A DNA stretch of 64,000 nucleotides, taken from IMG/VR virus record IMGVR_UViG_3300032242_000920, positions 1-64,000 of that record, one strand, 5' to 3'. Under the pieces are notes generated by a model. It was not told the origin of the DNA and did no database searches. It worked only from the letters and a program-made list of their open reading frames with translations. Shown here one piece after another: positions 1 through 64,000 of the stretch (its first letter is position 1; the number at the start of each line of letters is the position of its first letter). Both the position numbers and the translations under genes were made by a program. This DNA comes from a virus.

Positions 1-1
1 A

Positions 2-976
2 ACAGGTGCATTTTCACAAGGTGATCATATTACACAAACATATACAACACCTGTAAGTTTTGTGTTCTATAATTCATTAAGCGGTTCATTTGTCAATGGT
101 GAGGCTGTTACACAAAGTAATGGCACATCAAACTCATATGCTACAATATCAAATGTTGCTGGATCAAACTTAGTTCTTACTGCCATTAGAGGTTCAATTG
201 TAGCCAATAATGCGGGTGGTCAAAGACTATATGGTATTACATCTGGTGCTACTGCTAATATTGTAACTGTATCTGCAAATACAGTATCAGCAAATGTTGT
301 TGGTACTATCCAGACCGTTGTAGATTCCATTCAAAATATCTATGAAGTCAGAAGCATTAACTTTGGTAAAGGATTTGTTCCTACCGGAACTGTCTCTGTT
401 GGATCATACTCAAATGGTTCGTTTGTTGGTGGCTTCCGTGGTACTGCAAATGTTGTGTCTGTATACACAAATATATCATCTCCAGTAATGGGCTTGAACG
501 CAAATGTGTTTGCAAATGTGACTACATCAACAGGAATTGCCACACAACTACAACTTTTTGATTCTGGTATTGGTTACCAATTAAACGATGTGATTACACT
601 TACGAGCAATACAAATCCAAACTTAATTACCGGCACAGCAAATGTGTATAACCAAGGTATCGGTTTAGGTTATTGGGAAGATAATAGAGGTAAGCTAAAC
701 TCAGATAAGTTCCTTACTGACAATTATTATTACCAAGACTTCTCGTATGAAATCCAATCTCGCTTATCTATAGATAAATATGCAGACATACTTAAGAAAT
801 TAGCACACGTAACAGGTACAAAACAATTTGGCAAAGTCACAATAAACTCTGAAACTATTATGAATACAGTTTCAGGTTCGGCATCCTCGGATATCTTAGG
901 TTATGCTGCAAATACTATGATTTGTGACTTTTCAAATCCAATAAATTCTGGCCTGCTAGCCGTGTTACCAGTGTAA
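2..976 (+). CDS. Baseplate wedge protein, gp7-like position (5' partial)
   Basis: The reading frame is open from the first base of the window, so the gene begins upstream; a GTG at 62 is internal and not a credible start. The visible C-terminal part (about 324 residues) is rich in Asn, Ser, Thr and Val, as in the beta-rich baseplate proteins that follow. Near its end it has a Tyr-rich stretch (YYYQDFSYEI, then LAHVTGTKQFG), a segment I associate with large virion proteins of T4-like phages. It lies 9 bp before the gp8 homologue, the place of gene 7 in T4. The gp7 assignment is inference from position; another wedge or fibre-attachment protein is possible. Confidence 0.5.
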   Translation, partial: TGAFSQGDHITQTYTTPVSFVFYNSLSGSFVNGEAVTQSNGTSNSYATISNVAGSNLVLTAIRGSIVANNAGGQRLYGITSGATANIVTVSANTVSANVVGTIQTVVDSIQNIYEVRSINFGKGFVPTGTVSVGSYSNGSFVGGFRGTANVVSVYTNISSPVMGLNANVFANVTTSTGIATQLQLFDSGIGYQLNDVITLTSNTNPNLITGTANVYNQGIGLGYWEDNRGKLNSDKFLTDNYYYQDFSYEIQSRLSIDKYADILKKLAHVTGTKQFGKVTINSETIMNTVSGSASSDILGYAANTMICDFSNPINSGLLAVLPV

Positions 977-985
977 GAGGATACA

Positions 986-3067
986 ATGAGCCAATCAGCA
1001 AATGCACTTTTTACGTTTAGACGGAACTACAGCTTAATAAATCCACAGACGAATCTTCGTAACTTCTTTATTTTTGCTGCTAAAGCCTCACCTTGGCCAA
1101 ATGATCTGAATCCACCATCTGTTGACTCAAGCACAGAATCAACCGACCGTGAGATTTGTAGAGAAATTTTATTTGGAAAGTTTGTATCCAACTCATCAAT
1201 CTACATTATGACCAATCGGTATAATTGGACTGCAAATACAGTCTATGCAATGTACGATGATCTAGATTCTGCTTTATTCACAAAGCCATATTTTGTAGTG
1301 ACAGCAGAAAACGGTCAGTACAATGTATTTAAGTGCTTGAATAATAACAATGGAGCACCTTCAACTGCACAGCCATTGCTATCACAGATTCAAACACAAA
1401 CTAAAATTAATGACCAATATTATCTGACTTCTGATGGTTATCAGTGGAAGTATATGTATAGTATTCCTAGTGGAACTTTTGCAACGGTAGCTACATCAAA
1501 CTACATTCCAATTATTTCAAATGCAAATGTCACATCAAATGCAATTAATGGTGGTATTCAATCATACATGATTGCCAATAGTGGATCTTACAATACATAT
1601 ACAACTGGATATGTGACTGATACAATTGCTCTTACACCTGGTTCTGCACCGAATGTGTTTGGTCTACAAGGCTCAAATAGAACAATTCTTTCATGCAATA
1701 ATAGTAACTTCACTGCTGGAGAAACTATTACTCAGTATTATAATGGAAGTTCAGCTTCAGGTGTTCTGATTGTTGCACCTTCAACTGTTGGCTCAAATAC
1801 AATCCTTACATTGTCAAACACAACTGGTGTTTTTATTGCTGGTGCAAACATAATTCAAGGTACAACATCTGGAGCCACAGCAACACTATATGATTCGTCA
1901 ACCCCTGATATATCATCCAATTCACATTTTTATGATGGGTGTGCAATGTATATTGCATCGGGTACTGGTGCGGGTCAAATTGCTCCAATTACTACATATA
2001 CAGTAAACGGTAATACCAGAAGAGTTTATCTTGCAAACACATTTGCAGTTACACCAGACTTTACATCAAAGTACGTTATCGCCCCTCAAGTAGTGATTAA
2101 TGGTGATGGAACCGGAGCACAAGCTCTGGCAGTCATTGATCCTACAACAAATGGAATTGCTGCAGTGAGAGTAGTGAATACGGGTATTGGTTACAATTAT
2201 GCAAATGCATATACAATTCCTGCACCTTCTGGATCTACTGCATCTATCAGACCAATTATGTCTCCACGGCTTGGTCATGGCGCTCATCTACATTCTGAAT
2301 TAGCATCCACATTTGTTGAGTATAATGCTTCATTTACTACAATAGATAATACCCGAATTCCAGGTAGCGGTACAACATATCGTAGAGTCGGTGTGATTGT
2401 TGATCCACAGTTTGCAAATGTTTCGTTGACATATAACTATTCGTCCACTCCAAACTTTGTATATAGCACCGCAAATACAGTAACGGTCTACGGATCCACA
2501 TCAAATGCCCGCGGTATTCTTATTGGATCAAATCCATCAACGAACACAGTTCAACTCTCGAACGTTGTTGGTATATTCCAAACCGGTGATATTTTGACCT
2601 CACAGTATTCGGATAAGTCATATCAGACAAACACAGCATCAAATGTGGCCATCACAACGGTTGCAGGCCAAGCGGTTGCATTTAATAATCTAACTGTTCT
2701 AAATGCAAACACATATGCATTTGGTGGATCTGCATCTGCATTGGTTGGTAATACAATTTACCAAGTAAATGATTCAACGGGAACAAATAGAAGTGCTTCA
2801 GTGTTAGCATCTGGTTTTATTCAGAATGCATATTCAGTAGGATCAAATACATATTTGTCTATCACTGAAATAAGAGGTTCGTTCCAAACCAATAAATACA
2901 TTTATGGTGCTTCAAACACATCACCCATTGCTTTTAATGTTACAAGTATTACGCAGCCTGACCTAATTCCATACACGGGCAATATTCTATATGTGCAGAA
3001 TATTCAACCTGTGGTACGAAATACAGTTCAGTCTGAGGTTCTAAGATTGATAACAGGATTTAATTAA
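986..3067 (+). CDS. gp8: Baseplate wedge protein gp8 homologue
   Basis: The N-terminal 200 residues follow T4 gp8: an early FIFAAKASPWPND segment, a YNVFKCLNN strand and the SDGYQWKYMYSIPSG segment, matching the VYRCLD and DGYVWEYLFEIP positions of T4 gp8. At 693 residues it is about twice the T4 length (334). The extra length lies in the middle and C-terminus as repetitive Asn/Thr/Ser-rich strands, as in other non-enteric T4-like phages. In T4, gp8 dimers join gp7, gp10 and gp53 in each baseplate wedge. The gene sits 9 bp after the previous gene and 9 bp before the next, suggesting one late operon. Confidence 0.8.
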   Translation: MSQSANALFTFRRNYSLINPQTNLRNFFIFAAKASPWPNDLNPPSVDSSTESTDREICREILFGKFVSNSSIYIMTNRYNWTANTVYAMYDDLDSALFTKPYFVVTAENGQYNVFKCLNNNNGAPSTAQPLLSQIQTQTKINDQYYLTSDGYQWKYMYSIPSGTFATVATSNYIPIISNANVTSNAINGGIQSYMIANSGSYNTYTTGYVTDTIALTPGSAPNVFGLQGSNRTILSCNNSNFTAGETITQYYNGSSASGVLIVAPSTVGSNTILTLSNTTGVFIAGANIIQGTTSGATATLYDSSTPDISSNSHFYDGCAMYIASGTGAGQIAPITTYTVNGNTRRVYLANTFAVTPDFTSKYVIAPQVVINGDGTGAQALAVIDPTTNGIAAVRVVNTGIGYNYANAYTIPAPSGSTASIRPIMSPRLGHGAHLHSELASTFVEYNASFTTIDNTRIPGSGTTYRRVGVIVDPQFANVSLTYNYSSTPNFVYSTANTVTVYGSTSNARGILIGSNPSTNTVQLSNVVGIFQTGDILTSQYSDKSYQTNTASNVAITTVAGQAVAFNNLTVLNANTYAFGGSASALVGNTIYQVNDSTGTNRSASVLASGFIQNAYSVGSNTYLSITEIRGSFQTNKYIYGASNTSPIAFNVTSITQPDLIPYTGNILYVQNIQPVVRNTVQSEVLRLITGFN

Positions 3068-3076
3068 GAGGTAACG

Positions 3077-6000
3077 ATGCCAATCAGTACAAATCTAAAT
3101 GTATCTCCATACTATGATGATGCAAATAACGCAATAGCAGATAACTACTACAGAATTCTGTTTAGACCTTCTACTGCGGTTCAGGCAAGAGAACTTACAC
3201 AGATTCAAGATATTCTTCAGAATCAAATTGAAAAGTTTGGAGACAACATTTTTACTGCTGGTACAATCGTAAAAGGTTGTAACTTCAACTTTGATCCTAA
3301 CTATTTCTATGTAAAGATTCTTGATACTGCTAATGGTGTTCCTGTACAAGCAGTATCAAGCTATGTCGGACTTCTTGCACACGAAGTTTCATCTAATCTT
3401 TATGCCATTTGCGTAAACTCGCAAGATGGTCTTGAATCACAAGATCCAAACCTCAAGACATTGTACTTCAAGTATTTAAACTCTGGTAGCAACAACGAAC
3501 AAGCTTTTGCTGTTGGTAATACAATTTCATTTGCAGCAAACACTAACCTAGCAGCACCATTTGTTGCACTGCCGGGTTATGATGTAAAAGTTGCTTCAAC
3601 GGCTAATGCGGTTGGTATTGGTTATCAAATGTCGGTTTCAGATGGTGTTGTCTATCAAAAAGGACAATTTATCGACGTAGCAAATAACACATCTGTTATC
3701 GTTGCAAAATATACCAATCAACCAGACAATACTGTTGCTGGTTTCATCATTAATGAGAATATCATTACTGAGTATCAAGACACCAATCTGTATGATGGTG
3801 CTGCTGGCTTTACAAACTATAATGCACCTGGCGCACATCGTCTACAGTTGACTCCTGTTCTTTCTGTGTTTCCTGCAAACAATGTTCCGAATACAAACTT
3901 CTTTGCTCTTGTTGAGTGGGAAGGCGGTAACATTGTAAGATCATATCAGCAGACTGCATATAGCCAAATCGAAACTGAAATGGCTCGTAGAACTTATGAT
4001 GAGTCTGGAAACTATTTTATCAATCCATTCAAGATCCATATGGAAAACGGAAACTCATCTTATGTGAGTGTTGTTTCTGCTGCTGGATCTGCATATATTG
4101 ACGGTCACAGAATCGAGCAAATAAACAATATTCGCACACCGGTCCGTAAAGGAACTGATACTAAGGCTGCAGTAAATCAGGTAATTAGTTCTAACTTTAA
4201 TAATTCAGTTTTAGTTCAAGAATACATTGGTAACATTCCATCAAACATTGGCGCCAACGTAGCACTTTACGATACGGCATCAACTGCAATTACAAGCAAT
4301 GCATATGTAAGTGCCACAATCACACCTGCTGGTTCTCAAATTGGTACAGCTAAGGTTTTTGGTGTGCAGTATGCAAGTGGTACTGTTGGCGCTAATAACT
4401 GTCAGTTCACGGTATATCTTGCAGACATTAAAATGAATCAGGGTAAAAACTTTAGAAATGCTAAAGCAATCTATTATAGCGGCACACCATCTGGTATTGC
4501 CGATATTGTACTGACTAAAAGCTCAACATCAAATACATCTGTTGCTGTATTACAACAACCAAGCCTTTCATCTCTCGTATTTGATACTCAAAAGATTGGT
4601 TCGATTGATTTAACATCAACCAAGCCAAACTATACATATCGCACAGTTTCAAATACAGTTATTAACTCGGCAACAGGTATTTCAAACCCAATCAGTGCTC
4701 CTGGTGGTGCAGTATTTCCATACTCAGGAAATCTTACTTCATCTCAGGAAAATACCGTTGTTGTGATTCCGACCTCGTTTGGTTCTGGTGGAACATATGC
4801 AAACGTAACACCAAGTAAAACTGGTACGGTTGCAGTGACTAGCACTTCAGCTAATATTACAGGAACGAGTACTTCATTCACAATAGACTATCAGGTTGGT
4901 GACTATATTGCTACAAATGGTGAAATCCACAGAATTTTGACTATTGCAAATACAACATCAATGGTCACTGACAGAAACTATAGTTCAATTACTGGATCAT
5001 TAGCACACAATAAGTGCTATCCAATAAATGTACCAATTAACTTTGCAGATAGAAACTCGTACATCAGTGCAAATAATACATCTGGTATAACTTTTGCTTT
5101 GGTTAGTGCCAACGGTCAGCCAGAAGTTCTGTCAAACACAATTACAGTGAGTGTGTATCAGAATATTACTGCTGTGGCAAGTTCTGATAGAGCACTTACA
5201 GTCAATGGAAACAACATTGTGTGCTTTAACATGAGCAATACTTCTGCTGGTGTTGCAGGACCTTGGTGTCTTGGTGTTCCTTTTGCATTCAACCTACGAA
5301 ATGTATATAGATCATCAAATGCAGGAACCTTTGTTGCAAATACTACTGCAAGCAATACATTAGTCTTTACAAACACTTCAAACACAAGTGTCTTTTCTAA
5401 TGGCATGGCAGTATTTGGTTATGGTATTCCTTCTGGTGCTACTGCAAATGTGGTAAACTCGACTGCATTAATTCTTACATCAAATGCAACTCAGAATACC
5501 ACCAATGCAGTATTCAACTATGGATATTACTCGAACAATGCAGTGGATGATATTACACCTGCATTCTACATTCTTGACGGTCAAAAAGATGCAATCTTTG
5601 ATCAGTCATTCCTGGCGAAGAATCCAAACTATAACTCATTAAACATTGGTCCTACAGATCTATTGACTGTTGTGTTTGATTACTTCACACCTAGCAGCTC
5701 AGGAAAAGGCTACATTAGTGCCGATTCATATACTGCGCTAGTGAACAATAACATTATCGGCTATGAGAATGTTCCTAACTATACATCATCATCTGGTACT
5801 TATTATGAACTTCGAAATTCAATTGACTTTAGACCATTTGTTCAGAATACAGCAACATATTCAACATCTCTAGCAAATGCATCTATTAATCCTGCATACA
5901 CATCTGTTCTTCCGAATCAGGAAAACTACATTGTAGCATCAAATCAACCTTTCCTATATAATATAAACTATTACCTAGGTAGAATTGATAAGCTGACAAT

Positions 6001-7633
6001 TAACTCATATGGATCGTATTCCATCATTGAAGGTCAGGCAGGGGAAACACCTGTTACTCCATCAGATAAGCCTGATGCAATGACACTTGCTGTACTGAAT
6101 GTTCCTCCATATCCTTCACTTGGATATACTACACTCACTTCAAATACTTCACAGAATTATGTAGTGACTCCATATGTGCAGAAGCAAAATCGTAGATATA
6201 CAATGAATGATATTGCTAAACTTGACCAGAGAGTGTCGAGCCTAGAATATTATACCTCACTAAATCTACTTGAGCAAAACACAAGCTCACTTGCAATTCA
6301 AAGCAGTGTAACTGGTGCAAATAGATTTAAGAATGGCATTTTTGTTGACTCGTTTACTGATACCTCAAGCTTGGATATTACCAATATTGAACACAGAGCA
6401 TCATTAGCAACAGATGAAACTGCTCTTGTACCTAGAGTAATGCCAACAGATATTAAGTTTATCTACAGCAACACAAGCTTTTCAAATACTACAATAAACG
6501 GTTCTTATATTACACTAAGTAACACTGGAATATCAAATACATTTTTATTACAAAAATATGGAACAGATACCATTTCTTGCTCTGGTGTAAACTATGCATA
6601 TAATGGTAAGGTTACTTTGGCTCCTTCATATTCGTCAATACCAGATCTTGTTCCAAACACAACACCAATTGTTTCTTCTCCATATACAATTGGTCAGCTT
6701 GATGTTAGAATTTCCGTATATGCACCTAATCAATATGGTTTAAATGGTTTGGGTGGGCCTAACTTTGTAGGAAACGATAAATATTTTGCATATACTGGTG
6801 CCACTGGAACTGGTAACTGTCCGGGAGGGTTTCTACAAATATCTCCTCAAGACACCCCAATCACAGCTGTTGGTGCAATTAATTTATTAGCTGGATATTT
6901 TAATGCTCCATTTGGTGTAAAATATCCAGATTACCAAGTATGGGGTCCTACCGGTCCTAGTGGGGTTGGATTTACATATGCACCATCCGGAACAGGATTT
7001 ACAGGTGCTTCTTATTCTTATGTAGTAGGATGGACTCCTGTACTTATTCAACAATCTGGATATTTTATTGCACCTGAAACTGGTTCATATACATTTAATC
7101 TATGTCACTATGGTCCAGCAGGACTTGTTATTTCAAACTCTGGGGCTCAAAGCTTTTCATCTGACGCTCCTATAGGCTCACCATCTACAGTTACTATATC
7201 TTTAACTGCTGGTCAATATTATAATTTTTCTTGTGTGGCAAGTATTAATTCAGCAAATATAAACAATTATGCACTTATTGATTTGTACTTTACAGTGAAT
7301 GGTAATACCTATTCGGCAAATCCGACCGCAGGACAAAAACCAATTACTGCTGCAATGTTTGCTAGAGCTTCTAAACCTGCAGTTGTTGGAACAGCAGCAA
7401 ACACAACAGTATCGGATGTATATACACTATCTGGTGGAATGGTTAGCATGCCGGGTATTAACTTTGTTTCAAACCCAAGCATTGTCACAGCAAATGTTTC
7501 AATTCCAGCTCCTGCTCCTACTGTAACGACGCCAATTCAAACAAAACCACCTCTAAATGATACGGTTAAATATGGTGGCGGTGGTGCTGGTGGAGTACGC
7601 TCTATTGGTAGTAACAATATTAAAAATTATTAA
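3077..7633 (+). CDS. DUF4815-type baseplate/tail structural protein with PA14/GLEYA-like domain
   Basis: The N-terminus (MPISTNLNVSPYYDD, then YYRILFRPSTAVQARELTQ) is the signature of DUF4815 virion proteins of T4-like phages, usually assigned to the baseplate or fibre attachment. The 1518 residues are mostly beta-prone, with many NT/NTS repeats. About residues 1270-1430 differ: a Gly/Pro-rich entry, then GYFIAPETGSYTFNLCHYG and a final LIDLYF strand, the look of a PA14/GLEYA carbohydrate-binding sandwich. The C-terminus ends in a GGGGAGG linker and a short basic tail. It sits where T4 carries genes 9-11. Sugar binding is inference. Confidence 0.65.
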   Translation: MPISTNLNVSPYYDDANNAIADNYYRILFRPSTAVQARELTQIQDILQNQIEKFGDNIFTAGTIVKGCNFNFDPNYFYVKILDTANGVPVQAVSSYVGLLAHEVSSNLYAICVNSQDGLESQDPNLKTLYFKYLNSGSNNEQAFAVGNTISFAANTNLAAPFVALPGYDVKVASTANAVGIGYQMSVSDGVVYQKGQFIDVANNTSVIVAKYTNQPDNTVAGFIINENIITEYQDTNLYDGAAGFTNYNAPGAHRLQLTPVLSVFPANNVPNTNFFALVEWEGGNIVRSYQQTAYSQIETEMARRTYDESGNYFINPFKIHMENGNSSYVSVVSAAGSAYIDGHRIEQINNIRTPVRKGTDTKAAVNQVISSNFNNSVLVQEYIGNIPSNIGANVALYDTASTAITSNAYVSATITPAGSQIGTAKVFGVQYASGTVGANNCQFTVYLADIKMNQGKNFRNAKAIYYSGTPSGIADIVLTKSSTSNTSVAVLQQPSLSSLVFDTQKIGSIDLTSTKPNYTYRTVSNTVINSATGISNPISAPGGAVFPYSGNLTSSQENTVVVIPTSFGSGGTYANVTPSKTGTVAVTSTSANITGTSTSFTIDYQVGDYIATNGEIHRILTIANTTSMVTDRNYSSITGSLAHNKCYPINVPINFADRNSYISANNTSGITFALVSANGQPEVLSNTITVSVYQNITAVASSDRALTVNGNNIVCFNMSNTSAGVAGPWCLGVPFAFNLRNVYRSSNAGTFVANTTASNTLVFTNTSNTSVFSNGMAVFGYGIPSGATANVVNSTALILTSNATQNTTNAVFNYGYYSNNAVDDITPAFYILDGQKDAIFDQSFLAKNPNYNSLNIGPTDLLTVVFDYFTPSSSGKGYISADSYTALVNNNIIGYENVPNYTSSSGTYYELRNSIDFRPFVQNTATYSTSLANASINPAYTSVLPNQENYIVASNQPFLYNINYYLGRIDKLTINSYGSYSIIEGQAGETPVTPSDKPDAMTLAVLNVPPYPSLGYTTLTSNTSQNYVVTPYVQKQNRRYTMNDIAKLDQRVSSLEYYTSLNLLEQNTSSLAIQSSVTGANRFKNGIFVDSFTDTSSLDITNIEHRASLATDETALVPRVMPTDIKFIYSNTSFSNTTINGSYITLSNTGISNTFLLQKYGTDTISCSGVNYAYNGKVTLAPSYSSIPDLVPNTTPIVSSPYTIGQLDVRISVYAPNQYGLNGLGGPNFVGNDKYFAYTGATGTGNCPGGFLQISPQDTPITAVGAINLLAGYFNAPFGVKYPDYQVWGPTGPSGVGFTYAPSGTGFTGASYSYVVGWTPVLIQQSGYFIAPETGSYTFNLCHYGPAGLVISNSGAQSFSSDAPIGSPSTVTISLTAGQYYNFSCVASINSANINNYALIDLYFTVNGNTYSANPTAGQKPITAAMFARASKPAVVGTAANTTVSDVYTLSGGMVSMPGINFVSNPSIVTANVSIPAPAPTVTTPIQTKPPLNDTVKYGGGGAGGVRSIGSNNIKNY

Positions 7634-7667
7634 ATTAAAACACATTAATGTAAAGGTTATATAGAAT

Positions 7668-10607
7668 ATGCCAACGAATACTAATCCTTGGAAAGGAGAA
7701 TCTGCCGATCTAAAATCAGCAGTGCAAGATGCTAGCACACTTGTGCCTGTTGGTCAATATGTTGCTCGTGCAGATGATGATTTATATATTCCAAACACAC
7801 CTATTGGCTTTACAATTACCGGTTTTAAACCAAACACTCGGGCTTCAATCTTTTTCGATTCGGTAAATGTCACTGCAAATTGTGCTCCAGCTGCATATGA
7901 CACTGCCTTAACCACAGTTAAGGCATCAGATTATTTTGCTCAGAACACAATCGGCTCTCCATTGGTTTCTGATAGCACAGGTACTCTAAAGGGTATCTTT
8001 TATCTTCAAAAGAATGCATTTAAAGTAGGCAAGAGACAGTTTGCTGCATTTAACTATACAAGCTCTAATGATACTTATGCTAATTCTAGCGCATCATATA
8101 CTTGCAGTGCATATTCATATTTCAATGCATTTAATTCGTCTCCATCGAGCCCTAAAAACCCTGCGTTGATTTCAACTATACCTAATGATCATGATGCTGA
8201 TGATACAATTACAGCAAGAGGTTCGGGTACATCAACATTAGCCAATCCAAACTCACCTAGCTTTAATCCACTCGCACAAACATTTTATGTTGGAGCTGAT
8301 GCTGCCTTAGGACAAGATGGTGTGCATGTAGTTTCGCTTGACTTATATTTTGCTAGTGTTTCTAGCACACAACCTGTAACCGTTGATATTAGAACTGTAA
8401 GTAATGGAATTCCAACAACTTCTATTGTTCCATATTCATCAGTTACTTTGCCTGCTACATCAGTAAATATCTCAACTTCAACTGCATCCAACCCCACAAC
8501 ATTTAAATTTGCAACTCCGATTTATCTACGATCAGGTTACTCTTATGCAATTTGTGTAACACCAGGTGGACAGGTTCCTGACTATACACTATGGTATGGT
8601 ATATCTGGTCATACAGATCCTTATCTTGCATCACCTTGCAACCAAAATTGGGGTCAAGGTGTTCTGTATGGCCCTTCATCGGGTAGCACTTGGACTCCAA
8701 AGAATAATGCCTCACTTAAGTTTACGTTGCGTAAACAGACAGGGTTTGTTCCAACAGGTGCAGTAACACTCACAAATAAGGACTATGAGTTTCTTACATA
8801 TGCTTCAATTTCAAATGCAAGCTTGTTCATTCCTGGTGAGTATGTTTATCAACAACCTGTGCCTCTTCCAGGTGCGGTATCGGTAAACACATCTAGCAAT
8901 ACAATTTCGTTTGTCACTACCGGAACTGTCACAACAAACCTTGCTACTTCTTTTGCTGTTAATGATCATATTCTTGTGGTTGGGTCACTTCCATCCAACC
9001 CACCATCAAGATCGTTAAACTTTGGTATTTTCTCGAACGTGTTTTCGGTAAAAGTCACAAGTGTAAACCCATCAAATAACTCACTTACATTTGTGCACGC
9101 AAATGGATATACAGGAAATGCTCCATGGTCTAATACATCTGCGGTCTTCTTTAAACCAGCACCAGGTATTGTCACAATGTCATCTGGTTCAAATACTGTT
9201 GTTGGTATAGGTACTGCATTTAATAGATACTCAAATACATATAAAGAAGGTTTTGGCTACAATCCTCTTGTTGTTCAACACGCAACTGGATATGAAGTTC
9301 TACTGCCCTCAAACATTGCAAATAATAATCAAATTGCAACAAGAAATGTTCCATCAACATCTACTACTTATGGTATTCCACTTTCAGCACCTGTTGGAAG
9401 AGTTGTGGCTACGGATCCAAATAGAAACTTGATTATTCTTGATATGTCATCCGCTAATGGATCTAGTTCAAATACTGCATGGCAGAATGTGTACAATAAC
9501 GTTTCATATTTTGCTCCAAATAGAGTTCTGGTTGGAACACAATCAGGAACTACTGCACTAATTAGTGGTGTTGTAGACATTAGCATGAACTCTGTTCAGC
9601 CATATATCTATCAGACCACACCTGGTCAAACAAGAATTGGTTTCTCTGCAAACACTACAACAAATCAATATGTTGATGTGGATTATCCAAATATTTCTGT
9701 CTCTGGTACAACTAAGTTTAGAGATAATCAACTAGTGATCATGTCGAAAACTAACGAGATTAACAACTATGGCGGAAACAAATCACTTAAGTTTAATGCT
9801 ACATTGTCTACAACTAATTCTGCAATTACACCTTCAATTGATGTTAATCATATTGGTGTAATTGCTCGTTCATATATTATTGGTCCATCGTCAACAAACG
9901 AGTATAGTCCATCGCAAGGTACTGCACTTTCAAAATCAATATCAAAGATAGTAACACTTGCTCCTGGGCTTGATGCTGAGGATCTGAATGTTTATCTCAC
10001 TGCGTATAAACCGCCTTCAACTGATATTGAAGTTTATGCAAAGTTACTCAATAACTCTGATACAGACCAATTTGCAAATAAGAAATGGACAAAACTCGTT
10101 CAAGTAACAAGTTCTGGTGTTGTTTCAGATATTATCAATACACAAGATTATAAGGAGTATCAATATACTATCCCTTATGCACCAACCACAATACCTGTAT
10201 TGTCTGAACTTGCTACAACAAACAACAGCAATGTCGTAATTTCAACTGATGGAACTTCTAAGTGGTTATCTGAATATTCAAATGGTCAGTTGATTACAAT
10301 CTACAGTGATGTGGGTCTTCTTACTTATGGTACTTATCAAATTGCAAATGTATCAAATAATACATACATGACACTTTATAGTAAGGTATCAACACCAAAT
10401 TCAACTTCGGCTGTCCTTGCTTCAATGCCATATCCTGAGGCGGCATTTAAGAATACAATGAATAACAACATTGTTCGGTATCATAACGTAAATGGTGTTG
10501 CTTATGATTCATATATTCAATATGCAATTAAAATTGTATTCCTAAGTTCAAATCCAAATGTCATTCCAAAGGTAAGTAATATGAGGGCGCTTGCGTTGTC
10601 AGTATGA
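7668..10607 (+). CDS. Large virion structural protein, likely partner of the DUF4815 protein
   Basis: This 979-residue protein starts 34 bp after the DUF4815 gene in a different frame. Its first 150 residues contain GFTITGFKPNTRASIFFD, followed by GTLKGIFYLQ and KVGKRQFAAF, a set I associate with the second half of long DUF4815-type proteins in related phages. It also has the segment NPLAQTFYVG followed by PVTVDIRTV and SGYSYAICV strands. The two genes therefore look like two halves of what is elsewhere one polypeptide. The upstream ribosome-binding site is weak, so translation may be coupled. A role in the baseplate or fibre attachment is inference. Confidence 0.6.
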   Translation: MPTNTNPWKGESADLKSAVQDASTLVPVGQYVARADDDLYIPNTPIGFTITGFKPNTRASIFFDSVNVTANCAPAAYDTALTTVKASDYFAQNTIGSPLVSDSTGTLKGIFYLQKNAFKVGKRQFAAFNYTSSNDTYANSSASYTCSAYSYFNAFNSSPSSPKNPALISTIPNDHDADDTITARGSGTSTLANPNSPSFNPLAQTFYVGADAALGQDGVHVVSLDLYFASVSSTQPVTVDIRTVSNGIPTTSIVPYSSVTLPATSVNISTSTASNPTTFKFATPIYLRSGYSYAICVTPGGQVPDYTLWYGISGHTDPYLASPCNQNWGQGVLYGPSSGSTWTPKNNASLKFTLRKQTGFVPTGAVTLTNKDYEFLTYASISNASLFIPGEYVYQQPVPLPGAVSVNTSSNTISFVTTGTVTTNLATSFAVNDHILVVGSLPSNPPSRSLNFGIFSNVFSVKVTSVNPSNNSLTFVHANGYTGNAPWSNTSAVFFKPAPGIVTMSSGSNTVVGIGTAFNRYSNTYKEGFGYNPLVVQHATGYEVLLPSNIANNNQIATRNVPSTSTTYGIPLSAPVGRVVATDPNRNLIILDMSSANGSSSNTAWQNVYNNVSYFAPNRVLVGTQSGTTALISGVVDISMNSVQPYIYQTTPGQTRIGFSANTTTNQYVDVDYPNISVSGTTKFRDNQLVIMSKTNEINNYGGNKSLKFNATLSTTNSAITPSIDVNHIGVIARSYIIGPSSTNEYSPSQGTALSKSISKIVTLAPGLDAEDLNVYLTAYKPPSTDIEVYAKLLNNSDTDQFANKKWTKLVQVTSSGVVSDIINTQDYKEYQYTIPYAPTTIPVLSELATTNNSNVVISTDGTSKWLSEYSNGQLITIYSDVGLLTYGTYQIANVSNNTYMTLYSKVSTPNSTSAVLASMPYPEAAFKNTMNNNIVRYHNVNGVAYDSYIQYAIKIVFLSSNPNVIPKVSNMRALALSV

Positions 10608-10804
10608 TTGGAGATACAAACCATCCTAACTTCAAACGAGATTTAACAAATGGGGCTCTTCTTAATACAAATGTAGAAGAGTTCCAAATGCTAAAAGCTC
10701 AAAGAAATAGGATAAATAAGACCGATCAGGAATTAGAACTACTAAAATCTGAACTACATGAAGTAAAAAGTCTATTAAGCAGGATGGTACAAACAAATGG
10801 CTAA
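10604..10804 (+). CDS. Small coiled-coil protein of the baseplate gene cluster
   Basis: This 66-residue acidic/basic protein has its ATG overlapping the TGA of the previous gene, and its end overlaps the next start by 8 bp. Residues 25-60 (from EEFQMLKAQ through ELLKSELHEVKSLLSRM) form an uninterrupted amphipathic helix with heptad spacing of Leu and Ile, so a short coiled coil is likely. Small coiled-coil genes are common between large tail genes of T4-like phages. Its tight coupling suggests production in step with neighbouring virion proteins. I do not recognise a function. Confidence 0.7.
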   Translation: MIGDTNHPNFKRDLTNGALLNTNVEEFQMLKAQRNRINKTDQELELLKSELHEVKSLLSRMVQTNG

Positions 10805-12926
10805 AAGTTATTACGTTAATGCAAACGTAAATCCATATTATGACACATGGGCAGGGTTTTTAGCTAAACTCAACACCATAGTAACTGATATGGGAACCAC
10901 GGTTCTGACTGTAAACACCTCTGGTTCAACTCCGGATACAGTTACAGGTAATGCTTATGTCAATGGTTACTTTGGTGCAAACACACTATATGTAAACCGC
11001 AGTTTAACTGGTGGTAATAGTTCGGTATCAAGTAATCTTACTATATCAACAAATACGTTTGTATCAAATAGCATTCTGAATGTTGGTAATACCACAGTTA
11101 ATGTGGCAATTAACTCGACTTCATTTTCTGGTACTGCAAATAGTGCTACATATCTAGGTAACACTTCGCTTTCAACTATTCAGACATGGATTACAGGTAA
11201 TACTGGTACTGCATATACCAATGCAACTTCATATTCTGCTAATGCAAATAACATTTCATCAGGAACAGTTGCTGCAGCAAGATTAGGTAGTGGTACAGCT
11301 AATTCATCAACTATTCTTTATGGTAATAACTACTGGGGTCCTGCTCCAACTAGTGGTGGCAGCAATGTAAATACTGCTGGTCAATATACTTGGACCAATA
11401 CACAGACATTCAGCGCAAATGTCTCAGTCGGTGGAATTCTCAGTGTTTCAAATACTGCCACAGTATCAGGAAATCTAACAGTCACATCAGGGCAGTTTAT
11501 TGGTAATGGTGCCGGTCTAACAAGCGTTTTTGCAAGTAATACAAGTTATCTATTAGGTTATAACTGGACAGCACCAGCAGCAATAGGCTCTGGTATTGCA
11601 AACACAGGTTCATTCACTACCGTTACACTATCAAATCAATTAAACACAAATACTTCTTCTTCTGAACTTGCACTTAATTATGGTAGCCCAAATGCAAACC
11701 TTACAGTCTATGCTAACACAGGGTCTGGTGCTGTAGCAATAGCAAAGGTTGGTAACTTTGGTTTATCGGTTCTTTCTGGTAACCTAACTGCATCAAATGC
11801 AACTTTTACAAATCTTGGAACTTCTGTCACTTCTGGTGGTTCAACATTTACTAACTATCTTGGTTACAATCCAGGTAGACAATCACTATTTGAAGCTACA
11901 GGTTCACTTAACAACTATATTGATGCTGTAATCTGGAATGCAAACAGCGGTACCAATGCATCATCAGATCTTGCTGTCTATAATGATCTTGGTCCTTCAA
12001 GCACAACCTTTATTGATATGGGTATTTCATCAAGCGGTTGGGCAAACGGACAATGGACAATAGGTGGGCCTTCTGATGGTTATCTATACACAGGCAATAC
12101 AAATCTTACTATTGGTGTTGCTGCTTATGGTGGTGGACCAAACTACATTAACTTCTTCACTGGTGGTACTCTTACTGCAAATGAACGATTCCGCATTACT
12201 GCAAATGGTTATATGCTTGTCGCCAACACAGCTGCATTGCAGTTTGTGTCTGGCTCAAAACTTATTGACTCCACTGGCTCACAAGGTACTGCTGGTCAGA
12301 TACTAACATCAAACGGATCAGGCAATGTATATTGGGCACCTGCAGCATCGGCAGGAGTTAATACTTCTGCACAATATACATTCTCAAACACAATTACATT
12401 CAATGCAAATCTTAATGCAAATGCAATCTATACCAATTCCCTAAATACTACAGGTAACTTATCAGTATCCGGTGTGATTAGTGGCAATGGTTCTGGTATT
12501 ACTGGTATTACTTCAACACCAACAGCAAACTATCTTCGCCATCAGTCTTCCGGTGCCGGATATGTTAGTGGTATTGTGTCTGTAACTACGACCGCACCTT
12601 TATCACCCACAAAAGGTGATATTTGGTTTGACATATCAGGTAATACAGGTTATACTCAAAGTCTTAGTTCAAGCGGTTATACCAAACTCCCAAATGGACT
12701 TATATTCCAATGGGGTTCGGCGTACATGGCCATAGATTCAAGCACAACAATAAGCTGGCCAATTGCTTTTAATACTTGCTACGGTGCTGTAACCGGTGTT
12801 GCTGATAATACTATAAGTAGTGGAACCAACATTCCTGCTCTTGGTATATTTCCAACTACATCAGGTGCATCAATATATAATGATGGCAACAATCGTACAG
12901 TATATTGGATGGCATACGGAGTATAA
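10797..12926 (+). CDS. Tail fibre protein with gp53-like C-terminal tip
   Basis: This 709-residue fibre protein starts with a globular segment (SYYVNANVNPYYDTWAGF) suited to attachment. It continues as a shaft of short beta repeats such as GNLTVTSGQFIGNGAGLTSV and GNLSVSGVISGNGSGITGI, typical of trimeric beta-helical fibres. The last 80 residues (YTKLPNGLIFQWGS, then WPIAFNTCYGAVTG, ending RTVYWMAYGV) match the C-terminal domain of phage fibres known as gp53-like, which forms the receptor-binding tip. The gene is followed 1 bp later by a fibre-assembly chaperone gene, supporting its role as a host-recognition fibre. Confidence 0.8.
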   Translation: MAKSYYVNANVNPYYDTWAGFLAKLNTIVTDMGTTVLTVNTSGSTPDTVTGNAYVNGYFGANTLYVNRSLTGGNSSVSSNLTISTNTFVSNSILNVGNTTVNVAINSTSFSGTANSATYLGNTSLSTIQTWITGNTGTAYTNATSYSANANNISSGTVAAARLGSGTANSSTILYGNNYWGPAPTSGGSNVNTAGQYTWTNTQTFSANVSVGGILSVSNTATVSGNLTVTSGQFIGNGAGLTSVFASNTSYLLGYNWTAPAAIGSGIANTGSFTTVTLSNQLNTNTSSSELALNYGSPNANLTVYANTGSGAVAIAKVGNFGLSVLSGNLTASNATFTNLGTSVTSGGSTFTNYLGYNPGRQSLFEATGSLNNYIDAVIWNANSGTNASSDLAVYNDLGPSSTTFIDMGISSSGWANGQWTIGGPSDGYLYTGNTNLTIGVAAYGGGPNYINFFTGGTLTANERFRITANGYMLVANTAALQFVSGSKLIDSTGSQGTAGQILTSNGSGNVYWAPAASAGVNTSAQYTFSNTITFNANLNANAIYTNSLNTTGNLSVSGVISGNGSGITGITSTPTANYLRHQSSGAGYVSGIVSVTTTAPLSPTKGDIWFDISGNTGYTQSLSSSGYTKLPNGLIFQWGSAYMAIDSSTTISWPIAFNTCYGAVTGVADNTISSGTNIPALGIFPTTSGASIYNDGNNRTVYWMAYGV

Positions 12927-12927
12927 T

Positions 12928-13302
12928 ATGTCTATTTTCTACAGCCCTACATCAAAAGCTTTTTATTCAGATGCGATTCAATATCCTAATCTACCTAAGG
13001 ATTTAATCTCTGTGTCTGATGAACAACACATGTATCTAATTGAACAAATAAACAACCATCAGAAAGATATAGTTGTTGGTAGCAATAATGCTCTTACTCT
13101 TATTGATAGAGTTGTTGTACCATCATGGGATGATATTCGGCGCAAGCGAAATAGACTATTGACTATTTCTGATTATACGCAAATGCCTGATTGGTCAGGT
13201 GATAAACAAACCTGGGCCAGATACAGACAACAGTTGCGTGATATACCACAAAACTACACCGACACTAAAGCTGTAGTGTGGCCAACACCTCCGGGAACGT
13301 AA
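12928..13302 (+). CDS. Tail fibre assembly protein (Tfa-like)
   Basis: A 124-residue protein. I place the start at the ATG at 12928, right after the fibre stop, not at an earlier in-frame ATG inside the fibre gene. The N-terminus (SIFYSPTSKAFYSDAIQY) and the C-terminal signature (WDDIRRKRNRLL, YRQQLRDIPQNYTD, VVWPTPP) are those of phage tail fibre assembly chaperones, which cap or fold the fibre tip. Its position directly after a fibre with a gp53-like tip is the usual pairing, so the likely client is the 709-residue fibre. Confidence 0.8.
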   Translation: MSIFYSPTSKAFYSDAIQYPNLPKDLISVSDEQHMYLIEQINNHQKDIVVGSNNALTLIDRVVVPSWDDIRRKRNRLLTISDYTQMPDWSGDKQTWARYRQQLRDIPQNYTDTKAVVWPTPPGT

Positions 13303-13303
13303 T

Positions 13304-13789
13304 ATGTCTATAGCTAAACTGTGGGGCGGTTCTTCTTGGAGTTACCCTTCGTATATATACCCAAAAGTGTGGGATGGATCTGCTTGGACTCAAGCAGTAT
13401 CTAGAGTTTGTACAGGTGGTACAAGTTTTGAATCTTCCGCTACAGATTCACATGTAATCACAATTGGTCGTGATTACTTTATAGGTTCTTATGGATATAA
13501 TAGTATAAGTTTACCATCATATGGATCTATAGATACTGCACAAACTTCACTTTTTACAGGTGGATCAATAAAATCACTATATTGGAGTCCATATGAATCT
13601 TATTTATACTTTGTAGTAGATAATCCAAATTTAGCTTATGAATCTTGGTCAAATATGAGAATTGGTAGTACAACTTTTACAAGATTTTCTTCATTCAAAT
13701 CAATAGTTGGGTATAAGTATACTTATACATGGTATGCACCATCTAATCCTATAGGAACTTCGGGAAACATAAACATTTTCTGGACATAA
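13304..13789 (+). CDS. Aromatic-rich putative virion protein
   Basis: 161 residues, starting 1 bp after the fibre-assembly gene. The N-terminus has two short Trp-rich repeats (KLWGGSSWSYP and KVWDGSAWTQA) like the K-W-G-S-W repeats at the start of small tail-tip proteins in many phages. The rest is rich in Tyr, Ser and Gly with predicted beta strands. No enzyme motif is visible. It is probably a minor tail or fibre-associated protein and the last gene of the transcript that started upstream, since a late promoter follows. Function unknown. Confidence 0.6.
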   Translation: MSIAKLWGGSSWSYPSYIYPKVWDGSAWTQAVSRVCTGGTSFESSATDSHVITIGRDYFIGSYGYNSISLPSYGSIDTAQTSLFTGGSIKSLYWSPYESYLYFVVDNPNLAYESWSNMRIGSTTFTRFSSFKSIVGYKYTYTWYAPSNPIGTSGNINIFWT

Positions 13790-13792
13790 TTA

Positions 13793-13800
13793 CATAAATA
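13793..13800 (+). promoter_or_regulatory. Late promoter (CATAAATA)
   Basis: CATAAATA, one base from the T4 late consensus TATAAATA, lies in the 52-bp gap before the metallopeptidase-like gene. Confidence 0.5.
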
Positions 13801-13841
13801 TAATTAAATGAATTAATCTTTTATTTGCTTAAGGATTAGAA

Positions 13842-14204
13842 ATGCACACGTTTAAACAATTTGTTGAGGATCTGAATAACAGTCAGGTTGAACAGGTACT
13901 AAAAAAGTTTCTTCCTTTTTGTAAGCAGTATCTACAAATTAAAGAAACTCCACCTATTCAGATCATCTCTGGTGATGATTCTAAAAAGTTAAAAGCTTTT
14001 GGTTGTTGGGATGGAGAAAAGATCTGTTTAAATACTGATGGCCGCCACCCAATGGATGTAATGCGGACATTAGCACATGAGCTTGTACATTATGCAAAAG
14101 AACACTATGATGGATCGGATGGTTCAGACCATGAGAATGAAGCCAATGCAGAAGCAGGTGTAATCATGAGAAAGTTTGCTAGATTAAATCCAGATCTATT
14201 TTGA
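13842..14204 (+). CDS. Putative zinc metallopeptidase (HExxH), virion-associated
   Basis: A 120-residue protein. Residues 79-83 read HELVH, the HExxH zinc-binding motif, within TLAHELVHYAKEH. A Glu-rich segment about 18 residues on (HENEANAEAG) offers a third ligand, as in gluzincin-type peptidases. The N-terminus MHTFKQFVEDLN resembles the short FKxFxE leader seen on many head- or tail-associated proteins of T4-like phages. It has its own late promoter between tail fibre and structural genes, so it may act on virion proteins or on host envelope during entry. Catalysis is inferred from the motif only. Confidence 0.6.
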   Translation: MHTFKQFVEDLNNSQVEQVLKKFLPFCKQYLQIKETPPIQIISGDDSKKLKAFGCWDGEKICLNTDGRHPMDVMRTLAHELVHYAKEHYDGSDGSDHENEANAEAGVIMRKFARLNPDLF

Positions 14205-14255
14205 ATCGATTATTCATTATAACACATTCATAAGATATGTCAATAGGAAACCCGT

Positions 14256-14582
14256 ATGTCAAGCAGAGTTAATATCAGTATTGATCAAGGCGCTTCGTTC
14301 AATACTCAGATCAATCTTAATTATGCAAATGGCAGCTCGATTAATCTTGCTTCATATTCGGCTAAGGCACAAATTCGTAAAACATATACTTCAGCCAATA
14401 CGTATAGTTTCACAACTACAGTTTATGCAAACGGTCTTTTGACTTTAGCATTAAGTTCAAATACATCAAACTCAATGTCATACGGTCGGTATGTTTATGA
14501 TGTGATTGTAACAGATTCCGGTGGCTATACATCTAGAGTGATTGAAGGTCAAGTCACAATCAACCCATCGGTGTCAAGATGA
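14256..14582 (+). CDS. Small beta-sandwich virion protein (BppU-like N-terminal fold)
   Basis: 108 residues with DQGASFNTQINLNY near the start, then INLASYSAKAQIRK and GRYVYDVIVTDSGG with RVIEGQVTI at the end. This pattern is common in small virion proteins of many phages and resembles the N-terminal beta sandwich of baseplate upper proteins. It overlaps the next gene by 4 bp (ATGA), so the two are translationally coupled. Probably a tail or fibre attachment component; the exact role is unknown. Confidence 0.6.
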   Translation: MSSRVNISIDQGASFNTQINLNYANGSSINLASYSAKAQIRKTYTSANTYSFTTTVYANGLLTLALSSNTSNSMSYGRYVYDVIVTDSGGYTSRVIEGQVTINPSVSR

Positions 14583-14875
14583 CCACTCCAACACTCACAA
14601 ACTCTGGATCTTTATTTAACTCAGGTAATGGTTCAATTGTTGTTACCTTAGGAACAGGCGGATCTATTTCAATTAATTCGGCTGCAATTACATCAGCAAC
14701 TCCAGCCAATCTTGTAAATATTGTAGTCACTACACCACCAAGCGGCGCTTTAAAGTTAAGTCAACTTCTGGATGTGAATACATCAATTGAAACTGATGGT
14801 GATGCCGTAATCTATAATCAACAATCAAATACATACGTAGTAACCAATTACAATCTGGATGCAGGTCAGTTCTAA
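14579..14875 (+). CDS. Small tail structural protein
   Basis: 98 residues, start overlapping the previous stop by 4 bp. The C-terminal half carries LSQLLDVN followed by GDAVIYNQQSNTYV and ends LDAGQF. I associate this L-S-x-L-x-D-V ... Y-N ... L-D-G-G-x-F pattern with short tail and fibre-linked proteins of T4-like phages. No catalytic motif is present. The gene precedes the largest fibre gene and probably encodes an attachment or adaptor protein. Confidence 0.55.
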   Translation: MTTPTLTNSGSLFNSGNGSIVVTLGTGGSISINSAAITSATPANLVNIVVTTPPSGALKLSQLLDVNTSIETDGDAVIYNQQSNTYVVTNYNLDAGQF

Positions 14876-14880
14876 TAATT

Positions 14881-14888
14881 AATAAATA
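14881..14888 (+). promoter_or_regulatory. Late promoter candidate (AATAAATA)
   Basis: AATAAATA, one base from the T4 late consensus, lies 37 bp before the ATG of the 1364-residue fibre gene. Confidence 0.4.
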
Positions 14889-14924
14889 ACTTAAAGCTAA
14901 ATAGCTATAAGGGAAGGGTGCCAC

Positions 14925-17900
14925 ATGGCAAATACGCATCAATATCAAATGAAGCGCACGTCTGTTTCTGGTCGTCTTCCTAATACGGCAGATCCTGCCA
15001 ATACATCATATATTCCCGCTGGCGGTCTTGCTGTAAACTTTGCTGACCAATTTGTGTTTGTATCAAATGGTTCTGGCTTAATTCAAGTCGGCTCTCATGT
15101 TTCGACTTTAACAACCAACTCAATTTCATTTAATGATGGCAGTAATGCAGTTGTCAACTCGTCTTTATATACTGGAACAGCAAATAATGCAGTATATCTA
15201 GGTGGCAATCTCCCTAATACATATGTTTCCAATGCATATTTGCTTTCACTCAACTATGTTTCCAATACACAGCTTACTGCAAATTTAGCTAATTACTATC
15301 CAGCAAATAACCCTGCTGGCTATGTAAATGCAAGTGCTATTTCTACTGGTACGGCCAATAACACTAATAACTTTGGTGGTCAAGCACCAAGCTACTATGT
15401 CTCAAACACATATTTAGTTTCACTCAACTATGTGTCTAATGCTCAATTAGCATCTAATTTAGCAAACTATATCACTAATACTGCTGCATATGGTGTCTTT
15501 GCTCAGAATACATCAATTTATTCTACATTTGCACAAAACACTGCTATCTATGCATATGCAGCATCCAATGCTTATGTAACAAATACATATCAGACCATGT
15601 CTGGTTTGTCAGCAAATGTATTGACTTTAACTGCTAACAATTCTAATTATTTTGGAACACAAGCACCAAGCTACTATGTATCAAATACATATATGCAAAG
15701 CCTTAACTATGTGTCTAATGCTCAATTAGCATCAAATCTTTCCAATTATATTACAAACACATCAGCGTATAGTACTTTTGCTCAAAACAATTCAGTTTAT
15801 TCTACATTTGCTCAAAACACTGCTATCTATGCATATGCTGCTGGTAATACCTCGGTTTATTCTACATTTGCACAAAACACTAGTGTATATTCTACATTTG
15901 CTCAAAACACTGCTATCTATGCATATGCTGCTGGTAATACTTATGTAAATAACACATATGCACAAAACACTGCTATCTATGCATATGCAGCATCAAACAC
16001 AAATGTTTACAATACATTTGCTCAAAATACTGCCATATACTCTTATGCATCTAATGCAACCAACATTACAACTGGTACATTATCAGCTGCAAGACTTCCA
16101 TATACTTTAAATCAAAATGTTGGATCTTCAGATTCACCTAACTTTGTAAACCTGGTGTTGTCTGGTAATTTGAGTGTTGGTGGTTCCATAACAACAATCA
16201 CCGCAAATAATCTTGCTATTACAGATAACATGCTTTATCTGAATAATGGTGTATTGGCTAACGTCACTTCATTATCTGCTAATGGTTCCGCTATCGTCTT
16301 TGTTGCAAACAATAACTTTGCACCCACTTGGTCAGTCACAACACTTAGTATTACTCCTGAATCATATAACAATACTTATACAATCACCGCAGCCAACTCA
16401 ACCACATTTACCGTAGCAAGTACGGTAACAGATGCTTTTGTATCTGGTGGTACTGCTCGTGGTAAGTCAAGTGCAAATCCTGATATTGGTTTTGCTGCTG
16501 GTTATAATGATGGAACATATCACCACACAGGCTTCTTCAGAGATCATGCCACTGGAGTTTGGAAAGTCTTTGATGGATATCTACCTGAGCCGGACAACAG
16601 TGTTTATATTGATCAGACAAACTCTTCATTCAATGTTGCTAACTTCATGGCAGGAACATTGTATGCAGGTAACAATAGTGTATCTGCTACAGTCAATAGT
16701 ACATTTTATTCAGCAACAGCAAATAATGCAAACAACTTTGGTGGTCAAGTACCTACATATTATGTGTCAAACACATATATGCAAAGTCTTAACTATGTGT
16801 CTAATGCTCAATTAGCATCTAATTTAGCAAACTATATCACTAATACTGCTGCATATGGTGTCTTTGCTCAGAATACAGCAATTTATTCTTATGCTGCATC
16901 TAATACTTATGTGACTAGTACATATCAGACCATGTCTGGCTTGGCAAGCAATGTTGCTACATTAACAGCAAATAATGCAAACAACTTTGGTGGTCAAGTA
17001 CCGAGCTATTATGTTTCTAACACTTATATGTTAGGACTTAATTATGTTTCCAATACTCAATTGGCATCAAATCTTTCCAATTATATTACAAACACATCTG
17101 CATATGGTGTTTTTGCTCAGAATACAAGTGTTTACAATACATTTGCACAAAACACTGCTATCTATGCATATGCAGCATCTAATACAGCTGTATACTCTAC
17201 ATTCCAAACTATGGTTGGTCTATCAGCAAATGTTGCTACATTAACAGCCAATAATACTGTTTACCTAAATGGTCAGTTGTCTTCTTATTATACCAATGCT
17301 ACCAACATTACAACTGGTACCTTACCGTATGCACAGCTTCCAGCAAACGTAGTAGTTTGGTCAAATACAAACACATTTACTGCTAATCAGACATTCAGTG
17401 CAAATGTGAATGTTGTCAACGTATACTCTACTGGTACAGTAAATGCTTCATCATTTACTGTTGGAACTTCGTACACAGTTAATAGCACATATCAGTTAAC
17501 TACAGGCCAGATGAGAATTGCTAATGCTGGTATCTCTGCTGCATCGTGGTCAACTAGTGGTATTGGTTTAATTCAATCTGCGGCAACCTTTACTGATAAC
17601 TCAACTCCTGCTTCTAATACCGTTCCAACTGCCTACATGAACCTGTTCGCGCCCCAGACCTACGCGGCGACGAATACAGGCGTGACGGTCACCAACCTTT
17701 ACGGCACATACTTCAAAGCCCCAACTGCCGGTACAAACGTCACAGCAACAAGTATATATGCGATTGCCGCAGACAGCATGTATAGCGCAGGGGCGTTTTT
17801 CGTCGGCGGCGCGATCGTAACCTCCACAACTACAACCTTGTGTACCAGTATTAGTACAGTAACAGCTAATATTGCAGCGGGTGCCACAACTTCTGGTCAG

Positions 17901-19019
17901 ACTAAAACCGTCAACATCGGCACTGCTGGTCTTGCCGGGTCAACAACCAACATCACACTCGGTTCTTCTGTTGCAGGTTCGGTGAGTAATACAACAATTA
18001 ACGGACCGCACATACTTAACCCTGTGGGCACTTCAGCGGCTGCTTGGTCGACCAATGGTATTGGATTGGTTCAGTCCGCCGCTACATTTACAGATAATAC
18101 CACTGCGGCAAGTGGCACAGTTAGTTCTGCTTACATGAATTATTTTGCACCACAAACATATGCGGCGACGAATACTGGTGTGACGGTTACAAACCTGTAT
18201 GGAACATATTTCGCCGCTCCTGCTAACGGTACAAACGTAACAGCAACTAACAAATATGCTATTGGTGCAGACAGCATTCTGGGGACGAACTCCATTGCGA
18301 CAGGTGCTGCTGGTTCACTGTCAGTTGGTATAGGCGGTGTAACAATTGGTGGTGGTGGCTTTACGTATTCGGGCGCTGCTACTAACTTTGCTGTTTCTGC
18401 ACTCACTTCGGGATTGCTCACCTTGGGTGGTACTGCCGGCACAGGTACAATTACACTGGGTCAGTCTACTGTTTCTCAGATTACTAATATTCAAGCGGGT
18501 GCTACTGCTTCGGGTAATACCAAAACCGTCAACATCGGCACCGGTGGTCTTTCTGGTTCAACAACCAACATCACTATTGGTTCGTCCTTTGGCACCAATA
18601 CAACAATCAATGGAACTACATCGTTTACTGGGCCTGTTGTAATTAATAATGTGCTTCAACCTGGTGTTGTTACCATTAATGCAGCCTCTGTTTCAACAAT
18701 AACACCAGTAGCAGGTAATACAAACCACAACAATATCTACAATATTAATGCTACACCCACTATAAACCAACCTAGTGGTGCACCTTATGCTGATGCTCAG
18801 AAACTAATGTTAAGACTAAAGGATTCTGGAACAGCAAATACTCTCACATGGAATGTATCTGTGGGTTCTAACTCGTCCACTACGGCTGGCTTTAGACCTA
18901 TGGCAACATCTAACGTTGCATTGCCTTCTACTACAATTGCAGGTAAAGTCACATATGTTGCTTGTGTCTACAATGCTCTAGACTTTTATTGGGATGTTGT
19001 CGGAGTGAGTAACCAGTAA
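14925..19019 (+). CDS. Giant repetitive tail fibre protein
   Basis: 1364 residues. The N-terminus (QMKRTSVSGRLPN, then YIPAGGLAVNFAD) resembles attachment segments of phage fibres. Residues about 140-790 consist of repeated modules with YYVSNTYMQSLNYVSNAQLA and FAQNTAIYAYAA blocks. Residues about 865-1220 carry two tandem copies of a GIGLxQSAATFTDN - FAPQTYAATNTGVTV - KTVNIG - GSTTNITxGSS domain. The C-terminal 130 residues (KLMLRLKDSGTANTLTW, ending FYWDVVGVSNQ) form a tip domain shared with the 313-residue protein at 21449. The gene overlaps the Gly-rich adhesin gene by 1 bp. Likely a long host-recognition fibre. Confidence 0.75.
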   Translation: MANTHQYQMKRTSVSGRLPNTADPANTSYIPAGGLAVNFADQFVFVSNGSGLIQVGSHVSTLTTNSISFNDGSNAVVNSSLYTGTANNAVYLGGNLPNTYVSNAYLLSLNYVSNTQLTANLANYYPANNPAGYVNASAISTGTANNTNNFGGQAPSYYVSNTYLVSLNYVSNAQLASNLANYITNTAAYGVFAQNTSIYSTFAQNTAIYAYAASNAYVTNTYQTMSGLSANVLTLTANNSNYFGTQAPSYYVSNTYMQSLNYVSNAQLASNLSNYITNTSAYSTFAQNNSVYSTFAQNTAIYAYAAGNTSVYSTFAQNTSVYSTFAQNTAIYAYAAGNTYVNNTYAQNTAIYAYAASNTNVYNTFAQNTAIYSYASNATNITTGTLSAARLPYTLNQNVGSSDSPNFVNLVLSGNLSVGGSITTITANNLAITDNMLYLNNGVLANVTSLSANGSAIVFVANNNFAPTWSVTTLSITPESYNNTYTITAANSTTFTVASTVTDAFVSGGTARGKSSANPDIGFAAGYNDGTYHHTGFFRDHATGVWKVFDGYLPEPDNSVYIDQTNSSFNVANFMAGTLYAGNNSVSATVNSTFYSATANNANNFGGQVPTYYVSNTYMQSLNYVSNAQLASNLANYITNTAAYGVFAQNTAIYSYAASNTYVTSTYQTMSGLASNVATLTANNANNFGGQVPSYYVSNTYMLGLNYVSNTQLASNLSNYITNTSAYGVFAQNTSVYNTFAQNTAIYAYAASNTAVYSTFQTMVGLSANVATLTANNTVYLNGQLSSYYTNATNITTGTLPYAQLPANVVVWSNTNTFTANQTFSANVNVVNVYSTGTVNASSFTVGTSYTVNSTYQLTTGQMRIANAGISAASWSTSGIGLIQSAATFTDNSTPASNTVPTAYMNLFAPQTYAATNTGVTVTNLYGTYFKAPTAGTNVTATSIYAIAADSMYSAGAFFVGGAIVTSTTTTLCTSISTVTANIAAGATTSGQTKTVNIGTAGLAGSTTNITLGSSVAGSVSNTTINGPHILNPVGTSAAAWSTNGIGLVQSAATFTDNTTAASGTVSSAYMNYFAPQTYAATNTGVTVTNLYGTYFAAPANGTNVTATNKYAIGADSILGTNSIATGAAGSLSVGIGGVTIGGGGFTYSGAATNFAVSALTSGLLTLGGTAGTGTITLGQSTVSQITNIQAGATASGNTKTVNIGTGGLSGSTTNITIGSSFGTNTTINGTTSFTGPVVINNVLQPGVVTINAASVSTITPVAGNTNHNNIYNINATPTINQPSGAPYADAQKLMLRLKDSGTANTLTWNVSVGSNSSTTAGFRPMATSNVALPSTTIAGKVTYVACVYNALDFYWDVVGVSNQ
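15371..17080 (+). repeat. Imperfect direct repeats inside the fibre gene
   Basis: Four copies of a module starting with FGGQ/FGTQ and xxYYVSNTY (near 15371, 15651, 16737 and 16986) are followed by LNYVSNxQLASNLxNYITNT. Between them lie many copies of a shorter unit encoding TFAQNTAIYAYAA. The copies are close at DNA level, so homologous recombination could change fibre length. Confidence 0.7.
17520..18615 (+). repeat. Tandem duplication of a fibre domain
   Basis: Two copies of a module of roughly 500 bp start near 17520 and 18030. Both encode GIGLxQSAATFTDN, FAPQTYAATNTGVTVTNLYGTYF and a KTVNIGTxGL - STTNIT segment. The 5' part of the first copy (17640-17830) is much richer in G and C than the surrounding gene, while the second copy uses mostly A/T-ending codons. 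Confidence 0.7.
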
Positions 19020-20953
19020 TGGCAGTAGCAGTAGCAACTATTACATCAGGAACTACTTGGACGTTTCCTGCAAACATGGATTCAACTCAACCAATTAGGG
19101 TAACCTGTATTGGTGCTGGCGGTTCTGGTTCTGCCGCAAACTCTACGGTTACTGGCGCATCTGGTGGTGGAGGAGCCGCATGGGCACAGTCTGTATTATC
19201 TGTACCTGCCGGTGCAACATCTGCAAATATCAGTGTAGCACCAGCACGAATCGGTGTTCCAGGAGGCACTAGTGCTGCTGGATCAGGAAATAGCGGAAGC
19301 AATACTTGGTTTAGTTTTGTTTCCGGCGCACCCGCAACAGTCACACAAGGTGTATTAGCAGTAGGCGGAGGTGGTGCCGGTAGCAGTAATACTGTTGCAG
19401 GTATTGGTGGCTCTGCGGCTAGTTGTATTGGGCAAACCGTATATTCTGGCGGCAATGGCGGCACGGGATCCTATAGTGATGGTTCGACTTTTGGTGGAGG
19501 CGGTGGAGGAGGTTCTGCCGGATCTTATTTTGGTAATGGCGGCAACGGCGGAAATGGCAGTAATGGTTATGGCGGTGGTGGCGGCGGAATAACCGGTAAT
19601 GGGTCAAATGCTGCTGCATTTCTAAACGGCACAGGCGGCTCTGGATATCAAAATACTGGAGGTGGTGCAGGCGGTCCTAACAATGGATCAGCAAGCGGCG
19701 ACACTGGGCTTGCAGGTGCAGGCGGCGGCGGAGGCGGCACGTTTGCCTCGACAACACAAGGTGGAACTGGTGGAATCGGAGGTGTTATTAATGGTGTCGT
19801 AAATTATGGCGGCGGCGGAGGTGGCGGATCAAGTACAGGATTTGGTGGCCCGACAGGTTTTAGTGGTGGTGTTGGTTACGGCGCTGGTAGTGGTGGGTCT
19901 GGATTGTCAAATTCAGGAACGTATTTTAGTGGGCAAGGTGTTATCTTTGTTGAATACACAACGACACCTGGCACCAGAACAATTCTCTTATCAACACCTA
20001 CCGGCACAGCAAATACATGGGCTATACCATTAGACTGTGATGTAACTAAACCAATACAGGTCACAGTGATCGGCGCTGGTGCTAACGGTGCGAATGCTGT
20101 TTATGGTACTGTTGGCCCAGGCGGCAATGGCGGTAACGGCGGTGGCTGGTCTCAGTCGAACGTCTCTATAACATCAAGTTCACAAATCTGGTATAAAATT
20201 GATTCTGCTGGTGGATCGGCAAATACGTGGTTTAACGTTGGTTCAAATGCTACACCGACTGTTGCAGCAAACGGCGCTCTCGCTCTATCTGGTAGCACGA
20301 GTACGACCGGCGCAGTAGGAACAACAGTATATGGCGGCGGCGCTGGTGGTTCTGGTTATGCCGCAGTAAGAGGCGCTGGCGGTGGTGGCGGTTCTGCTGG
20401 TTCTTCTCTCGGTGCCGGTAAGTCTGGTGGTTCTGCACCATCAAACGGCGGCGGCGGTGGCGGCGGCGGCGGCGGTACTGGTAGCGCAGGTGCTAATGGT
20501 CTAGGTCCTGGTACCTATGTGGGCGGCGCGGGCGGCGGCGGATTTAATAACACCGGAGGAGGAACTGGCGGTACAGGAAACCCAGGTGGTACAGGCGGCA
20601 ACGGTTCTTCTGGTGGCGCCGGTGGCGGCGGTGGCGGCGGTGGATCGACGGCTGCTGTAGGCGGCCAAGGTGGTAATGGTGCTGCCGGTACTGAAATCAC
20701 ATTGACTTCAGGATCTACTGTGGGTTCTGGTGGTGGCGGCGGTGGCGGTGGTGCGCCTGGTGCATCATCTCCTGGTAAGAACGGTGGTAACGGCGCCATA
20801 TATGGTGGCGGTGGTGGCGGTGGTTCCGCATCGAATGGTGGTACATCAGCAGTCAACCCAGCAGGTCTTGGTGGTACAGGCGGCCAAGGAGCGATTATAA
20901 TCACTTATACAGCGATCCAGAAAGGCTATAATGGTATAATGGGAATGTTTTGA
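19019..20953 (+). CDS. Glycine-rich receptor-binding adhesin, two-domain
   Basis: 644 residues with very high Gly content in long GGGGG runs. Two homologous halves are visible: each opens with a TWTFP or TWAIP strand, then PIRVTCIGAGG or PIQVTVIGAGA, and then Gly/Asn/Ser repeats ending in a VIFVEYT or AIIITYT strand. This is the layout of glycine-rich phage fibre domains, and it recalls the polyglycine sandwich of gp38-type adhesins. The ATG overlaps the stop of the giant fibre by 1 bp, so it is probably the tip adhesin of that fibre. The run of Gly codons makes this stretch locally GC-rich. Confidence 0.75.
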   Translation: MAVAVATITSGTTWTFPANMDSTQPIRVTCIGAGGSGSAANSTVTGASGGGGAAWAQSVLSVPAGATSANISVAPARIGVPGGTSAAGSGNSGSNTWFSFVSGAPATVTQGVLAVGGGGAGSSNTVAGIGGSAASCIGQTVYSGGNGGTGSYSDGSTFGGGGGGGSAGSYFGNGGNGGNGSNGYGGGGGGITGNGSNAAAFLNGTGGSGYQNTGGGAGGPNNGSASGDTGLAGAGGGGGGTFASTTQGGTGGIGGVINGVVNYGGGGGGGSSTGFGGPTGFSGGVGYGAGSGGSGLSNSGTYFSGQGVIFVEYTTTPGTRTILLSTPTGTANTWAIPLDCDVTKPIQVTVIGAGANGANAVYGTVGPGGNGGNGGGWSQSNVSITSSSQIWYKIDSAGGSANTWFNVGSNATPTVAANGALALSGSTSTTGAVGTTVYGGGAGGSGYAAVRGAGGGGGSAGSSLGAGKSGGSAPSNGGGGGGGGGGTGSAGANGLGPGTYVGGAGGGGFNNTGGGTGGTGNPGGTGGNGSSGGAGGGGGGGGSTAAVGGQGGNGAAGTEITLTSGSTVGSGGGGGGGGAPGASSPGKNGGNGAIYGGGGGGGSASNGGTSAVNPAGLGGTGGQGAIIITYTAIQKGYNGIMGMF

Positions 20954-20970
20954 ACTTAAATATAGAACGG

Positions 20971-20978
20971 TATAAATA
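20971..20978 (+). promoter_or_regulatory. Late promoter (TATAAATA)
   Basis: An exact TATAAATA in the 53-bp gap after the Gly-rich adhesin and 29 bp before the ATG at 21007. Confidence 0.65.
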
Positions 20979-21006
20979 ACATATAATTTTCAAGGAATAT
21001 CAAAAC

Positions 21007-21444
21007 ATGAGTACAATTACAGTTAAAGATGGAAATGGTAATCCACAATCAGTTAATGTTCTTCCCTCTACAGGTCAGAACACAATGTCTAGCTCTCTTC
21101 CTGTAGCCTTGGCATCGGATCAACCAATCATTCAAGTTTATGATAATTCATATTCTACACATGCTCCTGCATATTATCAGGTCACCGCGGCCAATACAAG
21201 TGCATCTTTAGGTTCTCTTGTTGGTTCAATTCCTTCATGGGCTACCGCAGTTATACTTTTACCTGAAAATTGCTCTATTAGATATAGAGCAGATGGTACC
21301 GCACCGACCACAAGTATTGGTATGCCCATCAGTTCAGGTGCACCTTTTGCTATTCAAGGAAATACCGCACTCTCGTCTATTCAACTTATTCTTTCAAGCA
21401 ATGCAGCTATTGGCAACACCGTTTCGGTAGAATTTAGAGGATAA
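21007..21444 (+). CDS. Small virion protein with SSLPVALASDQP motif
   Basis: 145 residues. The N-terminal part contains TVKDGNGNPQSVNVL and SSSLPVALASDQPIIQV, a motif seen in many phage and prophage tail proteins. The remainder is a predicted beta sandwich. It follows a late promoter and is separated by 4 bp from the next fibre-like gene. It is probably a minor fibre or tail decoration protein. No enzymatic residues are apparent and the precise role is unknown. Confidence 0.55.
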   Translation: MSTITVKDGNGNPQSVNVLPSTGQNTMSSSLPVALASDQPIIQVYDNSYSTHAPAYYQVTAANTSASLGSLVGSIPSWATAVILLPENCSIRYRADGTAPTTSIGMPISSGAPFAIQGNTALSSIQLILSSNAAIGNTVSVEFRG

Positions 21445-21448
21445 TAAA

Positions 21449-22390
21449 ATGGGTCTTTTATCGTTTGGTGGCATTGATAGTTTTATTAGAAATAAACTAT
21501 CAGGTGGTGCTTCTGGTCAGATTTTATATAAAAATAGTAGCACATCAAATGATCTTGCCTGGATAAATGTTGCTTCGGTAGGAACAACAATTTCCTCGCT
21601 TGGTACTGTAGGTAATAGCAGTATTACAACAAACATCCCTCTGGTTTTTGGATCGGTTCAAAAGGCAGAAGTTACAGCAAATGGTGACATATTTTTTCCT
21701 AATCCAACTACCGCTCCTGCAGGAACAGAATTGTCACTCTATGTAACTTCTACATCACCGGGTGGTTACAATATATCCTTTGATAGCAACTTTATTGTAC
21801 CTACCGGAACACAACTATCACCAATATCTGGTTCGATTGACGTTCTTACATTTTCGGTAATGTCAACAGGTGCTATTAGAACTTCAATTTCAACTACATA
21901 TTCAAGCTCTACACTAAATACTATCCTTACAGGGGCAGGTGCACCTGCAAGTACACTAGGTAATACTGGTGACATTTACATTAACGGCACAACACTATAT
22001 GGACCAAAAACATCTTATGGTGGTTGGGGCACAGGTGTTTCGCTGATCGGTAGCTTATATGGGACTAGAGTGACGACGGTACCTAATGCCGCAACAATTA
22101 TTCCAAATATAACTACAACAGACATTGTCTCACAACTAAATACACAGACAAGTGGAACATTGACTATATATTCTCCCACTGGAACACCTATTGATGGTCA
22201 ACGATTGTTGTTTAGATTAAACACTCAGTCCGCACTTACATTGAGTTGGGCAGGAAGTTATACTTCTAGTTTTGATTTACCTTTACCTTCAGTCACAACT
22301 GGTCTTGGTAAAACTGATTATATTGGTTTTATATACAATGGAGTTTCTGGATCTTGGCAATTAATCACTAGAGCCTTCGGAGGATTCTAA
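21449..22390 (+). CDS. Short tail fibre-like protein
   Basis: 313 residues. The first 60 (GGASGQILYKNSSTSNDLAW) resemble the entry segment of phage fibre shafts. The C-terminal 100 residues (DGQRLLFRLNTQSALTLSW, then YIGFIYNGVSGSWQLI) are homologous to the tip of the 1364-residue fibre at 14925, so the two share a terminal domain and may compete for or share attachment or receptors. The stop is 1 bp before the GTG start of the next gene. Likely a host-recognition protein. Confidence 0.6.
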   Translation: MGLLSFGGIDSFIRNKLSGGASGQILYKNSSTSNDLAWINVASVGTTISSLGTVGNSSITTNIPLVFGSVQKAEVTANGDIFFPNPTTAPAGTELSLYVTSTSPGGYNISFDSNFIVPTGTQLSPISGSIDVLTFSVMSTGAIRTSISTTYSSSTLNTILTGAGAPASTLGNTGDIYINGTTLYGPKTSYGGWGTGVSLIGSLYGTRVTTVPNAATIIPNITTTDIVSQLNTQTSGTLTIYSPTGTPIDGQRLLFRLNTQSALTLSWAGSYTSSFDLPLPSVTTGLGKTDYIGFIYNGVSGSWQLITRAFGGF

Positions 22391-22391
22391 A

Positions 22392-24020
22392 GTGGCTACA
22401 TATTATTGGGTAGGTGGTTCAGGAACATGGGATAATACGGCAACACATTGGGGTGTTTCTCCAGGCGGTTCTGGTGGTTATGGCCCGCCGGGCGTAAACG
22501 ATGTTGCATATTTTACCAGTACTTATATTGCTAACGGTACATTAATTACCGTAGCAAATACAGCTTCTTCGGTTGCAAACGTTGTGTGTACAAGTAACTT
22601 TGGTGGAATTATTTCACTTGCTTCTAACTTAACCGTATCTGGTACATTTTTACATTGCGGTATTTTACGATTAAACAACAGTATACTCAACTGTAGGATA
22701 TTTTCATCTATAAACGATAGTTATTATCGAATTATTGATACCAGCCAAGGTAATGGGCAAATTCAAGTAAGTGGTAACAGCGGCACTATTGTACAGATGT
22801 CATCCATCGGGCAATTTACATACCCAATTGGAAGCCCAGCACCCATCATTAATTGTATTAGTGCAAGTGCTAATGGTAGAACAATACAAGTAGGTCAAAC
22901 TATTCCACCTACAATGACTAATATATCTCAATTTGGTAATACTTATTTTAATGGACCACCATCAATTTCGGTATCAGCAGGAACCGATTCTATTACAATT
23001 ACTAATTATGGTACCATTCAAGATTTAGATCTGACTGGTTATACTGGAAGCTTTTTAAATAGATCATTTAGTGTGTATGGAAATATCACACTTGGTCAGA
23101 ATATGACTACAGGTGGTACCGGATCTTCTTCTGGAGCTGTAGTATCTTTAGTAGCACCATCAGGATCTTATACAGTTAGATCAAATGGTGTTGTGTTTCC
23201 TGGTATAATAACTTTTGGTTCAAATACAAGAACTACAGCAACTTGGTCTCTTGCTGATGATTTATCTACTACAACATATTCAATCAATCCATCTGGATCA
23301 TACGGTTCGGGTTTTAATCCTTATTATTATGTGAACATACAAGGTGGTACATTAAATGTAGGTAACAATAACATTTATACTCAAAGGTTTTTGTGTTCTA
23401 CTGGTCAGTGTACCGTAAATATGGGTACTAAAACATGGTATCTTGTTCCTATTCCTAGTGTGCCAGTAGTTTGGGATACAACTTCTTATAATCCAAGTCT
23501 TACACTTAATGCAAATACATCTACAATAAATGTAATAGCACCCTATACAGCTTCAGTAATTCCTAGTTTTAATTTAGGAAACTATTCATATAACAACATT
23601 ACATTGAGCGGGCCAATCATTAATAATGTTGTTTATAATCTTAATAGTTCAGGAAATACATTTATCAATAACTTCAGTTGTAAAGTTTTACCATATCCTG
23701 GCAATTATGCTTTTACTTTACAATTTTCTTCAAATTCTACTTTCACATTTAATACATGTGATATACAAGGTACGATAAGCGGTTTATTATCTATTAGCCC
23801 TTCTGGATCCGGTAGTTATCCAGTATTATACTGTGCAAATGGAATAGCAAACAACAATACTGATGGTCTCAGTATAAACAATATAACTGCACAACCAAAT
23901 GGTGCTCTTTGGTGTGTGGGATATAACAGTGCTCCTGCATCCAATTCAGCATCTACAACTGGTTTTATGTTTAGATCAAAAGCTTCAACATGGCCTCAAG
24001 GTCTACAGTTCTTTTTTTAG
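22392..24020 (+). CDS. Beta-rich tail fibre/spike protein (YWVGGSGTWD type)
   Basis: 542 residues beginning at a GTG, 1 bp after the previous stop. The N-terminus ATYYWVGGSGTWDNTATHW is a recognised opening of beta-helical surface proteins of phages and bacteria, and the rest has a regular succession of short Asn/Gly/Thr strands (NLTVSGTFLHCG, NFSCKVLPYPG) compatible with a right-handed beta helix. No acidic catalytic pair stands out. It probably belongs to the same receptor-recognition apparatus as its neighbours. Confidence 0.6.
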   Translation: MATYYWVGGSGTWDNTATHWGVSPGGSGGYGPPGVNDVAYFTSTYIANGTLITVANTASSVANVVCTSNFGGIISLASNLTVSGTFLHCGILRLNNSILNCRIFSSINDSYYRIIDTSQGNGQIQVSGNSGTIVQMSSIGQFTYPIGSPAPIINCISASANGRTIQVGQTIPPTMTNISQFGNTYFNGPPSISVSAGTDSITITNYGTIQDLDLTGYTGSFLNRSFSVYGNITLGQNMTTGGTGSSSGAVVSLVAPSGSYTVRSNGVVFPGIITFGSNTRTTATWSLADDLSTTTYSINPSGSYGSGFNPYYYVNIQGGTLNVGNNNIYTQRFLCSTGQCTVNMGTKTWYLVPIPSVPVVWDTTSYNPSLTLNANTSTINVIAPYTASVIPSFNLGNYSYNNITLSGPIINNVVYNLNSSGNTFINNFSCKVLPYPGNYAFTLQFSSNSTFTFNTCDIQGTISGLLSISPSGSGSYPVLYCANGIANNNTDGLSINNITAQPNGALWCVGYNSAPASNSASTTGFMFRSKASTWPQGLQFFF

Positions 24021-24032
24021 GAAAGTTTAATT

Positions 24033-26093
24033 ATGAAAAGTCAATCTTCTTCAATTAAAACTCCACATACTTATATCGGCACTCAATATGAAACAAAGGT
24101 TTGGTTGAGCCGTTGTAAAGTAAAACCTTCTCAACAGATAGTTGAGGCAATTGACTTTTTTATTGCTCAGTTAAAAGATGCTGGTATTCTTCCTCTTATG
24201 GATGCAATATATTTTCTTGCAGCAGACAATTATTCCGCTGCATTGACAAATCTTGTTCAGCCAGCTTACGATTTAATTGATCAAACTGGTGGTGGTAATG
24301 GCGGTAAATCCAACTTTGGTCCCGGTTCTGGACTTACTGGTGGTACCAATAGTGCTGGATACCAAATGAGATTTGATACTGGATTTAATCCAAGTATACT
24401 AAACGGCCTTGCAAAATATTCATTAAATAATGCACACATGTCTGTGTGGTCTACAACGGCAACTTCTGGTAGTTATATTAGTAATACTGGACAAACCGAT
24501 GTTATGGGAGCATATTCCACTAGCTCTGGAACTACTTTTCGTGGATCAATTAGACTTAACTCACAAAATACATTTTTTGCATATCCTAATAGTAATATAC
24601 TTGTTCAAGGAACAATAACAGGACCGCCTGGTCTTTTTGCTTGGACCAGAACAGATGCCACAAATGCTACTGTATTTAAAGATGGTTCATTTATTACTGC
24701 TTCTTCACCAGTAACTGGTCTTCCTAATGAAACTATAAAAGTATTTTATGATGCAGGTGTTTATAATTCAGACCCTAATACAACTACTCTAATGAGTTTT
24801 GGTGCTGGATTATCAAATACACAACTGTCTGCATATTATGATGCTGCATCCCGACTTTTAATTTCAGCTGGTATTCTTAACTACGAAAGTTTAGAAACTG
24901 TTAATGCTCAACCAACACTTCCAGCATATTTTACTAATACTACTCAAGCTGTAGTAGCAGCAAACAATATTTCTGGATTTAGAGTTTATCAACAAGTACA
25001 ACCACCATCAAGTGATTCAACTACTGGTAATACATATCCGTATTTTCCTATGTCTGATGCTGCCACAGTACAAATTGAAAAATCATACACTGGATCTTTA
25101 ATTAACTCAAGTCACTGGTTGTGGCAAATGAGACAAATTGTTCCTGTTGGTAGTATCTATAACGATAGACCAAATCTTCAACCACCGACATCCTTCATTA
25201 GTGGTAATGCTCTTAAAAATGCAGCAGGACTTGATTGTTGGGTTAGATATAGTACACTAACTACAGCTATTGGTGCTACTGAATGTCAGGCAAGATGGTC
25301 ATTAGGCTATCCTCAGTATGATCCTTTGGGCCGTAGTACAGATCCAATTTATATGGGTTGGGGTGATTGTGCAAACTATTATGGTCTTCCACAGCCGGTG
25401 CCTTATGATTACGCTGCTGGTGCAAATACTGCTACCTTCTTTCCTACTACATTTAGTACTTCAAATACAAAAAGAGTAAAAACATGTGCGGTTTGTACAG
25501 ATCAAGTGATTCTTACTCCAGGAAGATTAGTTGATGTAAGAGGACCACAAAGAGGTTTGGCATTGGATTGTGAAGCTCAAGATGCCAGAACACCTGATGT
25601 TCTCTTAAATCAAATTCAGCGTCTTGCTGCAATTTGTCAAGCTGCAATATATGCACCAAGTGGTAAAGGACCTTATGAGTTTTGTGTCTATCCAAACCCA
25701 GTTGAGAATGCTGGTGCAATAAACACCGGATTTGATATTACAAATCTATATCAGATACACCAGACACCTGGTGTTAAGTTAGTTCTTATCGCTTGGAAGA
25801 AAAATAAAACAACTGATATGGGTTTATCAATTGATAATCAAGAAAATCTACTTAAAGGTCCAAATGGTGACCAACCGATAAACTATAGTAATTTAATTCT
25901 TGGTGTTGGTATGGGAACAACAAAATATAAAGACTTAATGACTGTAAATGATGCAACCAAACTTAGATCCAGAATTGTATCTAGAAACTATTCTGGAGTC
26001 TTGATCTGGAAAGATTATGGTGCTTATGGTGGTCTATTAACTTCAACATACAATCAAGTACTAGCAACAGTTTTGGGACTACCTACGAGTTGA
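24033..26093 (+). CDS. Tailspike-like protein with LamG-like and enzyme-like domains
   Basis: 686 residues. Residues about 50-290 look like a concanavalin/LamG-type sandwich: DAIYFLAADN, AGYQMRFDTGF, HMSVWSTTA, LSNTQLSAYYDAASRLL. The C-terminal third is different: LALDCEAQDARTPDVLL, AICQAAIYAPSGKGPYEF, VKLVLIAWKK and YSGVLIWKDYGAYGG recall the strands of a TIM-barrel glycosidase, with Asp/Glu in DCEAQD as candidate catalytic residues. This suggests a spike that binds and possibly cuts surface polysaccharide. Enzyme activity is inference only. It is the last gene before the late promoter of the neck genes. Confidence 0.5.
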   Translation: MKSQSSSIKTPHTYIGTQYETKVWLSRCKVKPSQQIVEAIDFFIAQLKDAGILPLMDAIYFLAADNYSAALTNLVQPAYDLIDQTGGGNGGKSNFGPGSGLTGGTNSAGYQMRFDTGFNPSILNGLAKYSLNNAHMSVWSTTATSGSYISNTGQTDVMGAYSTSSGTTFRGSIRLNSQNTFFAYPNSNILVQGTITGPPGLFAWTRTDATNATVFKDGSFITASSPVTGLPNETIKVFYDAGVYNSDPNTTTLMSFGAGLSNTQLSAYYDAASRLLISAGILNYESLETVNAQPTLPAYFTNTTQAVVAANNISGFRVYQQVQPPSSDSTTGNTYPYFPMSDAATVQIEKSYTGSLINSSHWLWQMRQIVPVGSIYNDRPNLQPPTSFISGNALKNAAGLDCWVRYSTLTTAIGATECQARWSLGYPQYDPLGRSTDPIYMGWGDCANYYGLPQPVPYDYAAGANTATFFPTTFSTSNTKRVKTCAVCTDQVILTPGRLVDVRGPQRGLALDCEAQDARTPDVLLNQIQRLAAICQAAIYAPSGKGPYEFCVYPNPVENAGAINTGFDITNLYQIHQTPGVKLVLIAWKKNKTTDMGLSIDNQENLLKGPNGDQPINYSNLILGVGMGTTKYKDLMTVNDATKLRSRIVSRNYSGVLIWKDYGAYGGLLTSTYNQVLATVLGLPTS

Positions 26094-26100
26094 TAAAAGA

Positions 26101-26108
26101 TATAAATA
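26101..26108 (+). promoter_or_regulatory. Late promoter (TATAAATA)
   Basis: An exact TATAAATA 26 bp before the gp13 ATG. It probably drives the neck-terminase block gp13 to gp17. Confidence 0.7.
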
Positions 26109-26134
26109 TCTAAAACAACAATAGAAAGAGTCAC

Positions 26135-26875
26135 ATGGCATTACCAACAGACAGAGAATCTTTTAAGCAATACTGCTTAAGAAGAGTCGGGGCTCCTGTT
26201 TCTCAGATCAACGTTGATGAAGATCAATTGCAAGATCGTATTGATGATTCTTTGCAGTACTATTGGGACTATCACTATGATGGTACTGAAAAACAGTATT
26301 ATCGGTATTCGGTACAACCACAAGATATTACAAATCGGTACATTACACTTCCAGCAAACATTATTGGTGCTGTAGGTGTGTTTCCTGTTGGCTCTTCGTT
26401 GTCAACAAATAATCTGTTTAATATTCGCTATCAGATTGCATTGAATGATCTTTACGATCTTACTGCAACTACGATGGTTCCTTACTATATGGCAATGCAA
26501 CACATTCAGTTGCTTGAACAGCTTCTTGTTGGTCAACAACCCGTGCGCTATAATCGTAGAACAAACAACCTTTATATTGATATGGATTGGAACATTGTTG
26601 CTCCAGGTTCATATATCATAATTGAAGCATATCAGGTCGTAGATCCTAATACTTATGCATCAGTTTGGTCTGATCGTTGGCTTCAAAAGTATGCAACCGA
26701 AATGATTAAACAGCAGTGGGGTATGAATCTAATCAAGTATACTGGTGTTTCGTTGCCGGGTGGTGCACAGTTTAATGCTCAAAAGATCTATGATGATGCT
26801 ACTGCTCAGATTGAAAAACTAGAACAATCAATGATTTCTGGTTGGAGTTCTCCAGTTCCTATGATGATGGGATAG
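26135..26875 (+). CDS. gp13: Neck protein gp13
   Basis: 246 residues, matching T4 gp13 in the N-terminal RESFKQYCLRRVGAPVSQIN and DRIDDSLQYYWDYHYDG segments and the SDRWLQKYATEMIKQQWG helix. In T4, gp13 and gp14 form the neck that closes the filled head and accepts the tail. It is followed after 4 bp by gp14, as in T4. A predominantly helical C-terminus and an internal beta-rich part agree with the family. Confidence 0.9.
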   Translation: MALPTDRESFKQYCLRRVGAPVSQINVDEDQLQDRIDDSLQYYWDYHYDGTEKQYYRYSVQPQDITNRYITLPANIIGAVGVFPVGSSLSTNNLFNIRYQIALNDLYDLTATTMVPYYMAMQHIQLLEQLLVGQQPVRYNRRTNNLYIDMDWNIVAPGSYIIIEAYQVVDPNTYASVWSDRWLQKYATEMIKQQWGMNLIKYTGVSLPGGAQFNAQKIYDDATAQIEKLEQSMISGWSSPVPMMMG

Positions 26876-26879
26876 AACC

Positions 26880-27602
26880 GTGGCAGTTTCAACATTCTTT
26901 GATCAGTTTACTAACTATAATGAACAGCAGTTGCTGAATGATCTTGGTATTGATATGATCAAGCGCTATGGTATTGACATATACTATATGCCACGCTCAC
27001 ATGTCAATATTGACAATCTGTGGCTAGAAGATACTCTAAGTCAATTTACACAAGCTACATTGATTGAAGTTTACATTAAGACATTCCAAGGTTGGCAAGG
27101 TCAAGGTGATATGATGGCCAAGTTTGGTATCTCGATGGCCGATCAGATTACATTCTCAATGATGAGATCACGTTGGCAAGAAGAGTTTACCAACTTTCAA
27201 TCTGCACTTATCCGTCCTTTGGAAGGCGACTTTATCTATCTCCCAATGACTAATGCTTTATTTGAAGTTAAGTTTGTGGAACACGAATCCAATTTCTATC
27301 AGACAGGTCAACTAACCTTCTATGATATTAAATGTGAACGTGCTAACTACAGCAATGAAAAGATCAGCACTGGTGTTTCTGCGATTGATAATATTCAATC
27401 TAAGTTTACAAATGAAGCTTCTTCATTCTTCTTGACTGATCAAGCAGGCAATAATATTCAGTCTGGTGACGGATCAAATCTTGAACAAGGTCAGTACACA
27501 CCAGATAATATTGATGGCACTACACAGAATGGTCTATTCAGTGCTCAGGGTAAATCATTTATTGACTTCTCTAAGACAAACCCTCTAGGCGAAATTACAT
27601 AG
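26880..27602 (+). CDS. gp14: Neck protein gp14
   Basis: 240 residues from a GTG start 4 bp after gp13. Segments STFFDQFTNYNEQQLLNDL, IDIYYMPRSHVN, DFIYLPMTNALFEVKFVEHE and FYQTGQLTFYDIKCE match gp14 of T4-like phages. Together with gp13 it forms the head-tail connector below the portal. The order gp13-gp14-gp15 is conserved here. Confidence 0.9.
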   Translation: MAVSTFFDQFTNYNEQQLLNDLGIDMIKRYGIDIYYMPRSHVNIDNLWLEDTLSQFTQATLIEVYIKTFQGWQGQGDMMAKFGISMADQITFSMMRSRWQEEFTNFQSALIRPLEGDFIYLPMTNALFEVKFVEHESNFYQTGQLTFYDIKCERANYSNEKISTGVSAIDNIQSKFTNEASSFFLTDQAGNNIQSGDGSNLEQGQYTPDNIDGTTQNGLFSAQGKSFIDFSKTNPLGEIT

Positions 27603-27612
27603 GATATTATGA

Positions 27613-28455
27613 ATGTTAGGAACAGATTTTTATTGGGGCACAATTCGCCGATACGTAATTCTATTTGGATCAATTTTTGATAACATCAATATTGATCGAG
27701 TAGATGCTAATGGTGTTCCTCAACAGACAATTAAAGTTCCATTGCAATATGGACCTAAAGAGCGTTATTTAACTCGGTACATTCAGAACCCAGATCTTCT
27801 TCGTGAAGTATCTATGGTTTTCCCTAGAATGTCGTTTGAGATTACTGGTATCAGCTATGATCCCGATCGAAAAATGAACACAATCGGTCAGTATGTGGGT
27901 ACTTCAACTTCAAATAATGCAATTACTGGTGCTACTCAGACAACACAGTTTAATCCTGTACCATATAACTTTGATATATCGTTGTCAATCATCTCTAGAA
28001 ATACTGAAGATGCTCTTCGAATTGTAGAGCAAATCGTTCCGTTCTTTACTCCACAGTGGAATACTACATTAACACTTATTCCACCTATGAACTATTCAAT
28101 AAATGTACCTATTATTTTAAAGTCAGTGAATGCAGTTGATACTTACTCTAGTAACTTTGAAGATAAAGAGTGGGTTATTTGGGATCTTCAATTTACACTT
28201 AAAGGAGCACTATGGGGTCCAGCTAGAAACTCTGGTCTCATTAATCATATTATAGTTAATTCATATGCTGAAAAAAGTGGTGATATTAACTCATATGTTG
28301 GAACTACATCTCCGCAAATTTCACTTGACATTACTCCAGGTGAAACCGCTAATGGTCAAGCAACAAGCAATAGCTCTATTGCGATACCTTATACTCAGGT
28401 AAAACCAACAGATAACTATGGCTTTATTGTTCAATATACTGAGAATCTTAAATGA
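27613..28455 (+). CDS. gp15: Tail sheath stabiliser/terminator gp15
   Basis: 280 residues. MLGTDFYWGTIRRYVILFGSIF and the RYIQNPDLLREVSMVFPRMSF region match T4 gp15, which forms a hexameric ring ending the tail sheath and docks to the neck. SLSIISRNTEDALRIVEQI is another conserved segment. Its stop overlaps gp16 by 4 bp (ATGA), coupling tail completion to the terminase genes. Confidence 0.9.
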   Translation: MLGTDFYWGTIRRYVILFGSIFDNINIDRVDANGVPQQTIKVPLQYGPKERYLTRYIQNPDLLREVSMVFPRMSFEITGISYDPDRKMNTIGQYVGTSTSNNAITGATQTTQFNPVPYNFDISLSIISRNTEDALRIVEQIVPFFTPQWNTTLTLIPPMNYSINVPIILKSVNAVDTYSSNFEDKEWVIWDLQFTLKGALWGPARNSGLINHIIVNSYAEKSGDINSYVGTTSPQISLDITPGETANGQATSNSSIAIPYTQVKPTDNYGFIVQYTENLK

Positions 28456-28874
28456 ATGATGATGACAAGAAAAAAGATAAAATTGCTTCTCTATTAAATT
28501 TACCACCAATTGAAATACAGAAACAAGACAATTCGCTGGCAATAGTTAATTCGGCAGAACCGGAAACGGATACCGAAAAGTTTAATAGTGACTTTGACAC
28601 AGCTAGAGATGCAATTTTAACTGCACTTGAAACAAGTCAAGGCGCATTAGAAGCGCTATCAAATATAGCATCATCATCACAACACCCCAGAGCATTTGAG
28701 GTTGTTGCTAAACTTGTAGATACAATTCGTGACACAAGTAAAGATCTGTTGGACATTCATCAGGCTAAAAAGAATCTTATTCGTAAGGTTGAAGAACCTA
28801 AGACAATAAACAACAACTTGGTGATTAGCACAAGTGATCTATTAAAGATGATAAAGGGTAATCAAAATGAGTGA
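28452..28874 (+). CDS. gp16: Small terminase subunit gp16
   Basis: 140 residues, acidic N-terminus and a long central helical region (DAILTALETSQGALEALSN, then RAFEVVAKLVDTIRDTSKDLL), the arrangement of T4-type gp16. The C-terminal LVISTSDLLKMIKGNQ is also typical. gp16 oligomers stimulate the large terminase ATPase and recognise the concatemer. The gene overlaps gp15 by 4 bp and gp17 by 8 bp. Confidence 0.88.
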   Translation: MNDDDKKKDKIASLLNLPPIEIQKQDNSLAIVNSAEPETDTEKFNSDFDTARDAILTALETSQGALEALSNIASSSQHPRAFEVVAKLVDTIRDTSKDLLDIHQAKKNLIRKVEEPKTINNNLVISTSDLLKMIKGNQNE

Positions 28875-30567
28875 TGATTTTGAGTACGGCTATGAAAACG
28901 ATTCATATCGTGGAAATCCTAAACTCAAAAGAACAGAAACTAAGATTCCTTGGACACAGGAAAATATTGAAGAATATTTAAAATGTTCTAAGGACCCTGT
29001 TTACTTCTCTAAAAATTATGTTAAGATTATCAGCCTCGACAAAGGCGAGATGTTTTTTGAGCTATATCCTTTCCAGGAACAGATCATGCAAACCGTGCAA
29101 GACAATAGGTTTACAATTGTCAAGTGCGGCCGCCAGATGGGCAAAACACAATGTATGTCATCTTTGTTACTTTGGTATGCGCTGTTTCATGAAAACTACA
29201 GTATTGTAATTCTGGCTCACAAAGAACGGCAGGCCAGAGAAATTCTATCACGTGTTAAGTATTCCTATGAACTTCTTCCTAAATGGCTTCAGCAAGGTAT
29301 CGTTGAGTGGAATAAAGGTAATATTGAGCTAGAAAACGGTTCAAAGATTGCTACAAGTGCTACATCAGGTAGTGGTGTCCGTGGTGAATCTAGAAACTTA
29401 GTTTACCTGGACGAATTTGCTCACGTTGAAAATAATACACAGGAAGAGTTCTTCGAGTCTACTTACCCTGTTATCTCATCTGGTAAGTCAACAAAGCTTG
29501 TAATTACATCCACACCAAAAGGTATGGATATGTTCTACAAGATCTGGACAGAATCAGTTGAAGGTAGAAACTCATATAAACGAGTAGATGTTCATTGGTC
29601 GGCGATTCCTGGTCGTGATGAAGCTTGGAAACAAGAAACAATTCGCAATACATCTGAGCGCCAATTTGACCAAGAGTTTAACACGGAGTTTCTAGGTTCA
29701 TCCAATACACTTATTGAAGCCAAAAAACTTAGATCACTTCTATGGAAAGAACCACTTCAAAAGTTTGATGAGTTTGATGTGTATGAAACACCAATATATG
29801 GACACAAGTATGTAATTACAGTGGACACATCCAGAGGTGTGGGTATTGACTATTCAGTTTTTGTAGTCTTTGACGTAACTAATGTTCCATATAAGCTTGT
29901 TGCAAAATATAGAGACAACGAAATTTCACCTCTTCTATATCCAAACATTATTTGGCGAGCAGGCAAGTATTATAATGATGCAATGGTACTTGTGGAAACA
30001 AACGATAATGGTCAACAGATTGCTGATATTCTATTCTATGATCTAGAGTATGAGGGCGTTCTTCTTACACAATCAAAAGGTAGATCAGGCATCAAAGTCG
30101 GTGGTGGATATAAAACAAGACCTGTCCGAGGAATCAGAACAACAAAACAAGTCAAACGAATTGGTTGTTCTAACCTGAAAAGTTTAATTGAAAACGATAA
30201 ATTTGTTTTTAATGATTATGATCTCATCTACGAACTATTTCGTTTTATTGAAGTAGGTGGTTCTTATGAAGCTGAAGTAGGTCAACACGATGACGTAGTG
30301 ATGTGTTGTGTTTTATTTGCTTGGCTTGTAAATCAACATTACTTTAAGAATCAAACTGATACTGACGTTCGAGCCGATCTTTGGGCTGACAATAAAGACA
30401 TTATTGAAGATTCAATTACACCATTTGGAATCTTCAATGATGGTTGGGATGATCCAAAAACAGACATGGTCACTATGGATAAGTTTTATAACCTAGACAT
30501 TCACAAAGATGATTTTGATCCAGACGAATTCAAAGATCGTCTAGAGTATTGGGATAATAAATATTGA
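28867..30567 (+). CDS. gp17: Large terminase subunit gp17
   Basis: 566 residues. The ATPase domain has a Walker A CGRQMGKT at residues 87-94 and Walker B LVYLDEFAHV with Asp182-Glu183. A TSTPKGMD coupling motif follows. The nuclease domain begins with VITVDTSRGVG (Asp320) and ends with the acidic GQHDDVVM motif, giving the RNase H-type active site that cuts the concatemer. It packages DNA through the portal gp20. Length is close to T4 gp17 (610). Confidence 0.93.
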   Translation: MSDDFEYGYENDSYRGNPKLKRTETKIPWTQENIEEYLKCSKDPVYFSKNYVKIISLDKGEMFFELYPFQEQIMQTVQDNRFTIVKCGRQMGKTQCMSSLLLWYALFHENYSIVILAHKERQAREILSRVKYSYELLPKWLQQGIVEWNKGNIELENGSKIATSATSGSGVRGESRNLVYLDEFAHVENNTQEEFFESTYPVISSGKSTKLVITSTPKGMDMFYKIWTESVEGRNSYKRVDVHWSAIPGRDEAWKQETIRNTSERQFDQEFNTEFLGSSNTLIEAKKLRSLLWKEPLQKFDEFDVYETPIYGHKYVITVDTSRGVGIDYSVFVVFDVTNVPYKLVAKYRDNEISPLLYPNIIWRAGKYYNDAMVLVETNDNGQQIADILFYDLEYEGVLLTQSKGRSGIKVGGGYKTRPVRGIRTTKQVKRIGCSNLKSLIENDKFVFNDYDLIYELFRFIEVGGSYEAEVGQHDDVVMCCVLFAWLVNQHYFKNQTDTDVRADLWADNKDIIEDSITPFGIFNDGWDDPKTDMVTMDKFYNLDIHKDDFDPDEFKDRLEYWDNKY

Positions 30568-30612
30568 GATGCAAAAGCAACACTAATATTGAAATACTGC
30601 ATCTTATAAATA
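30567..30612 (+). promoter_or_regulatory. Late promoter (TATAAATA) preceded by an inverted repeat
   Basis: An exact TATAAATA at 30605-30612 lies 31 bp before the sheath ATG. Just upstream, AGATGCA (30567-30573) and TGCATCT (30598-30604) form a 7-bp inverted repeat whose right arm abuts the promoter box. Confidence 0.65.
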
Positions 30613-30643
30613 AAGAAAAAACCTTAAAAAGGAGTATGTTAAT

Positions 30644-32701
30644 ATGGCGATTCAAGTAAGTCCTGGTGTTGTTGTTCAAGAGTTTGACAACACTACAGTA
30701 GTTCCTGCAGTTTCTACATCGGTTGGTGCAATTGCTGGTGTGTTCAGTTCAGGCCCAGTAAACCAAAGAGTTCTAGTAAACTCAGAAACTCAACTAGTCC
30801 AAATCTTTGGTAAACCAAACACAAATAATTTCGAGACTTTCTTTACTGCAGCTAACTTCTTGGCTTATGGTAATGCTCTCTATGTTGTTCGTGTCGCTGA
30901 TGGTTCTGCCAATAATGCTTATGCAAACGTTGGTGCAATTACTACCGCACCTCAGTTTGCAAACTCTTCAGTATTTGTTGCTGCAAATAATGTAACAGAT
31001 AATAACGTAGCTTTTGTTGCACGCTCGGTTGGTTCTCAATCAAACGCTCTGAGAGTTTCAATTTGTGATAGTGCTAACGTTTATTCTTCAAATCTAGTAG
31101 CTGTAGGTGGTGCTTCTGCTAACTTTGTGTTTGTCTCAGGTAATAACGTAGCAGTAATTAATGCATCTTCGAATACAACTAGTCAAGCAAATACTACCGC
31201 AAATAACGTAATTAATCTTTTGACTGTTGGCGACTGGGTCAAGGTTGGAAATACTTCGCTTGGTTATCAATATCTCCAGGTTGCTAACGTTACTGGACCT
31301 ACTGGTGCTGAAACTACAGCTAATGCGACCAACTATTCAAACGGTGCTCAGGTTACATTTACTTCGGCTTATAATCTATCGAGCAATCTAACTTCAAGCA
31401 CAAACCAGACACAACGTTTCTGGGAATTCTATAACGTTGTTCCACAGGTTCCTGGTGTATCTTCATACATGAGCAATCAGGGTCTAACTGTTGCTGACCA
31501 ACTTCACATTGTTGTTCAGGATAGAACTGGTACATTCTCAACTGCACCTAACTCAATTCTTGAAGTTTGGCCTAACATGTCAAGAGCTACCGATGCTAAG
31601 ACACCTCAAGGTTCTACAAACTACTTCAAGAATGTGATTAATCAGAATTCCAGCTTTATCTACGCTGGTAGCTATAACAGAACTGGTGCTGTCTCAAATA
31701 CTTCAACTTCACTAACCGCACCAACTACTACAACACCATTGTCTGCAAACCTTTCAAACGGATCAGATTCCGCTTCGGAAAGCACAATTTCACTTGCTGC
31801 TGTTGCTCAAGGTTATGATCAGTTCAAAAACAAGACCGATGTTGATATCTCGCTGGTGATGCAAGGTAAAGCAATCGGTAATACAACCTCTAATACAGCT
31901 GCAGGTCTTTCAAACTACATCATCAGTAATATTGCTGAAGGCAGAAAAGATTGTGTGGCATTTGTGTCACCAGATAGCGCAATTGTAACCGCTGCGGATC
32001 CTTCACAATATGCAGTTGACTTTAGAAATAAAGGTATCACAATTGCAAGCTCATATGCAGTACTTGATGGCAACTATAAGTATCAGTACGACAAGTACAA
32101 TGATGTTTATCGTTGGGTTCCATTAAATGGTGATATTGCTGGTCTTTGTGCTTATACTGATCTTGCAAGAGACCCATGGTGGTCGCCAGCTGGTTTCAAT
32201 CGTGGTCAGATCAAGAATGTAACCAAGCTTGCATTTAATCCAAATCAGGCACAACGTGATCTTCTGTATCAAAACTACGTAAACCCAGTGGCAAACTTCC
32301 AAGGTCAAGGAACCATTCTGTATGGTGATAAGACACTTCTTGGTCAGCCATCGGCATTTGACCGTATTAATGTTCGTAGACTGTTTATTGTCCTTGAAAA
32401 GGCTATTGCAATTGCTTCACAGGCAAGTCTCTTTGAGTTCAATGATGACTTTACCAGAAACAAGTTTGTAAACCTTGTAACACCTTTCCTTCGTCAGGTA
32501 CAAGGTCGCCGTGGTATCTATAACTTCAGAGTGGTTTGCGATACAACCAACAATACTCCACAGGTTATTGATGCTAATCAGTTTGTTGGTGACATTTATA
32601 TCCAACCAGCGAAGAGCATTAACTTTATCCAGCTGAACTTTGTTGCTGTTCGTACAGGTGTTGACTTCAACACTATTGTCGGTCAATTTGGTGGATCATA
32701 A
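30644..32701 (+). CDS. gp18: Tail sheath protein gp18
   Basis: 685 residues, near the T4 length (659). The N-terminus SPGVVVQEFDNTTVVPAVSTS is the classic sheath start that hooks neighbouring subunits. The C-terminal domain has WWSPAGFNRGQI, NPVANFQGQGTILYGDKTLL and FDRINVRRLFIVLEKAI, all conserved in T4-type sheaths. An inserted, protruding domain rich in Asn/Ser/Thr occupies the middle. It has its own late promoter and a strong GGAG ribosome-binding site, as expected for a highly expressed structural gene. Confidence 0.95.
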   Translation: MAIQVSPGVVVQEFDNTTVVPAVSTSVGAIAGVFSSGPVNQRVLVNSETQLVQIFGKPNTNNFETFFTAANFLAYGNALYVVRVADGSANNAYANVGAITTAPQFANSSVFVAANNVTDNNVAFVARSVGSQSNALRVSICDSANVYSSNLVAVGGASANFVFVSGNNVAVINASSNTTSQANTTANNVINLLTVGDWVKVGNTSLGYQYLQVANVTGPTGAETTANATNYSNGAQVTFTSAYNLSSNLTSSTNQTQRFWEFYNVVPQVPGVSSYMSNQGLTVADQLHIVVQDRTGTFSTAPNSILEVWPNMSRATDAKTPQGSTNYFKNVINQNSSFIYAGSYNRTGAVSNTSTSLTAPTTTTPLSANLSNGSDSASESTISLAAVAQGYDQFKNKTDVDISLVMQGKAIGNTTSNTAAGLSNYIISNIAEGRKDCVAFVSPDSAIVTAADPSQYAVDFRNKGITIASSYAVLDGNYKYQYDKYNDVYRWVPLNGDIAGLCAYTDLARDPWWSPAGFNRGQIKNVTKLAFNPNQAQRDLLYQNYVNPVANFQGQGTILYGDKTLLGQPSAFDRINVRRLFIVLEKAIAIASQASLFEFNDDFTRNKFVNLVTPFLRQVQGRRGIYNFRVVCDTTNNTPQVIDANQFVGDIYIQPAKSINFIQLNFVAVRTGVDFNTIVGQFGGS

Positions 32702-32725
32702 TAGAACTTATAAGGAGTAGATAAT

Positions 32726-33292
32726 ATGGCATTTAATATCAATCAGGTACTTCAAAACTTTCAGTTTGAAGGTGCTCGTCCTACATTATTCGATGTAAGA
32801 ATTACAAACCCAATCAACTCTATTGCTGATAGCAAAGTTCAATTTCTTTGCAGTGCAACATCACTTCCAGAGTCGACTTTAGGTAATGTACCAGTTCCTT
32901 ACTTCGGTCGTGTAATCAACTTTGCTGGTGACAGAACATATAGTCCCTGGACTGTCACAGTTATGAACGACGAAGATTTTCTTGTTCGTAACGCTCTTGA
33001 GGAATGGTCGAATGCCATTAACCAGAGACAACAAAATACAAGACTACCTAGTGCTTCTAACCAACTATATAAGTCAACAGCAACAGTAAGACAGTTTAAT
33101 AAGGCTGGTACTGCGGTAAGATCTTATAAGTTTAATGGAATCTATCCTTCGACTATTCAGCCAATCGGTCTTGATTGGTCTGATACTAATCAGTTTGAAA
33201 GATTCCAGGTTACATTTACATACGATTGGTGGCAAATCTCAACAAGCGGTGACGATACAAATAATGCTTCTGCTTCTGCCGGTGGTGCATAA
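32726..33292 (+). CDS. gp19: Tail tube protein gp19
   Basis: 188 residues. MAFNINQVLQNFQFEGARPTLF, then FLCSATSLPEST and YFGRVINFAGDRTYSPWTVTV, are hallmarks of T4-type tube proteins. The C-terminal FQVTFTYDWWQIS closes the beta barrel. Hexamers of gp19 stack to make the inner tube inside the gp18 sheath. It follows gp18 by 24 bp with an AAGGAG site. Confidence 0.93.
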   Translation: MAFNINQVLQNFQFEGARPTLFDVRITNPINSIADSKVQFLCSATSLPESTLGNVPVPYFGRVINFAGDRTYSPWTVTVMNDEDFLVRNALEEWSNAINQRQQNTRLPSASNQLYKSTATVRQFNKAGTAVRSYKFNGIYPSTIQPIGLDWSDTNQFERFQVTFTYDWWQISTSGDDTNNASASAGGA

Positions 33293-33294
33293 AC

Positions 33295-33302
33295 CATAAA
33301 TA
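33295..33302 (+). promoter_or_regulatory. Late promoter (CATAAATA)
   Basis: CATAAATA 34 bp before the GTG start of gp20; the T4 late consensus with one change. Confidence 0.5.
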
Positions 33303-33336
33303 TATTATAATGGTTTTATGAGAAGGCAGTAGTATA

Positions 33337-35031
33337 GTGCAATTACTTGGTTTTGAGATTTCACGTAAAAAAGAGAAACTAGATCTAGTTTCATTTGCTC
33401 CTAAAGAGACAGATGACGGAGCACTAGTTGTAACGGCTGGCGGCACCTACGGTACCTATTTGGACATGGAAGGTGCCGCCAAGACCGAGGCGGAAATCGT
33501 AGTCAAATATAGAGAAATGGCGCTTCAACCAGAGCTTGAAAAGGCTATTGATGAAGTCACCAATGAAGCAATTGTAAAAGAGGGCAATGAACAAATTGTC
33601 ACTCTTAATCTTGACGACTGTAAGGATCTATCCGATAAAGTTAAAAAGATTGTAAATGACGAATTTGAAAATATTACTCGCTTACTAAACTTCAATAACT
33701 ACGGATATGAAATTTTTCGTAGATGGTATATTGACGGTCGTGTGTATTACCATGTGATCATTGATGAAAATGATCCAGAACGTGGTATTCAAGAACTCAG
33801 ATATATTGATCCAAGAAAGATCCGAAAGGTTCGATTGCTTTCAAGAGAAAAGCGCGGCAAAGTTTTTGTCAATAGGAATACTGCTGAGTTCTATGTTTAC
33901 AATGAAAAGGGCTTCAAGGCCACTGGTGCCAATGCAATGGATAACCAAGGACTTAGAATTACCTCAGATTCAATCCTTCATGCAACATCTGGCCTGATGG
34001 ATAAAGACGGAAAGCTTGTTCTTTCATATCTTCATAAAGCAATTAAACCACTCAACCAACTTCGTATTCTAGAAGATGCTACGGTTATCTACCGTATTTC
34101 TCGTGCTCCAGAACGCAGAGTGTTTTACATTGATGTTGGTCAGATGCCTAAAATGAAGGCAGAACAACACATGCGTGACATGATGGTCAAGCATAAGAAT
34201 CGTTTAATCTATGATGCTTCATCTGGTCAGGTTCGCGATGATCGTAAGTTTATGACTATGATTGAAGATTATTGGTTGCCACGTAGAGAAGGTCAGAACG
34301 GAACAGAGATTACAACTCTTCCTGCTGGCCAAAATCTAGGTGAAATGTCTGATGTTGAATACTTTGAGAAGAAACTATACATGGCACTTAATGTGCCAAT
34401 TTCTCGGATTCATCCAGAACAATCAATGTTTAGTCTTGGCAGGTCAGGTCAGATCACTAGAGATGAACTATCATTCCAGAAGTTTATTGCAAGACTTCGT
34501 CTACGATTCTCAAACATTCTATTAAATGCTCTTGAGAAACAACTGATTCTTAAAAAGGTTTTCTCTCAGAGTGATTGGGATTCAATTAAAGATCTTGTTC
34601 ACTTTGATTATGCAAGAGATAACTATTTTGCTGAACTTAAAGATTCTGAAATTCTTATGAATCGTTTAACTGCTTTGCAACAAATTACTCCATATCTTGG
34701 TACTTTCTTCTCACAAGAATATGTAAAGTCTAATGTGCTTATGCAGACACAAAATGATATTGAAGAAATTCAAAAACAAATGGATCAAGAAGCTCAACAG
34801 ATGGCATCAAAAGGTTTGAATCCAGATGGAACACCTATACAACAAATGATGCCTCAGGATGGAGAGCAAGATCCAACTCAAGCATCAGATCAACAACAAG
34901 ATGATCAAGGTCAGTTTAATCCGAATGATACCGACCAACGAAAAGAAATAATTGTTCAAGGTAAAAATGGGCCTTATGAGCGAAAGCTTCGAGTTAAAGA
35001 TAACGACTTACCAAGTAACTTTGTTTTATAA
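33337..35031 (+). CDS. gp20: Portal vertex protein gp20
   Basis: 564 residues from a GTG with AAGG upstream; the nearby ATG at 33319 runs into a stop. Conserved portal segments include LREL-like QELRYIDPRKIRKVRLL, APERRVFYIDVGQMPKMKAEQ, LPAGQNLGEMSDVEYFEKKLY and ALNVPISRIHPEQ. Twelve copies form the channel for DNA packaging and exit at one capsid vertex. The C-terminal 70 residues are Gln/Asp-rich and probably disordered. Confidence 0.93.
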   Translation: MQLLGFEISRKKEKLDLVSFAPKETDDGALVVTAGGTYGTYLDMEGAAKTEAEIVVKYREMALQPELEKAIDEVTNEAIVKEGNEQIVTLNLDDCKDLSDKVKKIVNDEFENITRLLNFNNYGYEIFRRWYIDGRVYYHVIIDENDPERGIQELRYIDPRKIRKVRLLSREKRGKVFVNRNTAEFYVYNEKGFKATGANAMDNQGLRITSDSILHATSGLMDKDGKLVLSYLHKAIKPLNQLRILEDATVIYRISRAPERRVFYIDVGQMPKMKAEQHMRDMMVKHKNRLIYDASSGQVRDDRKFMTMIEDYWLPRREGQNGTEITTLPAGQNLGEMSDVEYFEKKLYMALNVPISRIHPEQSMFSLGRSGQITRDELSFQKFIARLRLRFSNILLNALEKQLILKKVFSQSDWDSIKDLVHFDYARDNYFAELKDSEILMNRLTALQQITPYLGTFFSQEYVKSNVLMQTQNDIEEIQKQMDQEAQQMASKGLNPDGTPIQQMMPQDGEQDPTQASDQQQDDQGQFNPNDTDQRKEIIVQGKNGPYERKLRVKDNDLPSNFVL

Positions 35032-35034
35032 ATA
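35027..35034 (+). promoter_or_regulatory. Late promoter (TATAAATA) overlapping the gp20 stop
   Basis: An exact TATAAATA that includes the portal stop codon and lies 13 bp before the small core-protein ATG. The spacing to the start is short, so the transcript leader would be only a few bases; an AAAGGA site fits in it. Confidence 0.5.
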
Positions 35035-35047
35035 AAAGGAATGAAAT

Positions 35048-35218
35048 ATGGAAGATGAACTAGACATTCAGGATCTGCTTAATGCAGCAATTAATGGTGA
35101 CGTGGCCGATTTGGAACGTTCATTTGATGCAGTGGTAAGATCAAAGATTAATCATGCTATCGAGTATAGAAAACAAGAATTAGCTCAGAACCTAGGGCAC
35201 ACTGACGAGGACGAGTAA
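35048..35218 (+). CDS. Small acidic prohead core protein, gp67-like
   Basis: A 56-residue acidic protein (MEDELDIQDLLNAAING at the N-terminus, ending LGHTDEDE) lying between the portal and the protease genes, the place of T4 gene 67. Small size, high charge and position fit a prohead core (scaffold) peptide that gp21 would degrade. Its TAA shares its last base with the ATG of the next gene. The assignment is by position and composition, not by clear sequence identity. Confidence 0.6.
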   Translation: MEDELDIQDLLNAAINGDVADLERSFDAVVRSKINHAIEYRKQELAQNLGHTDEDE

Positions 35219-36111
35219 TGGCAAATAAAGAAAAACAAGCAAAAGTCGATGGTGATGCTGTAGTAAATAGAGACGCTGGTTATACTAACAGCGGCAAGAA
35301 AACACAGCCAGACGGTGAAACCAGAGACGGCCATCACACTTCAAAGGAAGTTCAGGGTCCTACGGACGGTACAACTGCAAAGGGTGAGCCTCTTGAAGAT
35401 CTAGGACTTCTTGGTAATCCAGACACAATGTTTAAGGGACCAAAGAAAGCATTAAGTGGTGCTCGTAAGGCAGATCAACATGCAGCAACAGGTACTGCCG
35501 GTAACATGAACGAAAATCCTTTCCATTCTGTTCTAAGAGCTAAGTATTTTTCTGAGTCAGACAATCCAGGTGATGGTAATGCTCCTGCAACTTCAGACTC
35601 ACCATCATATGGTATGCAAGCCGTAAACAATACAGATTTTCGTCCATCACGTCCTGATGTAAAGTCAATTCTTGAAGGTATTGCACTTCAGGCTGCAGAG
35701 GCTTTTGAAGCTTTGGATGAAAACTCTAACATCCCTAATCAACTTATAAGTGAACTTCAGAATTGTTCTAAAAGTGTGACTAAACTGTATGAGTTTGCTA
35801 CAAAGAATCAGACAGATGATGGCACTCAGGATGCCTCAGATACACCACCTGTTCAAAAAGATACAGCAGAGCGTAAGCCTGAAGGTGTATATAAGGAAGA
35901 AGTAGAAGATCTAGCTGAGCTTTCGGCTGGTCAAAAGAAAATTGCTGCTGCTGGAAAAGCAATTGATCCAAACAATGATGAAGATGAAATTGATGCCGAT
36001 GACCTTCTGGCACTTCGCATGCGCCGTAAAAATTCAAAGAAAGATATGAGCGAAGCACTTCATCTTGCTTTCAACAAAATTCTATGGAGTAAATTAAATG
36101 GCGATAGTTAA
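35218..36111 (+). CDS. Putative prohead core/head protein (gp68 position)
   Basis: 297 residues, hydrophilic and low-complexity at the N-terminus, with helical segments DVKSILEGIALQAAEAFEAL and QLISELQNCSKSVTKLYEF. The C-terminal part has ELSAGQKKIAAAGKAIDPNND and a basic SEALHLAFNKILW tail. It occupies the gp68 slot between gp67-like and gp21. Several LxE or IxE sites of the type cut by gp21 are present (for example LLGN-flanking LEDLG, LLAL-flanking regions are less clear). A core or internal head protein is likely; homology to T4 gp68 is not evident. Confidence 0.5.
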   Translation: MANKEKQAKVDGDAVVNRDAGYTNSGKKTQPDGETRDGHHTSKEVQGPTDGTTAKGEPLEDLGLLGNPDTMFKGPKKALSGARKADQHAATGTAGNMNENPFHSVLRAKYFSESDNPGDGNAPATSDSPSYGMQAVNNTDFRPSRPDVKSILEGIALQAAEAFEALDENSNIPNQLISELQNCSKSVTKLYEFATKNQTDDGTQDASDTPPVQKDTAERKPEGVYKEEVEDLAELSAGQKKIAAAGKAIDPNNDEDEIDADDLLALRMRRKNSKKDMSEALHLAFNKILWSKLNGDS

Positions 36112-36463
36112 GAATCAAATTGGCGGTCACGCCGGTACGGTTGATTTAGGCAACACTGTTTATTCATTTGCTAATCTGTCATCAAATACTTCTTTGGAAA
36201 CTGTTACTGGTGTAGCAATTACGGCAGCAATGGGCTCGGGTGACTGGGTCATTTATATGGGTAACACGCTTGTTTGGCAAACTTATGCCAATACTGCATT
36301 CCTATATGACTTTAGTGCTCTTGGTGCTACATTAAACCAAAATATTCTTTGCACAGGTAATAGCACATACCAAACTGGTACTATTACACTTAAAACCGTA
36401 GGATCACAAAGTTCAATTGCTCTAAGAATTGCCAAGTACGGCTACAACACTGCTGGAGTCTAA
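36098..36463 (+). CDS. Beta-rich protein of unknown function inside the head-assembly cluster
   Basis: 121 residues overlapping the previous gene by 14 bp and ending 1 bp before gp21. It starts MAIVKNQIGGHAGTVDLGN and continues as Thr/Ser/Asn-rich strands (LETVTGVAITAAMGSGDWVIYMGNT is the core), quite unlike core or scaffold proteins. Composition matches the fibre and decoration proteins elsewhere in the window. It may be a head decoration or minor capsid protein. T4 has nothing like it between 68 and 21. Confidence 0.5.
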   Translation: MAIVKNQIGGHAGTVDLGNTVYSFANLSSNTSLETVTGVAITAAMGSGDWVIYMGNTLVWQTYANTAFLYDFSALGATLNQNILCTGNSTYQTGTITLKTVGSQSSIALRIAKYGYNTAGV

Positions 36464-36464
36464 T

Positions 36465-37130
36465 ATGTTACTTATTACAGAAAACATTGAAGAAGTACAG
36501 TATATTACTGAAGCTCGTGAAGACGGCAAGAAGAATGTCTATGTCGAAGGTATCTATATGGTCGCCGAGACAAAGAACAGAAACGGTCGTATCTACCCTA
36601 AATTAGCACTTGAGAACGCTATTAATAAGTATAGCGAAGCATATATTGCTACTAAAAGAGCATATGGTGAACTAGGTCACCCTACCGGTCCTACAATTAA
36701 TCTTGATCGTGTATGCGTAATGCACGAGTCATTAAAGTGGGATGGTAACAATATCATTGGTAGATCAAAAGTTACAAGTACACCTTTTGGTGAAATTGTA
36801 AAAGGACTCATTGAAGATGGTGCATCACTAGGTATGTCATCACGCGGCATGGGTTCAGTAGAAATGAAGAATGGCATCATGGAAGTAAAGAATGACTTCA
36901 TGCTTGCTACTGCAGCAGATGTTGTTGCTGATCCTTCAGCACCAAAAGCTTTTGTTCGCGGCATCATGGAAAATATAGAATGGATCTACGATGCCATTCA
37001 AGGTGAGTGGAAAGCACAGGATTTTGTAGAAGAAACAAAAAAGAAGTTTCACAAATCATCAGTCACTCAAATCAATGAGCAATCCATTGCTCACTTCGAA
37101 CAGTTTATCAATCTACTTTCTAGAAAGTAA
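36465..37130 (+). CDS. gp21: Prohead core protease gp21
   Basis: I place the start at ATG 36465, 1 bp after the previous stop, giving 221 residues; a longer in-frame start would overlap the upstream gene. AYGELGHPTGPTINLDRV contains the catalytic His, and ASLGMSSRGMGSV the catalytic Ser, as in T4 gp21 and herpes-like assembly proteases. gp21 cuts scaffold, core and capsid proteins during head maturation. Length is close to T4 gp21 (212). Confidence 0.92.
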   Translation: MLLITENIEEVQYITEAREDGKKNVYVEGIYMVAETKNRNGRIYPKLALENAINKYSEAYIATKRAYGELGHPTGPTINLDRVCVMHESLKWDGNNIIGRSKVTSTPFGEIVKGLIEDGASLGMSSRGMGSVEMKNGIMEVKNDFMLATAADVVADPSAPKAFVRGIMENIEWIYDAIQGEWKAQDFVEETKKKFHKSSVTQINEQSIAHFEQFINLLSRK

Positions 37131-37132
37131 TT

Positions 37133-37140
37133 AATAAATA
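37133..37140 (+). promoter_or_regulatory. Late promoter candidate (AATAAATA)
   Basis: AATAAATA, followed by a further AATAAA, 28 bp before the gp22 ATG. Confidence 0.4.
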
Positions 37141-37168
37141 AATAAAATACAATCCAAGGAGTACTAGA

Positions 37169-38245
37169 ATGGCAACTAACAATAAAAGAGACCTGAATGA
37201 ATTCAAGTCTGTAGATGGCCAGAGTGAACTTCCGGGAACTGCTGTATCTGGTAGTGCATCACGTGCTGCCGATAAGACTACAGGAGAAACCGATTACTCT
37301 GCTACTACTAAGGCTGAGGTAATGTCAAAGATCATGGGTGATCTCATGGCAAAGGACATGAAGGACGTCATGGACGTTTATCATGCAATTACTTCAAATA
37401 GCAACTCAAACCGTCGTATGGCTGATAAGTCAACTTCTGGTGAGACATATGCAACAACAACTCATAGCCCAACCGCAGTATCTGGTATTAATCCAGATGC
37501 AGTCACCGTAAAGCCAGTGGTTGCACGTGAAGATGTTTCCGAAATCTTTGCTGGTAGTGAACTTTCAGAAGAGCTTCTAAGCCGTGCATCGACCGTATAT
37601 GAAGCAGCTGTAAACTCACGTCTTGCTATTATTGAAACAAGACTGCAAGAGCAGTATGCAGAGACACTTTCTGAAGCAATCGACCTTATGCATGACGAGA
37701 TGCTTGAATCACTTGACAAGTATGTAACATATGTTGCAAGTCAATGGATGGAAGAGAATCAACTTGCTGTTGACAATGGTCTGAAGGCTGAAATGGCTGA
37801 AGAGTTTATCCTTGGTCTCAAGGACATCTTTGAAGCTAATTACGTAACAGTTTCACCTGATCGTTCTGATATTGTTACTTCGATGGCCGAGGAAATTGAC
37901 CATCTTAACTCACGACTTAACGAAGCAGTTGAAGATAACATTAAGCTCACTGAAGAGCTTAATAATGCAAAAATTGCAGACTTAGTTGCAGAACATGCTG
38001 CAAGCCTAACCGTGTCTCAAAGAGAGAAGTTTGCTTCTCTAATTGAGAATATTGTTTATGAAGATGTAAATGACCTTACTCGTAAGATTGAAAACATCAA
38101 GGAAACCTACTTCTCTGATAATATCTCACATCGTAATGCTTCAGCGGAGCCTTTAACTGAAGGCTATGAAATTGAAGAAGAACAAGAAATTCCTTCGAAT
38201 ATGAAGGCTTATTCTGAAGCAATCTCGAGAACTTTAAAAAAATAA
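37169..38245 (+). CDS. gp22: Scaffold (prohead core) protein gp22
   Basis: 358 residues, directly before gp23. Long acidic coiled-coil helices dominate (SEELLSRASTVYEAAVNSRL, EEIDHLNSRLNEAVEDNIKL), and the C-terminus EGYEIEEEQEIPSNMKAYSEAIS resembles gp22 of T4-like phages. Many LxE and IxE tripeptides give gp21 cleavage sites. It forms the inner core on which gp23 assembles and is degraded on maturation. Confidence 0.88.
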   Translation: MATNNKRDLNEFKSVDGQSELPGTAVSGSASRAADKTTGETDYSATTKAEVMSKIMGDLMAKDMKDVMDVYHAITSNSNSNRRMADKSTSGETYATTTHSPTAVSGINPDAVTVKPVVAREDVSEIFAGSELSEELLSRASTVYEAAVNSRLAIIETRLQEQYAETLSEAIDLMHDEMLESLDKYVTYVASQWMEENQLAVDNGLKAEMAEEFILGLKDIFEANYVTVSPDRSDIVTSMAEEIDHLNSRLNEAVEDNIKLTEELNNAKIADLVAEHAASLTVSQREKFASLIENIVYEDVNDLTRKIENIKETYFSDNISHRNASAEPLTEGYEIEEEQEIPSNMKAYSEAISRTLKK

Positions 38246-38252
38246 ATAAATA
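38241..38252 (+). promoter_or_regulatory. Late promoter candidate (overlapping AATAAATA boxes)
   Basis: Two overlapping AATAAATA matches lie at the end of gp22, about 26-37 bp before the gp23 ATG. Two registers of the box may help high capsid expression. Confidence 0.4.
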
Positions 38253-38277
38253 AGAAGATAACAAGGAGTTTAATCTT

Positions 38278-39684
38278 ATGAATAATCCATCAGTAAATTC
38301 GCTACTCCAGGAGAAGTGGAATGCAGTTATTCAGCATCCAGATCTTCCTGCAATTAAGGATGTTAACAAGCGCAATGTAATGGCTCAGATCCTAGAGAAC
38401 ACCGAGCGTGCTCTTATGGAAGAGTCACATCTTGGTATGTCATCGGGTCTTCTTTCAGAAAACTCAGGTGGTATCCCAACATCAACAATGGGCGGCGTAA
38501 GCACCTATGATCCAGTGCTCATCTCACTGGTTCGTCGTGCAATGCCTAACCTTATTGCTTATGACATTTGCGGCGTTCAGCCAATGACAGGTCCTACCGG
38601 ACTTATCTTTGCTCTGCGTCCACAATACACCAACCAACAAGGTGCAAACGCATTCTACAACGAAGCAAATACCGGCTTCTCGACCTATGGTATCTCGGGT
38701 AACACCCAGCTAATCGGTCAGGCTTCGGGTGACTTTGGTGGCGTGTATGGCGTTAACACCTCGACAGTTGTTTCGGGTAACCCTAACACATACAACTTCG
38801 CTGGTGGTGCAAACACTGCAACTCTTGAATCGCTTGGTGCAAACTCAGGTTCGTACTATCTTGCTAATGGTCAGGCTCTATCACTTGGTGGTACAGACTT
38901 CAACCAGATGGCATTCTCGATTGACAAGGTTACTGTTACAGCTCAGGGTCGTGCTCTCAAGGCAGAATACACCATTGAACTTGCACAGGATCTGAAGGCA
39001 ATCCACGGTCTTGATGCTGAAACTGAATTGTCAACAATTCTTTCGGCTGAAATTCTTGCTGAAATCAACCGTGAAATTGTTCGTACAATCAACCTTTCGG
39101 CTGTTGCTGGTGCTGCTGATACAACCACTGCTGGTGTGTTTGACCTTGACATTGACTCAAACGGCCGTTGGTCGGTTGAAAAGTTCAAGGGTCTTATGTT
39201 CCAGGTAGAGCGTGACTCGAACCGAATTGCAAAAGATACACGTCGCGGTAAGGGTAACATCCTGATCTGCTCGTCGGATGTTGCTTCTGCTCTTCAAATG
39301 GCTGGTGTACTTGACTACGCTCCTGCTCTGAACTCGAATAACCTTGAAGTTGATGACACAGGTAATACTTTTGCTGGTGTTCTTAACGGTCGTACTCGCG
39401 TGTATGTTGATCCATATGCTGCTGGTAACTACATGACAGTCGGTTATAAGGGTGCTTCGGCATTCGACGCTGGTCTGTTCTACTGCCCATATGTTCCACT
39501 ACAGATGGTTCGTGCAGTCGGTCAGGACACATTCCAACCAAAGATTGGTTTCAAGACACGTTACGGCGTGGTTGCAAACCCATTTGCTGGTGGTGTGACT
39601 CCTGCTGCTGGTACCGTTGCTGGTCAGATCTATCAGAACAGCAATGTTTATTACCGTCGTGTTCTGGTGAACAATATCCTCTGA
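38278..39684 (+). CDS. gp23: Major capsid protein gp23
   Basis: 468 residues (T4 gp23 is 521). Conserved segments: PVLISLVRRAMPNLIAYDICGVQPMTGPT-type core (here split by DICGVQPMTGPTGLIFALR), FSIDKVTVTAQGRALKAEY, ELAQDLKAIHGLDAETEL and KFKGLMFQVERDSNRIAKDTR. A likely gp21 cleavage site is LSE after residue 61, just before NSGGIPT, leaving about 407 residues. The gene has an AAGGAG site, a late promoter and a strong terminator behind it, and uses more C- and G-ending codons than its neighbours, consistent with very high expression. Confidence 0.95.
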   Translation: MNNPSVNSLLQEKWNAVIQHPDLPAIKDVNKRNVMAQILENTERALMEESHLGMSSGLLSENSGGIPTSTMGGVSTYDPVLISLVRRAMPNLIAYDICGVQPMTGPTGLIFALRPQYTNQQGANAFYNEANTGFSTYGISGNTQLIGQASGDFGGVYGVNTSTVVSGNPNTYNFAGGANTATLESLGANSGSYYLANGQALSLGGTDFNQMAFSIDKVTVTAQGRALKAEYTIELAQDLKAIHGLDAETELSTILSAEILAEINREIVRTINLSAVAGAADTTTAGVFDLDIDSNGRWSVEKFKGLMFQVERDSNRIAKDTRRGKGNILICSSDVASALQMAGVLDYAPALNSNNLEVDDTGNTFAGVLNGRTRVYVDPYAAGNYMTVGYKGASAFDAGLFYCPYVPLQMVRAVGQDTFQPKIGFKTRYGVVANPFAGGVTPAAGTVAGQIYQNSNVYYRRVLVNNIL

Positions 39685-39707
39685 TCTTTGATCGGAGAAA
39701 AAAATTG

Positions 39708-39736
39708 GGGTGGGGGGAAACTCCCACCCTTTTTTT
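39708..39736 (+). terminator. Intrinsic terminator after gp23
   Basis: GGGTGGG (39708-39714) pairs with CCCACCC (39723-39729) around an 8-nt loop and is followed by a run of seven T, giving a textbook terminator 24 bp after the capsid stop. Confidence 0.85.
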
Positions 39737-39752
39737 ATGTACTTTGTTTGTA

Positions 39753-39760
39753 GATAAATA
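39753..39760 (+). promoter_or_regulatory. Late promoter candidate (GATAAATA)
   Basis: GATAAATA between the gp23 terminator and the following tail gene, 24 bp before its chosen ATG. Confidence 0.4.
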
Positions 39761-39783
39761 TATAATGAAATATGGAGATTGGC

Positions 39784-40338
39784 ATGTCGGCTTATTCAAA
39801 CAACCCAAGTAACTTAAACTTTCTAGGCCAGGTTGGCTTTAAATTTAACCTTACTCGGTCACCTAACTTTGACTTTTTTATTCAAAAAGTAGACTTTCCA
39901 GGTGTGACATTAACTCCCGCAGAAGTACCTAATCCATTTGTAAAGACACCAATTCCTGGTGATCATATGGATTATGAAAGTCTTAAGTTGACATTTAAAT
40001 TGGATGAAGATCTTAGAGGATATTTCGAGATATATAATTGGATGAAAGCTCTAGGTAAACCAGAAAACTTCAACCAATCAGCTAATATCTATTCCAGAAA
40101 AGCCGGTGATCCTAATACAGTATTCTCTGATGGATCGTTGACTATTCTTGATGCCAATCTAAATGCAAATATAAATATCAACTTCTATGATATGCTTCCA
40201 ACATATCTATCTGGCTTTACACTTCAAACTGATGCAACTGATATTCAGTTTATTACAGCCAGAATGGAATTTAGATACAGAATGTATGATTATTCTTACG
40301 TGAACAAAGGATATATAAACCCCTATGGCAACACTTGA
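39784..40338 (+). CDS. Tail tube-fold protein (gp19/gp3-like)
   Basis: Start chosen at ATG 39784, six bases after a GGAG site; the ATG at 39772 precedes that site. The 184 residues contain FKFNLTRSPNFDFFIQKVDFPG, TPIPGDHMDYESLKLTFKLDE and a closing MEFRYRMYDY strand, the pattern of the tube/Hcp fold. Such a gene follows gp23 in several non-enteric T4-like phages, where I recall it being called tail completion protein gp3 or a gp19-like protein. gp54 is a further option. It has its own late promoter. Confidence 0.65.
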   Translation: MSAYSNNPSNLNFLGQVGFKFNLTRSPNFDFFIQKVDFPGVTLTPAEVPNPFVKTPIPGDHMDYESLKLTFKLDEDLRGYFEIYNWMKALGKPENFNQSANIYSRKAGDPNTVFSDGSLTILDANLNANININFYDMLPTYLSGFTLQTDATDIQFITARMEFRYRMYDYSYVNKGYINPYGNT

Positions 40339-40762
40339 TGCGATCTTTGATAGCTGGTCCGAGGACAGCAAAATTGACAACACTGAACTTGATAATGAGT
40401 CGCTAAAAATACCTTTACTACACAACAAGTATCTTAAAATGTTTATTTCTGAAAAAATTGCTCTACAAAAAGTAGAACTTCAGTATAAGACATTACACAA
40501 AACAAAGACAGAATATTTTGCTGGTACTCTAGATATGGATACCATTAAGGGAATGGGCTGGGAGCCTAACCCTAAGATCATTCTTAGATCAGATATAAAT
40601 ATGCATATCGAATCCGATCCTGAAGTCCAACAACAACTGATTAAAGTTGGTATTCAGAGAGAAAAAGTAAATGCTTTGGATTCAATCCTTAAAATGATTT
40701 CCAATAGAGGTTTCTCTATTAAGAACGCCATTGATTGGCAGAAGATGATGAATGGTTTATGA
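40325..40762 (+). CDS. uvsY: Recombination mediator UvsY
   Basis: 145 residues. LHNKYLKMFISEKIALQKVE, a YFAGTLD segment and the C-terminal LDSILKMISNRGFSIKNAIDW match T4 UvsY (LDAIKSRGFAIKHIQD). UvsY hexamers load UvsX recombinase on gp32-coated single strands. It overlaps the previous gene by 14 bp and the UvsW gene by 4 bp (ATGA); UvsY next to UvsW is a conserved pair. Confidence 0.88.
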   Translation: MATLDAIFDSWSEDSKIDNTELDNESLKIPLLHNKYLKMFISEKIALQKVELQYKTLHKTKTEYFAGTLDMDTIKGMGWEPNPKIILRSDINMHIESDPEVQQQLIKVGIQREKVNALDSILKMISNRGFSIKNAIDWQKMMNGL

Positions 40763-42213
40763 GCGACGTCCACATTAAATATACTAATGATGTATACTGT
40801 CAAGTTGTAGCTGAGAGATCAATCTTGGCCGAACTTGCAGATACACTTACATGGAAAGCCGAAAACTATCGGTTTCACCCAAAGTATAAAGCAAAAGTTT
40901 GGGATGGTAATATCTCATTACTGAACCGCTTTACTGGTGTGTGTTATATTGGTCTAGCACAACGAATTAAAAAGTTTTGTGATAATCGGAACTATAGTTT
41001 TTCATTTGATGATGAACTTCTGCATGACAATATTTCAGTCAAGCAAGTAGAAGATATGATAGCAGAACTCAATTTACCTGATTGGATTGAGATTAGAGAC
41101 TATCAGGTGGATGCTGTAGTTAAATGTCTACGATCAAGACGCAGGACACTTATATCTCCTACAGGCTCCGGTAAGTCACTGATGATTTACTTTATCAATC
41201 AATGGTACAAAGAAAAGACATTGATTATTGTACCTACAATTGGTCTTGTTGCACAGATGCAAAAGGACTTTGAGTCGTATGGTTTTACTGGCCGTATACA
41301 TACTTCTATTGAGGGTCTATCAAAGGATCTTGATATTCCTGCCGATGTGGTAATTACTACCTGGCAGTCACTTGATAACGGAAAAAGCAAGGTAAATAAG
41401 CGGTGGTATGATCAATTCAAATTAGTAATTGGTGATGAATGCCATGGAGCAAAAGCTAAGGTTCTTATTAAGATTCTTACTTCTATGGAACACACACCTT
41501 ACCGATTTGGCACCACAGGTACTTTGGATAATATTGAACTGAATAAAGCAACTATTGAAGGTTTATTTGGTGCTCAATATAAAACAACAACGACCCGAGC
41601 ATTAATTGATGAAGGACATGTTGCCGACATTAAGATTAAGTGCATTCGACTTAAATATGCAGATGAAGTTTGTAAAGATCTTCGTGGTAAGACATATCAA
41701 GAAGAAGTTGAATTTTTGGTTAATCATGAAGCCAGAGCAAAGTTTATCAGGAACTTAATTCTTTCATTAAAAGGTAATAAACTTGTTTTCTTCCGAATGA
41801 AAGACCATGGCCGCTTAATCTATAATTCAATTAAAGAAGAAGTAGATGCAGGTGTATTCTATATTGATGGTGATGTAAGTGTAGAAGAACGAGAACTCAT
41901 AAGAAGTTCAATTGAATCTGAATCTGATTGTGTGCTTGTTGCTTCTCTTGGTACAACATCAACAGGTGTTAGTATTAAAAAGCTCCATCATATGATTGCA
42001 GCATCACCTTCTAAATCAAAAATTAAAGTACTTCAGTCTATTGGTCGTATGCTTCGACAACATAAGACAAAAGAATATGCGGTTCTGTATGATATTGTAG
42101 ATGACTTAAGTATTAAGTCTCACAAAAACTATACATTAAAGCACTTTGAAGAACGAGTTAAGATCTACAATCAAGAAAAGTTTGATTATAAAGTATACAA
42201 TACAAGGATTTAA
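40759..42213 (+). CDS. uvsW: ATP-dependent helicase UvsW
   Basis: Start taken at the ATG overlapping the UvsY stop (484 residues). N-terminal YRFHPKYKAKVWDGNISLL and GLAQRIKKFCDN match T4 UvsW. Superfamily 2 motifs are intact: SPTGSGKS with Lys139, DECH at residues 226-229, GTTGTL, and the C-terminal KVLQSIGRMLRQH. UvsW unwinds R-loops and recombination intermediates and helps the switch from origin- to recombination-driven replication. Confidence 0.94.
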   Translation: MSDVHIKYTNDVYCQVVAERSILAELADTLTWKAENYRFHPKYKAKVWDGNISLLNRFTGVCYIGLAQRIKKFCDNRNYSFSFDDELLHDNISVKQVEDMIAELNLPDWIEIRDYQVDAVVKCLRSRRRTLISPTGSGKSLMIYFINQWYKEKTLIIVPTIGLVAQMQKDFESYGFTGRIHTSIEGLSKDLDIPADVVITTWQSLDNGKSKVNKRWYDQFKLVIGDECHGAKAKVLIKILTSMEHTPYRFGTTGTLDNIELNKATIEGLFGAQYKTTTTRALIDEGHVADIKIKCIRLKYADEVCKDLRGKTYQEEVEFLVNHEARAKFIRNLILSLKGNKLVFFRMKDHGRLIYNSIKEEVDAGVFYIDGDVSVEERELIRSSIESESDCVLVASLGTTSTGVSIKKLHHMIAASPSKSKIKVLQSIGRMLRQHKTKEYAVLYDIVDDLSIKSHKNYTLKHFEERVKIYNQEKFDYKVYNTRI

Positions 42214-42214
42214 A

Positions 42215-42595
42215 ATGAAAACTAAAGAATTTGTAATCTTGAGACTTTTAAATAATGATAGAATCATAGGTGAGCTTGTTGCTCATCATATGGGTGCTAT
42301 ATTTTTATATGCACCTATGTCTATTAGTTTTAAAACTGAAGATTCTGAAGATCAATATTATGCTTTAGCACCATATGATATTTTCTCTGATACTTCAATT
42401 GCTGTTATTGCTACAGATAAGATCTTAACTGTAAACGATCCTAATGATACTGTAATGGAATACTATGAAGCTGCATGGCCTAAATACTATCCTGCATATG
42501 ATGATCCAAAGGATAAAACCGAGGATAGTCTGGATTCAGAGAAGTTGAATGAGATGTTTAAGAGTTTCGGCATTGATAGAAAGAAACTAAACTAA
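42215..42595 (+). CDS. Conserved phage protein, possible Sm-like fold
   Basis: ATG at 42215 directly follows the UvsW stop; a longer frame reaching into UvsW is not credible. The 126 residues begin EFVILRLLNNDRIIGELVAHH, followed by APMSISF and ALAPYDIF strands, a pattern of small Sm-like beta barrels seen in T4-like phage hypothetical proteins. The C-terminal 35 residues are acidic and probably flexible. A nucleic-acid-binding role is possible, but the function is unknown. Confidence 0.55.
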   Translation: MKTKEFVILRLLNNDRIIGELVAHHMGAIFLYAPMSISFKTEDSEDQYYALAPYDIFSDTSIAVIATDKILTVNDPNDTVMEYYEAAWPKYYPAYDDPKDKTEDSLDSEKLNEMFKSFGIDRKKLN

Positions 42596-42659
42596 TTCAG
42601 TTTTGACCGATATGGTATTCTAACACATTGAGATCCAATGTCAACCAAAATCGCTGTGG

Positions 42660-42688
42660 TTTACATTTAAGTAGTTATGTGTTATAGT
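42660..42688 (+). promoter_or_regulatory. Promoter before gp55 (TTTACA-N17-TATAGT)
   Basis: TTTACA at 42660-42665, 17-bp spacer ending TGTGT, TATAGT at 42683-42688, 25 bp before the gp55 ATG. The 118-bp gap also holds a small 6-bp hairpin (ACATTG/CAATGT, 42625-42641). Confidence 0.7.
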
Positions 42689-42713
42689 ATACTTCAACTA
42701 AGGGTATTGTATT

Positions 42714-43304
42714 ATGACTATTTCAATTAAACGAAAATCTAGCATCTATTACATAGACAACAAGCGGTTTTACGCTGAGATGCAAAAGTATATTGCTGCA
42801 TGTAAAGAAGCGGAAGAATGTGGTGATGAATATCCGATAATTCCGAACTATATCGGTGAATGCTTTTATAAAATTGCATCAAAGCTTAGTTCAAAGCCAA
42901 ACTTCTCTGGGTATACATATAAGGAAGACATGATCGGTGATGCTATCGAGACATGTGTCAAGTATGTAAAGAGTTTTAATCCAGAAAAGTCTGTGAATCC
43001 ATTTTCGTACTTTACACAGATTGTATCAAATGCTTTTCTTCATCGGATTCATAAGGAAAAGAAACAGCAGTATGTAAAGTATAAGTCTATGGAAAATATG
43101 CTCATGCACAATGAGAATTATAGTTCACAAGACAGCGATAGTATGTTAGTTCTTACACCTGATGTATTTGAAAATTCAAATAAAATTATTGCATCATTTG
43201 AGGACACTATCCAGAAAAGCAAAAAGAAAAAGGAAGATAAACTTGCAGAGCGAAAAGCACTAGAAGAGTTTATTGATTTAGAGGATACGGAAAATGAAAC
43301 ATGA
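42714..43304 (+). CDS. gp55: Late-transcription sigma factor gp55
   Basis: 196 residues. YKEDMIGDAIETCVKYVKSFN followed by NPFSYFTQIVSNAFLHRIHKE is the region-2-like core of T4 gp55, which recognises the TATAAATA late promoter when bound to host RNA polymerase and the gp45 clamp. The TATAAATA-type boxes found through the window are its expected targets. The C-terminus is a highly charged Lys/Glu tail. The gene has its own TTTACA-N17-TATAGT promoter. Confidence 0.92.
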   Translation: MTISIKRKSSIYYIDNKRFYAEMQKYIAACKEAEECGDEYPIIPNYIGECFYKIASKLSSKPNFSGYTYKEDMIGDAIETCVKYVKSFNPEKSVNPFSYFTQIVSNAFLHRIHKEKKQQYVKYKSMENMLMHNENYSSQDSDSMLVLTPDVFENSNKIIASFEDTIQKSKKKKEDKLAERKALEEFIDLEDTENET

Positions 43305-43452
43305 AAACATTCCTATTGCAGTAAAGCAGTTTGGTGATACTGCTCTAAATAAAGCTGAAAGGAAAGATGTGCGCTTTAATTGTGTCGAGACACTGAGGCG
43401 GATCCGTGAGTATTGTACACTCGTAATCAATAAGTATGATAGTTCTTTTTAA
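43294..43452 (+). CDS. Small basic protein overlapping gp55
   Basis: A 52-residue frame starts at ATG 43294, 11 bp before the gp55 stop. It reads MKHENIPIAVKQFGDTALN at the N-terminus and continues with ETLRRIREYCTLVINKY, a probable amphipathic helix. It fills the space before the exonuclease gene without gaps, which supports it being real. Function unknown; small genes between gp55 and gp47 are normal in this phage group. Confidence 0.55.
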   Translation: MKHENIPIAVKQFGDTALNKAERKDVRFNCVETLRRIREYCTLVINKYDSSF

Positions 43453-43468
43453 ATAGGCAAATTATATC

Positions 43469-44017
43469 ATGAGCAGTAAAGTTACTAATTCCAAACAAAT
43501 CCAAATTATGATTGATTTGGAGACTCTTTCCACGAGATCTAATGCTTCAATTCTGTCTATTGGTGCTACAAAATTTACACTAGAGGATGGAGTTATAGAT
43601 AAGTTTTATTGTAATGTTGATGCTCAAACTTGCAAGAACTTAGGTCTTCATATATCTAAAGATACTTTGGATTGGTGGAAAAAACAAAATAAGGAAGCTA
43701 TCAAAGCACTGATGGTAAATAAACTACCTTTGGATGTAGCATTAACTAACTTTACAGATTGGATTGGAAAGGGCGACATTATTGTCTGGGGTAATGGTGC
43801 ATCTTTTGATATTGTAATACTAGAATCTGCCTTTGAAGCTATCGGTATTAGTAGATATCCATGGAAGTATTGGAATGTTATGTGCTATAGAACAATTATG
43901 AATCTATTTGGTCTTGATAATTCTAAAATTAGAAAAGAACAAACAGACACTCACCATCATGCACTTGATGATGCTTTAAGTCAAACACATACACTGATTG
44001 GAATTTTGAAGTCATGA
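43469..44017 (+). CDS. DexA-like 3'-5' exonuclease
   Basis: 182 residues of DnaQ type. Exo I is IMIDLETLSTRSNASILSIG (Asp16, Glu18), Exo II VWGNGASFDIVILESAF and Exo III THHHALDDALSQ, so all acidic metal ligands are present. THISK-type segment KDTLDWWKKQNKEA parallels T4 DexA (STIEWWKNQSPEA). T4 DexA degrades DNA from the 3' end and probably helps destroy host DNA. It overlaps gp47 by 4 bp. Confidence 0.8.
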   Translation: MSSKVTNSKQIQIMIDLETLSTRSNASILSIGATKFTLEDGVIDKFYCNVDAQTCKNLGLHISKDTLDWWKKQNKEAIKALMVNKLPLDVALTNFTDWIGKGDIIVWGNGASFDIVILESAFEAIGISRYPWKYWNVMCYRTIMNLFGLDNSKIRKEQTDTHHHALDDALSQTHTLIGILKS

Positions 44018-45075
44018 AAGTTGCTCTTGTTACTGACACACACTTTGGTGCTCGTAATGATAATGAAGCACTAGCAAACTTTTTTGAAAAGTTCTATGTT
44101 GATATTTTCTTTCCTTATCTCAATAAGAATAATATCAAGAATATTATTCATCTTGGTGATGCATTTGATCGCCGAAAGTATATTAACTTTCAGTCACTAT
44201 ATCGTTGTAAGCAATACTTCTATGATCTAGCCGAAAAGTTTGGTATTCATATTGATCAAATTATAGGAAACCATGACACGTTCTACAAGAACACAAATAA
44301 GATCAACTCTCCAGATTTGATTCTAGGAGAATATGCAAACATAAACACTTACTCAGAACCACAAGAACTTATTCTTGGTGGTAAAAAGTTAGTGATGATG
44401 CCTTGGATCTGTGCAGATAATCATGATAAAGCAATGAAACTTATTAGTGAGTCTGATGCTGATATTGTTCTTGGACATTTAGAACTTGATGGCTTTGAAA
44501 TGTACAGAGGTCAGCCACACCATGGTGGGTTTGCTGCTGATGTATTCTCTAGATTTGATCTTGTTCTTTCTGGTCACTTTCACCATAGATCAACCAACAG
44601 AAACATCACATATCTAGGAACACCATATGAAATTACTTGGTCGGACTATAATGATCCTAAAGGTTTTCATATTCTAGATCTTGATACAAATGAGTTGACT
44701 TTTATAGAGAATCCATATAGATTGTTTCATAAGGTAAAGTATGATGATTCCACATGGAAGGATATGGAGTCATTTAAGAATCTAGACTTTACTCACCTCA
44801 AAGACACTTATGTAAAGGTCATTGTAATTAATAAAACCAATCCGTATTGGTTTGATTTGTTTATTGACAAGATCGAAAAGTGTGATCCTATTGATGTTCA
44901 AGTTGTTGATGATAACCTAAGTCTTGATCTTATCAAAGATGATGATCTTATGGAGAACGTAGATGATACAATGACTATTCTCTATAAGTCAATAGAAACA
45001 ATGGCTGTTGATGTAGATAAAACCAGACTTGATGTTCTATTTAAGTCATTGTACAATGAAGCATTGGATATATAA
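44014..45075 (+). CDS. gp47: Recombination endonuclease subunit gp47 (Mre11-type)
   Basis: 353 residues. Calcineurin-type phosphoesterase motifs are intact: DTHFG at residues 8-12, LGDAFDRR with Asp49, GNHD at 85-88, and the later GHFHHRS. It pairs with gp46 (Rad50-type) to resect double-strand breaks for recombination-dependent replication and host DNA breakdown. Order gp47-small ORF-gp46 is T4-like. Confidence 0.94.
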   Translation: MKVALVTDTHFGARNDNEALANFFEKFYVDIFFPYLNKNNIKNIIHLGDAFDRRKYINFQSLYRCKQYFYDLAEKFGIHIDQIIGNHDTFYKNTNKINSPDLILGEYANINTYSEPQELILGGKKLVMMPWICADNHDKAMKLISESDADIVLGHLELDGFEMYRGQPHHGGFAADVFSRFDLVLSGHFHHRSTNRNITYLGTPYEITWSDYNDPKGFHILDLDTNELTFIENPYRLFHKVKYDDSTWKDMESFKNLDFTHLKDTYVKVIVINKTNPYWFDLFIDKIEKCDPIDVQVVDDNLSLDLIKDDDLMENVDDTMTILYKSIETMAVDVDKTRLDVLFKSLYNEALDI

Positions 45076-45076
45076 T

Positions 45077-45256
45077 ATGACGTTTGATGATTGGTTTGAT
45101 GAAGTTGAAAATTTTGGCATCAGAAGCATCAGATTTTATGATGATGTTAATTCACCAGATCCTAAATATAATGATATGATTTTGTCATGGCTAAAAGCCG
45201 CATATCAAGTTGGTTATGAACACGCATTAAGTCGTATTATTGATGATGGAAAGTAA
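45077..45256 (+). CDS. Small acidic protein between gp47 and gp46
   Basis: The likely start is ATG 45077, right after the gp47 stop (59 residues); a start inside gp47 in another frame is less likely. MTFDDWFDEVENFGIRSIRFY at the N-terminus and LKAAYQVGYEHALSRII near the end; strongly acidic with aromatic residues. Its TAA overlaps the gp46 ATG. It resembles the small acidic WxDEVE-type proteins often found in replication clusters of phages. Function unknown. Confidence 0.65.
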   Translation: MTFDDWFDEVENFGIRSIRFYDDVNSPDPKYNDMILSWLKAAYQVGYEHALSRIIDDGK

Positions 45257-46971
45257 TGTCTATACTATTTCACAAAGTTCGATATAAGAACATTCTATCT
45301 ACTGGTAATACATTCACTGAAGTTTACCTAGATAAAAATCCAATGACGTTGATTATTGGTGCAAATGGATCTGGAAAGTCAACCTTTCTGGATGCTCTGT
45401 CGTTTGCTTTGTTTGGTAAGCCATTTAGATCTATTAATAAACCTCAGATCATTAATAGTATCAATGGCAAGAATCTCATGGTTGAGGTTGAGTTTACTAT
45501 CGGCACAAAGCACTATGTAATCAAGCGTGGACTTAAACCTAACATTTTTGAGATTTGGAATGATGGTACACTACTAAATCAGGATGCCGCAGTTCGAGAT
45601 TATCAGGAAGTTTTGGAAAAGAATATTCTGAAGCTCAACCACAAAAGTTTCTGTCAGATTATTGTGCTTGGTTCATCAACTTTTGTACCATTCATGCAGT
45701 TACCTGCAGGGCAGCGCCGAGAGATTATTGAAGATCTTCTTGACATTCAGATCTTTTCTCGTATGAATCTGTTGCTCAAGGATAAAATTGCTAAGAATAA
45801 GACTAATACACAAGATGTAAAGTATGAACTTGACCTAATTAAGGAAAAGATTACTCTACATCTTAATCTTATTAAAAAGCTTCGTAAGAATAATGATGAA
45901 CAGATTGCCGATCTTGAGGGTAAGATTCTTTCTGCTCAACTCAAAGTTGATGACTACATGAAGTTGATTAAGGATAAACTGACCGAAGAATCTGCTTTAC
46001 TTTCATCAATTGCAGATCAAGATAAAGTTCTTAAAAAGAAAAAAGAACTTTCTGATTGTCGTACTGATCTAGAAAGTAAAAAGACTAAGCTTCAAAAGGA
46101 CATTACATTTTATTCTAATCATGACAACTGTCCTACATGTAAGCAGGGTATTGAACACGACTTCAAGACTGAAACTATTGACACTAAGAAAACTAATCTG
46201 CAAGCAATTGAAGATGCACTTGTAAAACTTAGTGATATGGAAGAAAAGAACTCTGCTCGTGAGATAGAGATTAATGCCACAGTAAAAGATATTTCTGCAA
46301 TCCAGAGAAAAGTTTCTGAATATAATGGTCACGTTTCGAGTGGAAATATATATATAGTTGATACCAGAAAAGAAATTGAGTCACTCAAAGCAAAGTCATC
46401 TGATGATCATGAGGCAACTGCCGAACTGGAAGTTCTCAAGAAAGATTATAAAGATAACGAAAAGCTAAGAGAAGAACTTCTTGTACAAAAGGAAGTACTT
46501 GATGTTGCAGCCGTCCTTCTTAAGGATGGTGGTATTAAGTCAAAGATCATCAAGCAATACATTCCAGTCATCAATAAGCTTATTAATAAGTACTTGTCAA
46601 TTATGGAACTTCCAATCAGCTTTGAACTTGATGAAAACTTCAATGAAACTATCAAGTCAAGGTTCAGGGATACTTTCTCGTATAGTTCATTCAGCGAAGG
46701 GGAAAAAAGAAGAATAGATCTCGCCATACTTTTTACTTGGCGAGCGATAGCTAAAATGAGAAATAGTTCAAATTCTAATCTTCTTGTCATGGATGAAATT
46801 TTTGATTCGGCTGTTGATATAAGCGGAACCGAACAATTAATGTCTATTATTGAAACTATATGCGGCGATACTAATGTCTTTATCATCAGCCACAAAGAAA
46901 GTATGATGGACAAATTCACCAATATCATTCGGTTCGAGAAGGTGAAGGACTTCTCAAGGATTGCAGCATAA
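45256..46971 (+). CDS. gp46: Recombination endonuclease subunit gp46 (Rad50-type)
   Basis: 571 residues, close to T4 gp46 (560). Walker A GANGSGKST lies at residues 35-43 with Lys41. A Q-loop region FVPFMQLPAGQRREIIEDLL and two long coiled coils flank the zinc hook NCPTCKQG (Cys292, Cys295). The ABC signature is FSEGEKRRIDLAI and Walker B NLLVMDEIFDS. It is the ATPase partner of gp47 and tethers DNA ends. Confidence 0.94.
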   Translation: MSILFHKVRYKNILSTGNTFTEVYLDKNPMTLIIGANGSGKSTFLDALSFALFGKPFRSINKPQIINSINGKNLMVEVEFTIGTKHYVIKRGLKPNIFEIWNDGTLLNQDAAVRDYQEVLEKNILKLNHKSFCQIIVLGSSTFVPFMQLPAGQRREIIEDLLDIQIFSRMNLLLKDKIAKNKTNTQDVKYELDLIKEKITLHLNLIKKLRKNNDEQIADLEGKILSAQLKVDDYMKLIKDKLTEESALLSSIADQDKVLKKKKELSDCRTDLESKKTKLQKDITFYSNHDNCPTCKQGIEHDFKTETIDTKKTNLQAIEDALVKLSDMEEKNSAREIEINATVKDISAIQRKVSEYNGHVSSGNIYIVDTRKEIESLKAKSSDDHEATAELEVLKKDYKDNEKLREELLVQKEVLDVAAVLLKDGGIKSKIIKQYIPVINKLINKYLSIMELPISFELDENFNETIKSRFRDTFSYSSFSEGEKRRIDLAILFTWRAIAKMRNSSNSNLLVMDEIFDSAVDISGTEQLMSIIETICGDTNVFIISHKESMMDKFTNIIRFEKVKDFSRIAA

Positions 46972-47153
46972 TGGATTTTGACTTCTATCTGGTATATTAC
47001 CACAGCATCCATAGTGTTTATAGGACATTAAAAGAAGCAAAGACAATGAAAGATAAACTTTGTGAAATGCCTGGAGTTGATCCAAAGAATGTCCAAATCT
47101 TTGGCCAAAACTTTAATGAATATTTTGACATGAAAAATAGGATTGCAGCATGA
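46971..47153 (+). CDS. Small hypothetical protein downstream of gp46
   Basis: 60 residues; its ATG overlaps the gp46 stop and its end overlaps the deformylase start by 4 bp. The N-terminus FDFYLVYYHSIHSVYRTLKEA precedes a hydrophilic helix. Tight overlaps on both sides argue for a real, co-translated gene. No motif recognised. Confidence 0.6.
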   Translation: MDFDFYLVYYHSIHSVYRTLKEAKTMKDKLCEMPGVDPKNVQIFGQNFNEYFDMKNRIAA

Positions 47154-47638
47154 AATTAGTTAATAGTAATGATCCCATTTTAAAGCAACCGTGTGAAAAG
47201 TTTAACTTTTTAAAGCCTCAGGTAGATCTTACCGAGCTTGCAGACAATATGGTTCGAGCCATGTATGATAACTATGGTATGGGACTTTCTGCCAATCAGG
47301 TTGGTGTTCCATTACAGATCTTTGTAATGGCTGCACAACAACCAATTTTGGTAATTAATCCTAGAATTTTGCTTGACTCGTCAGAACAAATTGAACTTGA
47401 GGAAGGTTGTTTGACTTTCCCTGGAGACCTTGTTAAGGTAAAACGACCTATCTGGATTAAAGCGAGATACCATTTGCCGAATGGTATTGCTCAGACCTTT
47501 AAGTTTGAAGGTATTACTGCTCGTGTATTTCAACATGAGTATGATCATATCATAAACGGCAAGACTATGTTTGATCATATGTCAAAACTCAAGCGTGAAA
47601 TGTATAACAAGAAGAAACTGAAGAAAGCAAAACTATGA
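47150..47638 (+). CDS. def: Peptide deformylase
   Basis: 162 residues with all three catalytic motifs: GMGLSANQVG (residues 43-52), EEGCLTFPG with Cys87, and QHEYDHI with His129, Glu130 and His133. The Fe/Zn ligands Cys87, His129 and His133 and the general base Glu130 are thus present. It removes formyl groups from nascent proteins. Phage-encoded deformylases are known in marine T4-like phages, probably to support rapid translation during infection. It is embedded in the gp46-gp45 operon with 4-bp overlaps. Confidence 0.92.
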   Translation: MKLVNSNDPILKQPCEKFNFLKPQVDLTELADNMVRAMYDNYGMGLSANQVGVPLQIFVMAAQQPILVINPRILLDSSEQIELEEGCLTFPGDLVKVKRPIWIKARYHLPNGIAQTFKFEGITARVFQHEYDHIINGKTMFDHMSKLKREMYNKKKLKKAKL

Positions 47639-48027
47639 GCACATTTGAATATTATGGTAAGTATGATAATGATGAACATTTTAAGACTGTATCTTTGAAG
47701 TTTTCGCCTAATCAGGCAGATAGTTCTTCAATTGATTATAAATACAACGAAGGTAAAACTCTTCAAGAAATCGCCGCTTACATTGATAAGACATACGGCG
47801 AACACTATTCCCAAAACAAGTATCAGGCCACAGAGTTCATCATTGATGGTGGCCACGGAACAGGTTTCTGTATCGGCAATGTGCTGAAGTATGCACAACG
47901 ATACGGCAATAAGGGAACAACCGAAGATTGGCGTAAGGACCTAATGAAGGTTATTCATTACGCAATAATTCAACTACATGTACATGATATGACATATTCA
48001 AAATGGGAAGGAAAAGATAATGGCTAA
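47635..48027 (+). CDS. DUF3310-like protein
   Basis: 130 residues. The C-terminal half (FCIGNVLKYAQRYGNKGTTED followed by WRKDLMKVIHYAIIQLH) follows the DUF3310 pattern: hx-GNxxKYxxRxGxK then DLxKxxxYxxxxL. Such small proteins are common in phages; the biochemical role is not established. Start overlaps the deformylase stop (ATGA) and the end overlaps the VWA gene by 8 bp. Confidence 0.65.
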   Translation: MSTFEYYGKYDNDEHFKTVSLKFSPNQADSSSIDYKYNEGKTLQEIAAYIDKTYGEHYSQNKYQATEFIIDGGHGTGFCIGNVLKYAQRYGNKGTTEDWRKDLMKVIHYAIIQLHVHDMTYSKWEGKDNG

Positions 48028-48649
48028 GAATGATGAACTAGCAGTATTTGTTGCACTAGACCGCTCAGGTTCTATGCAGGGCGAACGTTGGACTCACGCT
48101 ATTGATTCTATCAACGAATACATCAATGGTCTGAAGTCCGAAAAAGTTGAAGGCACCGTAAGCATTGTCGCGTTTGACACTCTTGGTGCAAATATGCGTC
48201 TCGAAACTCTTGCTGAAGATAAGAGCATCGCTTACTTTGATGCACTCAAGCATGACGTGATTCAGCCTTCTGGTATGACTCCTCTGTTCGATGCTGCGGC
48301 AAATGTCATGGATCGAGCTCTAGAAAATAATGCTAAACGTACTGTCGTTGTGATCATGACTGACGGTGAAGAAAATTCTTCAAGAGAATATACTCAGGCA
48401 AAGATCAAGGATAAGGTTAAGGCTCTGACCGAAAAGAAGTGGGAAGTCCTATTCCTTGGTGCAAACTTTGATGTGTCTAATTATACTGCTGCTTCTGGTC
48501 TTGCACAGACTAAGATGCGCAATGTCGATTTTAATAATACAATTCAGCGCACAGCAATGTATGCTGATTTAACCAAATCAACTACTGCATATGCCACAAC
48601 TGGTGCTGCAATTAATCTCTCTGTTGATGTAAACGTAAAGGCTAAGTAA
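48020..48649 (+). CDS. von Willebrand factor A domain protein
   Basis: 209 residues, a nearly minimal VWA domain. The MIDAS metal site is complete: DRSGSM at residues 14-19, the Thr in SGMTPLFDA, and the Asp in IMTDGEENS. VWA domains bind protein partners through a metal ion. Bacterial VWA proteins often team with MoxR ATPases, but no such partner is in the window. The C-terminal 50 residues are Thr/Ala-rich. It lies between the DUF3310 and glycosyltransferase genes. The target is unknown. Confidence 0.8.
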   Translation: MAKNDELAVFVALDRSGSMQGERWTHAIDSINEYINGLKSEKVEGTVSIVAFDTLGANMRLETLAEDKSIAYFDALKHDVIQPSGMTPLFDAAANVMDRALENNAKRTVVVIMTDGEENSSREYTQAKIKDKVKALTEKKWEVLFLGANFDVSNYTAASGLAQTKMRNVDFNNTIQRTAMYADLTKSTTAYATTGAAINLSVDVNVKAK

Positions 48650-48652
48650 AAT

Positions 48653-49618
48653 ATGGAAATTTCAATTGATATTGGTGAACTGAGAAAAAGATCTCTACTT
48701 GTTTGTGTGCCAATGTATGGTGGCATGTGTTTTGGTAACTTTGCTAAGTCAACTAATGACTTGACTGCACTTGCCGCACAGTATGGTATTGGTATTAGAT
48801 TCTATTATCTGTTTAATGAGTCGCTTATTACTCGTGCACGTAACTATTGCTGTGATGAGTTTTTACGTTCTGATTGCACTCATATGCTTTTCATTGACTC
48901 GGATATTGCATTTGATGCTAATGATGTTATTGCAATGCTTGCTCTGATGGGTGATGAAACTGAGTATGATGTTCTGACTGCACCATACCCAAAGAAGTGC
49001 ATCAGCTGGGAAAAGATCAAGCATGCATGTGATCTTGGTGCTGCTGATGAGAATCCTAACAACCTCGAAAAGTTTGTTGGTGACTATGTGTTTAATCCTG
49101 CAAATGGTAAGAACCAAATTCGCCTTGACATTCCTGAGGAAGTGCTTGAGTCTGGTACCGGTTTTATGATGTTCCGCCGCGCAACTCTTGAAAAGTTTGC
49201 TAAGGAATATCCTGAATATTACTACAAGCCAGACCACATTCGCACTGAAGCCTTTGATGGTTCGCGTGAAATTGTTGCATTCTTTGATGCACTGATTGAC
49301 AATAAGCATGCTCAGATTAGACGAGAAATTCGTGAATTCTTTAGACTCAATCCGAATGCAACATCTGATGATGTGATCAACTTTATTGATGATACCAAGC
49401 AGTCGGCCTTTGGGTTCCAGTATTCAAATCGGTATCTCTCCGAAGATTACATGTTCTGCCAGTGGTCACGTAGGATTGGTCTGAAGGTTTGGTTGTGCCC
49501 TTGGATTAAGCTAACACACACTGGTACATATACCTTTGGTGGTTCGCTTGCCGATATTGCCTCGATTGGTGTTTCTGCCACAGCAGATCCCACGAAGCTA
49601 AACAAGGCAACAAAGTAG
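48653..49618 (+). CDS. Putative GT-A fold glycosyltransferase
   Basis: 321 residues. LLVCVPMYGGMCFGNF resembles the N-terminal nucleotide-binding strand, NESLITRARNYCCDEFL the helix preceding the metal site, and HMLFIDSDIAF (Asp82, Asp84) the DxD motif that holds the sugar-nucleotide metal. A later YLSEDYMFCQWSRRIG and KLTHTGTYTFGG fit the acceptor/product-side motifs. Possible substrates are phage DNA bases, virion proteins or host glycans. A nucleotide-sugar dehydrogenase at 61064 may supply its donor. Specificity is not readable. Confidence 0.7.
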   Translation: MEISIDIGELRKRSLLVCVPMYGGMCFGNFAKSTNDLTALAAQYGIGIRFYYLFNESLITRARNYCCDEFLRSDCTHMLFIDSDIAFDANDVIAMLALMGDETEYDVLTAPYPKKCISWEKIKHACDLGAADENPNNLEKFVGDYVFNPANGKNQIRLDIPEEVLESGTGFMMFRRATLEKFAKEYPEYYYKPDHIRTEAFDGSREIVAFFDALIDNKHAQIRREIREFFRLNPNATSDDVINFIDDTKQSAFGFQYSNRYLSEDYMFCQWSRRIGLKVWLCPWIKLTHTGTYTFGGSLADIASIGVSATADPTKLNKATK

Positions 49619-49647
49619 TTTACTTTATCTAGACAATGTGTTATATT
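49619..49647 (+). promoter_or_regulatory. Promoter before gp45 (TTTACT-N17-TATATT)
   Basis: TTTACT at 49619-49624, a 17-bp spacer ending TGTGT, then TATATT at 49642-49647, 31 bp before the clamp ATG, with an AAGGAG site downstream. Confidence 0.65.
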
Positions 49648-49678
49648 ATGAAACTGCACTACTGCAAGGAGACTTATT

Positions 49679-50353
49679 ATGAAGTTGAGTGAAACTACCC
49701 TGAATATTCTGAAGAACTTTTCTGCCATTAATCAGAGCATTAAGATTACTGGTGGGACTACCATTTCAACCATTGCACCGACAAAGACTGTCCTTGCTAA
49801 GGCTGAAGTTCCTGATTTGTTTGATCGACCTTTTTGTATCTATGATCTTAACCGGTTTCTTTCAATCCTTTCTATGTTTGAAGATCCGGAAATTACACTT
49901 GATACAACCAGCTTGATTATCTCCGACGCCAAGACAGGCAATGGTCTTCAGAAGGTTACTTATCGGTACTGTGATGAAAAGGTGATTGTTGCTGCACCTG
50001 CAAATGATGTAAACTTTCCTAAGCCAGATGTATCGTTTACTCTGACTCAGAAGGACATTGCCAAGGTAAACAAGGCAGCTGGTGTCCTTCAACTTCCTGA
50101 AATTGCTATTGTTGGTGAGGAAGGTAACCTTTACCTTCGGTCAGTGAATAGTAAGGATGCTGGTTCGGATGCATTCAATGTTCTTGTTGGTGAATCTGAC
50201 ACTGACTTTGTTGCAACATTTAAGCCTGAATACTTCTCCAAGCTCATTGCGGGTGACTACGAAGTTGAAGTTTCATCCAAGAAGATCTCACGCTTTACCG
50301 GTAAGAATGTAGTCTACTATATTGCTGTTGAAGCAAATTCTACTTTTGCTTGA
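49679..50353 (+). CDS. gp45: Sliding clamp gp45
   Basis: 224 residues, near T4 gp45 (228). MKLSETTLNILKNFSAINQSI, LFDRPFCIYDLNRFLSIL and the C-terminal ISRFTGKNVVYYIAVEANS follow the T4 clamp. The trimeric ring tethers gp43 to DNA and, with gp55, activates late transcription. It has its own promoter and is followed by a large hairpin that may limit read-through to the clamp-loader genes. Confidence 0.9.
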   Translation: MKLSETTLNILKNFSAINQSIKITGGTTISTIAPTKTVLAKAEVPDLFDRPFCIYDLNRFLSILSMFEDPEITLDTTSLIISDAKTGNGLQKVTYRYCDEKVIVAAPANDVNFPKPDVSFTLTQKDIAKVNKAAGVLQLPEIAIVGEEGNLYLRSVNSKDAGSDAFNVLVGESDTDFVATFKPEYFSKLIAGDYEVEVSSKKISRFTGKNVVYYIAVEANSTFA

Positions 50354-50358
50354 TTTTT

Positions 50359-50417
50359 GGTTTACAATTTGCGCAGAAGATATATTGTGAATATACTTTC
50401 CACGCAAATTGTAAACC
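50359..50417 (+). promoter_or_regulatory. 59-bp dyad between clamp and clamp-loader genes
   Basis: GGTTTACAATTTGCG (50359-50373) and CGCAAATTGTAAACC (50403-50417) are perfect 15-bp inverted arms. Centred exactly between them, TATATT and AATATA (50381-50395) form an inner 6-bp palindrome around GTG, with 7-nt spacers on both sides. The RNA would fold as one long hairpin, followed by a T run (GTTTTTATT), so partial termination is possible. A -10-like TATACT overlaps the inner part. Confidence 0.75.
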
Positions 50418-50438
50418 GTTTTTATTATGGAGAATTAT

Positions 50439-51386
50439 ATGAGTGATGACTTTTTGTGGGTGGAAAAGTATCGACCAAAGACGGTTGATGATTGTATCCT
50501 TACTGATAAGCTCAAGGCTACATTTAAGGAATTTGTAAACCAAAAAAATGTTCCTAATCTACTGCTTTCGGGTAGTGCTGGTTGTGGCAAGACAACTATT
50601 GCCAAGGCCATGCTTGAGGAACTTGGGTGTGATTATATTGTAATCAATGGTTCATTGAATGCAAATATGGATGCTCTCCGAACTCAGCTTAGTAACTATG
50701 CCTCGGCTGTAAGTTTCTCTGGAACTCGAAAGTATGTCATCCTTGATGAGGCCGACTATTTGTCTGCTGGTGGTAACAGCCCAGTTCAGCCCGCACTCCG
50801 AAACTTCATGGAAGAGTATTCGTCCAATTGTGGGTTTATTCTGACTTGTAACTTCAAGAATCGTATTATTGAACCTCTACATTCTCGTTGTTCGGTAGTA
50901 GACTTCAAGATTAATAAGGCAGATCTACCCTCACTTTCAGTCCAATTTCTTAAGCGTGCTTGCATGATTTTGGATACCGAGGGTGTTGCATATGACAAGA
51001 AGGTTGTCGCAGCAGTAATTTCAAAGCACTCACCCGATTGGCGCCGAGTGTTGAATGAACTTCAGCGCTATTCGGCCACAGGTAAAATTGATGAGGGTAT
51101 TCTTGTTAACTTCTCCGATGAAGCATATAAGAAACTCATTGGTCATCTGAAGCAAAAGGACTTTGGTGCCGCTCGAAAGTGGATTGCCGAAAACATTGAT
51201 ATTGATACTGATATGTTGTTCAAGTCTCTGTATGACAATTGTTATGATCTTCTTGTACCACAGTCAATTCCAGATCTGATTTTGATCTTGGCAAAGTACC
51301 AATACCAGGCCGCATTTGTTGCCAACAAGGAAATCAACCTTGCCGCGGCCATTATTGAAGTTCTGGCGAATTGTTCGTTCAAATGA
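50439..51386 (+). CDS. gp44: Clamp loader large subunit gp44
   Basis: Start chosen at ATG 50439, six bases after GGAG; an ATG at 50427 precedes that site. The 315 residues carry LWVEKYRPKTVDDCIL, Walker A SGSAGCGKTT with Lys51, Walker B ILDEAD (103-106) and the HSRCSVVDF SRC motif with the arginine finger. With gp62 it loads the gp45 clamp. Its stop overlaps gp62 by 4 bp. Confidence 0.94.
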   Translation: MSDDFLWVEKYRPKTVDDCILTDKLKATFKEFVNQKNVPNLLLSGSAGCGKTTIAKAMLEELGCDYIVINGSLNANMDALRTQLSNYASAVSFSGTRKYVILDEADYLSAGGNSPVQPALRNFMEEYSSNCGFILTCNFKNRIIEPLHSRCSVVDFKINKADLPSLSVQFLKRACMILDTEGVAYDKKVVAAVISKHSPDWRRVLNELQRYSATGKIDEGILVNFSDEAYKKLIGHLKQKDFGAARKWIAENIDIDTDMLFKSLYDNCYDLLVPQSIPDLILILAKYQYQAAFVANKEINLAAAIIEVLANCSFK

Positions 51387-51772
51387 GTACAAACCCATTT
51401 GACTTTATTAATGATGTGACTAATCTAAAGAACAACCTGATCAGAAAGGCAGATGATCCCGCCAAGAAAGCCGAGGAATATAATCCTTGGTTGACAAATA
51501 ATACACTATCATACTTTCCAGATACTGTATTGTATGCCAATGAAATGAACAAATATTATTTTCTTCCTAATCTAGTTCAGTATGATTATTTTTATAATAC
51601 CATAAATAAAAGGAAGAGAATTGTTAAGCAATCAAAGCAAGTTATTTCTGATGATCTAAAGATGGTAATGAAATATTTTGGATATAACCATCGTAGAGCA
51701 CAAGAAGCAATGCAACTTTTGACTGTCGAACAACTCACTGAAATAAAAACAAAACTGAATGTTGGTGGGTAA
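51383..51772 (+). CDS. gp62: Clamp loader small subunit gp62
   Basis: 129 residues from the ATG that overlaps the gp44 stop (ATGA). NPFDFINDVTNLKNN, YNPWLTNNTLSYFPDTVLYAN and YFGYNHRRAQEAMQLL agree with the short gp62 of cyanophage-type T4-like phages rather than the 187-residue T4 protein. One gp62 joins four gp44 in the clamp loader. Position after gp44 supports the call. Confidence 0.85.
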   Translation: MSTNPFDFINDVTNLKNNLIRKADDPAKKAEEYNPWLTNNTLSYFPDTVLYANEMNKYYFLPNLVQYDYFYNTINKRKRIVKQSKQVISDDLKMVMKYFGYNHRRAQEAMQLLTVEQLTEIKTKLNVGG

Positions 51773-51774
51773 AA

Positions 51775-52167
51775 ATGATAGAATCTTTAGTAGAAGTAAA
51801 GCTAATAGATGAGGAGAACTTCCTTGTCATTAAGGAAACATTGACCAGAATTGGAATTGCTTCTAAGACAAATAAAACAATATATCAATCGTGCCATATC
51901 TTGCATAAGCGTGGCAAATATTATATTGTGCATTTCAAGGAACTATTCTTGCTTGATGGCAAGACCAATACTGAGTTCACTGATGATGATATTGGTCGTA
52001 GAAATACTATCATTAATCTACTTGAACAATGGAATCTTATTGACATTGTGAATAAGAAACAAACCGAAACTCCTGTTGTTCCTATTTCGACTATTAAGAT
52101 TTTATCACATAAAGACAAAAAAGATTGGCAATGTCTAGCAAAATATAGTATCGGCAATAAAAAGTAA
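51775..52167 (+). CDS. regA: Translational repressor RegA
   Basis: 130 residues. NFLVIKETLTRIGIASKTNK, QSCHILHKRGKYYIVHFKEL and the late LAKYSIGNK track T4 RegA closely (VKETLTRMGIA, YQSCHILQKKGLYYIVHFKE). RegA binds around the start codons of early mRNAs, including gp44 and gp45 in T4, and represses translation. It follows gp62 by 2 bp, as in T4. The AU-rich starts of gp45 and gp44 here are plausible targets. Confidence 0.93.
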   Translation: MIESLVEVKLIDEENFLVIKETLTRIGIASKTNKTIYQSCHILHKRGKYYIVHFKELFLLDGKTNTEFTDDDIGRRNTIINLLEQWNLIDIVNKKQTETPVVPISTIKILSHKDKKDWQCLAKYSIGNKK

Positions 52168-52174
52168 ATAAATA
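52167..52174 (+). promoter_or_regulatory. Late promoter candidate (AATAAATA)
   Basis: AATAAATA overlapping the regA stop, 59 bp before the Hsp20 ATG. A weak 5-bp hairpin (GTCTA/TAGAC) lies between. Confidence 0.35.
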
Positions 52175-52233
52175 ATCTTCGTCTATGCCTAATGGGTAGA
52201 CAAATCTAACCTCGCTTAATAAGGAGACTTACT

Positions 52234-52650
52234 ATGACTAGACTAAATTCAATTTTCGATCATCCTCTATTTGTTGGCTTTGAACGGTTGGCCGAATCGG
52301 CAGCTAAAATGCCAGTAGTAGGATATCCGCCATACAATATTAAAAAGACAGATGAAAATAAGTATGCCATTGAGATGGCAGTAGCTGGTTTTGGTATTGA
52401 AGATATTAGTATTGAACTTGCAGATGGAAAGCTTGTGATTAAGGGTAATACCGAAGCCGAACAGGACACTAAAGCAGAAATTCTATATCAAGGTCTGGCG
52501 ATGAGACCATTCACACGTCAGTTTACACTACATGAACACGTGGAAATTACTGGTGCTTCGCTAACGCATGGCATCCTTCGTATTGATCTAGAATATGTAA
52601 TTCCCGAGCACAAAAAGCCAAAAACAATCAAGATCAATAAAGGAACCTAA
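52234..52650 (+). CDS. hsp20: Hsp20-family small heat shock protein
   Basis: 138 residues. An alpha-crystallin domain spans about residues 30-125: YPPYNIKKTDENKYAIEMAVAGF at its start, ISIELADGKLVIKGN, then ASLTHGILRIDLEYVIPE with the L-x-x-G-x-L-x-I pattern, and a C-terminal PKTIKI containing the IxI anchor. Phage Hsp20 proteins are frequent in marine T4-like phages, often near the replication genes; they probably hold folding proteins during infection. AAGGAG site upstream. Confidence 0.9.
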   Translation: MTRLNSIFDHPLFVGFERLAESAAKMPVVGYPPYNIKKTDENKYAIEMAVAGFGIEDISIELADGKLVIKGNTEAEQDTKAEILYQGLAMRPFTRQFTLHEHVEITGASLTHGILRIDLEYVIPEHKKPKTIKINKGT

Positions 52651-52651
52651 C

Positions 52652-52735
52652 ATGGCAGTAACTGTTTCTAGAACTCTGGCGCTTATTATTGCGTCAACTT
52701 GCTTTTCATTAACTGCAGCAATTCTATTCTTTTAA
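52652..52735 (+). CDS. 27-residue membrane peptide
   Basis: A short frame 1 bp after the Hsp20 stop with an AAAGGAA site. After MAVTVSRT it is one hydrophobic helix (LALIIASTCFSLTAAILFF), enough to cross the inner membrane. It ends 14 bp before the bidirectional terminator, opposite the lysis cassette. It may be a small membrane effector, or a chance frame; no homologue is recalled. Confidence 0.4.
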   Translation: MAVTVSRTLALIIASTCFSLTAAILFF

Positions 52736-52749
52736 GATAGACAACTTGG

Positions 52750-52775
52750 AAAGAGGGGAAGCAATTCCCCTCTTT
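52750..52775. terminator. Bidirectional terminator between convergent genes
   Basis: AAAGAGGGGAA (52750-52760) and TTCCCCTCTTT (52765-52775) are perfect 11-bp arms around GCAA, with A-rich and T-rich ends. It ends the Hsp20 transcript on + and the lysis transcript on -. Confidence 0.88.
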
Positions 52776-52779
52776 TTAG

Positions 52780-53373
52780 TCAGTTCCATGAGTTGAATAG
52801 TTTGGTCTTAGCAATTCGATCATCAAGCCCAATAACACCACCATTTACTCGTTTAGTTAAAGCTGTAATGGTAGAATCATCAACACCTTTATCACAAATA
52901 GACCAAAGTTTATTTTCATCAAAGAAAAATATTGCAGATTCAAATGCTAATTCTGAAGATACTTTTTCTGGATTATCGGCATGACCAAACTTAATATAGT
53001 TGCCTTTACCAGTTAGTTGAATAGCACCACGGCCTCTATAGTTCCAACCATCCCCAGATGCTTCATCACCATTACCCATACGGTTTGCATAGACTTTATT
53101 CGCAATCTTCTGTGGGTTTCTTGCATATTCATTTGTAGATGCAATTGTTGGAAAATACTTTTTAAAGAGCTTTGTAAGACCTTCAGCCGAATAGTTTAGA
53201 TTTTCCTCAAAAACTTTAAACCCACCTGTCTCGTGATAGCACTGTCCAAAGAAATGAGCGGCTCTATTGTTGGTAAGTTTAAAATAATTTCTAGCTGCTT
53301 TATAAGTGGCAGGACCCCAAATGCCATCAGCAGTTATACCACACTTGAGTTGTAGATCAACTAGTGCCGACAT
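52780..53373 (-). CDS. Endolysin, GH19 chitinase/lysozyme type
   Basis: 197 residues. Residues 1-30 hold a short peptidoglycan-binding-like stretch (LQLKCGITADGIWGPATYKA). The GH19 catalytic domain follows: HFFGQCYHETGGF with the probable acid Glu48, VFEENLNYSAEGL, then YRGRGAIQLTGKGNY and a C-terminal ITALTKRVNGG. It cleaves the peptidoglycan glycan strand. No signal peptide is seen, so a holin is needed for release. Its start overlaps the spanin stop by one base. Confidence 0.88.
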   Translation of the reverse strand: MSALVDLQLKCGITADGIWGPATYKAARNYFKLTNNRAAHFFGQCYHETGGFKVFEENLNYSAEGLTKLFKKYFPTIASTNEYARNPQKIANKVYANRMGNGDEASGDGWNYRGRGAIQLTGKGNYIKFGHADNPEKVSSELAFESAIFFFDENKLWSICDKGVDDSTITALTKRVNGGVIGLDDRIAKTKLFNSWN

Positions 53374-53885
53374 TATTTGTTCTTCCCTTTATTTAAATCA
53401 TTAATGGATTTAATATTGTCAGTGATCCATTTCTGAAGAGCAATTAACTGTTCTTTGTTTTGGTTGCAGTTGGAGTAGTTGGCGGTGATGGTTCCGAGGG
53501 CTTCATTGTCTTTAATTCCAGAGGGGGTCGCATCAGAAGCTCTGGTGGAGTCGGGAGTTCCATTTGTGGCACTAATGTCGTGCGTGTACACCCAGCCATT
53601 ACTAAGCACATACTGACTAGGCACACTCGTTTTAGTAATGTCGCGATATACATATTCTTTCTCCTTAATTACACGAGTGCGATCTACATATTGGATCACG
53701 GTTTTGTTTGATATTTCTTGATTTTTATGTTCGGCTACTATTGTTTTTTGCGAAGCCTTTGCTGCATATTTTTGAAGTTCTGCTTCAGCATATGAGCTAC
53801 CCTTCATGTATCCGAAGAAAAAAGTTCCAACTAATATACCTAAAGTTACTAAAAGTTTAATAGGAAGTGGAATCAGTTTAAGCAT
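53373..53885 (-). CDS. Rz: i-spanin (Rz-like)
   Basis: 170 residues. One N-terminal transmembrane segment (LIPLPIKLLVTLGILVGTFFF), then a charged periplasmic domain with helical stretches and the conserved YVLSNGWVYTHDI, DATPSGIKDNEAL and QLIALQKWITDNI segments of Rz-type proteins. i-spanins span the periplasm with an o-spanin lipoprotein to fuse the two membranes at lysis. Its coding sequence contains the complete o-spanin gene in another frame. Confidence 0.87.
   Translation of the reverse strand: MLKLIPLPIKLLVTLGILVGTFFFGYMKGSSYAEAELQKYAAKASQKTIVAEHKNQEISNKTVIQYVDRTRVIKEKEYVYRDITKTSVPSQYVLSNGWVYTHDISATNGTPDSTRASDATPSGIKDNEALGTITANYSNCNQNKEQLIALQKWITDNIKSINDLNKGKNK
53444..53653 (-). CDS. 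Rz1: o-spanin lipoprotein (Rz1-like), embedded in Rz
   Basis: A 69-residue frame wholly inside the Rz gene in another reading frame. A basic-hydrophobic signal (LLKRVCLVSMCLV) ends in the lipobox MAGC with Cys22 as the acylation site. The mature part is Pro-rich (LPTPPELLMRPP, SEPSPPTTP) and very short, as in lambda Rz1. Signal, lipobox, Pro content and position inside an i-spanin gene together make this a confident call, even though an overlapping frame would normally be dismissed. Confidence 0.85.
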   Translation of the reverse strand: MYIATLLKRVCLVSMCLVMAGCTRTTLVPQMELPTPPELLMRPPLELKTMKPSEPSPPTTPTATKTKNS

Positions 53886-53915
53886 AATCTTTACTCTTTT
53901 AGGTTAGTTCCTTTA

Positions 53916-53927
53916 TATTTATAAATA
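53916..53927. promoter_or_regulatory. Divergent late promoter (palindromic TATTTATAAATA)
   Basis: A perfect 12-bp palindrome holds two TATAAATA boxes: + strand 53920-53927, 26 bp before the 53953 gene; - strand 53916-53923, 31 bp before the spanin start. Confidence 0.7.
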
Positions 53928-53952
53928 GATTGCCCTAACTAGAAAGAGTTCC

Positions 53953-54705
53953 ATGCTAAACTTTATTAACTTTTTAGACGAAAAAGCTAAATTTGATACT
54001 ACACTTCAGTATCATGATAAACTAAACCCATTAATTTGGGAAAAGAATAAGCTCCGTAAAGAAGTTCTTAATGGTCTTGTTAGAATTGCTCATGATTGGG
54101 CTACATTTTCTAGAATTCCTTTTGCTTCAATTAAAGACATTGTGATTACCGGTGGTAATTGCAACTACAACTATACATCACTATCTGATATTGATCTGCA
54201 TTTAATTATTGACATGAAGAATATTATTAAAGATAAAGATATTCTTGAAGATTGGCTGTATGACAAGAAAGTCCTATGGGCAAAATATCATCCAAACATT
54301 CGTATCAAAGGTTATCCTGTAGAGTTATATGCTCAGGACTCAAAAGAAACATTGAAGCCAAATCAGGGTGTGTACTCATTAGTTGACAAAAAGTGGATTT
54401 CAGAACCAAAGAAACAAAGTGTTCAAGATCTACACACAGACAAAACTCTGATTCGCAAGATTAAATACTATATTAAACAAATAGATAACTTCACTAATAC
54501 TGCTAGTTTAGCTACTAAGCAAACAATAGAACAAGCTAAAAAACTTAAACAAAAGTTCCATAAAATGCGATCTTCAGGTATTCAAAAGTCTGGAGAGTTT
54601 GCTCAAGAGAACTTATTATATAAAGCACTACGCAATCTTGGAAAACTCGATCAATTAAATGAGTTTATACGGAATTCCACAGATCTTGACTATTCCGTAG
54701 ACTAA
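53953..54705 (+). CDS. Nucleotidyltransferase-like protein
   Basis: 250 residues. The N-terminus MLNFINFLDEKAKF has the short FxxFLxE-type leader seen on virion-linked proteins. The core ITGGNCNYNYTSLSDIDLHLI resembles the G-x-x-x-x-x-x-S-D-x-D-L metal-binding motif of polymerase-beta-type nucleotidyltransferases, with Asp pair D-I-D and a later YPVELYAQD that could supply a third acidic residue. The C-terminus is basic and helical. It is expressed from a late promoter. Substrate unknown; a tRNA, protein or antibiotic-type target cannot be told apart. Confidence 0.65.
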   Translation: MLNFINFLDEKAKFDTTLQYHDKLNPLIWEKNKLRKEVLNGLVRIAHDWATFSRIPFASIKDIVITGGNCNYNYTSLSDIDLHLIIDMKNIIKDKDILEDWLYDKKVLWAKYHPNIRIKGYPVELYAQDSKETLKPNQGVYSLVDKKWISEPKKQSVQDLHTDKTLIRKIKYYIKQIDNFTNTASLATKQTIEQAKKLKQKFHKMRSSGIQKSGEFAQENLLYKALRNLGKLDQLNEFIRNSTDLDYSVD

Positions 54706-54709
54706 GGGG

Positions 54710-54738
54710 TTTACACACCCTTTGTAGTGTGTTATAGT
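54710..54738 (+). promoter_or_regulatory. Promoter before gp43 (TTTACA-N17-TATAGT)
   Basis: TTTACA 54710-54715, 17-bp spacer ending GTGTGT, TATAGT 54733-54738, 28 bp before the polymerase ATG. Confidence 0.75.
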
Positions 54739-54766
54739 ACAATTTAACCGTAATTATGAGGTGTTG

Positions 54767-57283
54767 ATGTCTAAATTCTACACGAACGCGTTTCAGCGCG
54801 GTAATACTATTTTTGTTCGTGGGTATGACAATGGTAAACCATTTGCCCGCAAAGAATACTACAAGCCATATTTGTTTGTTACATCCAAACACCAAACTTC
54901 TAAGTATAAAACCATCCATGGTGATCTTGTAGATAGGATTGATTTTGATTCTATCTCCGATGCTCGTGAGTTCCAAAACAATTATGATGATGTTTCCAAC
55001 TTTAGGATCTATGGACAGAACAGTTGGACATACAACTATCTATTTGATACATTCCCTGGTGAGATCAAGTATGATCCTGCTACTATTTCCGTTTGTAGTA
55101 TTGACATTGAAACAAGAGTTGGTGCTGAGGATATTGCAACCTCTATCCAGACTACACCAAATGAAGTGACGGCTATTACAATTAGTCGTGCAGGCAAGAA
55201 AACTGTTCTTGGTTGTGGCGTGTTCAAGACTGAAGATCCGAACATTCGGTATATCCAATGTCGAGATGAACATCATCTGCTTCAGGCTTTTCTTGAAGTC
55301 TGGGCCTCTGCTGAATATAATCCAGATGTAGTTACTGGTTGGAACGTAGAGTTCTTTGATATTCCATATCTTGTCGGTCGGATTATTAGGATCCTTGGTG
55401 AGGATGCAGCAAATAAACTAAGTCCTTGGGGCATTATTAGGCCGTATGAGGTGGAAATTAAAGGTAAAACTGTCACGTCATATGAACTTCGTGGTGTGAC
55501 TGTTCTCGACTATCTTGCACTTTACAAGAAGTTTACTTACTCAAACCAGGAATCATATCGTCTCGACCATATTGCATCAGTAGAACTTGGTCAAAACAAA
55601 ATTGACTATCGTGATGAAGGTTATGCAGGTCTTAATGATCTGTATGAACGAAACTTTCAACGATTCATTGAGTATAATATTCATGACGTGACTCTGGTTG
55701 ATATGCTAGAGGACAAGATGAAACTCATTGAACTGGTGTTTACTATTGCTTATTTGGCTAAGGTAAACTATACCGATACGTTGGCCTCGGTGAAGATCTG
55801 GGAAGTGATTATTCACAACTATCTAATGGAACAAAATACAGTAGTCAACTCCAATAAAAAGTCAAATACAATGTTGGACTTTGCTGGTGGCTATGTGAAG
55901 GATGTTCAACCTGGTATGCACAAGTGGGTAATGTCACTCGACCTTGACAGTCTCTATCCTCACCTGATTATGCAGTATAATATTTCACCAGACACATTTG
56001 TAAAACGAGTATCATCATTTTACTCAATTGAAGATCTTCTTGATAAGACTAAACTACTAGATAAACTTGAGCCCGAATACTCACATACAGCCAATGGATG
56101 TTTGTATCGGAAGGACAAAAAGGGTTTTCTTCCTGCTCTGATGGAAAGCATGTATGCTGACCGATCGGCATTCAAGAAACAAATGCTTGGTGTCAAGAAG
56201 GAATATGAACAAACAAAGAATAAGGAACTTCAGAAGGAAATTGCTCGACTGAATAATCTTCAGATGGCTTTTAAAATTCTTCTAAACTCTGCTTATGGTG
56301 CTTTGGGTAACAGATACTTCCTATGGTTTGATATTAACCACGCTGAGGCAATTACACTATCTGGTCAGTTGTCTATTCGGTGGATTGCTGATAGAGTAAA
56401 TGAGTATCTGAATAAACTGTGTGGTACAACTGCAGTTGACTATGTAATTGCATCTGATACCGACTCGATCTATATCACACTTGAAGCATTGGTGAATAAA
56501 GGTTTGCCCGATAAGTTTGCTGATGATCCTAAATCAGTTGTGGCTTGGATTGACAAAGTCTGTACTCAAAAGATTACACCCTTCATCGACACATCATATC
56601 GGGATCTTGCTACTCGTATGACAGCATATGATCAAAAGATGCGGATGAAAATGGAATGTATTGCCGATAAAGCAATCTGGACCGCCAAGAAGCGATACCT
56701 CATGAATGTCTGGAATCAGGAAGGTGTTGCATATGACAAGCCCAAACTGAAGATGACAGGCATTGAAGCTGTAAAATCATCTACACCTCAGTCATGCCGA
56801 GAAGCATTAAAAACATCTTTTGAACTTATCATGAATAAGGATGAGGAAACACTTCAAAGATTTATTGCTGACTTCAGAACCAAGTTTAAACAACTACCTT
56901 TTGAACAAATTGCATTTCCCAGAGGTGTGTCCAATATTTCTCAGTATGTAGAAAAAGGTGATGCATATAAGCTTGGGACTCCTATCCATGTCAAGGGTAG
57001 TATCTTATATAATAATCTAATCAAGAAACACAATCTGATTGGAACTTATGAAACTGTCACTAATGGAGACAAAATCAAATTTGCATATCTTAAAAAGCAA
57101 AATCCGTATCAGATTAATGTAATCTCTGCTCCGGCCGATCTACCCAAGGCTTTTGACATTGAACCATATATTGATTATGATACTCAGTTTGAAAAGGCTT
57201 TTATTGATCCACTATCAATTATTCTAAACTCAATCGGTTGGAAGGTAGAACAAACAAGTAGTCTTGAAGGCTTCTTTGGCTGA
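54767..57283 (+). CDS. gp43: Family B DNA polymerase gp43
   Basis: Start at ATG 54767 with GAGG just upstream (838 residues; T4 is 898). Exonuclease motifs: SIDIETR (Asp113, Glu115) and GWNVEFFDIPYL. Polymerase motif A is SLDLDSLYPHL (Asp392), motif B KILLNSAYGALGNRY and motif C ASDTDSIYI (Asp564, Asp566). The C-terminus ends LEGFFG, close to the clamp-binding tail of T4 gp43. It copies the phage genome with proofreading. Confidence 0.96.
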   Translation: MSKFYTNAFQRGNTIFVRGYDNGKPFARKEYYKPYLFVTSKHQTSKYKTIHGDLVDRIDFDSISDAREFQNNYDDVSNFRIYGQNSWTYNYLFDTFPGEIKYDPATISVCSIDIETRVGAEDIATSIQTTPNEVTAITISRAGKKTVLGCGVFKTEDPNIRYIQCRDEHHLLQAFLEVWASAEYNPDVVTGWNVEFFDIPYLVGRIIRILGEDAANKLSPWGIIRPYEVEIKGKTVTSYELRGVTVLDYLALYKKFTYSNQESYRLDHIASVELGQNKIDYRDEGYAGLNDLYERNFQRFIEYNIHDVTLVDMLEDKMKLIELVFTIAYLAKVNYTDTLASVKIWEVIIHNYLMEQNTVVNSNKKSNTMLDFAGGYVKDVQPGMHKWVMSLDLDSLYPHLIMQYNISPDTFVKRVSSFYSIEDLLDKTKLLDKLEPEYSHTANGCLYRKDKKGFLPALMESMYADRSAFKKQMLGVKKEYEQTKNKELQKEIARLNNLQMAFKILLNSAYGALGNRYFLWFDINHAEAITLSGQLSIRWIADRVNEYLNKLCGTTAVDYVIASDTDSIYITLEALVNKGLPDKFADDPKSVVAWIDKVCTQKITPFIDTSYRDLATRMTAYDQKMRMKMECIADKAIWTAKKRYLMNVWNQEGVAYDKPKLKMTGIEAVKSSTPQSCREALKTSFELIMNKDEETLQRFIADFRTKFKQLPFEQIAFPRGVSNISQYVEKGDAYKLGTPIHVKGSILYNNLIKKHNLIGTYETVTNGDKIKFAYLKKQNPYQINVISAPADLPKAFDIEPYIDYDTQFEKAFIDPLSIILNSIGWKVEQTSSLEGFFG

Positions 57284-57290
57284 TCCCGAT

Positions 57291-57319
57291 TTTACATTTA
57301 CTCATTAATGGTATATACT
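57291..57319 (+). promoter_or_regulatory. Promoter before uvsX (TTTACA-N17-TATACT)
   Basis: TTTACA 57291-57296, 17-bp spacer, TATACT 57314-57319, 25 bp before the uvsX ATG. It lacks the TGTGT end seen at gp55, gp45 and gp43. Confidence 0.65.
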
Positions 57320-57344
57320 CATCAAAGATTATAAGGAGAATAAT

Positions 57345-58415
57345 ATGTCTGCACTACTAGATAAACTCAAGAAAAACTCTACTATTAAGGATACTGATAT
57401 CCTAGCTAATTCAAAGTTCTTTAATAAGAAGGACATGATTCCAACTAGTGTTCCTGCAATCAACATTGCATTGTCTGGTAGCCTTGATGGTGGACTTATC
57501 CCAGGTCTTACTGTCTGGGCTGGTCCGTCTAAGCACTTCAAGACTTCATTTAGTCTCTTGATGGCTAAGGCATACATGGATAAGTATCCCGATGCCGTTC
57601 TTCTGTTTTATGACTCTGAGTTTGGTACTCCTCAGTCGTACTTCGAATCGTTCAAGATCGACACGAGTCGTGTTATCCACACACCCATCACCGATATTGA
57701 ACAGCTAAAGTTTGACTGTATGGCTCAGTTCAAGCAGATTGAACGAGGTGATCGAGTGATTGTTGTAATTGACTCGGTTGGTAATCTTGCTTCAAAGAAG
57801 GAAGTTGATGATGCTCTGAACCAGAACTCGGCCGCAGATATGACTCGTGCAAAGCAAATGAAGTCATTCTTCCGGATGGTGACACCTCATCTTACCATTA
57901 AGGACATTCCGATGGTTGTTGTGAACCATACATACCAGACACAGGAAATGTATTCTAAGGCTGTTGTGTCTGGTGGTACTGGAATTTACTATTCGGCAGA
58001 CAATATCTTTATCATTGGTCGTCAACAGGAAAAGGATGGCACTGATGTTGTTGGTTATAACTTCATCATCAATGTTGAAAAGTCTCGGTTTGCTAAGGAA
58101 AAGTCAAAGATTCCGGTTGAAGTGACTTGGAAGGACGGTATCAGCAAGTGGTCTGGTCTGCTTGATATGGCACTTGAGTCTGGTCATGTAATTAAGCCAA
58201 AGAACGGTTGGTATCAGAAGGTTGATCTTGAAACTGGTGAAGTTTCTGAGAAAAGCTATCGCGAGAAAGATACATATACCGCTGACTTCTGGTTGCCTGT
58301 TCTCAAGTCTAAGTCGTTTCGTGCCTGGGTTGAAAGTAGATACATGGGTCCACAGGGTAGCATCATGAATGATGAACACAATGTCGACCTGGAAGATGAA
58401 GATGAATCTGCCTGA
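57345..58415 (+). CDS. uvsX: RecA-like recombinase UvsX
   Basis: 356 residues. Walker A is GPSKHFKTS (60-68, Lys66), like the unusual GPSKSFKSN of T4 UvsX. Other matches are LFYDSEFGTPQSYFESF, VIDSVGNLASKKEVDDAL and MVVVNHTYQT. The C-terminus is acidic (DLEDEDES), as in UvsX. It catalyses strand exchange for recombination-dependent replication, helped by UvsY. SD AAGGAG upstream. Confidence 0.95.
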   Translation: MSALLDKLKKNSTIKDTDILANSKFFNKKDMIPTSVPAINIALSGSLDGGLIPGLTVWAGPSKHFKTSFSLLMAKAYMDKYPDAVLLFYDSEFGTPQSYFESFKIDTSRVIHTPITDIEQLKFDCMAQFKQIERGDRVIVVIDSVGNLASKKEVDDALNQNSAADMTRAKQMKSFFRMVTPHLTIKDIPMVVVNHTYQTQEMYSKAVVSGGTGIYYSADNIFIIGRQQEKDGTDVVGYNFIINVEKSRFAKEKSKIPVEVTWKDGISKWSGLLDMALESGHVIKPKNGWYQKVDLETGEVSEKSYREKDTYTADFWLPVLKSKSFRAWVESRYMGPQGSIMNDEHNVDLEDEDESA

Positions 58416-58677
58416 TATAATCAATGGTATTTTTGAATCTGTTGGTGTAGTATCTACAATCTTCAATATTCAAAAGATCTTGGTTGACAAAACAGTTAAG
58501 GGTATCCATATTGGTACTATGTTGTTTTTTGCATCATGGGGCTACTGGAATGTCTACTATTACTGGCACCTCGCTCAATGGTTTTCATTGGGCGCAGGAG
58601 CTTCACTAGCAATCTGTAATACTATATGGACTCTTTTGGCCATATACTTTATGAGGAACCCACTGAGTGAAAATTGA
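58402..58677 (+). CDS. Small three-helix membrane protein, PQ-loop/SemiSWEET-like
   Basis: Start chosen at ATG 58402, overlapping the end of UvsX, with GGAAG upstream (91 residues). Three hydrophobic segments: GIFESVGVVSTIFNIQKIL, HIGTMLFFASWGYWNVYYYW and SLAICNTIWTLLAIYF. The helix order and the Asn/Trp/Tyr positions recall single-repeat PQ-loop (SemiSWEET) proteins; I also recall similar small membrane proteins in other phages. It overlaps gp41. Sugar transport is inference; a holin-like role is also possible. Confidence 0.6.
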   Translation: MNLPDIINGIFESVGVVSTIFNIQKILVDKTVKGIHIGTMLFFASWGYWNVYYYWHLAQWFSLGAGASLAICNTIWTLLAIYFMRNPLSEN

Positions 58678-60034
58678 ACAAACAATAATCAATAATATCA
58701 TCTGTTCTGATGAATATGCAAGAAAGGCATTACCTTTTCTTGAGGTAGAGTATTTTCAGTCAAATACAGAGAAGCAACTATTTAAGATTATCAATGCTTT
58801 TGTTCAGACCTACAATAAGCTTCCAACTAAGGAAGTTTTGGCTGTCTCGGTTGATAAACTGAAAGGTCTGACTGAAGAACAATATAAGGACATTCGTGAT
58901 CGTGTTGAAGGTCTTGAAGATCTTAAGCCTGAAAATACAGAATGGATGCTTGAAGAAACTGAAAAGTACTGTCAGGATCGTGCAATCTATAATGCAATCA
59001 TGGATTCAATCCAGATCATTGATGACAAGAAAAAGGATCTTGGTCGTGGTGCAATCCCAGAACTTTTGACTAAGGCCCTATCGGTTTCATTTGATACTGA
59101 CATTGGTCATGATCTTCTTGAAAATGCCGATGCTCGGTATGAGTTCTATCACCGAAACGAAGTAAAGCTTCCTTTTGATATTGATCTACTCAATAAAATT
59201 ACCAAGGGTGGTTTGAATCGTAAGACATTGAACTTGATGCTTGCACCATCTGGTGTTGGTAAGACTGCATTTATGTGTCACTTTGCGGCATCACATCTTG
59301 CTATCGGTAAGAATGTTCTGTATATCTCTATGGAAATGTCTGAGGAACGAATTGCAGAACGAATTGATGCAAATCTTCTTGATGTGACTATGGAAGATCT
59401 AAGCATCATGCCAAAAGATGTTTACATGAAAAAGATTCAAAATCTTAAAAATAAGGTAATGGGTAAACTTATCATTAAAGAATATCCTACATCATCGGCC
59501 GGGTCTGCACACTTTCGGCATCTGCTAAATGAACTTCGACTGAAGAAAAACTTCACTGCCGATATTGTTTATGTTGACTATCTAAATATCTGTGCATCAT
59601 CCAAGATGAAGATGGGCAATTCAATCAACAGTTATACTTATATCAAGTCTATTGCAGAGGAACTTCGTGCTCTATCAGTTGAATTTAATGTTCCGATTGT
59701 ATCTGCTACGCAGTCTAACCGAGACGGTTATGACAGCTCAGACATGGATCTTACTAATACTTCCGAATCTATGGGGCTTGTTCACACTGCTGACTTGATG
59801 CTTGGTCTAATCAGTACTGAGGAACTTGAAGGTATGGGTCAGATTATGATCAAGCAGTTGAAGAATCGGTATAATGACCTAAGTACACATCGTCGGTTTG
59901 TTGTGGGTATTGATCGGTCAAAGATGAAACTGTTTGATGCCGATAATAAAGCTCAAGAAACAGTACACGAGTCTGGTTTTCAAAAGACTCAGGACACCAA
60001 AGGCAAAAAAGACTTCAGTGGCATTAGGCTTTAG
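58667..60034 (+). CDS. gp41: Replicative DNA helicase gp41 (DnaB-type)
   Basis: 455 residues from a GTG overlapping the upstream gene by 11 bp. Helicase core: LNLMLAPSGVGKTAFMCHF with Lys199, YISMEMSEERIAERI, DIVYVDYLNICAS as Walker B and the VSATQSNRDGY sensor. The C-terminus is Lys/Asp-rich. It is the hexameric 5'-3' fork helicase working with gp43; the primase gp61 is not in the window. Confidence 0.94.
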   Translation: MKIEQTIINNIICSDEYARKALPFLEVEYFQSNTEKQLFKIINAFVQTYNKLPTKEVLAVSVDKLKGLTEEQYKDIRDRVEGLEDLKPENTEWMLEETEKYCQDRAIYNAIMDSIQIIDDKKKDLGRGAIPELLTKALSVSFDTDIGHDLLENADARYEFYHRNEVKLPFDIDLLNKITKGGLNRKTLNLMLAPSGVGKTAFMCHFAASHLAIGKNVLYISMEMSEERIAERIDANLLDVTMEDLSIMPKDVYMKKIQNLKNKVMGKLIIKEYPTSSAGSAHFRHLLNELRLKKNFTADIVYVDYLNICASSKMKMGNSINSYTYIKSIAEELRALSVEFNVPIVSATQSNRDGYDSSDMDLTNTSESMGLVHTADLMLGLISTEELEGMGQIMIKQLKNRYNDLSTHRRFVVGIDRSKMKLFDADNKAQETVHESGFQKTQDTKGKKDFSGIRL

Positions 60035-60036
60035 AG

Positions 60037-60065
60037 TTGACATATCTCTATAAATAAGGTACTAT
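60037..60065 (+). promoter_or_regulatory. Overlapping early-type and late promoter
   Basis: TTGACA 60037-60042, 17-bp spacer, TACTAT 60060-60065. The spacer itself contains an exact late box TATAAATA at 60049-60056, so the small gene could be read both early and late. Confidence 0.6.
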
Positions 60066-60075
60066 GGAGAGACTT

Positions 60076-60237
60076 ATGAAAAAAGACTATAAAACATTTG
60101 CAGCAGAAGGTTTATCTGTACCTTTAGGTTCTACAGGTAAACGAACAACCGTCCCTGTTGACATGGTTGCAATTCGTATGGCTGATGGCTCTGTTAAGAT
60201 TAAGCCATCAGGTAAGTCAGGAAGTTCTGGACACTAA
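60076..60237 (+). CDS. Small basic protein downstream of gp41
   Basis: 53 residues starting MKKDYKTFAAEGLSVPLGS and ending with a Gly/Ser/Lys tail (KPSGKSGSSGH). AGAGAC-type ribosome site and the promoter just upstream support expression. Net positive with a central VPVDMVAIRMADGSVKI strand pair. Function unknown. Confidence 0.6.
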   Translation: MKKDYKTFAAEGLSVPLGSTGKRTTVPVDMVAIRMADGSVKIKPSGKSGSSGH

Positions 60238-60257
60238 CTTAGGATACTATATTATGA

Positions 60258-60977
60258 CTAACTTTTATAACTAAATCCAAATCCTATGTCAGAAAAGGTC
60301 TTACCTATTATACTTTCATTATGATTATTTTTTAGATAATTTGAACTATAATAGCTATTTTTAGTTATAACATCATTACTGTTTTTGCAATATCTTGCTA
60401 GAGTTCTTCCATTAATGTATTGCTTAAATCCATCTCTTTTATTTGTAATTCCAAATGGAGTGATGTAGTTACCAAGAAAATTGACATTATTTTCAGTTTT
60501 AAAACTTGGTCTTGATCCTCTCATTTTTGATCGACTTACTTCTGTATGTTTCTTACCATAAAAGAAATTTTTATTTCCCTTCTTGGTGAAAGAATGATAT
60601 TCAGAATATAGACATTTTATTAATTCATATTGTCTAGAATTTAAAGTTCTTTGTTGTTCAGATGATATTTTACTGAACATACATATAGCCAATAACATCT
60701 TATAATAGTTCTCACCAAATGTAAATTTAGCTAAAAGTCTATGGCAAATATAGTGTTCTTTAGCGGTTAAAAGTACTACATTCCATTTATCCTTTCTATA
60801 CTCAGGAAATATAGATTGAGGTAAAATATGATGAGATTCATAATAGACAAAATTCTCATCACAAATTTTTCGTTTTATTCTATTTTGAGCTTTAGCTGAC
60901 TCAATTATCAACTGATAATATTTTAAATATTTATTTTTGATGAATTTATCAGTCGAATAAATATCTTTGCTGGGCAT
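60258..60977 (-). mobile_element. Free-standing HNH homing endonuclease gene
   Basis: 239 residues on the - strand, clearly AT-richer than its neighbours. Residues about 45-90 form an HNH fold: YESHHILPQSIFPEYRKD then WNVVLLTAKEHYICHRLL. A NUMOD3-like DNA-binding repeat follows (FYGKKHTEVSRSKMRG), and the C-terminus GRTLARYCKN resembles another NUMOD-type helix. Such genes spread by cutting a homologous site and being copied in by repair. It lies intergenically, interrupts no gene, and has a - strand late promoter box at 61036-61043. Confidence 0.85.
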
Positions 60978-61000
60978 ATTGGTTCCTCTCTTTGCCTAGA

Positions 61001-61030
61001 ATCCATGGGTATTCCACTACCGCGATGGAT
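61001..61030. other. Hairpin between HNH gene and dehydrogenase gene
   Basis: ATCCAT (61001-61006) with ATGGAT (61025-61030), and inside them GGTA (61008-61011) with TACC (61018-61021) around TTCCAC. The stem is broken by a 1-nt/3-nt internal loop. Confidence 0.5.
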
Positions 61031-61035
61031 ACCTT

Positions 61036-61043
61036 TATTTATA
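61036..61043 (-). promoter_or_regulatory. Late promoter box on the - strand for the HNH gene
   Basis: Forward TATTTATA reads TATAAATA on the - strand, 59 bp before the HNH start. Confidence 0.45.
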
Positions 61044-61063
61044 TTCTTTTGGAGTTTTATATC

Positions 61064-61891
61064 ATGAGTAAGAATTTAAAAATGGCTATCATTGCGCACG
61101 GCTTTGTGGGCAAAGCTGTAGACTACGGATTTAATAATCCAGGTGTGATCAAGTTTATTGTTGATCCAAGGTATGAGTACTCAATTGAAGATCTACCTAC
61201 TGACATTGATATTACATTCGTGTGTGTTCCCACTCCTATGGGTGAGGATGGAACCATTGATGCTTCAATCATCAACGGTGTTGTAAGTTACTTGACTACA
61301 AATAAGATCGGTGGCTTGATTGTAGTCAAGTCAACCGTGACTCCAGACATTATCAGTTCGTTTGAAGGGATTGTTTACAACCCTGAGTTTCTTACCGAGA
61401 AAAGTGCCAATGAGGATTTTGTGAATCCTATCATGCATGTTTTTGGTGGTGACTTTGAACAAACTAAGGCTGTTGAAAGAATTTATGAACAGTATAGTTC
61501 TTGTAAGCCTTGCCCAGTGTACCATATGTCAACTGTTGATGCGAGCTTTGTTAAGTACGGCATGAACTCATTCCTTGCTACCAAGGTTCTTTGGTTCAAT
61601 CAGTTTTATGATGTGGTGAACCGTAATGGTGGAAACTTCAACAAGATTGTAAGTGCTATTGGTAGTGACAAGCGAATTGGTTCGTCGCATACTACAGTAC
61701 CTGGTTGGGATGGTCGCCGAGGTTTTGGTGGATCCTGCTTCAATAAAGACATTCCCGCATTTGTGCACTACTCTGAACAAAGCATGACAGTCCTCCGAGA
61801 GGTTTGGAATGTAAACTGTGACTATCGAGCAGAATATGCCGATCTTCTTGATCGTGAAAAAGAACAACACATTTTTTTGAAAAAAATTTAA
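61064..61891 (+). CDS. UDP-glucose/GDP-mannose dehydrogenase-like enzyme
   Basis: Start taken at ATG 61064, ten bases after GGAG; an upstream ATG at 60992 lacks a site. The 275 residues show the NAD-binding entry MAIIAHGFVGKAVDYGF, ITFVCVPTPMGEDGTID, VVKSTVTPDII, VYNPEFLTEKSANEDF and the catalytic cysteine motif RRGFGGSCFNKD (Cys225). The family oxidises UDP-glucose, GDP-mannose or similar to uronic acids; usual length is about 390-450, so the C-terminal substrate-binding domain is shortened or missing. It may supply a donor for the glycosyltransferase at 48653. Confidence 0.82.
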   Translation: MSKNLKMAIIAHGFVGKAVDYGFNNPGVIKFIVDPRYEYSIEDLPTDIDITFVCVPTPMGEDGTIDASIINGVVSYLTTNKIGGLIVVKSTVTPDIISSFEGIVYNPEFLTEKSANEDFVNPIMHVFGGDFEQTKAVERIYEQYSSCKPCPVYHMSTVDASFVKYGMNSFLATKVLWFNQFYDVVNRNGGNFNKIVSAIGSDKRIGSSHTTVPGWDGRRGFGGSCFNKDIPAFVHYSEQSMTVLREVWNVNCDYRAEYADLLDREKEQHIFLKKI

Positions 61892-61899
61892 AATAGTTG

Positions 61900-61928
61900 T
61901 TTACAAGGCAACACACCTATGATAGAAG
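61900..61928 (+). promoter_or_regulatory. Weak promoter candidate before the 61959 gene
   Basis: TTTACA 61900-61905, 17-bp spacer and TAGAAG at 61923-61928. TATGAT at 61918-61923 is an alternative -10 but is too near TTTACA. Confidence 0.3.
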
Positions 61929-61958
61929 AGTTTCATAAGGAAACGAAAGGAACTCTTC
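61925..61958 (+). promoter_or_regulatory. Inverted repeat abutting a start codon
   Basis: GAAGAGTT (61925-61932) and AACTCTTC (61951-61958) are perfect arms; the second ends right at the ATG. The likely ribosome-binding sites (AAGG, AAAGG) lie in the 18-nt loop. Confidence 0.55.
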
Positions 61959-62270
61959 ATGACTGCTTTCACGAAACAGAACCTGGTTGTCACCGGCGAA
62001 TACATTCACTATCAGCCCCATGCTGACTCGTTCTGGGAAGATCGCAAGTTTGTCGGCCGCTTCAAGCATCGTGGTCCTGTGACCAAGGCTAAGTTTATCA
62101 AGATGCTGATCAAGCACTACACGGTCGAGGACTACTTTGCTCGCCTGGGTGGTGCTTACAATCCTAAGGGTGAGGCTCCTCTGCAGATCCTCATGAACGA
62201 CGAGATCCTCATCTTTGAAAAGGATGAACTTGGTCGTGGTTACTTCATTCTTGATGGAAAGGTTATCTAA
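61959..62270 (+). CDS. Hypothetical early protein, locally GC-richer
   Basis: 103 residues with many aromatic and charged residues: VTGEYIHYQPHADSFWEDR, KMLIKHYTVEDYFARLGG, and a C-terminal ILIFEKDELGRGYFILDGKVI that looks like a beta hairpin. Codons favour C and G at third positions more than most of the window, which may reflect high expression or a different origin. Its stop overlaps the next ATG. Probably a small early protein; function unknown. Confidence 0.65.
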   Translation: MTAFTKQNLVVTGEYIHYQPHADSFWEDRKFVGRFKHRGPVTKAKFIKMLIKHYTVEDYFARLGGAYNPKGEAPLQILMNDEILIFEKDELGRGYFILDGKVI

Positions 62271-62434
62271 TGGTTAAGGTATATCTTCTGAACTTTGCTA
62301 TGTGCATCTACGAAGGTGATAGCATCTACGATGCCATGGATGAGGCTGAGGCCGCAGGCTTTGAAGCAAATGTGACTGTTGAGGGTAGTAATGATTTGTT
62401 TTACAGTCCAATTAGTGGATGGAAAACAGTCTAA
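62270..62434 (+). CDS. Small hypothetical protein
   Basis: 54 residues whose ATG shares a base with the previous stop. MVKVYLLNFAMCIYEGDSIYD, then DEAEAAGFEANVTVEG; a small alpha/beta layout is likely. Coupled to the upstream gene. No family recognised. Confidence 0.6.
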   Translation: MVKVYLLNFAMCIYEGDSIYDAMDEAEAAGFEANVTVEGSNDLFYSPISGWKTV

Positions 62435-62444
62435 ACTTAATTGA

Positions 62445-62495
62445 TTGACATATCTCCTCAGTTGGTATAGAACTAATCTATCAACTGAGGAGATA
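62445..62495 (+). promoter_or_regulatory. Early promoter with 14-bp palindromic operator-like repeat
   Basis: TTGACA 62445-62450, 17-bp spacer, TAGAAC 62468-62473. TATCTCCTCAGTTG (62451-62464) fills most of the spacer and is a perfect inverted repeat of CAACTGAGGAGATA (62482-62495), whose GAGGAGA is also the ribosome-binding site of the next gene. Confidence 0.7.
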
Positions 62496-62499
62496 CCAA

Positions 62500-62670
62500 A
62501 TGACTGAATCTTGCGAAATCAACTATACCGCTTTTAATTATATTCTTGCAAAACTGTCACTCTCCGCTCCTTCTGAAACTCTCCGTCTTCTCGCACTTGA
62601 ACTTCAGGTCGAACTTAATACCGTTCTTTCCTCTGAAAATTCTGACATACTTGTCGATCTTTTTGATTGA
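62500..62670 (+). CDS. Small helical early protein
   Basis: 56 residues, acidic and Leu-rich: YTAFNYILAKLS, then ETLRLLALELQVELN and a LVDLFD end. It should fold as two helices. It has an early-type promoter and a strong GAGGAGA site within a palindrome. Its terminal GATTGA contributes to the -35 of the next promoter. Possibly a host-takeover protein; function unknown. Confidence 0.6.
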   Translation: MTESCEINYTAFNYILAKLSLSAPSETLRLLALELQVELNTVLSSENSDILVDLFD

Positions 62671-62695
62671 CATTTTTCCAAAAATAGATTAGACT
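62667..62695 (+). promoter_or_regulatory. Early-type promoter (TTGACA-N17-TAGACT)
   Basis: TTGACA 62667-62672 overlaps the stop codon of the upstream gene; TAGACT 62690-62695. The leader repeats the TCTATCAACTGAGGAGAT segment found before 62500 but lacks the left palindrome arm. Confidence 0.65.
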
Positions 62696-62720
62696 AATCT
62701 ATCAACTGAGGAGATTCACT

Positions 62721-62927
62721 ATGAAGTTTGTCGGATATTGTCTGATCGTTGTTGGTTTTCTTCTGTTTATCGGATTTGCTGGCAATGACGACTATTGGGA
62801 AGCATGTCACCGTGCAGTCGATTGTGTCGCTGGTGATCCACCTACATTCATGAGTCAGGCTATTCAATTTGTCATTGGTGTTCTGTTGATGTTGATTGGT
62901 ACCGCTGCTATATCTGCCGACAACTGA
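62721..62927 (+). CDS. Small two-helix membrane protein
   Basis: 68 residues with hydrophobic helices FVGYCLIVVGFLLFIGFAG and AIQFVIGVLLMLIGTAAI joined by a polar loop with two Cys (ACHRAVDCV) that could form a disulfide in the periplasm. Strong GAGGAGA ribosome site and early-type promoter. It may be an envelope-acting early protein such as superinfection exclusion, or a holin/antiholin; neither can be shown from sequence. Confidence 0.65.
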   Translation: MKFVGYCLIVVGFLLFIGFAGNDDYWEACHRAVDCVAGDPPTFMSQAIQFVIGVLLMLIGTAAISADN

Positions 62928-62937
62928 AGGTTTTACT

Positions 62938-63342
62938 ATGACAATGCATCTTCTTGGTCCTGCGTTGACCACTATAAACACAACAAAGAAAAAGACCAAA
63001 CTCAGTGAGCATACTTACAATAAGTATTGTCAGGATTGGTTAGCATATAACAAGCAAGCAAAAAGGCTTGGAACCAAGACCAAGACCTTTGATGAGTATC
63101 TGGCATATCGGCAAGGTAAACTTAAACCGAAACTTAAAGGTGTTGCCATGCCGGAGTATAAAATCTCGAAGCACCGCGAATTGTATCCCTCACAGGCCGA
63201 AATTGGTGTTGCCTTCGCAAAGAAACCTAATGCTTATACCGGCGACAAACTGCTTGGTATTGCTACAATGCACAAAAGCAATATGGTACCTGTATTCAGC
63301 CAAAGTGATGCTGAAGAAATTTCTCGTATGCGAAGGTGTTAA
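62938..63342 (+). CDS. Conserved phage hypothetical protein
   Basis: Start chosen at ATG 62938, ten bases after the previous stop and near AAGG (134 residues). The middle part is basic with helices (YNKYCQDWLAYNKQAKRLG, FDEYLAYRQGKLKPK). The C-terminal YTGDKLLGIATMHKSNMVPVF and DAEEISRMRR segment is one I recall from hypothetical proteins of many phages. No enzyme motif; function unknown. Confidence 0.65.
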   Translation: MTMHLLGPALTTINTTKKKTKLSEHTYNKYCQDWLAYNKQAKRLGTKTKTFDEYLAYRQGKLKPKLKGVAMPEYKISKHRELYPSQAEIGVAFAKKPNAYTGDKLLGIATMHKSNMVPVFSQSDAEEISRMRRC

Positions 63343-63343
63343 T

Positions 63344-63538
63344 ATGGCTATAATGACGTTCAGAGAATACAATGACTTTGATAAGTTTTGTGAGAATAAA
63401 AAGTTTCAAAGAAATGTAAGCTACTATGATCCTCAGAAAGGCTGGATTTTAGATTTGGATCATAAGATAAATAATCTAGAGTCCAACCCACAGGAGTTCA
63501 ACAATGATCACACTGAACAACCAACAGAAAGAAATTAA
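63344..63538 (+). CDS. Small hypothetical protein
   Basis: 64 residues from ATG 63344, just after the previous stop. MAIMTFREYNDFDKFCENKKF and YDPQKGWILDLDHKI; the C-terminus is hydrophilic. A longer frame extends upstream through the previous gene, but its N-terminus is not protein-like. Overlaps the next gene by 35 bp. Function unknown. Confidence 0.5.
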   Translation: MAIMTFREYNDFDKFCENKKFQRNVSYYDPQKGWILDLDHKINNLESNPQEFNNDHTEQPTERN

Positions 63539-63698
63539 AGCACGGATCACTTCATCCATACAAAGGGAAATCTCAATGTGTGATGACTACATTGATCTGA
63601 TGGTTCTGGCTTCGGTACTGTATGACTCCTCAAAGCATATCTTCTCGGTCTACACAAATAATACAGGTCTTGAACCCTCAATTAAAGAAATTGATTGA
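63504..63698 (+). CDS. Small hypothetical protein
   Basis: 64 residues, largely helical: MITLNNQQKEIKARITSSI, then CDDYIDLMVLASVLYDSSK. The 35-bp overlap with the gene before it and an AGGAG site at 63490 or so suggest translational coupling. Its end (GATTGA) forms part of the next early promoter. Function unknown. Confidence 0.55.
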   Translation: MITLNNQQKEIKARITSSIQREISMCDDYIDLMVLASVLYDSSKHIFSVYTNNTGLEPSIKEID

Positions 63699-63723
63699 CA
63701 GTTACTCTCCTTTTTGTTAGTAT
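63695..63723 (+). promoter_or_regulatory. Early-type promoter (TTGACA-N17-TAGTAT)
   Basis: TTGACA 63695-63700 overlaps the stop of the previous gene; TAGTAT 63718-63723, 29 bp before the last gene of the window. Confidence 0.65.
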
Positions 63724-63752
63724 GACTTCAGTAAAGGTGAAAGGAAAAGTAA

Positions 63753-64000
63753 ATGTCTTACCCCAAGACCATTCTGATCGGCGATCGTGTCCGTTGGACC
63801 TCTGCTGCTGGTACTCTTCGCGGTGAAGTAGTTCGTATTGTAAAGGCTAAGAATGCCGCAGGCAATATGATCGACTGGATCCACGTGGAATACTTCAACC
63901 CCAAGTCGCCCACAAATCATTCGATTGCTGTTCTGGCTGATACTGCTCTTGAAATGCTAAAGTTTGTTGTCACATTCCGTGATGTTAACATTCATCTTGC
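63753..64000 (+). CDS. Hypothetical protein, SH3-like (3' partial)
   Basis: An ATG at 63753 follows AAGGAAAAG and the frame stays open to the window edge (82 codons). ILIGDRVRWTSAAGTLRGEVV and WIHVEYFNP suggest a small SH3-like or KOW-type barrel, often found in small nucleic-acid- or protein-binding factors. The GC-richer codon use matches the 61959 gene. The C-terminus is missing, so no further call is possible. Confidence 0.55.
   Translation, partial: MSYPKTILIGDRVRWTSAAGTLRGEVVRIVKAKNAAGNMIDWIHVEYFNPKSPTNHSIAVLADTALEMLKFVVTFRDVNIHL

Follow-up and report, generated by a model that had tools for sequence, protein, structure and literature searches.

The 64,000-nucleotide stretch analysed here (the window) comprises positions 1-64,000 of the 71.8-kb IMG/VR record IMGVR_UViG_3300032242_000920, whose source is a T4-like phage. 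The genes for the sliding clamp (gp45), the clamp loader (gp44 and gp62) and the translational repressor RegA lie in the order gp45, gp44, gp62, regA on one strand, with a 59-nt dyad between gp45 and gp44. The features of the region are as follows.

49619..49647, + strand: promoter-like TTTACT-17-TATATT, 5' of gp45 (consensus match only)
49679..50353, + strand: gp45 sliding clamp gene (PF09116)
50359..50417, + strand: 59-nt dyad, an RNA hairpin of 25 pairs as + strand RNA (inverted repeat, fold, covariation with relatives)
50359..50373, + strand: 5' outer arm GGTTTACAATTTGCG, 15 nt, exact reverse complement of the 3' arm
50381..50395, + strand: inner palindrome TATATT-GTG-AATATA forming the apex, halves 50381-50386 and 50390-50395 around GTG
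50381..50386, + strand: possible -10 box TATATT at the apex, with TTGGTT at 50357-50362, spacer 18 (weak, not above shuffles)
50361-50366 and 50383-50388, + strand: alternative TTTACA and TATTGT, spacer 16 (weak, not above shuffles)
50403..50417, + strand: 3' outer arm CGCAAATTGTAAACC, 15 nt, pairing perfectly with the 5' arm
50418..50426, + strand: T-rich tail GTTTTTATT, the 3' end region expected if the dyad terminates
50429-50432, + strand: gp44 Shine-Dalgarno GGAG (read from the sequence)
50439..51386, + strand: gp44 clamp loader gene (PF00004 and PF21328, Gp44_lid)
51383..51772, + strand: gp62 clamp loader subunit gene (PF16790)
51775..52167, + strand: regA translational repressor gene (PF01818)

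The dyad begins 5 nt past the gp45 stop and ends 21 nt ahead of the gp44 start, and the gp44 Shine-Dalgarno sequence is left free, outside the hairpin. The original prediction described 15-bp arms at equal distances of 7 nt from an inner 6-bp palindrome with a GTG loop, and both coordinates and anatomy prove exact, with spacers of 7 nt between outer arms and inner palindrome on both sides; the single RNA hairpin of about 25 pairs and following T run that it foresaw are recovered as a + strand fold of 25 pairs followed by GTTTTTATT. The 101-nt region around the dyad folds at -30.2 kcal/mol (z = -6.6), a value equalled by none of 200 dinucleotide shuffles; the complementary strand folds equally well or better (-33), and the strand is therefore not decided by the fold alone. 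The dyad exceeds every other inverted repeat of the 64 kb in length, with 24 of 29 symmetric positions complementary about its centre as compared with 19 at the runner-up centres and a mean of 7.7 (sd 2.4) across the 64-kb window, and it is present as one copy in the 71.8-kb record. The stem is AT-rich with central mismatches, and TTTTT follows it on the gene strand, one G preceding and interrupting the T-run. Rfam covariance models gave no match above gathering score in the window, and a tRNA scan of the window found none.

A scan of viral contigs with gp45, gp44 and their relatives yielded several hundred loci at which the junction could be compared. The gp45-gp44 gaps of relatives, in which it had been proposed to look for covarying arms, hold compensating arms in five distinct relatives (L163, L225, L226, L228 and L453; the L227 dyad is identical to that of L226, and L211 is the same as L163). 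Each of these has a dyad of 59 nt that shares its centre and the ends GGTTTA...TAAACC with the window copy and resembles it at the apex, and all five end in TTTTTT(T) after the stem. The window and L163 are identical at 41 of 59 positions, and six differing pairs are compensatory. When the six 59-nt dyads are aligned (covariation was also computed on a five-sequence alignment), 91% of cells pair as against 28-52% in slid controls, and both-side changes occur at 9 pairs, a number matched by 0 of 500 shuffles. The pattern GGTTTA-N46-48-TAAACC-N-TTTTT is found in 83 stretches of 2.9 million viral contigs; every near-complete dyad among these lies between gp45 and gp44, and the remaining stretches have weaker folds and are different in kind. 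The 15-nt arm by itself gives 60 isolated matches in the 2.9 million contigs, one per contig and never paired, which is chance level, and among 15 matches of the apex motif GATATANTGTGAATATA in viral contigs only that in L211 (= L163) lies inside a dyad. The hairpin between the clamp and loader genes is real and evolutionarily maintained.

What is constant and what varies within this family bears on whether the dyad is an operator, bound as DNA or RNA by RegA or by an unknown dimeric regulator. Its perfect symmetry, the conservation in the 59-nt family of the ends GGTTTA/TAAACC and of the apex T.TGAAT (the longer apex motif TA.A.T.TGAAT is mostly kept in relatives), and the recurrence of the arm's -35-like GTTTAC at other promoter-like sites of the window would all suit a binding site, but the arms vary freely with compensation and the stems of most relatives are wholly different. 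RegA sites, moreover, are reported to be without secondary structure and to be located at the start codon (PMC3014915). An unstructured A+U-rich site at the AUG is not what is found here, the dyad being strongly structured and ending 21 nt before the AUG, and the RegA option of the original prediction is accordingly not borne out; operator function of either kind appears quite improbable.

The gp45-gp44 gaps of 208 loci form three classes: in 42 loci the gap measures 20 nt or less, in 77 it measures 21-130 nt, and in 89 it exceeds 130 nt and commonly holds an inserted gene. A hairpin with a T-run is present in 25 of 41 non-redundant gaps of 40-130 nt, 5.4 being expected from dinucleotide shuffles, by a conservative caller that fails to pick up the window copy owing to mismatches in the middle of its stem. 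A second caller, which accepts the window copy, finds such hairpins in 21 of 35 gp45-gp44 gaps, the figure for size-matched gaps between other co-directional genes at these loci being 40 of 167 (p = 7e-5). The junction hairpins are frequently unrelated in sequence, most relatives having wholly different stems at the same place, and stem-loops are found in the gp45-gp44 gap of the isolates DLP6, JSE, KP179, AbTZA1, Lw1, 44RR, K352 and Dhakavirus CLBP2, those of K352 and DLP6 being without a good T-run. T4's own junction hairpin is weak, 31 of 200 shuffles being equally good, and HTVC008M and S-CAM8 have practically no gp45-gp44 gap and no element. The junction hairpin is thus common yet dispensable. 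Well conserved gp45 and gp44 genes that had lost the pairing potential between them were to count against the element, and this holds in part, in that good gp45 and gp44 genes abut in many relatives and the element is absent there. At loci in which another gene separates gp45 from gp44 (L150, L153, L158, L160, L165, L168, L176 and L177), a promoter-like dyad TTGCAT-TCTAACATNNNNNNTGTGT-TAGAAT followed by ATATTTTTATG recurs just 5' of gp44.

The strand on which the structure is selected can be approached through the wider set of hairpins; the 59-nt family alone is uninformative in this respect, with G-U versus A-C cells at 11 versus 8 in the family and at 1 versus 3 in the window. Among 43 strong junction hairpins there are 41 G-U versus 14 A-C cells, and a T-rich tail follows on the + strand in 32 of the 43 versus 3 on the - strand (A-rich upstream flanks). 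The G-U excess together with the one-sided T-tails points to selection on the + strand RNA. A DNA cruciform, a replication-origin element or a small palindromic mobile element would also account for the symmetry, which is present in the DNA too, but the G-U pairs and one-sided T-tails favour a transcribed RNA, the dyad is single-copy in the record with its arm recurring elsewhere only as isolated 15-mers that are never paired, and strong dyads are found only at gp45/gp44. The cruciform or origin option that had been offered finds no support in view of the strand-specific T-run and the family-wide excess of G-U over A-C, and a function as DNA element of any of these kinds is barely credible.

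It appears likely that the dyad acts as a leaky intrinsic terminator of the gp45 message. Transcripts begun upstream of gp45, the likely source being the promoter-like TTTACT-17-TATATT (49619..49647), would meet a U-tailed hairpin, and part of them would end at about 50419-50426. Such partial ending after gp45 would provide extra clamp mRNA, read-through transcripts would go on into gp44-gp62-regA, and clamp expression would thereby be uncoupled from loader expression; termination, its efficiency and its effect on the protein ratio are all proposed here from sequence. The transcript of the window dyad contains both a stable stem-loop (z = -6.6, 25 pairs, covariation) and, right after the stem, a U-rich tract (GTTTTTATT, with one G before the T-run). 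The leaky terminator among the options of the original prediction is well supported by the junction hairpin with T-run in many relatives, by the covariation and by the strand bias, and the window's own score is borderline: its d-score is -8 versus +38 to +50 in the cousins, lower because the G breaks the U-tract and because of the central stem mismatches. With so low a score partial read-through into gp44-gp62-regA is to be expected. A simple terminator scan did not call the window dyad, and given this, the AT-rich stem, the broken U-tract and the low d-score, the window terminator may be weak.

Other terminator-like structures are present in the window. A classical terminator, GGGTGGGGGGAAACTCCCACCC-TTTTTTT, lies at 39685-39771 (d-score +67) and is followed by a motif, ATAAATAT, that resembles the T4 late promoter; a bidirectional terminator-like hairpin, GAAAGAGGGGAAGCAATTCCCCTCTTTTT, is found at 52651-52779, at the convergent junction after an Hsp20 gene.

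The same stem is probably also protective for the 3' end of the gp45 message, and it is conceivable, if rather unlikely, that its role is post-transcriptional only, as a stem that shields the gp45 mRNA 3' end or marks cleavage in a joint transcript with no termination. The hairpin is strong and stable and sits right behind gp45, and it stays with gp45 upon gene insertion: in L228, gp44 is separated by an extra ORF from the 59-nt element, which directly follows gp45, and this places the element on the gp45 3' side; a GC-rich hairpin in L266 likewise remains directly behind gp45 with an extra ORF before gp44. A purely stabilizing stem would fit as well with the hairpins of some relatives that have no good T-run (K352, DLP6) and with the processing sites reported for the T4 replication cluster (title of Hsu and Karam 1990). 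It would need no T-rich tail, however, and yet most junction hairpins have one.

A further feature of the junction in relatives, absent from the original prediction and the most interesting part of the comparison, is a promoter nested in the hairpin loop. Strong sigma-70 promoters (score at least 9) occur in 14 of the 41 gaps versus 1.2 expected, and their -10 boxes are mostly no more than 2 nt from the loop centre. Among 256 non-redundant consensus promoters from all loci, a hairpin with T-run surrounds 9 of the 19 that lie just 5' of gp44 versus 2 of 237 elsewhere (p = 4e-10), and the two exceptions are also located between gp45 and gp44; all 11 non-redundant loop promoters with a T-run fall between these two genes. 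TATAAT is kept while the stems differ (L137, L161, L190, L200, L260), and GC-rich hairpins in which the loop is TATAAT, preceded at a distance of 17 nt by TTGACA or TTGACT, are seen at L137, L161, L167, L190, L200, L242, L246, L260, L275, L300 and L341. A wider list of loop -10 boxes in GC-rich terminator-like hairpins adds L266 and L385 and places the L137 site at 2935-3000. Similar structures occur elsewhere: upstream of gp45 at L260:1190-1260 there is a second TATAAT-loop hairpin with TTGACT 17 nt before and a weak T-run, and in an intergenic gap of the window at 62451-62495 there is a strong hairpin, TATCTCCTCAGTTGGTA / TATCAACTGAGGAGATA, without a T-run but with TTGACA just upstream and TATAGA close to the apex.

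These arrangements bring up a tentative alternative in which the hairpin terminates the gp45 message and the same DNA, through its apex -10 box, provides the core promoter from which gp44-gp62-regA is transcribed. An RNA started there would begin inside the 3' arm; without the 5' arm it would form no hairpin and so escape termination, and a released polymerase could re-initiate on the spot. A polymerase just released at an intrinsic terminator can in fact re-initiate at a close promoter in vitro (PMC6978380), in a system in which promoter and terminator are separate; in relatives of the window phage, by contrast, the loop of the terminator itself contains the -10 box. The possible -10 box of the window is homologous by position to the strong -10 boxes of relatives, and the 59-nt family mostly keeps both the apical T.(T/C)A.T and the upstream TTGGTT. 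Against this, the best promoter match in the window is no better than shuffles (p ~0.25; 1 found versus 0.9 expected), the matches of L163 and L225 are also not above shuffles, and L453 has TGTAGT in place of TATAGT. A loop promoter in the window itself is thus only weakly suggested. That the junction DNA serves as a terminator in its RNA form and through its loop -10 box as DNA, handing over from termination to re-initiation, with the window dyad a divergent, activator-dependent version, may be entertained as a possibility, though a doubtful one. The literature searched on terminators with embedded promoters and on phage ONT-cappable-seq yielded no description of a promoter in a terminator loop.

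The sliding clamp is needed for replication and also as an activator of T4 late transcription (PMC2988020), and with these two roles the amount of clamp made per loader is of consequence. A junction hairpin that recurs, changes rapidly in sequence and keeps its pairing is, under the favoured reading as a leaky terminator, a concrete candidate for a setting of the clamp:loader ratio at the level of transcription. Many environmental relatives have the promoter placed within the terminator loop, a compact regulatory design; if the tentative dual function is true, a single short piece of DNA would close the clamp message and open that of the loader genes.

In T4-like phages the same gene junctions are repeatedly predicted to hold terminators (Nolan et al. 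2006, PMC1524935). The passage of that paper on conserved terminators names junctions after uvsW.1, 35, 23 and 32 and upstream of alt, and it names neither the 45/44 junction nor a loop promoter. In T4 itself the intercistronic CUUCGG hairpin occupies the same junction as the window dyad, the clamp-loader gap, and consists of 6 pairs with a UUCG tetraloop (-7.5 kcal/mol, not significant versus shuffles), without sequence similarity to the window dyad. Hsu and Karam 1990 (cited in PMC2988021) reportedly dealt, to go by the title, with the sites at which transcripts of the T4 replication cluster are initiated, terminated and processed and, like Yeh et al. 1998, are said to have mapped the T4 45-44-62 transcripts; a mapped T4 3' end at the 45/44 junction may already be published. 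Intrinsic terminators, like the window dyad, have a stem-loop and then a T-run on the coding strand at a gene end, and their stem sequence is free to vary if pairing is kept, as in the dyad family. Unlike usual intrinsic terminators, the window's stem reaches an unusual length (59 nt, 25 pairs), is rich in AT and is followed by an interrupted U-tract, and it lies inside a functional gene cluster, so that read-through must be expected. The window dyad is ordinary in kind, a terminator-like hairpin, and is unusual in its length and in its position-specific recurrence.
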